This document shows, in pieces, positions 1-38,443 of a DNA stretch of 38,443 nt (position 1 is the first letter of the stretch; each line of letters opens with the position of its first letter). Where the stretch lies: positions 1-38,443 of the forward strand of contig JAAYPS010000065.1 in assembly GCA_012519655.1 (NCBI GenBank), in the 5' to 3' direction. The position numbers and the translations under genes are program-made. The DNA is from Clostridiaceae bacterium. GTDB lineage: Bacteria > Bacillota > Clostridia > DSM-8532. Below the pieces are notes generated by a model. That model was not told the DNA's origin and ran no database searches. It saw nothing but the letters and a program-made list of their open reading frames with translations.

Positions 1-152
1 ATAAAATCAGTGGGTTTTGTTATATCCTGTTTTCTATACTCAAGAAAATAAAATTAATGGGTTTTATTATATACAGTTTCTATACTCAAAAAAATAAAAT
101 CAGTGGGTTTGTTTCTGTTTATATATTCAGAAACTAATCAGTAGGTTTCTGT
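1..152. repeat. Imperfect tandem repeat, about 46-bp period
   Basis: Three near copies begin at about 1, 48 and 94, each opening with ATAAAATcAgTGGGTTT; the first two continue into a TTTCTATACTCAA block. A fourth, partial copy (AATCAGTAGGTTTCTGTT) starts near 135. Spacing is 46-47 bp and the copies have drifted. The array may extend left of the window. It lies just downstream of nth and holds no open frame. The spacer-like parts are as similar as the rest, so this is not a CRISPR array. Its function is unknown. Confidence 0.75.
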
Positions 153-172
153 TAAATTGTAGTTTATATATA

Positions 173-811
173 TCATTCTATATCCTTTTTATCGAAAACG
201 CAATAAGGCTTTATTGAACACTGTTCACAACCAGGCTTTCTTGCACTACATAATGCTCGTCCATGATGCACCAGTTGATGAGAAAATTTACTCCAACTCT
301 TCTTTGGAATTATTTTCATTAAATCAAACTCAATCTTTGTAGGATCTTGCTCTTTCGTAAGACCCAAGCGGTTTGACAATCGCTTAGCATGAGTATCTAC
401 AACAATGCCAGGTATATTAAAAGCATCCCCTAGGACAACATTTGCAGTTTTTCTCCCCACCCCCGGTAATGTTAACAGTTCTTCCATACTGTCAGGTACC
501 TGACTATTATATTCGGCAACAATTTTCTTACAACATAGGATTATATTTCTTGCTTTATTTCTATAAAATCCCGTTGAATGAATCTCTTGTTCCAGCGTTT
601 TTTGATCAGCATTTGCAAAATCTTCAGCTGTCTTGTATTTTTTAAAAAGTTCTTCTGTAACAATATTAACTCTTTTGTCGGTGCATTGGGCAGCAAGTTG
701 GGTAGCAATTAGTAACTGAAGGGGATTCTCATAATTAAGGCTGCACCCAGCGTCTGGGTACATCTTGTCCAATTCTTCCATAATCTTCGTTACTCTTTGT
801 GTTTTTTTCAT
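173..811 (-). CDS. nth: Endonuclease III (DNA glycosylase/AP lyase)
   Basis: Base-excision repair enzyme that removes oxidised pyrimidines and nicks the AP site. The 212-residue length is normal for the family. A helix-hairpin-helix with LPGVGRKTA covers about residues 115-123, with catalytic Lys121 and the catalytic Asp at 139 (VVDTHAKR). The C-terminal [4Fe-4S] cluster has the usual C-x6-C-x2-C-x5-C spacing at Cys188, 195, 198 and 204. The start is ATG with an AAAGGGA ribosome site upstream. It follows glgA by about 50 bp on the same strand with no clear terminator between them, so the two may be cotranscribed. All key residues are present and the assignment is secure. Confidence 0.95.
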   Translation of the reverse strand: MKKTQRVTKIMEELDKMYPDAGCSLNYENPLQLLIATQLAAQCTDKRVNIVTEELFKKYKTAEDFANADQKTLEQEIHSTGFYRNKARNIILCCKKIVAEYNSQVPDSMEELLTLPGVGRKTANVVLGDAFNIPGIVVDTHAKRLSNRLGLTKEQDPTKIEFDLMKIIPKKSWSKFSHQLVHHGRALCSARKPGCEQCSIKPYCVFDKKDIE

Positions 812-862
812 AAGTACATCCCTTTTAAAAAACTCTTCCTAACACAAGGTTCATCTTTTATT

Positions 863-2296
863 CTACCTTGCTAATGCTTCATTGTAAACTTCTAAATACT
901 TCTTCGCAGAGTTCTTCCACGTAAAATCAGTTCTTAATCCCCTTTTCATCATTTCAATCCATAAATCGGGGTTGTGTTTATAAGTTTCAACTGCTCTTCT
1001 AAGAGCATCGAAAAATGCTTGTGGAGTTTTCTCAACAAAAGTAAATCCATTCCCTAGTTTTTCATCTTTATCAATGTCAATAACAGTATCTTTCAATCCA
1101 CCCGTTTCACGTGCTATTGGTATTGTACCATAATGGAGGCTTATCATCTGTCCAAGCCCGCAAGGCTCAAAATTTGACGGCATAAGAAAAATATCGCTTC
1201 CTGAGTATATTCTGTGTGCAAGTGCCTCATTAAACTCTATTCTCACAGAGACCTGTTCAGGATATTTCTTCATAAGTTCTAAAAATGTTTCTTCTAAATA
1301 GGGATCGCCCACTCCTAACAAGACGAATTGAGCACCCATATCCATAGTTTCTTCAAATGTGTCAATAACAAGATTAAGTCCTTTTTGCGAAGCAAGACGG
1401 TGAATTACACTGATTATAGGAACATTCTTAACGGGGAGTCCAAGTTCGGACTGAAGATCTTTTTTATTTCGAGCTTTTCCACTTAGATCATTTTCATCAT
1501 ATGCATAATGAACGAAAGGATCATCAGCTGGGTTGAAATCCTTATAGCTAATGCCGTTGAGTATTCCATAAAGATCATTTTTTCTATTCTGTAAAACGCC
1601 TTCTAATCCTTCTCCAAATTCGTAAGTCAAGATTTCTTCAGAGTATGTTTTGCTAACTGTATTGATTTTATCCGCATATAGAATTCCTGCTTTTACAAAG
1701 TTGAACTTACCGTAAAACTCGACACCTTCTGGTACGAATAACTCATCTGGTAATCCCAGTAAATCGTATACGTCTTTTTCAAAATGACCTTGATATTCAA
1801 GGTTATGAATTGTAAGTAATGTTTTTATGTTTCGATAAAAAGGATCTGCCTTATGGTATTTTTCTTTTAGGAGCAAAGCAATAGGTCCTACATGCCAGTC
1901 ATTCATATGAATAATATCTGGCTTAAAACCAATAACCTTACATAAATCAAGGGATGCCTTACATAGAAATATAAACCTTTCACCGTCGTCATGATGCATG
2001 TATATTCCATCTCTATTGTAATAATGGTGATTATTAATTGTGTATGTGACTGTATCTGCATCAATTATTTCTTTCAAGATACAGGTTTCCTGTCTGCTAT
2101 TGACTTTAACAGAAAAATCTGCAATATATTCCTGGGTTGCATCTATTTCTTTGTATCCTGGTAAAACAACACGAATATCCATACCCATGTCTTGTAAAAC
2201 CTTGGGAAGCGACCCGGCTACGTCTGCAAGACCGCCTGTTTTTGCATAAGGAGTAACCTCGGCTGATACAAACAAAATACTAAGGCTCTTATTCAT
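863..2296 (-). CDS. glgA: Glycogen synthase (ADP-glucose type, GT5)
   Basis: Transfers glucose from ADP-glucose to the growing alpha-1,4-glucan. The N-terminal ADP-glucose site (KTGGLADV) lies near residue 20 and the C-terminal GT-B domain carries SNFEPCGLGQ and ETGGLKDTV. Length is about 477 residues, as expected. An ATG twelve bases further upstream (2308) opens the same frame, but that codon overlaps the GGAGGG ribosome site. The site is correctly spaced (5 nt) for the ATG at 2296, which is therefore the better start. No glgC, glgB or glgP lies nearby, so glgA is separated here from the rest of the pathway. It lies behind pnp with a hairpin between. Confidence 0.93.
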   Translation of the reverse strand: MNKSLSILFVSAEVTPYAKTGGLADVAGSLPKVLQDMGMDIRVVLPGYKEIDATQEYIADFSVKVNSRQETCILKEIIDADTVTYTINNHHYYNRDGIYMHHDDGERFIFLCKASLDLCKVIGFKPDIIHMNDWHVGPIALLLKEKYHKADPFYRNIKTLLTIHNLEYQGHFEKDVYDLLGLPDELFVPEGVEFYGKFNFVKAGILYADKINTVSKTYSEEILTYEFGEGLEGVLQNRKNDLYGILNGISYKDFNPADDPFVHYAYDENDLSGKARNKKDLQSELGLPVKNVPIISVIHRLASQKGLNLVIDTFEETMDMGAQFVLLGVGDPYLEETFLELMKKYPEQVSVRIEFNEALAHRIYSGSDIFLMPSNFEPCGLGQMISLHYGTIPIARETGGLKDTVIDIDKDEKLGNGFTFVEKTPQAFFDALRRAVETYKHNPDLWIEMMKRGLRTDFTWKNSAKKYLEVYNEALAR

Positions 2297-2317
2297 GTTT
2301 CCCTCCATAAATTAATT

Positions 2318-2351
2318 AGTGTATTTTAGCCCATAGGGCTAAAAATACACT
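2318..2351 (-). terminator. Hairpin between pnp and glgA, possible terminator
   Basis: Arms 2318-2332 (AGTGTATTTTAGCCC) and 2336-2351 pair around a 3-nt loop with a single bulged base. The downstream tract on the minus strand is only A/T-rich (AATTAATTT), so termination would be partial. A role as a processing or stabilising hairpin for the glgA message is equally possible. Confidence 0.45.
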
Positions 2352-2387
2352 ATTAATCAAGCACTTAGGGTATTGTAAGTTATTTCA

Positions 2388-4493
2388 CTATTTTTCAATA
2401 CAATCTTTTAATGAAAGGTTTATTCTACCCTGTCTATCAACTTCAATTACTTTTACTGGTATTTCGTCCCCAACATTTACCACATCCTCAACTTTGTTTA
2501 CGTGGTTGTGGGCTAACTTTGAAATATGAACCAATCCTTCTTTTCCAGGTAAAAATTCAACAAAGGCACCAAAATTCATTATACGCGTAACTTTCCCGGT
2601 GAAGGTCTGACCAACCTCAACCTCTCCTGCTATGCCTTCAATAATTGATATTGCTTTCTTTCCAGCTGTCTCATCCGATGTTGCAACAAATACCTGTCCA
2701 TCTTCTTCGATATCTATTTTTACACCAGTCTCTGCAATAATGCGATTAATGATCTTACCACCAGGCCCAATTACGTCACGTATTTTATCAACATCTATTG
2801 AAGTTTTGAAAACCTTAGGAGCATAAGGTGATAACTGTGCTCTTGGCTGGCTTATTGCTTTTAGCATTACATCGTTCAATATTGTAAGTCTTCCTTTACG
2901 TGTAATTTCAAAAGCTTGTGTAATAACTTCATAGGAGAGACCATCAACTTTAATATCCACTTGTATAGCTGTAATACCATTCTTTGTTCCAGCAACCTTG
3001 AAATCCATATCCCCAAAGAAATCTTCAATTCCTTGTATGTCCATGAATGTGACAAATTTGTCGGGATCATTGTCATCTGTAACAAGTCCTGCTGAGATGC
3101 CTGCCACCGGCTCCTTTATTGGAACACCAGCATCCATTAATGCGAGTGTGCTGGCACATACGCTTCCTTGGGATGTTGAGCCATTAGACATCAATACTTC
3201 TGACACAAGTCGGATTGCATATGGAAAATCCGCCTCTGAAGGTATAACAGGGTCAAGGGCTTTCTCTGCAAGTGCACCGTGACCAATTTCCCTTCTACCA
3301 GGTCCACGACTAGGCCTTGATTCACCTACGCTGAATGAGGGGAAATTATAATGATGCATATACCTTTTTGTCTCTTCTTCTGCAACACCATCTAACATTT
3401 GCACATCTCCAAGAGGTCCAAGGGTAACATTTGTAAGAACCTGAGTCTGACCTCTTTGGAACAGTCCAGAACCATGAGTTCTGGGTAAAATACCCACCTC
3501 TGCGTACAGTGGCCTTAAATCCATCAAGCCTCTTCCATCAACACGTTGATTATCATTTAAGAGTTTTTCACGAACAACCTTCTTTTGAAGCATATCAAGA
3601 GCCTGGGAAATCTGTGAAATTGATTCAGGGTATACCTCATCAAGCTGCTCATGGACTTTCTTTAGCACTACATTTACATTTTTATCGCGTTCTTTTTTGT
3701 CGTCATTCATCATAGCCTGTGCAAGTTCGTCCTTACAAAGACTGGACACCTTGTCAAAAATGTCTTGTGGCACAGCCGCTGAAATATATTCAAACTTTTC
3801 TTTGCCAATTTCTTTAACGATACCTTCAATAAACTCAATTATGCGTTTAATCTCTTCATGACCCTTCTTAATGGCGTCAAGCATGATATCTTCAGGAACT
3901 TCATCTGCTCCGGCTTCTATCATAACGATTTTTTCTTTATCTGCCGAGAGTGTGACATGCATCTTGCTTTTTTCTCTTTGTTCCTGGTTGGGATTTATTA
4001 TTACTTCTCCATCCACTAGTCCAAGAATAATACCACCTATAGGACCATTAAATGGAATGTCTGAAATACACAAAGAAATAATAGTTCCCATAATGGCTGC
4101 AAATTCTGGTGAATTGTCTTGTTCAACAGATAAAACCATATTTACTATCGCAACATCATTTCTAAGATCATTTGGAAACCTTGGGCGAATTTGACGATCA
4201 ATTACTCTTGAGGTAAGAATTGCACTTTCAGTAGGTCTTCCCTCTCTTTTAATAAATCCTCCAGGGATCTTCCCTACAGAATACATCTTTTCTTCATAAT
4301 CCACACTTAATGGGAAAAAGTCTATCCCTTCCCTTGGTTCAGAAGACGCTGTAGCAGTAGATAAAACCACAGTATCTCCATACTTAACCAGTACTGCTCC
4401 ATTTGCTAACTGTGCAAGTTGACCCGTTTGTACTGTCAGAGTTCTACCTGCCACATCAATTGAATATTCCTTCTTCATTTTTTCTACCAACAT
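2388..4493 (-). CDS. pnp: Polyribonucleotide nucleotidyltransferase (PNPase)
   Basis: Phosphorolytic 3'-5' exoribonuclease, a trimeric RNA-decay enzyme. The order is first RNase PH domain (about 10-145), helical domain, second RNase PH domain (about 320-540) with FFGDMDFKVAGT, KH domain (GPGGKIINRI near 560) and S1 domain (GKVTRIMNFGAFVEF) to the C terminus. At 701 residues it is full length. The start is uncertain: the ATG at 4493 directly abuts AAAGG, the next codon is TTG, and another in-frame ATG lies at 4478. It follows rpsO in the common rpsO-pnp order but is separated from it by a strong terminator and has its own candidate promoter and leader hairpin. Confidence 0.95.
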   Translation of the reverse strand: MLVEKMKKEYSIDVAGRTLTVQTGQLAQLANGAVLVKYGDTVVLSTATASSEPREGIDFFPLSVDYEEKMYSVGKIPGGFIKREGRPTESAILTSRVIDRQIRPRFPNDLRNDVAIVNMVLSVEQDNSPEFAAIMGTIISLCISDIPFNGPIGGIILGLVDGEVIINPNQEQREKSKMHVTLSADKEKIVMIEAGADEVPEDIMLDAIKKGHEEIKRIIEFIEGIVKEIGKEKFEYISAAVPQDIFDKVSSLCKDELAQAMMNDDKKERDKNVNVVLKKVHEQLDEVYPESISQISQALDMLQKKVVREKLLNDNQRVDGRGLMDLRPLYAEVGILPRTHGSGLFQRGQTQVLTNVTLGPLGDVQMLDGVAEEETKRYMHHYNFPSFSVGESRPSRGPGRREIGHGALAEKALDPVIPSEADFPYAIRLVSEVLMSNGSTSQGSVCASTLALMDAGVPIKEPVAGISAGLVTDDNDPDKFVTFMDIQGIEDFFGDMDFKVAGTKNGITAIQVDIKVDGLSYEVITQAFEITRKGRLTILNDVMLKAISQPRAQLSPYAPKVFKTSIDVDKIRDVIGPGGKIINRIIAETGVKIDIEEDGQVFVATSDETAGKKAISIIEGIAGEVEVGQTFTGKVTRIMNFGAFVEFLPGKEGLVHISKLAHNHVNKVEDVVNVGDEIPVKVIEVDRQGRINLSLKDCIEK

Positions 4494-4525
4494 CCTTTCA
4501 TGTATCTATGAACGGAGGCGAAAAG

Positions 4526-4566
4526 GTCAGGGAGGAAAATTCCTATAGGAACCCTCTTCTCTGAAC
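4526..4566 (-). promoter_or_regulatory. Imperfect stem-loop in the pnp leader
   Basis: On the minus strand a long imperfect stem closes around TTCC-TATA-GGAA, about 30-70 nt before the pnp start. Several of its pairs are G-U. In E. coli a pnp leader stem is cut by RNase III and lets PNPase control its own message. A similar role here is inference from position only. With the promoter at 4675-4703 and the rpsO terminator, this accounts for the 336-bp gap between pnp and rpsO. Confidence 0.4.
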
Positions 4567-4674
4567 TCTGCACCACCTGTTCACAGTAAATATTTTATGC
4601 CTTACAAAATATATATTTATGTAAGTAATTTCACAAACTAATTATAAACTTCCTGCTTCTTATATCATTATTTC

Positions 4675-4703
4675 ACTATAATAAATATTTAAAACATTGT
4701 AAA
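4675..4703 (-). promoter_or_regulatory. Candidate pnp promoter
   Basis: On the minus strand TTTACA (4698-4703) and TATAGT (4675-4680) are separated by exactly 17 bp. Transcription would start near 4668, giving a leader of about 175 nt that contains the 4526-4566 hairpin. Confidence 0.5.
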
Positions 4704-4804
4704 TAATAGATTTTTAATAGCACGAATTGGAACTTGCCTTACTATGCAGCTTACACGTTACCTAAACTAATAATCCTTGTGCTTGATTATAAGAAATAAA
4801 ACAA

Positions 4805-4827
4805 GAAAGCGGATATGCTCCGCTTTC
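4805..4827 (-). terminator. Rho-independent terminator after rpsO
   Basis: A perfect 9-bp stem GAAAGCGGA/TCCGCTTTC with a 5-nt loop is followed on the minus strand by TTGTTTTATTT. It begins two bases past the rpsO stop codon, so most rpsO transcripts should end before pnp. Confidence 0.9.
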
Positions 4828-4829
4828 AT

Positions 4830-5093
4830 TTACTTCCTAAGTTCTAACTTGGCAATTATATCACGGTATCTGTTAATATCTTTTTTCATCAGATAATTTA
4901 AAAGACCGCGTCTTTGACCAACCATTTTCAATAATCCTCTTCTTGAATGATGGTCTTTCTTATGGAACTTCAGATGTTCAGTAAGATTAGCAATGCGATA
5001 TGTCAATAAAGCTATCTGAACTTCTGGTGAACCAGTATCGCCATCGCTAAGCTTATACTTATCGATGATCTCTTGTTTTGTCAACTTTTCCAC
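4830..5093 (-). CDS. rpsO: 30S ribosomal protein S15 (bS15)
   Basis: Small-subunit primary binder of the 16S rRNA central domain. Its 87 residues are within the usual 85-90. The conserved [14 protein letters not shown] segment (residues 19-32), [16 protein letters not shown] and LLNYL are all present. The start codon is GTG at 5093, eight bases after an AGAAAGGAGT ribosome site. The gene has its own promoter, a structured leader (5119-5169) and a terminator, so it looks like a single-gene unit whose expression S15 itself may control. Confidence 0.97.
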
Positions 5094-5118
5094 GTTACTA
5101 ACTCCTTTCTAAATTAAC

Positions 5119-5169
5119 GCCGTCAGCACAGTTTTCGGTCGGAGTGCTCCGATAACCGAGCCGATGGGC
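5119..5169 (-). promoter_or_regulatory. Structured rpsO leader, possible S15 autoregulatory element
   Basis: On the minus strand the leader folds into a nested structure. The hairpin CGGAG-CA-CTCCG is extended by CGGT/ACCG across a TAT bulge, and the whole is enclosed by GCC..TC.GC pairing with GC.GA.GGC. It ends about 25 nt before the start codon. S15 is known to bind structured leaders of its own message in several bacterial lineages. The assignment rests on position and fold only. Confidence 0.5.
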
Positions 5170-5187
5170 TACCTAAAATACTAAGTA

Positions 5188-5216
5188 AGTTTATCACAAA
5201 ATTCACCAACTGTAAA
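5188..5216 (-). promoter_or_regulatory. Candidate rpsO promoter
   Basis: TTTACA (5211-5216) and TAAACT (5188-5193) read on the minus strand with a 17-bp spacer. The start point would fall near 5181, just upstream of the structured rpsO leader. Confidence 0.45.
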
Positions 5217-5257
5217 GTGGAGTATCGCGATTTTCTCATATTCTGAATCAATGCGTT

Positions 5258-5315
5258 AATTGTAAAACTAAATTAGACCCCTTTTTACTCCAGAGTCTAA
5301 TATAGTCTTACAATT
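5258..5315. repeat. Long inverted repeat in the rpsO/corrinoid intergenic region
   Basis: Arms 5258-5278 and 5295-5315 are 21 bases each and match at 19 positions around a 16-base loop. There is no T-tract on either side, so it is not an ordinary terminator. It stands between the divergent rpsO and corrinoid-protein promoters, outside both. It could be a small mobile palindrome or a protein-binding hairpin. With the flanking promoters it accounts for the 427-bp gap between the two genes. Confidence 0.7.
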
Positions 5316-5471
5316 GACCATTCTGCAACCCATTTGATATTTGCTAAAAGTATAAGGATTTACAAAAAAACATAAATTATTTCAATAACTAATGTTATAT
5401 CTAATGTATGATTTAGGAAGAGTATGATATTAATAGACTAATTTAAACTACTTCTTTAAGAGTGTCTTTAG

Positions 5472-5500
5472 TTGACTATCACGCAGTAATGCATGATAAT
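5472..5500 (+). promoter_or_regulatory. Candidate promoter of the corrinoid-protein gene
   Basis: TTGACT (5472-5477) and GATAAT (5495-5500) are separated by 17 bp. The predicted start near 5507 leaves a very short leader carrying the GAGGTG ribosome site. Confidence 0.55.
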
Positions 5501-5520
5501 AATTTTTATGAGGTGATTGT

Positions 5521-6156
5521 ATGGATTTGCTAAGAGAAATTTCGGAAAATTTACAAAAAGGCAGGGCAAAGGATGTCAAAGAACTTGTCCAAAAGGCAAT
5601 AGACGAAGGTATTGATGTTAATAAGATTCTTGAAGAAGGTTTATTACACGGAATGGATATTATTGGTGCCAAGTTCAAAAACAATGAGGTTTATGTTCCA
5701 GATGTGCTAATTGCAGCACGTGCGATGAATATCGGTACGGAATTACTTAAACCGCTTTTGGTAAGTTCGGGAGTAAAAGCAAAGGGAAAAGTAATAATTG
5801 GTACAGTTAAAGGCGATTTGCATGATATCGGTAAGAATCTTGTACGTATGATGATGGAAGGCAAAGGTCTTGAAGTTATAGATTTAGGAGTGGATGTTCC
5901 TGCAGAAAAGTTTGTAGAGTCAGCCATTTCAAATGATGTAGATATAATTGCATGCTCTGCTCTTCTAACCACTACTATGACTGAGATGAAAAATATTGTA
6001 GAAAAAGTAAAGCAATCCGATTTGTCTGATAAAGTCAAAATAATGATAGGTGGCGCACCTGTAACAGATAGTTTCAGAGAGAGTATCGGAGCAGACTTAT
6101 ACGCTGATGATGCTGCTTCTGCAGCTGACGCAGCATTAGAAGTTTGTCTGGCATAA
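5521..6156 (+). CDS. Corrinoid (B12-binding) methyl-carrier protein
   Basis: Soluble cobalamin-binding protein of the MtaC/MtbC/MttC type, which carries a methyl group on cobalt between two methyltransferases. An N-terminal helical cap covers about residues 1-85. A Rossmann-like B12 domain follows with the DxHxxG signature at Asp99-His101-Gly104 (His101 is the lower cobalt ligand), then SALLTTTM near 146-153 and GGAPV near 167. The 211-residue length fits. ATG follows GAGGTG by 5 nt. The gene stands alone between its own promoter and terminator, and no methyltransferase (MtaB, MtbB, MttB or MtaA type) or reactivating ATPase lies in the window. Substrate and partner therefore cannot be named. 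Confidence 0.88.
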   Translation: MDLLREISENLQKGRAKDVKELVQKAIDEGIDVNKILEEGLLHGMDIIGAKFKNNEVYVPDVLIAARAMNIGTELLKPLLVSSGVKAKGKVIIGTVKGDLHDIGKNLVRMMMEGKGLEVIDLGVDVPAEKFVESAISNDVDIIACSALLTTTMTEMKNIVEKVKQSDLSDKVKIMIGGAPVTDSFRESIGADLYADDAASAADAALEVCLA

Positions 6157-6235
6157 GCATGATATAGGTTGTTTCTATAAACAAATATAAAGGATAGATA
6201 ATTTCATTAGTTTATCATTTATTTAGATTATTATT

Positions 6236-6267
6236 AAAGCCGAACACGAATATGTGTCCGGCTTTTT
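6236..6267 (+). terminator. Terminator after the corrinoid-protein gene, possibly shared
   Basis: AAAGCCG-A-ACAC pairs with GTGT-C-CGGCTTT (one mismatch, 6-nt loop) and is followed on the plus strand by TTTTAATTT. On the minus strand the tail is CTTTAATAATAA, so it may also stop transcripts of the converging alcohol dehydrogenase gene. Confidence 0.85.
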
Positions 6268-6334
6268 AATTTAACACAAAATTAATTGACTAATAAGTGA
6301 CTTAGGGTTTGTTCATAATGGTTTATAAAAACAG

Positions 6335-7510
6335 TTATTTACACAAGTTCAATATGTCAATTATTTCCTTCTTTCCATATTCAATCAATCCAGGCAAAAT
6401 GCGCTCGCCATAGTTTGTACATTTTTCAGCCATCTCCTCGAAACTGTCTTCGGTGATACTAAATTCACTAAGTGATGATGGCATACCAATCTCCTTAAAA
6501 TATTTAGCAGTTGCTTCTATTCCTGCTATGGCTGTGTTTTCCGGATTTGAGTAATCCATTTCACAATTCCAAACCCGGACAGCATATTGACAGAATCTTT
6601 CCATATTATACTTATATGCATATTTTGCCCATGCTGGAAAAACAACCGCTAATCCTGCACCGTGAGCAACCTCTTCAAACATTCCACTTATTTCATGCTC
6701 TATTTGGTGGCATACCATATAATAATCCCTGCCCAAACCTGTGAGGCCATTATGCGACAAGGTGCCTGCCCACATAAGGGTGGCTCTGGCTTCATAATCC
6801 TGGGGGTTTTCCATTGCCACTTTACCAGCTTGAATGGTTGATTTTAATACCGCTTCGGCAATCCGATCTGTGACCTCTGCGTTACCTTTCATTGTGATAT
6901 ATCGCTCTAAAGTGTGCATGATTATGTCAACAATGCCGCAAGCCGTCTGATATGGTGAGACGGTAAATGTTAATTCTGGATTTAATATCGAAAACAAAGG
7001 TCTATTAAATTCAGAGTTATATCCTCGTTTGAGCTTAAGCTCTTCATTTGTAATAACAGCTGAGGCGCTTGTCTCACTGCCAGTTGCTGAAAGAGTCAGG
7101 ATGGTACCAATTGGTAGTGCACTCTTGGGAGTTTTTTTACCCATTGAAAACAGCCATGGGTCACAATCATTTGCTGCTCCTACTGCTATCAATTTTCCTG
7201 AATCAATAGCACTTCCTCCACCAACAACCAAAACAATGTCAACATTTTCTTTCCGGCATAGCCCTATTCCCTCTTTAACCAAGTTAAGAGTTGGATTTGG
7301 CTGTGCACCTCCTAACTCAATAAAATCTATTTTAGATTCATTAAGAGCATTCGTTACTTCATCATATAGGCCTATTTTCTTTATGCTTCCTTTACCATAG
7401 TGAAGTAGAACCTTTTTAAATCCATAGCCTCTAATAATTTCACCGACCTGTTTTTGCGTTTCACGACCAAAAAAGATCTTCGTTGGAGAATGAAATTCAA
7501 AATTCTTCAT
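6335..7510 (-). CDS. Iron-dependent alcohol dehydrogenase (butanol dehydrogenase type)
   Basis: Group III NAD(P)H-dependent alcohol dehydrogenase that reduces aldehydes to alcohols. The nucleotide motif GGGSAIDSGK lies at residues 97-106. The metal ligands expected for the family are Asp195, His199, His268 and His283. At 391 residues it resembles the clostridial BdhA/YugJ group in length and order. ATG follows AAAGGTGA. It lies 73 bp after folT on the same strand; no convincing terminator was seen between them, so cotranscription is possible but unproven. The true substrate cannot be read from sequence. It is distinct from the C-terminal half of AdhE further right in the window. Confidence 0.9.
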   Translation of the reverse strand: MKNFEFHSPTKIFFGRETQKQVGEIIRGYGFKKVLLHYGKGSIKKIGLYDEVTNALNESKIDFIELGGAQPNPTLNLVKEGIGLCRKENVDIVLVVGGGSAIDSGKLIAVGAANDCDPWLFSMGKKTPKSALPIGTILTLSATGSETSASAVITNEELKLKRGYNSEFNRPLFSILNPELTFTVSPYQTACGIVDIIMHTLERYITMKGNAEVTDRIAEAVLKSTIQAGKVAMENPQDYEARATLMWAGTLSHNGLTGLGRDYYMVCHQIEHEISGMFEEVAHGAGLAVVFPAWAKYAYKYNMERFCQYAVRVWNCEMDYSNPENTAIAGIEATAKYFKEIGMPSSLSEFSITEDSFEEMAEKCTNYGERILPGLIEYGKKEIIDILNLCK

Positions 7511-7583
7511 TTGTCACCTTTCCCTTCTCAATATATAGTAAATGTCTATAATAATTCTGCTGATAACCTACTCAACTCTGCAT

Positions 7584-8117
7584 TTAATGATTAATTCCTA
7601 CAGGTGCATATTTTTTTACTAAGTATGCTGTACTATTCAACACAATCACTTGTATTGGTGCTGCTATTACTGCCTTTATAAGTCTTGCAGGGACAAGTAC
7701 CTTATATGCGGTACCTACTAACATATTCATCCATATTGAGTTCAAACCAGCCTCAACAATAAGAACCATTAATGCTGCAGCAGCAATTACTCTTAGTAAT
7801 GTTGTTTCCTTCTTATAGAGAAATAAACCATAGATAATGCCGCTTACAAAACCACTTATGGTAAACCCCGGAAAATAAGGACCTACTGGATTTACAGCCC
7901 AACCCAATATATCCCCCAAGGCTCCTGTCAGAGCGCCAGCCAAAGGTCCAAATAAAATAGAAGCCCACGCTATAGGTATAAATGTCAAACTAATCCTAAG
8001 CTCATTTGTGATATAAATCCGAAAAAACGAAAGAACCACATACAACGCAATAAACAAAGAAACTAAAACCATGGATGAAATCTTTGATAGAAATGAAAAA
8101 TAACTTTTGTTGTTCAT
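7584..8117 (-). CDS. folT: Folate-specific ECF transporter S component
   Basis: Small integral membrane protein that binds folate and docks on the shared EcfT/EcfA module. About 177 residues with some five to six hydrophobic segments. The typical S-component pattern ISLTFIPIAWASILFGPLAG and GALGDILGW lies in the first half. An in-frame ATG lies at 8135, but it overlaps the GGAGGG ribosome site that serves the ATG at 8117 (8-nt spacing), so 8117 is the start. Folate specificity is supported by the THF riboswitch just upstream. Expression appears to be controlled by that riboswitch through ribosome-site masking. Confidence 0.88.
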   Translation of the reverse strand: MNNKSYFSFLSKISSMVLVSLFIALYVVLSFFRIYITNELRISLTFIPIAWASILFGPLAGALTGALGDILGWAVNPVGPYFPGFTISGFVSGIIYGLFLYKKETTLLRVIAAAALMVLIVEAGLNSIWMNMLVGTAYKVLVPARLIKAVIAAPIQVIVLNSTAYLVKKYAPVGINH

Positions 8118-8126
8118 AAACACAAC

Positions 8127-8224
8127 CCTCCTCATGTAAATTTTCTAACCAATAAATCTGATGCTCTTATCACGCAAAAAACTAATTGGTTTAACGAGGC
8201 AATACTATATGCTACATGAAGAGG
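8127..8224 (-). promoter_or_regulatory. Anti-Shine-Dalgarno helix of folT (riboswitch expression platform)
   Basis: On the minus strand CCTCTTCATGTA (8224-8213), just 3' of the riboswitch, is complementary over 12 positions (11 Watson-Crick pairs and one G-U) to TACATGAGGAGG (8138-8127), which contains the folT ribosome site. A competing local hairpin, CATGTGGGAG with CTCTTCATG, overlaps the anti-SD strand. Ligand could therefore shift the message between open and closed ribosome-site forms. This also accounts for most of the gap between the riboswitch and folT. Confidence 0.65.
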
Positions 8225-8239
8225 AACACTCCCACATGC

Positions 8240-8340
8240 AACAGCGGGATGCGGTATATGCACCGCAAGTCATTAGACTTTTCGTCCGGATGTCAACTCC
8301 CCGTTCATCCGGCACTTAACGCGCAAACACCTACTCTGCT
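8240..8340 (-). ncRNA. Tetrahydrofolate (THF) riboswitch
   Basis: The minus strand shows, in order, AGCAGAGTAGG, GCGTTAAGTGCCGG, CCGGACGAAAAG, CTTGCGGT, and ACCGCATCCCGCTG. This matches the THF riboswitch family as recalled, notably the invariant GCGTTAAGTG and GCATCC blocks. P1 forms from AGCAG (8340-8336) and CTGTT (8244-8240), CCGGA/TCCGG closes another stem, and GCGGT/ACCGC a third. The location before folT is the classic one for this class. Confidence 0.92.
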
Positions 8341-8367
8341 CAACGAGAGACCCAATATTTACAGAAG

Positions 8368-8381
8368 GTTGCAATTGCAAC
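8368..8381. repeat. Perfect 14-bp palindrome in the folT leader
   Basis: GTTGCAATTGCAAC lies about 30 bases downstream of the predicted folT transcription start and before the riboswitch. As RNA it gives a 5-bp hairpin with an AATT loop. As DNA it could be a dyad operator. No known regulator site was recognised in it. Confidence 0.5.
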
Positions 8382-8412
8382 TCACTGCTTTTTAACCTCA
8401 TTATATTAAACT

Positions 8413-8441
8413 ATTATAAAACTTTTATATATAATTATCAA
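8413..8441 (-). promoter_or_regulatory. folT promoter
   Basis: TTGATA (8436-8441) and consensus TATAAT (8413-8418) on the minus strand, spacer 17 bp. The start point would be near 8406, so the transcript contains the palindrome, the whole riboswitch and the anti-SD region. Beyond it, 8442-8538 toward recX shows nothing else. Confidence 0.75.
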
Positions 8442-8538
8442 TAGTACGAAAACCATTTGTTAGTTTATTATTTTCCCAAAATTTGATAATACAAACTGAA
8501 AGAATTACGTAGTTACAGTGATTTTACCCTACCACTCA

Positions 8539-9165
8539 TTAGCCACTTTTATCTTCTTTCATTTGCTCCAGGACACCTTTTATTATTGTGAATGAAAAAC
8601 CTTTATGTGATAAGAAAGATACAATCCTACGCTGAATTTTAGAATCATCTATGTTATATTTGCCATACTTTTTTCTTGCAAGACGATATGCAATAACTGA
8701 TTCATCAATTTCAAACTCATCAATTACCTGCTCAATTATGTCGGAGGAAACTCCTTTTTTCGAAAGTTCGAAACATAATGCCTTTTTGGATCTAGGCTTT
8801 AGTTTTAATCGATCGGATATGTATTTAGTAGCAAAAAGTCTGTCATTAATATAACCCATAGATTTTAACTGTAAAATAGCCTCTGCCACAAATTCGTAAT
8901 CAAAACCTAAATCAAGTAGTTTTTCCTTTATTTCATATTCAGTTCTATACCTTGTTGTAAGCATTCTAAGAGCACGTTGCTTCGCAAATTTAACATTTAC
9001 TTCTTCACGAATAAATTTTATCTCTTCTAAATCAATCTCTTCTTTTTCATATAAATTCAAGCGCAAATATTCTTCTTCAGGAATAGAAAAAGCATAGGAA
9101 TCATCTATGTAGATTTGAATCATATTTGGGTTGTTTTTTTGTTTTATTGCAGATGTTATTCTCAT
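8539..9165 (-). CDS. recX: Regulatory protein RecX
   Basis: Modulator of RecA filaments built from three-helix repeats. The 208-residue protein carries the typical segments RALRMLTTRYRTEYEIKEKL and YINDRLFATKYISDRL, rich in Arg and Lys. ATG follows GGGGTGAGA. It lies directly downstream of recA on the same strand, the usual arrangement, but a recA terminator (9363-9389) intervenes. Expression would need readthrough or the candidate promoter at 9313-9342. Confidence 0.92.
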   Translation of the reverse strand: MRITSAIKQKNNPNMIQIYIDDSYAFSIPEEEYLRLNLYEKEEIDLEEIKFIREEVNVKFAKQRALRMLTTRYRTEYEIKEKLLDLGFDYEFVAEAILQLKSMGYINDRLFATKYISDRLKLKPRSKKALCFELSKKGVSSDIIEQVIDEFEIDESVIAYRLARKKYGKYNIDDSKIQRRIVSFLSHKGFSFTIIKGVLEQMKEDKSG

Positions 9166-9312
9166 AGGTATCTCACCCCATTTGTATAAATACTGTTTTG
9201 ATTTAGACCACCAACAATTCTTACAAAACCACTGAGCCTGATAGGCATAATTTCAAGTAGCATGTATAAAGGATATTATCTTTCCATCAAATAATCCTAT
9301 TTCTATTGTTTA

Positions 9313-9342
9313 ATCATATCATAATTATATAAAAATCTGCAA
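9313..9342 (-). promoter_or_regulatory. Candidate recX promoter
   Basis: TTGCAG (9337-9342) and TATGAT (9313-9318) on the minus strand with an 18-bp spacer, located between the recA terminator and recX. Confidence 0.45.
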
Positions 9343-9362
9343 ATAAATGGTTTAGCAAAAAC

Positions 9363-9389
9363 AAAAGCTTATCTCTAAGACAAGCTTTT
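9363..9389 (-). terminator. Terminator after recA
   Basis: AAAAGCTT and AAGCTTTT arms with an inner TC/GA pair form the stem on the minus strand, followed by GTTTTTG. It lies about 55 bp after the recA stop. Confidence 0.75.
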
Positions 9390-9444
9390 ATTAATTATTT
9401 ATATGATACAAAAACACACGAATAATTTTGGCATAACTTTAACT

Positions 9445-10485
9445 CTACTCGTCATCGTCATCTGCAACAGTGGACTCAACACTTTCTAAAAATGCCTTAT
9501 CATATTGGGCACGAATCTTAGATTCGATTTCGCTGTAAATTTCAGGGTTTTCTTTGAGGAACTTTTTAACATTTTCCCGTCCTTGCCCAAGACGCTGATC
9601 ATTATACGAAAACCATGATCCACTCTTTTTGACGATGTCAAGCTGAACGCCTACGTCCAAAACATTGCCCTCTTTTGAAATGCCTTCGCCATAAATTATA
9701 TCGAATTCTGCTTCTCTAAATGGAGGAGCTACTTTATTTTTGACAATTCTTACTTTTGTTCTATTACCATATGGAGTACCCGCATCTTTTAATGTTTCAA
9801 TACGTCTGACATCTAAGCGCACAGAAGAATAGAACTTTAATGCACGTCCTCCAGGAGTTACTTCAGGATTACCAAACATGATGCCAACCTTTTCACGAAG
9901 TTGGTTTATAAAAATTGCTACTGTATTTGACTTACTAATGACACCTGATAATTTTCTTAGTGCTTGTGACATCAGCCGTGCTTGAAGACCAACATGAGCA
10001 TCACCCATTTCTCCGTCAATCTCTGCCTTAGGAACAAGTGCAGCGACAGAGTCAATAACTATAATATCTATGGCTCCGCTTCTAACCAATGCTTCTGTAA
10101 TCTCAAGCGCTTGTTCACCAGTATCGGGTTGAGAAACGATAAGATTTTCAATATTTACTCCTAATTTTTTAGCATAAATTGGATCTAAAGCGTGTTCTGC
10201 ATCTATGAATGCTGCTTCTCCGCCAGCTTTCTGCGCCTCTGCTATTACATGAAGTGCTACAGTAGTTTTACCTGATGACTCTGGACCATATATTTCAATA
10301 ATACGTCCTCTCGGGAGACCTCCCACCCCTAAAGCAATATCCAAACCCAAAGCTCCCGTGGGTATTGTGTCAATATTCAAATGTGCGGATTCGCCAAGCT
10401 TCATCACTGCGCCTTTTCCAAATTGTTTTTCAATTTGGTTAAAAACCATCTCAAGTGCCTTTCTCTTATCATCACTAGCTGCCAT
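9445..10485 (-). CDS. recA: Recombinase RecA
   Basis: ATP-dependent strand-exchange protein and SOS co-protease. Walker A GPESSGKT lies at residues 67-74, followed by the [12 protein letters not shown] Walker B strand and INQLREKVG in the L2 region. The C terminus is short and acidic (DDDDE). At 346 residues it is typical. ATG follows GAGGAGG. The gene has a near-consensus promoter overlapped downstream by an SOS box, and a hairpin in the leader. It follows murJ with only 100 bp between, so its control region starts right at the murJ stop codon. Confidence 0.98.
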
Positions 10486-10503
10486 AACCCAACCTCCTCT
10501 TTA

Positions 10504-10524
10504 CCGAACAAGAAGCTTGTCCGG
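10504..10524 (-). promoter_or_regulatory. Hairpin in the recA leader next to the ribosome site
   Basis: On the minus strand CCGGACAAG and CTTGTTCGG form nine pairs (one G-U) with a 3-nt loop, ending a few bases before GAGGAGG. It may affect ribosome access or message stability. The GTTC it contains is not part of a properly spaced SOS box. Confidence 0.5.
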
Positions 10525-10532
10525 ACCAATAT

Positions 10533-10546
10533 CGAACATCTGTTCT
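10533..10546 (-). promoter_or_regulatory. SOS box (LexA operator) of recA
   Basis: CGAACATCTGTTCT contains the Gram-positive core GAAC-N4-GTTC and starts three bases downstream of the -10 hexamer, overlapping the transcription start. LexA bound there should block recA transcription until DNA damage. lexA itself is not in the window. Confidence 0.85.
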
Positions 10547-10548
10547 AA

Positions 10549-10577
10549 ATTATATATAACCTCTATATAAAAGTCAA
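10549..10577 (-). promoter_or_regulatory. recA promoter
   Basis: TTGACT (10572-10577) and TATAAT (10549-10554) on the minus strand with a 17-bp spacer. It is close to the sigma-A consensus and lies immediately after the murJ stop codon. Confidence 0.85.
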
Positions 10578-10585
10578 TAGCTTCA

Positions 10586-12187
10586 TTAGCTTTCTCTTGC
10601 CAAAACTTTCTTGATTTTTATTAGGATTGATGCCACAACACGCCTAACTTCATCTATTTTCAACAGAACAGCGCAAATAACAAACACCAAAACAGAAGGT
10701 ATAAGTTGAGCACTTATAGACAATATTTCCAAGATTTTATTTCCCAGAGTAAAACTCTCGGCAGACGGAAAGGGAATTATAAGCGTGAATATCCATAGGA
10801 GTATACCCGAAATTATGGTTGTTATAGTGGTTTTTATAAGAAACTTAAAATTATCCGGGATCAATTTTTGACCCGTCTTTATTGAAAATGCAATAATGAG
10901 TAAGAATGCGTTGACCATTACAGTTACAACATATGCCATAGCAGTTCCTATTGCACCTAAATCAGTATAATTAACAAAATATATATTTGCGACAATATTA
11001 ATACCTATGGTTGCAACTCCCGCAAACAAAGGTATCCGAGTATTCTGAATTGAATAAAAGGCTCTGTTTAATATAACAACTACCGATTGAAATAGTAATG
11101 CAGGGGCATATGCTAAAAGAGCCAGTCCATTCATGGTTACTTCATAATTCGTCATATAACTCCACTTAAAAAGTATTTGCATAATCTCTTTATTGAGAAC
11201 AATTAAAATCATGGTACTGGGAATACATAATGCTAAAACAGTTCTAAGCCCATTATTTAGCACACGACTAAATTCTTTTTTCTCATCTCTTGCATACTGA
11301 GCTGACAATGTTGGAAGTATTGCAACTCCCATGCTTTGTGCAAAGATTCCAAGTGGTAGTTGCCAGGTGCGATTGGCATTATACATCATTGTCACACTGT
11401 TGGTCGCAAACCCGGTGGAAAAGCTTTTTGATATAGTTGCATTTACCTGAAGTACCGCCGAGGCTGCCAAAGAAGGTATTGCTAATTTAATTAATTTTGA
11501 AAACGTTTCATTTCTTATGTACAATTTTGGTCTATATAATTTGAAGTGTTTAAATGTGAACGCAAGCTGTATAAAAAAGTAGATGAGAGAACTAATCATC
11601 ACACCCAAGGTTGTTAATTCTACACTTTTGGCTCCAAAAAGAATAATACTGAACATAACACACAGATTATATATGACAGGACCAAAAGAAGCTGCCGCAA
11701 ACCTGTTGTACGCATTCAAAATGCCATTACATTGTCCTGCCAATATCATAAAAAGTGAGGATGGAAGAAGAATACGAGTGAGTTTTACAACCTGATCAAA
11801 CTGTTCTGTTTTAGGCTCATAACCTACAGCAACAAGTTTTACAAAGGCAGGAGTAAATATATAAAAAATAATGCTTAACAGGACAAATGCAGCAACGGTT
11901 ATGTTGATAAAAGTTCCAACAGCCTTCCAACCATTGTTTTCTTCATCTTTTGAGATGCAAGATGATAGTATTGGAATAATCGCAGCAGCTATTGCGCCGC
12001 CAACTAACAATTCAAATGTTAAATCAGGAAGGGAAAAAGCTACAAGGAATTCATCAGAATAGCCTTGTGGTGACATAATATTCTTGATTAGTACCGTCCT
12101 TAGAAAGCCAGTTATTCTACTAATTAGTGTTGCAAACATAACAAGGGCAGCAGTTCCCGACAGGCTTTTTTCTTGTACCCGACCCAA
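10586..12187 (-). CDS. murJ: Lipid II flippase MurJ (MviN)
   Basis: Polytopic membrane protein of the MATE-like MVF family that moves lipid II across the membrane for cell-wall synthesis. The 533 residues contain roughly fourteen hydrophobic segments; the N-terminal TLISRITGFLRTVLIKNIM and the central QLPLGIFAQSMGVAILPTLS are family hallmarks. The start codon is TTG at 12187, eight bases after AAGGGGG; the nearby ATG (12192) is out of frame. It lies 26 bp after cinA, so it is probably the last gene of the large minus-strand cluster. Confidence 0.92.
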   Translation of the reverse strand: MGRVQEKSLSGTAALVMFATLISRITGFLRTVLIKNIMSPQGYSDEFLVAFSLPDLTFELLVGGAIAAAIIPILSSCISKDEENNGWKAVGTFINITVAAFVLLSIIFYIFTPAFVKLVAVGYEPKTEQFDQVVKLTRILLPSSLFMILAGQCNGILNAYNRFAAASFGPVIYNLCVMFSIILFGAKSVELTTLGVMISSLIYFFIQLAFTFKHFKLYRPKLYIRNETFSKLIKLAIPSLAASAVLQVNATISKSFSTGFATNSVTMMYNANRTWQLPLGIFAQSMGVAILPTLSAQYARDEKKEFSRVLNNGLRTVLALCIPSTMILIVLNKEIMQILFKWSYMTNYEVTMNGLALLAYAPALLFQSVVVILNRAFYSIQNTRIPLFAGVATIGINIVANIYFVNYTDLGAIGTAMAYVVTVMVNAFLLIIAFSIKTGQKLIPDNFKFLIKTTITTIISGILLWIFTLIIPFPSAESFTLGNKILEILSISAQLIPSVLVFVICAVLLKIDEVRRVVASILIKIKKVLARES

Positions 12188-12213
12188 ATCATTATCCCCC
12201 TTATTGCTTTTTG

Positions 12214-13452
12214 TTATTCTATTCCAAGTATTAATCTGCGTACCATGTCAAGCGCACGTAAACAAGCATCGTTCCTAACTCGCTCTCTATTTCCCATTAA
12301 TTCGAATTCTTTACAACATACTTTATCTTTAACAAATGAAGCGATGTAAACCATTCCAACTGGCTTATCAGGAGTACCACCACCCGGTCCTGCAATACCC
12401 GTTATTGCAACCCCAACAGAAGCCTTGGTCCTTTGTTTAAGTCCCTCTATCATTTCAAGTGCAGTTTCTTTGCTTACAGCGCCATACTTCTTTATTATAT
12501 CATAGGAAACTCCTAAATCTTCAACTTTCGCATCATTAGAGTATGTTATATAACCTCGCTCAAAAACCTCTGATGCACCTGGAATATTTACAATCCTCCC
12601 AGCAAATAACCCCCCTGTACAAGATTCTGCAGTTGCAATAGTTAATTCATTTTCTTTAAGCAAAGTACATACCACTTCTTCAAGTGACTGGCCATCTTCG
12701 GCATAAACCAAATCACCTAATCTTGTTCTTATCTCGTTAATAATCGGGGTTAGCATCTCTTCTGCTTCTTTTTTCTGGGTACAGCGTGCTGTAACTCTTA
12801 CCGTTACCTCTCCTTGAGAGGCATACGGTGCTATAGTAGGATTTTCTTGATTTACAATTAAATCCATAAGCCTTGTCTCTAGTTCAGATTCTCCAATACC
12901 AATAATTTTAAGCATTTTTGAAACAAGAATTACTCCTGTTTTCTCCTTAAGGTATTCAAACACAGTGTCTTCAAACATAGGCTGCATTTCCTGAGGTGGG
13001 CCGGGAAGCATTATGATTGTCTTTTCACCCTCTTCAATAATACATCCTGGTGCTGTACCATTAAGGTTTGGAATAACTATTGAATTCTCAGGTAAATATG
13101 CCTGTTTTACATTTATATCAACCATTTTTCTATGTTTTTGTTCAAAGAAATTTCTGATCTTATCAAGTATATCTTCGTGGAGAATCAACTTTCGATTCAT
13201 GGTTTTTGATATTGTCTCTTTTGTAAGGTCATCTTTTGTGGGGCCGAGTCCACCCGTTGTAATAACGATCTCTGAGCGATTCAACGCTCTTGTTAACGTT
13301 TCTTCCAACCTCGCAGCATTATCTCCAACAACGGTATGGAAATACACATTAATACCTAATTCTGCAAGTCGTCTTGATATATATTGTGCATCGGTATTGG
13401 CTATCTGACCCATTAATAATTCTGTTCCAACTGCAAGTATTTCTGCTGTCAT
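12214..13452 (-). CDS. cinA: CinA: MoCF-like domain fused to NMN amidohydrolase-like domain
   Basis: Competence/damage-inducible protein; the C-terminal domain in this family deamidates nicotinamide mononucleotide (PncC activity). The N-terminal molybdopterin-binding-like domain (about 1-170) has TTGGLGPTKDDLT and LPGPPQEM. The C-terminal domain starts near 255 with ATAESCTGGL and contains AITGIAGPGGGTPDKPVG. Length is about 412 residues, as usual. The frame opens at a TTG (13461) that abuts AAGG; the ATG at 13452 is nine bases from AAGAAGG and is the better start. It sits between ysxC and murJ. Confidence 0.92.
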   Translation of the reverse strand: MTAEILAVGTELLMGQIANTDAQYISRRLAELGINVYFHTVVGDNAARLEETLTRALNRSEIVITTGGLGPTKDDLTKETISKTMNRKLILHEDILDKIRNFFEQKHRKMVDINVKQAYLPENSIVIPNLNGTAPGCIIEEGEKTIIMLPGPPQEMQPMFEDTVFEYLKEKTGVILVSKMLKIIGIGESELETRLMDLIVNQENPTIAPYASQGEVTVRVTARCTQKKEAEEMLTPIINEIRTRLGDLVYAEDGQSLEEVVCTLLKENELTIATAESCTGGLFAGRIVNIPGASEVFERGYITYSNDAKVEDLGVSYDIIKKYGAVSKETALEMIEGLKQRTKASVGVAITGIAGPGGGTPDKPVGMVYIASFVKDKVCCKEFELMGNRERVRNDACLRALDMVRRLILGIE

Positions 13453-13473
13453 ACACTTCAACCTTCTTCTTTA

Positions 13474-14082
13474 TTATTTGTCCGGTACTATTTCCAAACC
13501 GGGTACTACTTTTTCAATTTCATTCCAAACATTTATTAAACCTAATCTCTTTGTTGAAGAAATAGGAATTACAGGGATTTCCGGCACTAATCCCAGTGTT
13601 AGCCTTATTTGAGCTATGTGCTTATCATAATGAGCTTTTGCAATTTTATCTGCTTTTGTTGCAACTATGACATGAGGTTTTCCCATACTGCAAATCCACT
13701 GATACATTACTATATCCTGTTGTGTTGGTTTATGCCTAATGTCTGTTAACATTATCATAGCACTGAGTTGTTTACGTGTATTTAAATAGGTTTCGATTAT
13801 TTTACCCCATCTGTTCTTCTCGGCTTCAGAAACCTTTGCATATCCATAGCCAGGAAGGTCAACCAGTATCAATTTATCCTCAACATTATAGAAATTTATA
13901 ACCCTTGTTTTCCCAGGTGTATTTCCAACCCTCGCAAGTGATTTTCTTCCTGTTAGAAGATTAATTAACGATGACTTTCCAACATTTGATCTTCCGACCA
14001 TAGCTATCTCAGGTAATTCGCTGAGGGGATATCCATCCGGACTGACTGCGGTAGTAAGGTGTTCAGACCATTTTATATTCAA
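13474..14082 (-). CDS. ysxC: Ribosome biogenesis GTPase YsxC (EngB)
   Basis: GTPase needed for late 50S subunit assembly. G1 GRSNVGKS is at residues 30-37, G3 DLPGYG follows, and G4 TKAD is present. The 202-residue length is typical. The start is TTG at 14082, six bases after GGAGGAG. It lies 31 bp after recN and 21 bp before cinA, in one direction. lon, its common neighbour in other Firmicutes, is absent here. Confidence 0.94.
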   Translation of the reverse strand: MNIKWSEHLTTAVSPDGYPLSELPEIAMVGRSNVGKSSLINLLTGRKSLARVGNTPGKTRVINFYNVEDKLILVDLPGYGYAKVSEAEKNRWGKIIETYLNTRKQLSAMIMLTDIRHKPTQQDIVMYQWICSMGKPHVIVATKADKIAKAHYDKHIAQIRLTLGLVPEIPVIPISSTKRLGLINVWNEIEKVVPGLEIVPDK

Positions 14083-14113
14083 ACTTATCTCCTCCGTTTT
14101 TCCTTTGTACTTG

Positions 14114-15811
14114 CTAATGTTTATTTCTCAATTCCATACCTTTTTCTATCATTTCTTTGGCTAACTTCGAAGTATTCTCGCTGTTATCACCACTTAAAAG
14201 CCTTGCTACTTCTTCTTCTCTATCAGCGCCTTTAAGTTTATCCACTTGAGCAAGCGTTCTTCTGCCTTTTGATTCCTTACTAATTTTGTAATGCGCATTA
14301 GCTAGACTGGCAATTTGTGCATCGTGCGTTACACATATCACTTGGTGATTTGCGGATATTTCAAGGAGTTTTTTTCCAACCTTGAGTGCTGCCCTACCAC
14401 TTACACCAGTATCAATTTCATCAAATATTAGTACATCGATCTCATCAACATCTGCAAGTATTCTCTTAATTGCCAGCATAATCCTTGACATTTCACCACC
14501 TGATGCAATTTTGTTTAAGGGTTTTAAACCCTCTCCCGGATTAGGCGAAATAAGAAACTCTATCTTATCAAGGCCATCGTCATGATAAGATTTACTCTCA
14601 TCAAACCGTATATCTACAGAAAACTCTGCCTCAGGCATCTCCAAATCCTTTAACTCTCTTGTTACTTTGATTTTTAGGGTTTCTGAGGCCTCAACACGCA
14701 TTTTATGTATTTCAGATGCCTTACTGTACAAAATCCTATCTAGTTCTTTCTTCTTTTTGCTAAGCTCAGTTAAATGAGCTTCTGTGTCTGTAACCTCATC
14801 TAGCTTTAGCTGAGCTTTCTCTCCATATTCAATTATTTCCTCGACACTATTTCCATATTTCCTTTTCAGTGACTCAATAAGCGCAAGTCTTTCTTCCACT
14901 TCTTGCTGAAGATCGGGATCATAGTTTACTTGTTCCCTGCTGTTTCTGATTTCACGGGCAATTTCTTCTATTTTGTCTACTATATCTACAAGGCTTTCAG
15001 ATATTTGTCCAAATGTAGGCGCAAAATCTGTTATATCATCTATCGCAGCTTGAGCCCTTTGTATTTGCTCAAGAGCCCCTATGGCAACTCCGTCTTCACC
15101 AATTAAAGAAAAATACGTATTATTTAAGGCTTCAATTATTTCCTCTGCATTAGAAAGAATATTGCTTTGTTGTAGAAGTTCCTCATCTTCGCCCATCTTT
15201 AACCTGGCGCCTACTATCTCATTAACCTGATACTTATATAAATCCTCAAGGCGTGCCCTCTCCTTCTCCATAGCCTTTAATTGGTCTATTTTTTTGTCGA
15301 TACTTCTAAACTCAGCTAAGCTATTTCGATATTCTTCTTTCACCAATAGGAGTTTACTGCCCGAGTAATTATCAATATATTCAACTTGATTTTTATTTCT
15401 TAACAAAGACTGGTTATCATTTTGACCATGAATATCAATTAAATACTCACCTATTTCCTTAAGCTGTGACACTGTCACTAAGTTGCCATTTACCCTACAT
15501 ATATTTCTACCTGTACTAAAAAATTGACGGCAGATAACAAGAGTCCCATCATCCTGATTATCAATCCCCATACTGTTTAGCACATCCGTCAATGTTGATG
15601 GTGCCTGAAAGATAGCTTCAACTCTTGCCTTATTTTCCCCGGTACGAATAAGCTCTCGTGATATACGGCTACCTAATAAAGCGTTTACAGCATCAATAAG
15701 AATGGATTTTCCTGCCCCTGTTTCTCCGGTTAATATGTTCAGCCCGTTTTCAAGCTCAATAGTAAGCTTCTCTATTATGGCTATGTTTTCAACCGACAAC
15801 TGGATCAGCAT
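14114..15811 (-). CDS. recN: DNA repair protein RecN
   Basis: SMC-like ATPase acting early at double-strand breaks. Walker A GETGAGKS lies at 29-36. A central coiled-coil region spans about 160-370. The C-terminal ABC signature LNKIASGGEMSRIMLA and Walker B LIFDEIDTGVSG are present. At 565 residues it is full length. The start ATG is eight bases after AAAGGGGG, and this ribosome site is formed by the last codons of argR, whose stop is 3 bp away. The two are therefore tightly coupled. No SOS box was seen directly in front of it. Confidence 0.96.
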   Translation of the reverse strand: MLIQLSVENIAIIEKLTIELENGLNILTGETGAGKSILIDAVNALLGSRISRELIRTGENKARVEAIFQAPSTLTDVLNSMGIDNQDDGTLVICRQFFSTGRNICRVNGNLVTVSQLKEIGEYLIDIHGQNDNQSLLRNKNQVEYIDNYSGSKLLLVKEEYRNSLAEFRSIDKKIDQLKAMEKERARLEDLYKYQVNEIVGARLKMGEDEELLQQSNILSNAEEIIEALNNTYFSLIGEDGVAIGALEQIQRAQAAIDDITDFAPTFGQISESLVDIVDKIEEIAREIRNSREQVNYDPDLQQEVEERLALIESLKRKYGNSVEEIIEYGEKAQLKLDEVTDTEAHLTELSKKKKELDRILYSKASEIHKMRVEASETLKIKVTRELKDLEMPEAEFSVDIRFDESKSYHDDGLDKIEFLISPNPGEGLKPLNKIASGGEMSRIMLAIKRILADVDEIDVLIFDEIDTGVSGRAALKVGKKLLEISANHQVICVTHDAQIASLANAHYKISKESKGRRTLAQVDKLKGADREEEVARLLSGDNSENTSKLAKEMIEKGMELRNKH

Positions 15812-15814
15812 TTA

Positions 15815-16270
15815 TTAATCCCCCTTTAACAATGCGGTGAACCTTTCCTGCAGTTCTTCAGCTATTCTTTCAGCACGGGTCACAATCATTATTGTATCAT
15901 CCCCAGCAATCGTGCCGACAATATCCTCCCAGCCTAACGAATCAATTGCAGAGGCAACAGCCTGTGCCATTCCAGGCAGTGTTTTTATCACCAAAATATT
16001 GTTGGCATAGTCACTTGACACGTAGCCTCCCCTAAGAATTGTAATGAGCTTATCGCTTACAACCCCTGGATCGTTGTTCATGGCCTTATACTTGGATCTA
16101 CCCTCTTTATTAGTGACTTTTACAAGACGTAACTCTTTAATATCTCTTGATACTGTGGCTTGAGTAACATCCATGCCATGCTCCTTAAGCTTTTCAACAA
16201 GTTCATCCTGTGTTTCAATATCATAATTATCGATTAATTCAAGAATTTTAGCGTGCCTGTTATACTTCAT
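15815..16270 (-). CDS. argR: Arginine repressor ArgR
   Basis: Arginine-sensing hexameric regulator. The N-terminal winged helix has TQATVSRDIKELRLVKV. The C-terminal domain has the hexamerisation and arginine-binding segment GTIAGDDTIMIV. At 151 residues it is normal. ATG follows AGAAAGGAGAGG. It lies between nadK and recN, the usual Firmicute order. A likely target in this window is argF, which carries two ARG-box-like palindromes. No ARG box was found in front of argR itself. Confidence 0.96.
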   Translation of the reverse strand: MKYNRHAKILELIDNYDIETQDELVEKLKEHGMDVTQATVSRDIKELRLVKVTNKEGRSKYKAMNNDPGVVSDKLITILRGGYVSSDYANNILVIKTLPGMAQAVASAIDSLGWEDIVGTIAGDDTIMIVTRAERIAEELQERFTALLKGD

Positions 16271-16326
16271 AGGCCTCTCCTTTCTTGTATTGTATGAAAT
16301 ACCCTAATAAAATCCAAATACACAAA

Positions 16327-17202
16327 TTAAGATTTGTCTTTTATCGACGGGTCATGGATCTTAGCTCTCAGTACATCATAAAAATTGATATCGTTCAGAT
16401 TTACAAACTGCATTGCTTTCGGGGCGCAAGTTATTTCAATCCTATCACCTGCTACAATTTTGAAGCCTTCCTGCCCGTCCATGGTAATTACTGCAGTATC
16501 TGGATAATCGCCATTAATTGTTATGCATAGCTTTCTATCCGGACTAGTAATGAAAGAGCGGGAGTATAATATATGGGGGCAGATCGGAGTAGTAATCATC
16601 ATGTCCATATCAGGTTGTACAATAGGCCCACCTGCGGATAAGGTATATCCGGTGGAGCCTGTTGGCGTTGAAACGATAACGCCATCTCCAGGAAATGAGT
16701 CAATATATTGTTCATCTACAAATACTTTAAGTCTCACTATACGTGACAATCCATCTCTACTGACCACCACATCATTTATTGCAATGCTTTTGAAAACCAC
16801 TTGCTGACCACGAATAACTGCTGCTGAAAGCACCATTCTGTTTTTTAAATCATAGTTATCTTTCGACAATGCTTTAATAGCACTTTCTATGTCGTCTATC
16901 TCAACATCTGCTAAAAATCCCACCGTTCCGAGATTAATTCCAAGTACGGGAACGTCATATTTAAATGCTGTCCTTGCCATATTTAGCAGTGTACCATCTC
17001 CACCAAGAGAAATTGAAAAATCAACTTGCTCAAGCATTTCTTGCTCGGTATACCACTGAGAAAAACCTATATCCTTAGCTATAGATTCAAGTAGCAGAGG
17101 CTTTACACTGTATTTCAGCGCACAGTCCACAACAGTTCTGGTTATCTCGAGGTCTTTATCTTTTTGTCTATTTACAAATAAACCAATTTTCTTATGTCTC
17201 AT
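16327..17202 (-). CDS. nadK: NAD kinase
   Basis: Phosphorylates NAD to NADP. GGDGTLL lies at about residues 67-73, followed by NLGTVGFLAD and PTGSTGYTLSAGGPIV, all family signatures. The frame extends upstream to 17241, but the ATG at 17202 is the one served by AGGTGG (9-nt spacing) and gives the usual N terminus MRHKKIGLFVN, for 291 residues. A strong terminator and a promoter candidate precede it, so nadK-argR-recN can be transcribed separately from the phosphotransferase and adhE genes upstream. Confidence 0.95.
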   Translation of the reverse strand: MRHKKIGLFVNRQKDKDLEITRTVVDCALKYSVKPLLLESIAKDIGFSQWYTEQEMLEQVDFSISLGGDGTLLNMARTAFKYDVPVLGINLGTVGFLADVEIDDIESAIKALSKDNYDLKNRMVLSAAVIRGQQVVFKSIAINDVVVSRDGLSRIVRLKVFVDEQYIDSFPGDGVIVSTPTGSTGYTLSAGGPIVQPDMDMMITTPICPHILYSRSFITSPDRKLCITINGDYPDTAVITMDGQEGFKIVAGDRIEITCAPKAMQFVNLNDINFYDVLRAKIHDPSIKDKS

Positions 17203-17232
17203 ATAAAAATACCACCTAAACTGAATATCTAT

Positions 17233-17262
17233 ATTATACATTTAACTTGAATAAAAATACAA
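17233..17262 (-). promoter_or_regulatory. Candidate nadK promoter
   Basis: TATAAT (17233-17238) is perfect; TTGTAT (17257-17262) lies 18 bp upstream on the minus strand. It sits between the terminator at 17322-17350 and nadK and would drive nadK-argR-recN and perhaps beyond. Confidence 0.55.
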
Positions 17263-17321
17263 CCAAATTCTATGATATGCCATTATGATTTTAAGAAATT
17301 AACCAATATATCGAAAAATAG

Positions 17322-17350
17322 CAGCAGGATGCATTATTAACATCCTGCTG
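17322..17350 (-). terminator. Terminator after the phosphotransferase gene
   Basis: A perfect 10-bp stem CAGCAGGATG/CATCCTGCTG with a 9-nt loop is followed on the minus strand by CTATTTTTCG. It closes the adhE-phosphotransferase unit. Confidence 0.88.
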
Positions 17351-17393
17351 TTACCTTGAAAGGACTTTATCTTATTACTATAATTGGAATTTT

Positions 17394-18143
17394 TTATTCA
17401 TATTCAACAACATCAACCCATCGGAGCAAGAAGTCTCTTTCCTCAGGCTTTCCTTTGACACTTTGTGATGCAGCCACAATTGGCAGCCATTTTTGCACAT
17501 ATTGTCTTGCAGTATCACTTTTTTTACAAAATAAATTTAAATATTTATTTGCATTTTCAACTTCATTTGCCAGATGGAACAAAAGGTATGTTCTTGCCAC
17601 ATCAGCACTGGCATTTCCTTGGGTCACATGGGACCAATCCAGAATATATGGTATGCCTTCATTGTTTATTATTATATTCGTAGGATTAAAATCACCATGA
17701 CAAACTTTATTATGGGTGGGCATGCCTTCTAAACGAGTATGTAGTTCATAGCGAATAGTAGCATCCAATCCAGTCTCAGAGATTTTCCTGTGCATTTTAT
17801 CCTTAATCTTGTTAAGAAGTGGAGCTCTTTGTGCATGGGTAGTCATCTGAAGGTCAACAAAAAACTCTAAATACTCGTCATATTTCTCAGGGTTATCCTC
17901 CATCATCTGAGCCAGGGTTACACCTTCTATAAATTCTGTAACAATAGCCCATTTTCCATCAATCATTCTTACTTCAATGAGTTTGGGAATGTTAAGACTA
18001 GTTTCCTCAACTCTTGCATGATTAAGAGCTTCATTTAGGATGTTTGCCTTTGAATAGTTCTCATCAAAAACTTTTATGGCCATGCCCTCATACCGATAAA
18101 TGGTTTTATCAACTCTTTTTGCGATTACTTTATCCAGCTTCAT
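17394..18143 (-). CDS. APH-family small-molecule phosphotransferase, substrate unknown
   Basis: Protein of the aminoglycoside phosphotransferase/choline kinase fold. The catalytic loop HGDFxxxN lies at His149, Asp151 and Asn156, and the metal-binding Asp169 is in ILDW. A lysine at 24 (AIKVF) fits the ATP-binding lysine. At 249 residues it is compact. ATG follows GGAGGGG. It starts 12 bp after adhE and ends at a strong terminator, so it forms a two-gene unit with adhE under the Rex-like operators. That context argues against antibiotic resistance and for a metabolic or regulatory kinase, but no substrate can be named. Confidence 0.75.
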   Translation of the reverse strand: MKLDKVIAKRVDKTIYRYEGMAIKVFDENYSKANILNEALNHARVEETSLNIPKLIEVRMIDGKWAIVTEFIEGVTLAQMMEDNPEKYDEYLEFFVDLQMTTHAQRAPLLNKIKDKMHRKISETGLDATIRYELHTRLEGMPTHNKVCHGDFNPTNIIINNEGIPYILDWSHVTQGNASADVARTYLLFHLANEVENANKYLNLFCKKSDTARQYVQKWLPIVAASQSVKGKPEERDFLLRWVDVVEYE

Positions 18144-18155
18144 ACCTTTCCCCTC

Positions 18156-20777
18156 CTACACTTTTTTATTAGTTCCATAATAAGCATTAAGATACATTTG
18201 CTTAATCTCGCTCATAAGCGGATAACGCGGGTTTGCACCTGTACATTGATCATCAAAAGCTTGATCAACCATCTCATCTAGGGAATCTAAGAATGCTTTT
18301 TCGTCGACACCATAGTCACGTATGGTCTTTTTAATACCAATTTTCCCTTTCAGCTCATCTATATATTTTATCAGATTTTCCAGCTTATCTTCATCAGTTC
18401 TACCTTTTAGGCCTAAATACTCAGCAATTTCTGCATATCTGGCAAGAGTATGAGGATGATCATATTGTGAGAAGGTACCCATTTTTGTTGGTGTTTCTAC
18501 TGAGTTGAACTTCATTACTTCGTTTATCAGCAGCGCATTAGCTATACCATGGGGTAGGTTATGGAAAGCACCTAATTTGTGAGCCATTGAGTGACATACA
18601 CCCAAAAACGCATTTGCAAATGCCATACCAGCCATAGTAGCTGCATTGGCCATCTTTTCTCTTGCAATTGGATCATTAGGTCCATTATCATACGCCCTTG
18701 GTAAGTATTCAAATATTATTTTCATTGAACCTAATGCAAGACTGTCGGTATAGTCTGTTGCCAGCATAGATGCATAGGCTTCAATAGCGTGTGTTAATGC
18801 ATCTATGCCCGATGCAGCCGTTAATCCTCTGGGCGCATTCATCATCATATCAGCATCAACAATGGCCATATGCGGCATTAGCTCGTAATCGGCCAGCGGA
18901 TATTTAACTCCGGTAGTTTCATCGGTAATAACCGCAAAAGGAGTAACTTCACTTCCTGTTCCAGCAGTGGTGGGCACAGCAATAAAATATGCCTTCTCGC
19001 CCATTTTCGGGAATGTATAAACACGTTTTCTTATATCCACAAAGCGCATCGCCATATCCATAAAATCAGCTTCGGGATGCTCATACATTACCCACATGAT
19101 TTTAGCGGCGTCCATAGCCGAGCCTCCGCCCACAGCTATTATACAATCAGGTTCAAATGATCTCATCTGCTTAGCACCCTCTTTAGCGCAACCTAATGTA
19201 GGATCGGGAGATACATCATAATATGTTGTGTGCTTAATACCCATCTCATCTAATTTATCGGTGACAGGCTTAGTATATCCGTTGTTATATAGAAATTGAT
19301 CAGTTACGATAAATGCCTTCTTCTTCCCTATAACGTTTTTAAGCTCATCAAGAGCAACTGGCAGACATCCCTTCTTAATATATACCTTTTGAGGTGCTCT
19401 AAACCAAAGCATATTTTCTCTCCTCTCAGCTACGGTCTTAATGTTTAGCAAATGTTTTACCCCAACATTATCCGATACGCTATTTCCGCCCCATGATCCG
19501 CAACCAAGGGTCAAGGACGGAGCCAGTTTAAAGTTGTACAAATCACCAATCCCACCGTGGGATGAAGGTGTATTCAATAGAATTCTACAAGTTTTCATTC
19601 TGGCAGTAAATTCATCGTATTTCGCTTGTTGAGTTAATGGATCAAGATAAATCGAAGCTGTATGACCATAACCGCCGTCTGCGATCAGGCGCTCTGCTTT
19701 ATCTACTGCATCACTAAAGTCCTTTGCCTTGTACATTGCAAGAACTGGCGATAGCTTTTCATATGCAAATTCTTCTGTCAGCTCCACGCTTTCGACTTCA
19801 CCAATCAAAATTTTTGTGCCTTCTGGAACGGTAACACCAGATAATTCAGCAATTCTATAGGCGGACTGACCAACGATTTTCGCGTTCAATGCTCCATTAA
19901 TAATGATGGTTTTACGCACCTTATCAAGGTCTGTTTTATTTAGAAAATGGCACCCTCTATTCTTAAACTCTTCCTTAACCTTTTTATAGATCTTATCAAG
20001 CACTATTACTGACTGCTCAGAAGCACATATCATGCCGTTATCAAATGTTTTCGAATGTATAATTGAATTAACTGCAAGGAGAATATCTGCTGATTCGTCA
20101 ATTATAGCAGGGGTATTTCCAGGACCTACACCAATGGCTGGCTTACCGCTGGAATAAGCAGAAGTAACCATTCCGGGGCCGCCTGTGGCAAGGATGAGAT
20201 CCGAGGCTCTCATTACAAAATTGGTCATCTCCAGAGAAGGTATATCAATCCAATCAATGATTCCCTCGGGAGCACCAGCTTCAACAGCTGCTTTTAGTAC
20301 AATTTTCGCAGCCTCAATAGTGCATCTCTTAGCTCTTGGATGGGGACTTAATATAATACCATTTCTTGTTTTTAGAGCAATCAGTGTCTTAAATATGGCT
20401 GTTGATGTGGGGTTAGTGGTAGGGATTACAGCTGCAATAACACCTATTGGTTCTGCTATTTTCTTCATTCCATATGCCTTGTCTTCTTCAATAACTCCAC
20501 ATGTTTTCACATGTTTATAGGCATTGTAAATGTATTCAGCAGCATAATGGTTTTTAATAACCTTATCTTCTACAACACCCATTCCTGTTTCTTCAACTGC
20601 CATCTTCGCAAGAGAAATCCTCTGTTTATTTGCAGCTGTTGCGGCTGCCAGAAAAATCTTATCCACCTGCTCCTGAGAGTATGTTGCAAAAACCTTCTGG
20701 GCTTCTTTAAGTTTTACCAGTGCAGTTTTTAGTTTTTCTACCTTATCAATTGGTTCTCTGTTTTCTTTTTTGTTCAT
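18156..20777 (-). CDS. adhE: Bifunctional acetaldehyde-CoA/alcohol dehydrogenase
   Basis: Converts acetyl-CoA to acetaldehyde and then ethanol, consuming two NADH; forms spirosomes in other species. The N-terminal CoA-acylating aldehyde dehydrogenase (about 15-440) has catalytic Cys251 in GMICASEQ. The C-terminal iron alcohol dehydrogenase has GGGSAMD (550-556) and the expected metal ligands Asp659, His663, His729 and His743. At 873 residues it is full length. ATG follows AAAGGAG. Two Rex-type operators upstream imply induction at high NADH/NAD. It lies between tlyA and nadK, genes that are adjacent in many Firmicutes, so the adhE unit appears inserted into that cluster. Confidence 0.97.
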   Translation of the reverse strand: MNKKENREPIDKVEKLKTALVKLKEAQKVFATYSQEQVDKIFLAAATAANKQRISLAKMAVEETGMGVVEDKVIKNHYAAEYIYNAYKHVKTCGVIEEDKAYGMKKIAEPIGVIAAVIPTTNPTSTAIFKTLIALKTRNGIILSPHPRAKRCTIEAAKIVLKAAVEAGAPEGIIDWIDIPSLEMTNFVMRASDLILATGGPGMVTSAYSSGKPAIGVGPGNTPAIIDESADILLAVNSIIHSKTFDNGMICASEQSVIVLDKIYKKVKEEFKNRGCHFLNKTDLDKVRKTIIINGALNAKIVGQSAYRIAELSGVTVPEGTKILIGEVESVELTEEFAYEKLSPVLAMYKAKDFSDAVDKAERLIADGGYGHTASIYLDPLTQQAKYDEFTARMKTCRILLNTPSSHGGIGDLYNFKLAPSLTLGCGSWGGNSVSDNVGVKHLLNIKTVAERRENMLWFRAPQKVYIKKGCLPVALDELKNVIGKKKAFIVTDQFLYNNGYTKPVTDKLDEMGIKHTTYYDVSPDPTLGCAKEGAKQMRSFEPDCIIAVGGGSAMDAAKIMWVMYEHPEADFMDMAMRFVDIRKRVYTFPKMGEKAYFIAVPTTAGTGSEVTPFAVITDETTGVKYPLADYELMPHMAIVDADMMMNAPRGLTAASGIDALTHAIEAYASMLATDYTDSLALGSMKIIFEYLPRAYDNGPNDPIAREKMANAATMAGMAFANAFLGVCHSMAHKLGAFHNLPHGIANALLINEVMKFNSVETPTKMGTFSQYDHPHTLARYAEIAEYLGLKGRTDEDKLENLIKYIDELKGKIGIKKTIRDYGVDEKAFLDSLDEMVDQAFDDQCTGANPRYPLMSEIKQMYLNAYYGTNKKV

Positions 20778-20817
20778 ACTCAGCTCTCCTTTATGTTTGA
20801 TTATACCGGTCAGAACA

Positions 20818-20835
20818 TTGTTATAATTTTAACAA
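20818..20835. promoter_or_regulatory. Rex operator, adhE-proximal
   Basis: TTGTTATAATTTTAACAA matches the Rex consensus TTGTTAA-N4-TTAACAA at all but one base, and the dyad extends outward (ACA...TGT). It lies about 40 bp before the adhE start. Rex is an NADH-sensing repressor of fermentation genes in Firmicutes. Confidence 0.8.
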
Positions 20836-20887
20836 TGTACGTTAAAAAATATATAACCCCCTATTTATAAGAAGGTATAATTTTAAA

Positions 20888-20905
20888 TTGTTAATATTTT
20901 AACAA
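20888..20905. promoter_or_regulatory. Rex operator, adhE-distal (perfect consensus)
   Basis: TTGTTAATATTTTAACAA is an exact match to TTGTTAA-N4-TTAACAA. It is centred 70 bp from the proximal site. A possible promoter (TTTACA-17-TAAAAT on the minus strand) places its -10 inside this site, so binding would block initiation. The choice of promoter is uncertain. Confidence 0.85.
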
Positions 20906-20979
20906 TTTCAGTGGTTAATGTAAATAGCAAATTGTAAAATTTTTTCTGATTTTTTGCACATTTTCTTATGCAATATTTT

Positions 20980-21774
20980 TTAAAGCTGGCTATGTGCTAA
21001 TTCTACGACATCTTCAACTGAAAATGATTTTTGACTTTTTTCTTCTTGTCCAATATACAATAAATACTCTATATTCCCTTCAGGTCCTTTTATAGGTGAA
21101 TAAGAAAGACCTTTAATACTAAACTCTAAACCACGAACCATCTCAATTATTCCTTCAATAACTTCCCTATGAACAGCCTTATCTTTTACAACACCCTTTT
21201 TTCCGATCTTCTCCCTACCTGCTTCAAACTGCGGCTTTATGAGGCATACCATATCTGCATCAGGTTTTAAAATCTTCTTTGCTGGTATTATAATTTTTTT
21301 AAGGGAAATAAACGAAACATCGGCTGATGCAAAATCCACCATTTCACCAATATCCTCAGGATTCACATATCTAAAATTTGTACGCTCCATAACTATAACC
21401 CTATCATCGTTCCTGAGTTTCCATGCAAGCTGGCCATATCCCACATCAACTGAATATACTTTCTGTGCGCCATTTTGGAGCATACAGTCTGTAAATCCTC
21501 CCGTGGATGCACCAATATCAAGGCATATCTTACCATTTAGATTAATACTAAAATCATTTATCGCCTTTTCAAGTTTCAACCCTCCCCTACTTACATAGGG
21601 AAGCCGATTACCTTTAATCTCAATTTCAGCATCTTCATGGACTTGAAAACCTGGCTTATCCTCACGAATTCCATTAACAAAAACAATGCCTTCCATTATA
21701 GCTCTACGAGCTTTTTCGCGACTGTCAAACAATCCTTTATTAACAAGATTTACATCTAAACGTTCTTTAGGCAT
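20980..21774 (-). CDS. tlyA: TlyA-family rRNA 2'-O-methyltransferase
   Basis: S4 RNA-binding domain at residues 1-60 (RLDVNLVNKGLFDSREKAR) followed by an FtsJ/RrmJ methyltransferase domain with the SAM motif DIGASTGGFTD near 83-93. TlyA enzymes methylate ribose in 16S and 23S rRNA and set capreomycin sensitivity in mycobacteria. At 264 residues it is typical. Its start ATG (ribosome site GGTGA) lies inside the end of dxs, with a 19-bp overlap, which suggests translational coupling. The haemolysin name in older annotations is misleading. Confidence 0.92.
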   Translation of the reverse strand: MPKERLDVNLVNKGLFDSREKARRAIMEGIVFVNGIREDKPGFQVHEDAEIEIKGNRLPYVSRGGLKLEKAINDFSINLNGKICLDIGASTGGFTDCMLQNGAQKVYSVDVGYGQLAWKLRNDDRVIVMERTNFRYVNPEDIGEMVDFASADVSFISLKKIIIPAKKILKPDADMVCLIKPQFEAGREKIGKKGVVKDKAVHREVIEGIIEMVRGLEFSIKGLSYSPIKGPEGNIEYLLYIGQEEKSQKSFSVEDVVELAHSQL

Positions 21775-23684
21775 TTTATTTCACCATAAGCTTCTTTATT
21801 TTTTAACATCTTTACAACTCTCTCTTGTAATCCCACCGCATCAAGACCATATTTCTGGAACAGCAAATCCCTTCTACCCTGTTCTATAGGTTTGTCCGGA
21901 AAAGCAACCACTTCAACTTGAACATTTATATTCGCTTGGTTTAATTTACTTAGTGCTATGCTTCCAAATCCTCCGCTCTCTACGTGATCCTCAACCGTCA
22001 TTACCAAACGGGTTTTATTCGCTGACTTGCAAAGCACATCCACATCAAATGGTCTTATAAAACGATAATAAATAATATCGCAGTGTATACCTTGTAGCTG
22101 GAGTTCTTTTGCCGCTTCCATCACTGCCTCTACCCTCTGTCCTGTCACTGCAATTGTTATGTCCTCTCCATCCATAAGCTTTACAGCTTTTCCGTACTCA
22201 ATAGGGATATCTGGTACAATGTTTCGCTTACCCTGACCCCTCGGGTACCTGATAGCAATAGGCCCCTCACCTTGTTCAACAGTAAAATCAAGCATTTTCT
22301 CCAATTCGTCATAATCGGCTGGCGACATCATCGTAATATTGGGCAGAGTTGAAAATAATGCGATATCGTATACACCCTGGTGAGTTTCACCGTCTTCGCC
22401 AACTATTCCGGCTCTGTCAATAGCAAATGTGACATTTAGATTCATTAACGATACATCATGTAAAATTTGGTCATATGCTCTTTGTAAAAAGGATGAGTAT
22501 ATGGCAACAAAAGGTCTTAAACCCTTAACTGCTAACCCAGCTGCCATCGTAACTGCATGCTGCTCGGCAATTCCAACATCGAAAAACCTCTTTGGATATC
22601 TTTCACTAAAAAGGCTAAGGCCTGTTCCTTCAGGCATAGCTGCAGTAATTGCTAATATGTTTTCGTGCTCTTGCGCCAATTCTACAAGCTTTCTTCCAAA
22701 AACATTTGAAAAGCTACCATTGCTTTTTTTTATTACTTTTCCCGTGTCAATATCAAAAGGGGAAATACCATGATATTTTTGTGGTTTTTCTTCTGCCGGA
22801 GTGTATCCCCGCCCTTTTTTTGTACAAACATGAATTAAGATGGGTCCTTCCATTTCTTTAAGCTTTTGTAACACATCACGCATCTCCGAGATGTTATGCC
22901 CATCAATTGGACCATAATAGTGAAAACCTAGTTCTTCAAAAAGCACTCCTGGGAGCAATAAATACTTCAATGAGCCTTTAAATTTATGAAATATTTTTCT
23001 AGCTGATTTACCTATTGCAGGAATATTATCAACCAATGATTGAAAATCATTTCTTACTTTATAGTAAATGGGCTCGGTCCTTATTCTGCTAAGGTAACGT
23101 GACATGCCACCAACATTTTTAGATATTGACATTTCATTATCATTTAAAATAACAATCAAATTGGTTTTACTATTACCTGCGTCATTTAATGCCTCAAAGG
23201 CCATGCCACCAGTTAATGCTCCATCGCCAATAACTGCAATAACACTATTTTTTTCTCCAAGTAGATCCCTTGCTCTAGCCATTCCCAGTGCAGCCGAAAT
23301 GGAAGTAGAACTGTGACCTGTGTTAAAGCTATCGTGTACACTTTCTGTTGTTTTAGGAAAACCCGAAATACCATTCATCTGCCGAATGGTTTCAAGGGAA
23401 TCCTTTCTTCCCGTTAATACCTTATGAACATAAGTTTGGTGTCCAACATCCCATATTATCTTATCTGTGGGGGAATTGAACACAGTATGTAAAGCTATGG
23501 TTAGCTCAACTACACCCAAGTTTGACGCAATATGTCCACCTGTTTGGGAAATTTTATCTATTAAAAAAGCTCTGATTTCCTCAGCAAGAGTCTGGAGACA
23601 ACAGAGCTTAAGTTCTTTTAAATCTTCAGGTCCTTGAATACTCTCCAACACACCTGTTGAACACATGCATTTTTGCATTTTCAA
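21756..23684 (-). CDS. dxs: 1-deoxy-D-xylulose-5-phosphate synthase
   Basis: First enzyme of the MEP isoprenoid pathway: pyruvate plus glyceraldehyde-3-phosphate give DXP, with thiamine diphosphate. The cofactor motif GDGALTGG...LNDNEMSIS is in the N-terminal third. GIAEQHAVTMAAG supplies the catalytic Glu, and DRAGIVGEDGETHQG is conserved. At 642 residues it is slightly long at the N terminus. The frame opens at TTG (23684), spaced 7 nt from AAGAAGGG; the ATG two codons later (23678) is spaced 13 nt, so TTG is preferred. It follows oapA by 89 bp and overlaps tlyA. Confidence 0.95.
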   Translation of the reverse strand: MKMQKCMCSTGVLESIQGPEDLKELKLCCLQTLAEEIRAFLIDKISQTGGHIASNLGVVELTIALHTVFNSPTDKIIWDVGHQTYVHKVLTGRKDSLETIRQMNGISGFPKTTESVHDSFNTGHSSTSISAALGMARARDLLGEKNSVIAVIGDGALTGGMAFEALNDAGNSKTNLIVILNDNEMSISKNVGGMSRYLSRIRTEPIYYKVRNDFQSLVDNIPAIGKSARKIFHKFKGSLKYLLLPGVLFEELGFHYYGPIDGHNISEMRDVLQKLKEMEGPILIHVCTKKGRGYTPAEEKPQKYHGISPFDIDTGKVIKKSNGSFSNVFGRKLVELAQEHENILAITAAMPEGTGLSLFSERYPKRFFDVGIAEQHAVTMAAGLAVKGLRPFVAIYSSFLQRAYDQILHDVSLMNLNVTFAIDRAGIVGEDGETHQGVYDIALFSTLPNITMMSPADYDELEKMLDFTVEQGEGPIAIRYPRGQGKRNIVPDIPIEYGKAVKLMDGEDITIAVTGQRVEAVMEAAKELQLQGIHCDIIYYRFIRPFDVDVLCKSANKTRLVMTVEDHVESGGFGSIALSKLNQANINVQVEVVAFPDKPIEQGRRDLLFQKYGLDAVGLQERVVKMLKNKEAYGEIKCLKNV

Positions 23685-23773
23685 TCTATATCCCTTCTTA
23701 ACTATTACTTAATTCAAGACTGTATGATAAACTCATACTTTTATAGTTTACTAAACAATAAATTTTAAATCAA

Positions 23774-24415
23774 TTACTTATTTCCATTTTCTGATGTAAA
23801 TATGGAAAGAAGAGAGCCCACTTTATAAACAATTAAATTGCTATTGTTCATAGCGTATTTTTTAGCAAAAGCTTTTCCACCTACTGTTAGTGCTGCTATT
23901 AGTCCACCAATAATGGCTTCAATCCACCCTGATTGTGCTTTACCTGAAAACATATGGAATACAATTGCTGTTCCAGCCGATCCACTTACAACGCCGCAAA
24001 TATCTCCAATTACATCATTACAAATGCTAGATACCTTGTCGGCATTTCTGATCAAACGTATAGCTTGTTTTGCACCTTTATATTTCTTAGACGCCATAGC
24101 ATGAAATGGTTTCTCATCTGATACAGTCACAGCAACACCAATTACATCAAACATTACACCTATAAAAACAATGGCGAGAACTACAACCAATGACAAAAGA
24201 ACAGATACTTTTTCAAACAACCCTGTAGATATAAACAAAATGCTTAGTGACAAGAAAAAAGATATAAGGGTTACTTTAATAGCCCATATGCTTTGCTCTT
24301 TTTTAGGGCGCCCCTTCACTTTTTTTACAGGTAAGCGCCTTTCCTTTGATACTTTATATTTTTTACTTGATTGAGCTGGGTTCATTAATGCATTTTTGCT
24401 GTTATATTTTCCCAT
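23774..24415 (-). CDS. oapA: Probable OLE-associated membrane protein OapA
   Basis: A 213-residue integral membrane protein. Residues 1-40 are strongly basic (Lys/Arg-rich) and soluble. Hydrophobic segments lie at about 44-63, 70-95, 134-153 and 164-183. The stretch around 85-130 (FDVIGVAV, MASKKYKGAKQAIRLI) resembles the DUF21 part of CorB/CNNM-like proteins. Position directly after the OLE RNA and before dxs is that of OapA, the membrane protein that binds OLE RNA in Bacillus halodurans. The start ATG has only a weak, very close AGGT site and lies about 43 bp after the end of the RNA. The assignment rests on context, size and topology; without the RNA it would be a hypothetical membrane protein. 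Confidence 0.8.
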   Translation of the reverse strand: MGKYNSKNALMNPAQSSKKYKVSKERRLPVKKVKGRPKKEQSIWAIKVTLISFFLSLSILFISTGLFEKVSVLLSLVVVLAIVFIGVMFDVIGVAVTVSDEKPFHAMASKKYKGAKQAIRLIRNADKVSSICNDVIGDICGVVSGSAGTAIVFHMFSGKAQSGWIEAIIGGLIAALTVGGKAFAKKYAMNNSNLIVYKVGSLLSIFTSENGNK

Positions 24416-24457
24416 TACCTATACCAATAACATTTTAAGTACAAACCTTAATTCATA

Positions 24458-25106
24458 TAGGATGGCGATATACAAAGTAAATTTTGCGGCTTAGGTCAGG
24501 CAGGATTTCCCCAAGGCATACTGAGTCGTCGCCGAATCAGTTGTTTCCATTTAAATGCCTTGCCGACAGGTTGCCCTCGTCGTAGCCTGATCACCACTTA
24601 GTCCACACTGCAATCCCATGTATATCTGATGTACAGTCTAGGGGTTTTCCCCTAAAGTCTTATTTGCTTCTAGCCTCTTTTGCAAAGTATATTTCAAATG
24701 GCAATAATGTATGGTGTTGGCCTTACACCAAAACATCTGATCCATTATCCCTATAGCTCCACTCAAGGCAGGCTACACTGCTCACAGCACCAAAATGTGG
24801 AACCGCATAGCAGGTTCTTCCCGTTACGTAGTCAAGGTATGTAGCATTGCCAGCGCAACCTGTCTCCCACATATACGGGTCTCCACGGTAGTGGGGTCAT
24901 TTTCTACATGCCATTGTAGAATGCCCCAAAACCTTAACTCCCAGCATCAACCCATCACTGGGCGTAACAAGCCAACACCAGGAACTTCATCGATGTGCCC
25001 TTTAACGGATTTTTAGGCCCGTCTTCAAAGCAAACAGTACCAACTAGAATACTGCGCCATCCTAGATGTTAAGTATTCAGGTAATACATACTTACCACCT
25101 GAAGAT
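24458..25106 (-). ncRNA. ole: OLE RNA (ornate, large, extremophilic)
   Basis: A segment of about 650 nt with no credible frame but dense pairing, visibly richer in G and C than flanking intergenic DNA. Read on the minus strand, the 5' TAGGATGGCG (25064-25055) pairs perfectly over 10 bp with the 3' CGCCATCCTA (24467-24458), closing the whole RNA. A 3' domain nests three helices: 24494-24501 with 24585-24595, 24512-24519 with 24555-24562, and 24521-24528 with 24533-24540. A TTTAGGGG-AAAA-CCCC hairpin lies at about 24638-24656. Size, own promoter, and position before an OapA-like gene and dxs match the OLE family. The ends are inferred from the promoter and closing helix. Confidence 0.85.
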
Positions 25107-25112
25107 GGGAAT

Positions 25113-25141
25113 ATTATAGCACAGCTAAAACAGGAGTGCAA
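25113..25141 (-). promoter_or_regulatory. Promoter of the OLE RNA
   Basis: TTGCAC (25136-25141) and TATAAT (25113-25118) on the minus strand, spacer 17 bp. The predicted start near 25106 gives a short 5' extension before the closing helix. It lets the RNA be made independently of the nusB-xseA-ispA-GH43 transcript. Confidence 0.8.
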
Positions 25142-25167
25142 AGTAATAAATTAACTTATTATATGTC

Positions 25168-26196
25168 TTAAAAGTCCTCCAATCGCCATGAGTTACGGTA
25201 CACAAGCTGAACTGTATCAGGTGTTGGAAACTCAATTGGAAGCCATATATATGAGCAGCGTTCGAAATTTTGAGTATTGTGGCGTTCTGCCATATGAATG
25301 AATAGCCCAGGCTTTCCTTCCACAGGAAATACATAAGTGCTCTGTGATTCAAAAGTAGTACCCGTTACGTCATTAACACAGGGATCTCCCATATCTGTCC
25401 ATGGACCCAAGAGACTTTCTGCTCTAAAATACTTCGCAGGATTCGCACTCCATGAGGTAAGACCTGAGGTAAACATGAAATAATATCCATTATGATAAAG
25501 TATAGAAGCAGCTTCCCTCCAGTAGGCCACATCTATCCTTTGATAAACATCTGTAAAAGAAAGATAGTCGTCACTTAGCTTAACAACATGAAGACATCTA
25601 TCGGCATTGGGATCATCCCAGCTACTGCCGGGGCTTACATGCCGATCATAAATAAAATATCCAGAGCCATCTTTGTCTTTATAAACCGTGCAGTCCCGCA
25701 CATAACCATCATGGTCTATAGGACGAGTATAACCGTGCCATTCATATTGGCCATTGACAGTGCTACAGCTTGCAACACCTGCTTCGGCTGTACCAATATC
25801 AAAGCCGTGGTCTCCAGGATATTTTACATAATGGCACCATAATACAAACTTCTTCGTTTTTTCGTTATACACTATCTTGGGGCGTTCAAAACGCATAGGA
25901 CCATATAGAGGATGATCCAGATGGGTTGAACAATGTAAAATCACACCTTCATACGTCCAATTGTACAGATCTTTCGAGCTATACATCACTACTCCAACGT
26001 TTGTTGTTTGACCTCCCTGGCCTAAAGGAGCAGCAGGTAGGGGGCGAAGTGACATACCATACCAGTAGTATGTGTCATCCACATGAATCATGCCACCGTC
26101 GCTTGCATTAATTATATTACCATCAGTATCCATCCACGGTATATATTCGTTAAGCTCACCATTTGTAAATTTATCGTAGACCGTCCTATTACTCAT
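25168..26196 (-). CDS. GH43-like glycoside hydrolase, cytoplasmic
   Basis: Five-bladed beta-propeller glycosidase resembling GH43 enzymes on arabinose-, xylose- or galactose-containing glycans. The N-terminal NASDGGMIHVDDTYYWYG is the blade-one motif, VRDCTVYKDKDG probably carries the pKa-tuning Asp, and WREAASILYHNGYYFMF the acid Glu. At 342 residues there is a catalytic domain only: no signal peptide, dockerin or carbohydrate-binding module. Substrates would be imported oligosaccharides. ATG follows GGAGGG. It stands 59 bp after ispA and before the OLE promoter, a place where other OLE loci have no such gene, so it looks like an insertion. Family is likely, subfamily and substrate unknown. 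Confidence 0.78.
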   Translation of the reverse strand: MSNRTVYDKFTNGELNEYIPWMDTDGNIINASDGGMIHVDDTYYWYGMSLRPLPAAPLGQGGQTTNVGVVMYSSKDLYNWTYEGVILHCSTHLDHPLYGPMRFERPKIVYNEKTKKFVLWCHYVKYPGDHGFDIGTAEAGVASCSTVNGQYEWHGYTRPIDHDGYVRDCTVYKDKDGSGYFIYDRHVSPGSSWDDPNADRCLHVVKLSDDYLSFTDVYQRIDVAYWREAASILYHNGYYFMFTSGLTSWSANPAKYFRAESLLGPWTDMGDPCVNDVTGTTFESQSTYVFPVEGKPGLFIHMAERHNTQNFERCSYIWLPIEFPTPDTVQLVYRNSWRLEDF

Positions 26197-26255
26197 GCTT
26201 TCCCTCCGTTACGTAGTTTCTATGTCTCCTGCAAGAGGATGGGTAATATTTTTAA

Positions 26256-27152
26256 CTAATGTGTACGGTTTGCAATATAGTACGCAATTTCTTTTAAAAA
26301 CCAAGCTCTTTCCCCGAATATATCAATATCATTAATTGCTCTCTGCGTTACTTCGTTGAGCATTGTCTTTGCTCCCTCTAAGCCATATAAGGATACATAT
26401 GTTGTTTTCTTATTCTTCGCATCACTTCCTATGGCTTTACCTAATTCTTCAGTAGTGCTTTCCACATCAAGGATATCATCCTTTATTTGAAATGCTACCC
26501 CTATATTTTCTGAATAATTATTAAGAGCCTTAATATGCTCCGATGATGCGCCTAAACAAATTGCAGGTGCAAGAATGCTGGCTTTTATTAGAGCACCAGT
26601 CTTCTTTTTGTGCATATCCTTAAGTGTGGTTTCAGTAGTTTGCTTTCCTTCAGATTCCATATCAATGACTTGACCTGCGATCATTCCTTGCTTCCCTGCA
26701 GCAGTTGCAACAAAAAGTGAAGCTTCAGCAAACTGTTTTGCATTTTCAGCCGACTGTGTAGCAGATTTCAGTAGTAATTCGAAGGCTTCATTCAGTAATG
26801 CATCTCCTGCGAGGATTGCCATGGCTACACCAAAGACTTTGTGATTAGTCAATTTACCTCTACGATAATCATCATTGTCCATAGCAGGTAGATCATCATG
26901 GATCAATGAATATGTATGGATCATCTCAATAGCAGCAGCAAAAGGCATAACTTCCGAAACGTCTTTTGACATCATTTTTGCAATTGCTAAGGTCAAAACT
27001 GGTCTTATTCTTTTGCCGCCTCCCATAATACTATACCGCATTGCTTCTATTAATTTCTTCTCCGATACATTATCAGAAAGATTGTCAAAATGCTTTAATA
27101 AATAATCATTAACCATAGCTGATAAGGTTATTAACTCTTCCTTGAAATTCAT
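26256..27152 (-). CDS. ispA: Polyprenyl (farnesyl/geranyl) diphosphate synthase
   Basis: Condenses IPP with allylic diphosphates. The first Asp-rich motif DDLPAMD is at residues 86-92, GGGKRIRP is near 44-51, and the second motif is KDDILD. At 298 residues it is typical of IspA. The start ATG is one base after the xseB stop, and its GGAGG ribosome site is formed by the last xseB codons, so translation is coupled. Chain length (C15 or other) cannot be read with certainty. Confidence 0.94.
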   Translation of the reverse strand: MNFKEELITLSAMVNDYLLKHFDNLSDNVSEKKLIEAMRYSIMGGGKRIRPVLTLAIAKMMSKDVSEVMPFAAAIEMIHTYSLIHDDLPAMDNDDYRRGKLTNHKVFGVAMAILAGDALLNEAFELLLKSATQSAENAKQFAEASLFVATAAGKQGMIAGQVIDMESEGKQTTETTLKDMHKKKTGALIKASILAPAICLGASSEHIKALNNYSENIGVAFQIKDDILDVESTTEELGKAIGSDAKNKKTTYVSLYGLEGAKTMLNEVTQRAINDIDIFGERAWFLKEIAYYIANRTH

Positions 27153-27153
27153 T

Positions 27154-27381
27154 TTATTCCTCCAATATCAGTTCTTCTTCTTTACATTCATTACCATCTT
27201 CAACAAGTTGAACTATCTTCTTTTCGATTTCATCAAGTTTTTTTGTGCAATAAGCGGATAATGATACACCTTTTTGAAAAAGCTCAAGCGATTTTTCTAA
27301 GGGAATATCCCCCTTTTCAAGAAGTTGAACAATCTCATTTAATTGCTTAACTGCATCCTCATAATTCATATTCTCTTCCAT
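27154..27381 (-). CDS. xseB: Exonuclease VII small subunit
   Basis: Small helical subunit that assembles along the XseA coiled coil. About 75 residues: NYEDAVKQLNEIVQLLEKG, then IPLEKSLELFQKGVSL, the family pattern. The frame reaches back to an ATG at 27405, but GAGGGAG lies between the two and serves the ATG at 27381 (6-nt spacing), which is the start. It lies between xseA and ispA. Confidence 0.94.
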   Translation of the reverse strand: MEENMNYEDAVKQLNEIVQLLEKGDIPLEKSLELFQKGVSLSAYCTKKLDEIEKKIVQLVEDGNECKEEELILEE

Positions 27382-27428
27382 ATTTATCTCCCTCAAAAAA
27401 CACATTTATTCTATAATTTTACCACTTA

Positions 27429-28625
27429 TTAAGCCTGGCGTTCAGCTACACATCTGACCTTACCATCTATGAAAGTGATATCCACCTCATCCCCATTATT
27501 TATCTGTGTAATTGATTTAATAATACTTCCATCATGTTTTGTAGTTATACTATAGCCCCTGGATAATACGGTTAACGGGCTAAGCACATCTAACTTTCCA
27601 CATATAACCGAAAGTGTACTTTTTTCTTTTTCTATATTTTTTTTCATTGAGTCTGTAATGCTTTTTTTAGCAATCTCTAAATCCATTTTCTTTTGATTGA
27701 TTTTATCTAAGGGATGTCGCAATGAAGGACTCATCATCATTTGTTCTAAATACATTCTCTCACTTTTTATTCTATTTGAAAGAGCCTTTTTTAGGCGCAA
27801 CTGTAAATCCATAGTGTTTTTTATAAGCATTTCTTTTTCGGGAATAACTAGCTCGGCAGCAGCTGAAGGCGTTGGAGCCCTAAGATCTGCAACGAAATCT
27901 GATACTGTAAAATCAGTTTCATGGCCAACAGCCGATATAACAGGTATGTTGGATTTAAAAATACTTCTTGCAACAATTTCTTCATTAAATGGCCATAATT
28001 CTTCAATGGAGCCACCACCGCGAGCAATAATTATTACATCAACTGCATTATGGCGATTAATAAAGTCCAATGCATAGGCAATTTGTCCAGCTGCATCTTC
28101 TCCCTGAACTTTGACAGGAAATAGTTTTAATATGGTATTAGGAAATCTTCTGAATAAAACATTCATAATATCTTTTATTACTGCACCTGTAGGTGAAGTA
28201 ACAACACCTATACTTTGTGGAAGATAAGGGATTTTCTTTTTTATATCTGTTCTAAACAAGCCTTCTTTATCAAGCTTTTGCTTTAGTTGTTCATATGCGA
28301 GATAAAGATTGCCAAGACCCGCAGGTTCAATACTCTCAGGATAAAGTTGATACGAACCTCCTGCCTCGTAAATTGATACATAGCCTCTTATTATCACCTT
28401 TAGACCATCTTCAAGTTTAAACTTAAGTCTTCTATTCTGAGACCTAAACATGACGCATTTAATAACACTTGATTCATCTTTAAGAGTAAAATACATATGC
28501 CCAGACGAATGTAACTTAAAATTTGAAATTTCACCGGTTACATATACATTTGATAGTATATTATCATAGGAAAAAAGCCTTTTTATATACATTGTGAGTT
28601 GACTTACGCTAATAACTTCCTGCAC
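27429..28625 (-). CDS. xseA: Exonuclease VII large subunit
   Basis: Processive single-strand exonuclease subunit. The N-terminal OB fold (about 1-100) is followed by the catalytic domain with TSPTGAVIKDI, IIARGGGSIEELWPFNEE and SAVGHETDFTVSDFVAD, then a coiled-coil region and a C-terminal segment (SRGYSI). At 398 residues it is typical. The start is GTG at 28625, eight bases after AAAGGAG. Its ribosome site overlaps the end of nusB, whose stop is 2 bp away. Confidence 0.96.
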   Translation of the reverse strand: MQEVISVSQLTMYIKRLFSYDNILSNVYVTGEISNFKLHSSGHMYFTLKDESSVIKCVMFRSQNRRLKFKLEDGLKVIIRGYVSIYEAGGSYQLYPESIEPAGLGNLYLAYEQLKQKLDKEGLFRTDIKKKIPYLPQSIGVVTSPTGAVIKDIMNVLFRRFPNTILKLFPVKVQGEDAAGQIAYALDFINRHNAVDVIIIARGGGSIEELWPFNEEIVARSIFKSNIPVISAVGHETDFTVSDFVADLRAPTPSAAAELVIPEKEMLIKNTMDLQLRLKKALSNRIKSERMYLEQMMMSPSLRHPLDKINQKKMDLEIAKKSITDSMKKNIEKEKSTLSVICGKLDVLSPLTVLSRGYSITTKHDGSIIKSITQINNGDEVDITFIDGKVRCVAERQA

Positions 28626-28627
28626 TG

Positions 28628-29056
28628 CTAATTCTCCTTTATGGGCTCAATACTTTTGAGTACTTTGCCTAATACACCGTTTATAAAGCTTCCTGATTGA
28701 TCAGTACTATATTTCTTTGCTAATTCTACGGCTTCGTTAATAGTAACATTAAAGGGAATGTCGTCACGGTATATTAACTCATATATGGCAAGACGTATTA
28801 TGGCAATATCAACTTTGGGCATTCTTTCTAGACTCCAGCCTTTTGCATGAGCTTTAATTAATTCATCAATCTCTTTTTCATTAGTTCTAACACCATGGAT
28901 AATATCAAGAAAGAAAGCTCTTTCCAAATTACCCACATCATCCATTTCGCTAATAAATACTTCTATCTGCTCATCTACATCATCATCCCTGAGTTGGAAC
29001 TGGTATAAAAGTTTCATTGCATTCTCTCGGGAAATTCTTCTACTCAATTCATCCAC
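28628..29056 (-). CDS. nusB: Transcription antitermination factor NusB
   Basis: All-helical boxA-binding protein used in rRNA antitermination. The N terminus RRISRENAMKLLYQFQL and the C-terminal NEAVELAKKYSTDQSGSFINGVLGK are characteristic. At 142 residues it is normal. It is the first gene of the long minus-strand cluster, behind a near-consensus promoter at 29102-29130. It ends just before xseA; folD, often found between them elsewhere, is absent. Confidence 0.95.
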   Translation of the reverse strand: MDELSRRISRENAMKLLYQFQLRDDDVDEQIEVFISEMDDVGNLERAFFLDIIHGVRTNEKEIDELIKAHAKGWSLERMPKVDIAIIRLAIYELIYRDDIPFNVTINEAVELAKKYSTDQSGSFINGVLGKVLKSIEPIKEN

Positions 29057-29101
29057 CCTACCTTACAGTTGTTAAATTATTAAGAATGCTTGTTTTCCAT
29101 T

Positions 29102-29130
29102 ATTATATACACCCGTTCATAAAGCTGCAA
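29102..29130 (-). promoter_or_regulatory. Promoter of the nusB-xseA-xseB-ispA unit
   Basis: TTGCAG (29125-29130) and TATAAT (29102-29107) on the minus strand, spacer 17 bp, about 45 bp before the nusB start. It diverges from the plus-strand promoter at 29152-29180. Confidence 0.75.
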
Positions 29131-29151
29131 GGGCTAAGTTGTAATATTACA

Positions 29152-29180
29152 TTGCGATTAAAATAAATATATTATATAAT
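29152..29180 (+). promoter_or_regulatory. Promoter of the zinc-ribbon/CD225 gene
   Basis: TTGCGA (29152-29157) and TATAAT (29175-29180), spacer 17 bp. The start near 29187 gives a leader of about 87 nt in which nothing else was recognised. Confidence 0.6.
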
Positions 29181-29273
29181 GAACCTTGAACTTAACACAA
29201 AACTTTACTTAATATTCCGGTTAATGGTAGTTACATTGTACTGGAACTATATTAATTTTAGGGAGGATTTATT

Positions 29274-29825
29274 ATGTATTGTCCAAAATGCGGACAGGAA
29301 GTCGGAGATTATACTCAGATTTGCCCGTCTTGTGGTGAGTTGCTCGACAATGACTCAGTAGCCGAGCAAAACCAAAACGTAAGTCAGACTCAAGAGCAAA
29401 ATCAATATCCGGGTCAAGACCAAAGTCAATATCAGTACTCAGATCAGAACCAGTATCAAAATCAATATCAAAATTACGCTCCCGAGCCGCCTGTAGATAA
29501 AATACCCGATTATAAAGTGCAATCAATATTGCTTATAGTTTTTAGCTCTGTTTTATGCTGTGTTACATGTCTTTCTCTTATTGCGTTACCGTTTGCTATA
29601 GTAGCTCTTGTAAATTCTAATAAAATTGCAGGCCATATAGCAGCAGGTAATTATGATCTAGCTCTAAAAGCATCAGCAGATACGAAGAAATGGTGCTGGG
29701 TAAGTTTTGGAATATTATTAGCTACCGTTGTAATTGGTATCGTATTAAGTATTGTTATGCTTAGTAGCGGCTTTTACAATGAATTTATGAATGAATTTTT
29801 GAATCAATATGAGTATTATTACTAA
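29274..29825 (+). CDS. Zinc-ribbon membrane protein with Gln/Asn/Tyr-rich linker and CD225-like domain
   Basis: Residues 1-24 form a zinc ribbon with cysteines at 3, 6, 17 and 20. Residues 28-68 are a low-complexity linker of Gln, Asn, Tyr and Ser in short QYQNQ-like repeats. Residues 79-165 hold two membrane segments with ALPFAIVALVNSNKIAGHIAAGNYDLALKAS broken by conserved small residues, the pattern of the CD225/dispanin fold, and AxxxTKKWC before the second helix. The C terminus is EYYY. ATG follows GGGAGG. It overlaps the next gene by 17 bp. Such proteins are common in Clostridia but their function is not known to me. Confidence 0.75.
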   Translation: MYCPKCGQEVGDYTQICPSCGELLDNDSVAEQNQNVSQTQEQNQYPGQDQSQYQYSDQNQYQNQYQNYAPEPPVDKIPDYKVQSILLIVFSSVLCCVTCLSLIALPFAIVALVNSNKIAGHIAAGNYDLALKASADTKKWCWVSFGILLATVVIGIVLSIVMLSSGFYNEFMNEFLNQYEYYY

Positions 29826-30297
29826 TAGACATAGTAAATTAAAAAAGTGGTTAAAAAAATGGCTTGCTTTCTTGAGTAAGCCATTTATCCGTATAATTCT
29901 GTTGGTTGTTACCTGTTTGATGATTTTTCTCGCATGTATATTACTCTATAATGTTGATCCATCTAAAAGGCCCCTTACGCCTCCCTGTTCGCTACGCTAT
30001 TTCACTGGTCTTTATTGCCCTGGCTGTGGGATGACACGAGCTTTGCATGCAGCTTTTCATCTAAGATTTATAGATGCCTTCTCATACAATCTCCTATGGC
30101 CTCTAATTGTCTTATTCATATTAGGATCATTCTATATATGGTTCTTTTTCCTACTTACAGGTAAAGACCCATTTATAGCTGTAAATTCATTTTTTAAAAA
30201 GCATTCTTACACCGGATGGGTAGCCGTTATAGTGCTATTTACCTTTTGGGTTTTAAGGAACATTCCCATATATCCTTTTACTCTGCTTGCTCCTTGA
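29809..30297 (+). CDS. DUF2752 membrane protein
   Basis: A 162-residue protein with about three membrane segments and the DUF2752 hallmark LYCPGCGMTRALHAAFH (about residues 68-84). A basic N terminus precedes the first membrane helix. The ATG lies inside the end of the CD225-like gene (17-bp overlap) and has no ribosome site of its own, so it is probably translated by coupling. Pairing of DUF2752 with a zinc-ribbon/CD225 protein hints at a shared membrane role, but none is established. Confidence 0.8.
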   Translation: MSIITNRHSKLKKWLKKWLAFLSKPFIRIILLVVTCLMIFLACILLYNVDPSKRPLTPPCSLRYFTGLYCPGCGMTRALHAAFHLRFIDAFSYNLLWPLIVLFILGSFYIWFFFLLTGKDPFIAVNSFFKKHSYTGWVAVIVLFTFWVLRNIPIYPFTLLAP

Positions 30298-30368
30298 GCA
30301 ATTATATTACCCTTTTGTTTTATAATAGTTCTTAAGAGTATCTTGCTTATTACCATGAATCTCATTCG

Positions 30369-30758
30369 TTATACGCTAACAAACAGGTCCATAATAGTAA
30401 AACCTGCAATCGACATAGCCACAACATATGCAATTAGAAGGATTATAACCCAAAGTAGTGATGCCCGTGAAAGATTTCTCCGATGAATATTTCCTTTTGA
30501 TGAAAAAGCCCAAACTGCCATAAAAATAATGTTGACTATAGGTATAAGAAAAACTAATATAGTTAACATCCAATCTCCAACACCTAAAACTTTTAGTTCT
30601 TTCTCAGAGGCAGTACTATTTGCTTTATCTTTTTTCATCTCAGGTTTGATTGTTTCTTGACAAATTTGACTTACTTGCTCTTCTTTGTTGTCCTCAGCTA
30701 ACTCTAACTCAAGCCGGGTATCCAACAAACTGTCATTATCATTTTTATCTCTATTCAC
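30369..30758 (-). CDS. Small membrane protein with acidic N-terminal tail, unknown function
   Basis: A 129-residue protein. Residues 1-60 are charged and polar; two hydrophobic helices follow at about 64-84 and 101-123, separated by a basic loop (SSKGNIHRRNLSRAS). The start is GTG, seven bases after GGGGG, a site that overlaps the stop of the upstream gene (11 bp apart), so the two are coupled. No family was recognised. The 70 bp to the converging DUF2752 gene holds no clear terminator. Confidence 0.65.
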   Translation of the reverse strand: MNRDKNDNDSLLDTRLELELAEDNKEEQVSQICQETIKPEMKKDKANSTASEKELKVLGVGDWMLTILVFLIPIVNIIFMAVWAFSSKGNIHRRNLSRASLLWVIILLIAYVVAMSIAGFTIMDLFVSV

Positions 30759-30769
30759 TTCTCTACCCC

Positions 30770-31528
30770 CTATATTTTTCCTAAAAGCGGAATGAGTCCG
30801 CCATAGTCGTGCAGTTGATTATCTCCAAGATTTATCCATTCAACATTATATTTATGTAAAAACTCCTTAATTTCATCTTTGCTATCAATAGCATCAATAC
30901 TCCCTGAAAAAGCCAGAGTGTTTTTGCCTATAAACCCCGCAGTTCCTCCAATAAATCCATAGTTTAGTCCAGATAAAACTATATTTCTCTGAGGAGGCAA
31001 TTTCAACACATCAAATCCCTCAAGGCGTGCAGCCTTTTCAATTGAAGGATCATCAGTAATAATGCTTTTATTTGTTATCGGCAACACTGAACACTTTGTA
31101 TAACCTTGATTTACATGTACTAAGCGTATCTTGAGACGAGATAGCAACCCTACAATTACAGGATCGGTATACTTCGTATTATGGAATGCTACATCTCCAA
31201 CTATTGCAACATTATAAGGTATATCTAAAGGATAATGCTTGTTAAGTATTGACGCTCCTTTATATACACGGAAACCATAATCTTTGAGTTGCTGATAAAA
31301 ATACTCAGGCATTTGAGGTTGACAAACTATTATATCTTCAAATATATGGGTTATTTGCATGTCCACATGTGCCGAAACAGGCTCACTTAAGCCATTAAAG
31401 CAAGGTATTTCTAACAAGTTTATCCCATAACTTTGTAAATTGTTTTTCATCTTAATTTCCATTCGTTCATCAATTGCCAGTAGATAAACTTCCAACTCAG
31501 GAAACAAAGTTTGCTTTATAAAAACCAA
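30770..31528 (-). CDS. DUF6873-like protein, possible guanidino-modifying-enzyme fold
   Basis: A 252-residue soluble protein. Internal repeats of the form NVAIVGDVAFHN, KCSVLPITNKSIITDDPSI and GFIGGTAGFIG, ending with INLGDNQLHDYGGLIPL, recall a propeller-like guanidino-modifying-enzyme fold, and I associate it with the clostridial DUF6873 family from memory. Catalytic activity is unproven: no clear Cys-His-Asp/Glu set can be assigned. The start is TTG at 31528, after GAAAGGTG. It overlaps functionally with the small membrane-protein gene after it. Confidence 0.6.
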   Translation of the reverse strand: MVFIKQTLFPELEVYLLAIDERMEIKMKNNLQSYGINLLEIPCFNGLSEPVSAHVDMQITHIFEDIIVCQPQMPEYFYQQLKDYGFRVYKGASILNKHYPLDIPYNVAIVGDVAFHNTKYTDPVIVGLLSRLKIRLVHVNQGYTKCSVLPITNKSIITDDPSIEKAARLEGFDVLKLPPQRNIVLSGLNYGFIGGTAGFIGKNTLAFSGSIDAIDSKDEIKEFLHKYNVEWINLGDNQLHDYGGLIPLLGKI

Positions 31529-31614
31529 AATTCACACCTTTCTGCTATTTGACATATAATATTTACAGCCAGAGGTTTTTAGGATCCGAAACCTTTAGGC
31601 TTTATAAATAGAGC

Positions 31615-31636
31615 GCCGCATCCTCCTGGGTGCGGC
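31615..31636 (-). terminator. Terminator-like hairpin after the PC4-like gene
   Basis: GCCGCA and TGCGGC arms (6 bp, plus inner CC/GG) on the minus strand begin three bases past the stop codon and are followed by GCTCTATTTATAAAG. The T-tract is weak. Confidence 0.6.
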
Positions 31637-31638
31637 AT

Positions 31639-31866
31639 TCATTCCCCTACTTTTTCAAGTATACTACGTAATTGCGAAAGGCTATCCATAGGTATTGCCA
31701 AACCTTTTTGACTTGGTTTATAGACATCTTCATCTGAATCATACCAAAATGTTCTTATATCAATGTATTCTCTGCCACCTTTAGATACATGCTTTATATG
31801 TATTTCTTCGCGGGTGTTTTTTGTTATTTTCCCAAGCAAATCCTCTTTATCCCAAAATGAAGCCAT
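31639..31866 (-). CDS. PC4/YdbC-family single-strand DNA-binding protein
   Basis: A 75-residue protein resembling B. subtilis YdbC and the eukaryotic coactivator PC4. The order is ITKNTREEIHIKHVSKGG, then EYIDIRTFWYD, then KGLAIPMDSLSQLRSILE. These give beta strands followed by the C-terminal helix typical of the fold, which dimerises and binds single-stranded nucleic acid. The frame extends to 31893, but the ATG at 31866 is placed after AAAGAGGT with normal spacing. Its cellular role is not well defined. Confidence 0.82.
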   Translation of the reverse strand: MASFWDKEDLLGKITKNTREEIHIKHVSKGGREYIDIRTFWYDSDEDVYKPSQKGLAIPMDSLSQLRSILEKVGE

Positions 31867-31920
31867 TGTATTACCTCTTTCCTTGTAGTGCATATAAAAA
31901 TATTGACTATCTTTGTATGT

Positions 31921-31950
31921 ATTATATCACAGCAAAACTTATCGCCGCAA
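31921..31950 (-). promoter_or_regulatory. Candidate promoter of the PC4-like gene
   Basis: TATAAT (31921-31926) and TTGCGG (31945-31950) on the minus strand with an 18-bp spacer, 55 bp before the start codon. Confidence 0.55.
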
Positions 31951-32035
31951 TAAACTATTTAATTGAAGAAGAGCCAGGAAAAATTAGTTGTCGATTTCTT
32001 AATAATATTTTGTGCAAATTAGGAGAAAATAATTT

Positions 32036-32065
32036 TGAAATTGTTAAAATTTATCCTTTATAAAT
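32036..32065 (+). promoter_or_regulatory. Candidate promoter of the DUF378 gene
   Basis: TTGAAA (32036-32041) and TATAAA (32060-32065), spacer 18 bp. The transcript would start near 32072 and carry a leader of about 140 nt holding both hairpins at 32110-32185. Confidence 0.45.
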
Positions 32066-32109
32066 GTTACCTAGTATTTTTAATGCAATGAAGGTCATAC
32101 TAAATGCAA

Positions 32110-32185
32110 GATCCTATTTAGAAGTAATTTTTTTACGTTATTAGGATCAAAAAGGTTTCCGGCTGTTAAGCAGCACAGAACCTTT
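32110..32185 (+). promoter_or_regulatory. Two tandem hairpins in the DUF378 leader
   Basis: GATCCTA (32110-32116) pairs with TAGGATC (32142-32148). Three bases later AAAGGTT (32151-32157) pairs with AACCTTT (32179-32185), with an inner GCTG/CAGC stem. They end 25 bases before the start codon of a short membrane protein. No known riboswitch or leader class was recognised. With the two flanking promoters these account for the 344-bp gap. Confidence 0.5.
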
Positions 32186-32210
32186 ACACTCTAGTAAAGG
32201 AGTTGTCATT

Positions 32211-32420
32211 ATGAGAACACCTATTGACAGATTGGCAGTCCTACTCATGATTGTGGGAGCATTAAACTGGCTGATGGTCGGGCTTTTTGGATTAGATTTA
32301 GTAGCCAGCATTTTCGGTGGCGCCGAAGCATTAGGTAGCCGAATCATTTATTCACTGGTAGGAATAGCTGGAATTTATAGTATCAGTCTTTTGTTCAGGG
32401 AAGCTCCTGTAAATGAGTGA
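32211..32420 (+). CDS. DUF378 (YuzA-like) small membrane protein
   Basis: A 69-residue protein with two membrane helices. IDRLAVLLMIVGALNWLMVG and LFGLDLVASIFGG, then SRIIYSLVGIAGIYSI, match the DUF378 pattern closely (GALNW and GxxGxY). ATG follows AAAGGAG by 8 nt. Function is unknown in this family. It is preceded by a structured leader and stands alone. Confidence 0.88.
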   Translation: MRTPIDRLAVLLMIVGALNWLMVGLFGLDLVASIFGGAEALGSRIIYSLVGIAGIYSISLLFREAPVNE

Positions 32421-32518
32421 AAACCCGGCTTTCCATCCACTCCCGCAATTAACCTTTAGGAGTTAAACCTCCTTTGTGATAAGGAAAGGGATCCCCCTAA
32501 TACCTTATTGCTGGCATT

Positions 32519-32538
32519 GGCGCATCACAAAATGCGCC
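32519..32538 (+). terminator. Hairpin downstream of DUF378, weak terminator
   Basis: A perfect 7-bp stem GGCGCAT/ATGCGCC with a 6-nt loop is followed on the plus strand by TTTCTG. A smaller AGGAG/CTCCT hairpin lies about 55 bases upstream of it. The T-tract is short. Otherwise nothing was seen between DUF378 and the 55-codon gene. Confidence 0.45.
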
Positions 32539-32597
32539 TTTCTGCCATACATATGCGGTACTTTACTGTTCTAAGGAGCAAAATAAATAGTGTATCC

Positions 32598-32765
32598 TCA
32601 CACCACTTGACTAATAGGAATTGTTTCAAGATTAATGGTTAATAAAAGCCTTTCTTTGTAATCAAATTCTATTTTCTCAACTTTCAATTCTAAAGGCTTT
32701 AAAACTTCATTAATTTCATGTTTAATTTTACTCTCCATAACATCAACAACCACTGTTTTTTCCAT
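32598..32765 (-). CDS. 55-residue protein of unknown function
   Basis: A short frame on the minus strand: ATG at 32765, stop TGA at 32598-32600. GAGGGG lies 5 nt before the start. The product is rich in Lys, Glu, Val and Ile, with an alternating pattern (MEKTVVVDVMESKIKHEIN, then VEKIEFDYKERLLLTINLE) that suggests one helix and a beta hairpin. No Cys, Trp or Gly is present. It lies between DUF378 and motB, on the motB strand, about 80 bp beyond the motB terminator. No family was recognised. Composition and ribosome site argue that it is real. Confidence 0.6.
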   Translation of the reverse strand: MEKTVVVDVMESKIKHEINEVLKPLELKVEKIEFDYKERLLLTINLETIPISQVV

Positions 32766-32843
32766 AGACACCCCTCAATGCATCGTGGAAATAATTACTA
32801 AAATAGTTTTATTGATTTTATATTATTTCCCTGAAAAATAAAA

Positions 32844-32867
32844 GACTTCCTGATTAGATAGGAAGTC
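32844..32867 (-). terminator. Terminator after motB
   Basis: A perfect 8-bp stem GACTTCCT/AGGAAGTC with an 8-nt loop is followed on the minus strand by TTTTATTTTTC. It closes the motA-motB unit. Confidence 0.9.
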
Positions 32868-32953
32868 CCGGTTATAGAGGGCTAATATTTTAACTTACTT
32901 GAGTACAAATTTTTTGATGTTACGATGTTACTTGTTATAAATTGGTCTTTTAT

Positions 32954-33736
32954 TTATTTTGCAATAATAAACTCAATTCTTCTATTTCTATTACGTCCAT
33001 CGTAAGTATTATTATCGTCTATGGGCTGGAATTCGCCGCATCCAGCAGCTGTTAGCCTTGATGGATCTAAGCCAAGGTTGTTAACCAAATATACAACTAC
33101 ATTTGTTGCTCTTCTTGTAGATAACTCCCAATTAGATGGAAAAAGAGCAGTGTTTATGGGTACAGTATCGGTATGTCCTTCAACTATAATATCGTTATCT
33201 AAATCCTTTAGTGAGTTTGCTAAAAATGTAAGAGTACTTTTACCCTCTTCTAAGATTTCAGCGCTTCCAGGTTCAAACAGAATTTGCGAATTCAGTCTTA
33301 CAATAAGAAAATTATTCTCTTCAATAATATCTACTAAATCCATAATACCTAACTCTTCAAAGTCCTTTTCTATCTGTGTCCTTGCTGCCGAGAGTTTTTG
33401 TTCCTTAATTTTTTCCTTGTCATCAAGTATGATTTCTCCAGCATTTTCAATATAGCGTTCGTTGTCAACTATTTTGTCACCCGTATCATCAGGATTAACG
33501 AAATTTACTGTTAATATCCTTTTGCCCGCATTTTGTTTTAAACTTTCACCACTTAAACTGCCGGCAAAAGAGGTTCTTATTGAAGTTGCAGCGCTTTCAA
33601 ACTTCTGCGCATCGACAGTCGCCATGGAAAAGAGCAGCACAAAAAAACAAACAAGATTTGTCATTAGATCACCATATGTAGTTAACCAAGAACCACCATC
33701 ATCGCCCTCAGGTGGTTTTCTTCTTTCTCTTGCCAT
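32954..33736 (-). CDS. motB: Flagellar stator protein MotB
   Basis: Stator subunit anchoring MotA to peptidoglycan. A short cytoplasmic N terminus leads into one membrane helix with TYGDLMTNLVCFFVLLFSM; Asp23 is the ion-carrying residue. A linker and plug region follow, then an OmpA-like peptidoglycan-binding domain (about 125-260) with VEGHTDTVPI, NWELSTRRA and NRRIEFII. At 260 residues it is typical. Coupling ion (H+ or Na+) is not clear. It lies 33 bp after motA. No flagellar structural genes are in the window. Confidence 0.93.
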   Translation of the reverse strand: MARERRKPPEGDDGGSWLTTYGDLMTNLVCFFVLLFSMATVDAQKFESAATSIRTSFAGSLSGESLKQNAGKRILTVNFVNPDDTGDKIVDNERYIENAGEIILDDKEKIKEQKLSAARTQIEKDFEELGIMDLVDIIEENNFLIVRLNSQILFEPGSAEILEEGKSTLTFLANSLKDLDNDIIVEGHTDTVPINTALFPSNWELSTRRATNVVVYLVNNLGLDPSRLTAAGCGEFQPIDDNNTYDGRNRNRRIEFIIAK

Positions 33737-33769
33737 TTATACACCGCCTAAATATATAATACCCCATTT

Positions 33770-34582
33770 TTAGCCAATAGTGTTGGCGCTACCGGTATTT
33801 GTTTCATCTGAAGCAATGAGTTTTTCATATTCCATCCTCTGATCAGGAGATAGGAATGTTTTTAACCTGTGTTCCATAATCCGTGGGTTTTCTCCAGACT
33901 GAATTGACAAAACCCCTTCAATGATCATTTCCTTTAGCCTCATCTCATCCGAACTTAGCTCCTCCAATTTTGTTGCAATAGGAGCACATATCCAGTTTGC
34001 CAATACACAGCCATAGAAAGTGGTTACCAATGCGAGTGACATTGCAGGACCAATCGCTGCTGGGTCATCCAAAGCCTTAAGAAGATTTATTAACCCCAAC
34101 ATTGTTCCTATCATACCCCAAGCAGGAAACTGAGCATTGAAAGTCTTAAATATAGCTATACCTTTTCCGTGTCTTATAGCCATATTATCGAGTTCTAACT
34201 GCATGGAATCTCTGATAATTTCAGGTTCTACACCATCAACAACAAGCTCCAGTGCTTTTTTCAAATAATTATCCTCAATGTCCTCTTGTCCTGACTCTAA
34301 AGCCAAAAGACCTTCTCGTCTTGCTTTTTGGGACATCTCCACGAGCATTTGAATTGTTCTAAAAGGTGACTGTAGCTCTCTTCGAAAAAGTTTTGGAAGT
34401 GCCTTAAAAACATTTTTAAAGTCTTCAAGACTAAAGGCAACAAGTGTAGATGCAATCCCTCCGCCCGCTGTAACTACTAACGAACTTACACTAAGAAACG
34501 AGGTAATGTCTCCTCCATCGTACATGCCGTAAATTAGAAATGCAATTCCTAATACAATACCTAATAAAGTTGCAAGATCCAT
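33770..34582 (-). CDS. motA: Flagellar stator protein MotA
   Basis: Four-helix proton/sodium channel subunit that pushes on the rotor. Helices lie near 5-20, 30-48, 150-172 and 180-200; the pore helices carry AWGMIGTMLGLINLL and ALVTTFYGCVLANW. The cytoplasmic loop between helices 2 and 3 has charged stretches for rotor contact (RRELQSPF, MSQKARREG). At 270 residues it is typical. ATG follows GGGAG. It starts the motA-motB pair behind a candidate sigma-D promoter. Confidence 0.94.
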   Translation of the reverse strand: MDLATLLGIVLGIAFLIYGMYDGGDITSFLSVSSLVVTAGGGIASTLVAFSLEDFKNVFKALPKLFRRELQSPFRTIQMLVEMSQKARREGLLALESGQEDIEDNYLKKALELVVDGVEPEIIRDSMQLELDNMAIRHGKGIAIFKTFNAQFPAWGMIGTMLGLINLLKALDDPAAIGPAMSLALVTTFYGCVLANWICAPIATKLEELSSDEMRLKEMIIEGVLSIQSGENPRIMEHRLKTFLSPDQRMEYEKLIASDETNTGSANTIG

Positions 34583-34613
34583 AAATCATACTCCCATCTT
34601 GAAAGTACTATTT

Positions 34614-34633
34614 TTTTGTTATATATAACAAAA
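34614..34633. repeat. Perfect 20-bp palindrome in the motA leader
   Basis: TTTTGTT-ATATAT-AACAAAA is fully symmetric and lies about 30 bp before the motA start codon, downstream of the candidate promoter. It could be an operator for a dimeric repressor or, as RNA, a weak hairpin. Confidence 0.5.
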
Positions 34634-34665
34634 GAATGTATAATTAATTTTAGTTTCTTAAGGAT

Positions 34666-34692
34666 ATATCGTAATATTTGCGTTGTAACTTA
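34666..34692 (-). promoter_or_regulatory. Candidate sigma-D (motility) promoter of motAB
   Basis: On the minus strand TAAG (34689-34692), 15 bp, then TACGATAT (34666-34673). The sigma-D/sigma-28 consensus is TAAA-N15-GCCGATAT, so 9 of 12 positions agree. Motility context supports it, but AT-rich DNA makes chance matches possible. Confidence 0.4.
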
Positions 34693-34730
34693 ATAAGTGC
34701 AAAACAGAATTATTCGAAAGTGTGTAATAA

Positions 34731-34759
34731 TTGATAAAAACTACTATTACTAATACTAT
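34731..34759 (+). promoter_or_regulatory. argF promoter
   Basis: TTGATA (34731-34736) and TACTAT (34754-34759), spacer 17 bp. The start near 34766 lies directly in front of the ARG-box palindromes. Confidence 0.6.
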
Positions 34760-34767
34760 AAATATGT

Positions 34768-34801
34768 TGCATTTTTATACATTAAGATGTATAATCATAC
34801 A
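34768..34801 (+). promoter_or_regulatory. Two ARG-box-like ArgR operators before argF
   Basis: TGCAT-TTTT-ATACA (34768-34781) and TGTAT-AATC-ATACA (34788-34801) are 14-bp dyads of the ARG-box form TGnAT-N4-ATnCA. Their centres are 20 bp apart, about two helical turns, as expected for one ArgR hexamer on a box pair. They cover the first transcribed bases, so binding would repress argF. Confidence 0.75.
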
Positions 34802-34825
34802 ATACATTTTCTTTGGAGGGGTATC

Positions 34826-35749
34826 ATGAAACATCTATTATGTTTAAACGATTGGACTTCGGAAGAAATATTGGCGGTATTAGACTTAGCCGATAAGTTG
34901 AAGTACGAAAATAAAAATAAAATTGCGCATGATCATCATCTTAAGGGAAAAACTTTAGGAATGATTTTCTCTAAATCATCAACACGTACCCGAGTCTCCT
35001 TTGAAGTAGGTATGCACCAATTAGGTGGTTATGCCTTGTTTTTAAGTTCTTCGGACATACAAATCGGGCGTGGAGAGACTGTTCACGATACAGCCAAAAC
35101 ATTGTCAAGATATTTAGATGGTATAATGATTCGTACATTTATGCAAAAGGATGTGGAGGACTTAGCTGTATACGGGAATATCCCCATTATTAACGGTCTA
35201 ACCGATGAGTTGCATCCATGCCAAATCTTGGCCGATTTAATGACAATAAGAGAGAAAAAAGGGACACTTAAAGGACTCAAAGTATGTTATGTTGGTGATG
35301 GAAATAATATAGCACATTCTTTATTGATCGGATGTGCAAAAACCCAAACTAATATTTCAATAGCCACTCCAAAAGAATATTTATGCATGCAAAAATATAT
35401 TGATATAGCCATGGGTATTGCAAGTGAAACTGGCAGCAATATCGAAATACTAACCGATCCCAAACAAGCTATTAAAGATGCTGATGTTGTTTATACCGAT
35501 ACTTGGGCTAGTATGGGGATGGAAGATGAAAAGGAACAGCGTGCAATTATCTTCGCTCCATACCAAGTGAATGAGGAATTATTTTCATTAGCAAAACAGA
35601 ATGCAATATTTATGCATTGTCTGCCTGCTTACAGAGGATTTGAAGTAGATAAGGCCATAATAGATGGTCCAAATTCTGTGGTGTTCGATGAAGCTGAAAA
35701 TCGTCTCCATGCACAAAAAGCTGTAATGGTTAAATTGCTTTCAGATTAA
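34826..35749 (+). CDS. argF: Ornithine carbamoyltransferase
   Basis: Joins ornithine and carbamoyl phosphate to citrulline in arginine synthesis. The carbamoyl-phosphate loop SSTRT is at 51-55, HPCQ at 130-133, the ornithine-binding DTWASMG at 225-231 and HCLP at 264-267. Length is 307 residues, typical of a trimeric anabolic enzyme. The frame extends to 34787 but that region is the operator; ATG at 34826 follows GGAGGGG by 5 nt. It is a lone argF, apart from other arg genes, with its own ArgR operators. The anabolic form is favoured over a catabolic one because of that control and the lack of arcA or arcC. Confidence 0.95.
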   Translation: MKHLLCLNDWTSEEILAVLDLADKLKYENKNKIAHDHHLKGKTLGMIFSKSSTRTRVSFEVGMHQLGGYALFLSSSDIQIGRGETVHDTAKTLSRYLDGIMIRTFMQKDVEDLAVYGNIPIINGLTDELHPCQILADLMTIREKKGTLKGLKVCYVGDGNNIAHSLLIGCAKTQTNISIATPKEYLCMQKYIDIAMGIASETGSNIEILTDPKQAIKDADVVYTDTWASMGMEDEKEQRAIIFAPYQVNEELFSLAKQNAIFMHCLPAYRGFEVDKAIIDGPNSVVFDEAENRLHAQKAVMVKLLSD

Positions 35750-35770
35750 ACTTATAAAACTAACACAAAG

Positions 35771-35820
35771 TGCCCAGAGTTATTGTAGTATTATGGTAAC
35801 ATATCAATTCAACTCTGGCA
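35771..35820. repeat. Inverted repeat after argF
   Basis: TGCCCAGAGTT (35771-35781) and AACTCTGGCA (35811-35820) pair over 10 positions with one bulged C around a loop of about 29 nt. No T-tract follows, so it is a poor terminator. It may instead stabilise the argF message. Confidence 0.4.
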
Positions 35821-35878
35821 TCAACCCTACATCAGCAAGATGATTTTTTGATTGTCAACTATTATAGGAGGTCTTTTT

Positions 35879-36355
35879 TTGGATTATTCATTCATAATTA
35901 GGCGTGCTGTACCCGAAGATGCACCAGCTGTTTATCAAATTCTACAAAAAGCTTTCAAAGAATATGCACAAGCTGCAGGTGTTAAAGAACTTGAAGCGCT
36001 TAATGAAAGCATTTCAGATGTTGAACACGAAATAAAAAACAAAGTTGTTTATATTGCAGTTATTGACAACTTAATTATTGGTACTATTCGTGTAGAAATA
36101 ATCGGAGATGAATCCTTTATAAGCAGGTTTGCAGTTAACTCTTCTTATCGAAATATCGGTGTTGGAAAAGCCTTGATGAACCTTGTTGATAAGCATTTAC
36201 AGTTAGAAGGTGTTAAAAGTGTATCCCTATATACCGCTTCCAAGTATGGAACACTGATGCGTTTTTACTATGGTCATGGCTTTTATGTAGAATCCGTCAG
36301 CCATGACAGAGGATATCCGCGTGCTCGGATGGTGAAGGAGTATCCAAGAAAATAG
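35879..36355 (+). CDS. GNAT-family N-acetyltransferase
   Basis: Acetyl-CoA-dependent acetyltransferase of unknown substrate. Residues 1-60 hold the IIRRAVPEDAPAVYQIL start, the central strands follow, then the pyrophosphate-binding VNSSYRNIGVGKALM (R/Q-x-x-G-x-G/A) near 88-103 and the final FYYGHGFYVES. The frame reaches back to a TTG at 35852, but AGGAGG lies inside that extension and serves a TTG at 35879 (8-nt spacing), giving 158 residues. It lies 130 bp after argF; a role in arginine metabolism is possible but not shown. Confidence 0.85.
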   Translation: MDYSFIIRRAVPEDAPAVYQILQKAFKEYAQAAGVKELEALNESISDVEHEIKNKVVYIAVIDNLIIGTIRVEIIGDESFISRFAVNSSYRNIGVGKALMNLVDKHLQLEGVKSVSLYTASKYGTLMRFYYGHGFYVESVSHDRGYPRARMVKEYPRK

Positions 36356-36356
36356 A

Positions 36357-36372
36357 CGTTCATTTCTGAACG
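36357..36372 (-). terminator. Terminator of the transketolase pair
   Basis: CGTTCA-GAAA-TGAACG on the minus strand is followed by TCTATTTTC. It sits immediately beyond the converging GNAT stop codon and may serve both genes. Confidence 0.6.
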
Positions 36373-36413
36373 CCTACCTAAATTCATATTTATCAATATA
36401 TGTTCTGTGCTTT

Positions 36414-37349
36414 TTATAGCATTTGCATTGATTCTATTGCCTTTGCAGCAATATTTTCTGCGGTTAATCCGTAAATTTCAAGTAATTCATATGGGTTACC
36501 TGATTTTCCGAACTTATCTTCAATTCCAACCATTTTTACAGGCACTGGATATTCGCTGGTAACTACTTCAGCAACTGCGCTTCCAAGCCCACCCATAATA
36601 GTATGCTCTTCTGCTGTAACGATACATCCTGTTTCTTTTGCAGCCTTAATAATAATATCCCTGTCTATTGGTTTAATGGTGTGGATATCAATTACTCTGG
36701 CATTAATGTCCTGTTCTGCAAGGATTTTAGCTGCCTCAAGAGCATATTGAACCATAAGGCCATTAGCAATAATACTTACATCGGTACCATCTTTTAGCAC
36801 CATGCCTTTTCCAAATTCAAATTTTGTATTTTCATCATAAATTTGAGGTACTGCTAAACGCCCAAACCTTAAATAAAATGGACCATCATTTTCAATTGCT
36901 GCTTTTACAGCAAACCTTGAAGATGCAGCATCACAAGGGCTAATAATGGATATATTGGGGATGGAACGCATTATTGCGATATCTTCAATTGCCTGATGAG
37001 ATGCACCATCCTCACCAACTGATATCCCCGCATGAGTTGCACCTATTTTAACATTAAGGTTGGGATAACATATGGAGTTTCTTACTTGCTCAAAGGCTCT
37101 TCCTGCTGCGAAAACTGCAAATGAACTTGCAAATACAATTTTCCCACATGTTGCCAAACCTGCTGCAGTACACATTAAATTTGCCTCAGCTATTCCCATA
37201 TTAATATGCCTATCTGGATACTTTTTTTGAAATCCATCTGTTTTCGTAGATTTTGATAAGTCAGCATCCATAACAATTATTCTTTCATCAGATCCAAATT
37301 CGACCAATGCATCGCCATAAGCTGCACGGGTTGCTATATTACCTGCCAT
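36414..37349 (-). CDS. Transketolase, C-terminal subunit
   Basis: Second half of a split transketolase: pyrimidine-binding domain with GIAEANLMCTAAGLA (catalytic Glu), GATHAGISVGEDGASHQ and the C-terminal domain from about 190. About 311 residues. The frame begins with two ATGs; the second (37349) is nine bases from GGAGGG and is preferred, as the first (37355) is only three away. It follows the N-terminal subunit by about 65 bp; the two proteins form the active enzyme of the pentose-phosphate pathway. Confidence 0.92.
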   Translation of the reverse strand: MAGNIATRAAYGDALVEFGSDERIIVMDADLSKSTKTDGFQKKYPDRHINMGIAEANLMCTAAGLATCGKIVFASSFAVFAAGRAFEQVRNSICYPNLNVKIGATHAGISVGEDGASHQAIEDIAIMRSIPNISIISPCDAASSRFAVKAAIENDGPFYLRFGRLAVPQIYDENTKFEFGKGMVLKDGTDVSIIANGLMVQYALEAAKILAEQDINARVIDIHTIKPIDRDIIIKAAKETGCIVTAEEHTIMGGLGSAVAEVVTSEYPVPVKMVGIEDKFGKSGNPYELLEIYGLTAENIAAKAIESMQML

Positions 37350-37415
37350 AAACATTCACCCTCCGTTATCTGAAAATTACACTTTAGCTTTTTGCACATA
37401 CTTGCGCAAAATGTG

Positions 37416-38258
37416 TTATGCATCTAATGATGCCAAATACTCATCCAACTCTGCTATAGCTCTATCGCGTTCTTCAGGTTTTGGTGCAACACCATGCCAA
37501 CCTGCCTGACCTTCCATAAAGGAAACTCCTTTTCCTTTAATTGAATGAGCAACAATCATATTTGGTTTTCCTTTTTGATTTTTAGCATTCTCAATAGCTT
37601 TTTCAATCTGCTCATAATCATGGGCATCTATGGATTGAACATACCATCCAAAAGCCTCAAATTTATCTGCGATTGGTTCAGGATTCATTACATCTGTGAT
37701 TTTACCATCAATTTGTAATCCATTATAGTCAACAAAGCAAATCATGTTATCGAGTTTATAATGTGCTGCTGCCATGGATGCTTCCCAAATTAGTCCTTCT
37801 TCAAGTTCTCCATCTCCCAAGCCCACAAATACGCGATAATCTTTATTGTCGATTTTTCCAGCCAAAGCCATACCAACAGCGGCAGACATTCCTTGAGCTA
37901 AAGAACCTGTAGACATATCTACACCCGGAACCGTTCTCATATGTGGATGACCTTCAAGATAACTATCTGTTTTTCTAAGCGTCTCCAAATCTTCTACAGG
38001 GAAAAAGCCTCTTTCTGCAAGTGTTGAATAAAGTACAGGAGCACAATGACCTTTTGACATCACGAACCTATCTCTATCAGGATTTTTAGGTTCTTTAGGA
38101 TCAATATTCATTTCCTTGAAATATAAATAGGTCATAATATCTGTAATTGACAAAGAACCTCCTGGATGACCACTACCTGCGGAACAGGTTGCCCTTAGAA
38201 TTCCTTTTCGGATGTTTGTTGCTGTTTTTTTCAAAGACAATATTTCCTTTTGTTCCAT
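37416..38258 (-). CDS. Transketolase, N-terminal subunit
   Basis: Thiamine-diphosphate-binding half. SAGSGHPGGSLS lies near residue 27, MSKGHCAPVLYS follows, and the diphosphate motif GDGELEEG...DYNGLQIDG is intact. About 280 residues. A GTG at 38264 is only 2 nt from AAAGGA, whereas the ATG at 38258 is 8 nt away and is preferred. Upstream lies a candidate promoter, so this is the first gene of a two-gene unit. Beyond the promoter, to the right edge, nothing more was recognised. Confidence 0.92.
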   Translation of the reverse strand: MEQKEILSLKKTATNIRKGILRATCSAGSGHPGGSLSITDIMTYLYFKEMNIDPKEPKNPDRDRFVMSKGHCAPVLYSTLAERGFFPVEDLETLRKTDSYLEGHPHMRTVPGVDMSTGSLAQGMSAAVGMALAGKIDNKDYRVFVGLGDGELEEGLIWEASMAAAHYKLDNMICFVDYNGLQIDGKITDVMNPEPIADKFEAFGWYVQSIDAHDYEQIEKAIENAKNQKGKPNMIVAHSIKGKGVSFMEGQAGWHGVAPKPEERDRAIAELDEYLASLDA

Positions 38259-38340
38259 AAACACAGTCCTTTCTATCTGAAATTGATATATAAATTTTCT
38301 ATACGTATAACTATATATTATGTAATTATAAGCAATTAAA

Positions 38341-38369
38341 AGTATAACTTAAAAATATAACTACGTCCA
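38341..38369 (-). promoter_or_regulatory. Candidate promoter of the transketolase pair
   Basis: TGGACG (38364-38369) and TATACT (38341-38346) on the minus strand, spacer 17 bp. A second TATAAT closer to the gene lacks a good -35, so the choice is uncertain. Confidence 0.4.
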
Positions 38370-38443
38370 GTTAATCAGCTCTAAAATTTGAATGCTATTT
38401 GAATTATTAAAATACTAATTCCAATAAATTGAAAACAAAAAAC

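Follow-up and report, generated by a model that had tools for sequence, protein, structure and literature searches.

The window, that is, the whole analysed stretch of 38,443 nucleotides from a Clostridiaceae bacterium, carries on its minus strand, in this order, xseA, xseB, ispA (farnesyl diphosphate synthase, 26256-27152, above the NCBIfam cut-off), a glycosyl hydrolase family 43 (GH43)-like gene (25168-26196, Pfam E 7e-14), the gene for OLE RNA, oapA (OLE-associated membrane protein A, 23774-24415), dxs (21756-23684, assigned with Pfam) and a tlyA-like methyltransferase gene. The initial annotation had expected an ispA-dxs region with an adjoining membrane-protein gene, and this is what is present, as ispA-ole-oapA-dxs. 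In relatives, both OLE-bearing genus-mates included, a DUF212 gene lies between ispA and ole, and the GH43-like gene replaces it here. One DUF212 gene is present in each of G024, G025 and G026, and none was found anywhere in the window genome, an absence that is likely and not certain because the assembly is ~98% complete. At some distance, an ordinary THF riboswitch (8240-8340, minus strand, 94.7 bits) precedes a folT-like membrane transporter gene (7584-8135, assigned by eye); with OLE it makes up the two Rfam matches of the whole window.

Identity and fold of the RNA

The Rfam covariance model for OLE (RF01071), run with cmscan on the whole window, matches the minus strand at 24446-25076 with 498.1 bits (E 2.4e-143) against a gathering cut-off of 50 bits. 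The match is untruncated, spanning model positions 1-616, and the RNA is 631 nt long. This was the decisive test that had been named for the proposed identity, on the predicted strand and at the predicted place, and as the model matches end to end the RNA has passed it. The range originally proposed, 24458-25106, has as its limits the 3′ edge of the terminal helix and a point shortly below the -10 box, as against 24446-25076 for the Rfam match. The stretch is thus a full-length OLE RNA, an ordinary member of a family known since 2006 and present in ~2,800 genomes of a GTDB survey (PMC11332333), and a single copy was found in the genome (2.63 Mb, 198 contigs searched). That it is OLE RNA and also belongs to the OLE ribonucleoprotein can be held with high confidence. 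The resemblance to RF01071 extends over the whole model, length, helices, oapA neighbor and ispA-dxs locus, the differences being the GH43-like gene, an additional 5′ leader hairpin shared by the genus and the lack of the literal CCUCC found in the H. halodurans P6 stem. OLE RNA is among the largest structured RNAs of bacteria, and the remark that its biochemical role is still unresolved agrees with papers of 2024-2025 (PMC11332333, PMC12265935).

A perfect 10-bp helix joining the two ends had been noticed, and it is real. Its 5′ arm, UAGGAUGGCG (25064-25055), pairs with CGCCAUCCUA (24467-24458), the arms being 587 nt apart, and of 1000 single-base shuffles only 4 gave a perfect match of at least 10 between the outer 60 nt of both ends. 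When 25 OLE RNAs from the order are aligned, standard pairs fill 97.2% of the cells of this helix, and both-sided changes occur in six of the ten pairs, a level reached by no shuffle; when the partner is slid, pairing is at most 61%. Though these columns are without pairs in the Rfam consensus, the helix, named P1 here, is probably the P1 that published OLE models place in domain 2 (PMC12265935), an equation made in this work. For the same 25 RNAs RNAalifold gives 195 consensus pairs, 82 of them with compensatory change, and the window RNA taken singly has a fold z of -7.0 (from just 20 shuffles). The three nested helices that had been described for the 3′ domain agree with the Rfam consensus structure.

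Since the locus has gone from one sister genome in the genus, the OLE gene here might itself be suspected of degeneration or decay; this is very improbable, however, given 498 bits end to end, retention of compensatory changes, a conserved promoter and an intact oapA. The chance that a protein-coding or mobile-element region has been mistaken for RNA is negligible, no point in its support having been found and the RF01071 match refuting it: as the initial annotation had it, there is no credible frame and no coding signal (the longest stop-free stretch, 91 codons, is equalled in 86 of 300 shuffles, and a 73-aa antisense frame has no Pfam match), there are no phage matches, and the sole plasmid match is itself an OLE gene.

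Promoter and leader hairpin

The reported promoter, TTGCAC-17-TATAAT, is present on the minus strand at 25141-25113 and is a predicted sigma-A promoter with TG before the -10 box; the start site would then lie near 25106. An exact TATAAT is found 9-51 nt before OLE in all 25 loci of the order, and because of this constancy OLE is probably transcribed from its own promoter in the order. In this it differs from the OLE of Halalkalibacterium halodurans, which is reported to be within a polycistronic transcript (PMC12265935); here promoter-like sequence directly precedes the RNA in all relatives. The same report weakens the case for an own promoter, unless both modes of transcription occur. Given that the minus strand shows no terminator-like site from the end of OLE to oapA, independent transcription of OLE would most likely be accompanied by read-through into oapA. 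In the open literature, no paper was found that unites OLE RNA, promoter, ispA and noncoding RNA.

The distance from TATAAT to the terminal helix is 9-24 nt in 22 of the 25 loci, and 49-51 nt in the window and its genus-mates L021 and L022. The added stretch contains, between promoter and OLE, a hairpin that in the window has 11 bp (25076-25103, minus strand, fold z -2.7) and that has equivalents in both of the others, so that all three genus members have one, of 7-11 bp, with differing sequences and shuffle z values of -2.1 to -2.7. Retention of pairing despite unlike sequence is suggestive of conservation, three sequences being few. In Firmicutes mRNA a 5′ hairpin can slow decay, and the simplest reading of the leader hairpin would be as such an element, a reading that comes by analogy.

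OapA and the other protein partners

oapA starts 42 nt past the OLE terminal helix, directly downstream, and 31 of the order's 33 genomes have an orthologue of it. An opposite-strand frame of 186 aa (L089, 2037-2597) without a Pfam match lies between ole and oapA, there ~1.1 kb apart, in G032, from the order's other family. The window protein, of 213 aa, is CNNM-like: its Pfam CNNM match is weak (E 1e-5) and below the Pfam cut-off, and its AlphaFold model is of moderate confidence (pLDDT 70). The six best PDB matches to that model are all CNNM proteins, even the best having a weak Foldseek E of 0.006, and the nearest predicted fold is that of archaeal CNNM MtCorB; an MtCorB entry was likewise the match published for the OapA of H. 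halodurans (PMC11332333). OapA is accordingly modeled as having a CNNM-like helical membrane fold, the fold match being weak in E-value. For all its nearness to MtCorB, it is distinguished from the MpfA/CorB CNNM magnesium transporters (PF01595) by DxxxD and by a length, 213 aa, that leaves no room for CBS/CorC domains. DxxxD (residues 134-138), with D134 and D138 invariant across 24 homologues, is a distinctive OapA feature absent from CNNM domains (PMC11332333).

As with H. halodurans, the model system, whose OLE is of the same family, OapA, OapB, OapC and bS21 are all encoded in the window genome. The OapB orthologue lies between map and infA and matches PDB 7k9b, ‘OLE-associated protein B’ (E 1e-11); the route to it through PF00467 (KOW) was discarded, having given L24, NusG and a NusG-like protein. 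OapB is present in 32 of the 33 genomes of the order. The OapC/YbxF orthologue (E 3.5e-16) precedes rpsL-rpsG-fusA. In OLE species generally, OapB is found in ~60% and OapC in ~45% (PMC11332333).

The OLE of H. halodurans has CCUCCU in P6, where bS21 binds (PMC12054373). This anti-Shine-Dalgarno mimic is a reported feature of the H. halodurans RNA and does not define the family, and CCUCC is absent from the whole of the window RNA. Among the 25 RNAs of the order, L025 and L026 alone have it at P6 (L020 has one CCUCC, elsewhere), whereas the GGGG/CCCC pairs adjoining the mimic site are invariant. Mutants M1-M3, which alter the mimic sequence while keeping pairing, still bind bS21, and swapping the conserved G-C pairs harms binding (PMC12054373); invariant G-C pairs in RNAs lacking CCUCC would fit both results.

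Joint loss of ole and oapA, and the proposed role of the complex

Within the order OLE was found in 30 of the 33 genomes, the three without a match being G026, a single contig, and G013 and G018, both incomplete assemblies. A match to OapA with one in-frame TAG occurs in G018 (L042), and there either decay or sequencing error could be involved. The insertion suggested by a 765-nt OLE in G002 was rejected, because the assembly has runs of N there, and the cut oapA of that genome is explained likewise. A complete OLE RNA (399.8 bits) was also encountered on Pusillibacter faecalis plasmid pMM59_01 (NZ_AP023421.1; L100, 4983-5647), a replicon of 504 kb whose record describes a conjugative plasmid, together with an oapA-like CNNM gene, dxs, tlyA, NAD kinase and argR; at the sensitivity used it is the only one among 72,556 plasmid records.

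G026, a complete genome from the window's own genus, lacks both OLE and oapA. Its DUF212 gene is separated from dxs by ~180 bases (L087, 2713-2889) in which Rfam gives no OLE, with a Lentibacillus salicampi OLE (517 bits) as positive control; recognizable homology with the locus of the window does not begin again until the final bases of oapA, and the loss is a clean one. As ispA, xseB, xseA, dxs and the tlyA-like gene are retained, and OapB, OapC and bS21 with them, the loss took ole and oapA together, as one unit. From the persistence of the other partners it follows that they have work without ole-oapA, as PMC11332333 likewise infers, and that OLE and OapA are the tighter unit. G026 encodes one CNNM protein, the same number as its sisters. 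With the window genome also having one other CNNM protein besides OapA, and the OLE-less sister no extra copies, a simple swap in which more MpfA replaces OLE is not seen in the genus. Three propositions taken together, namely an own OLE promoter independent of the housekeeping operon in the order, a leader hairpin acting in the genus as a control or stability element outside the Rfam model, and an OLE-OapA unit that can be lost whole with no extra CNNM transporters taking over, seem to us evenly balanced between right and wrong.

From a mechanistic perspective, OLE would most likely be transcribed from the promoter just upstream, close on itself through the terminal helix, dimerize, and bind membrane-embedded OapA, its other partners being OapB, OapC and bS21; the location at the membrane, the dimer, the binding of proteins, and the stress and Mg2+ phenotypes are known from published work on other species. 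The complex would then most likely be an RNA-built regulator of OapA, and hence of magnesium and stress adaptation. That OapA has an ion-handling activity under the control of OLE RNA is our preferred reading, put forward tentatively, with a ribozyme or a general scaffold as the alternatives. OLE being mainly a ribozyme, for which OapA is merely the membrane anchor, is rather unlikely: size and conservation are typical of large ribozymes (PMC11332333), and the long invariant unpaired stretches are conserved in the order's 25 aligned RNAs as well, but no reaction is known for OLE, and published cryo-EM structures show some of the invariant nucleotides in use for contacts within the dimer (PMC12286853, PMC12265935). 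Slightly less likely still is a passive role for OLE, as a scaffold or sink that would tune translation by sequestering OapC and bS21. Both bind H. halodurans OLE (PMC12054373, PMC9723947) and both genes are in the window genome; against this, the literal mimic is missing at P6 in 23 of the 25 RNAs, and OapB, OapC and bS21 remain where OLE has been lost.

What the locus adds is a set of small comparative facts and no new kind of system. In line with M1-M3 (PMC12054373), a literal anti-Shine-Dalgarno sequence cannot be what bS21 binding depends on, if such binding is general. The genus itself allows a comparison set up by nature, between close relatives that have ole-oapA and one that lacks it, the latter a closed genome in which the flanking genes are intact.
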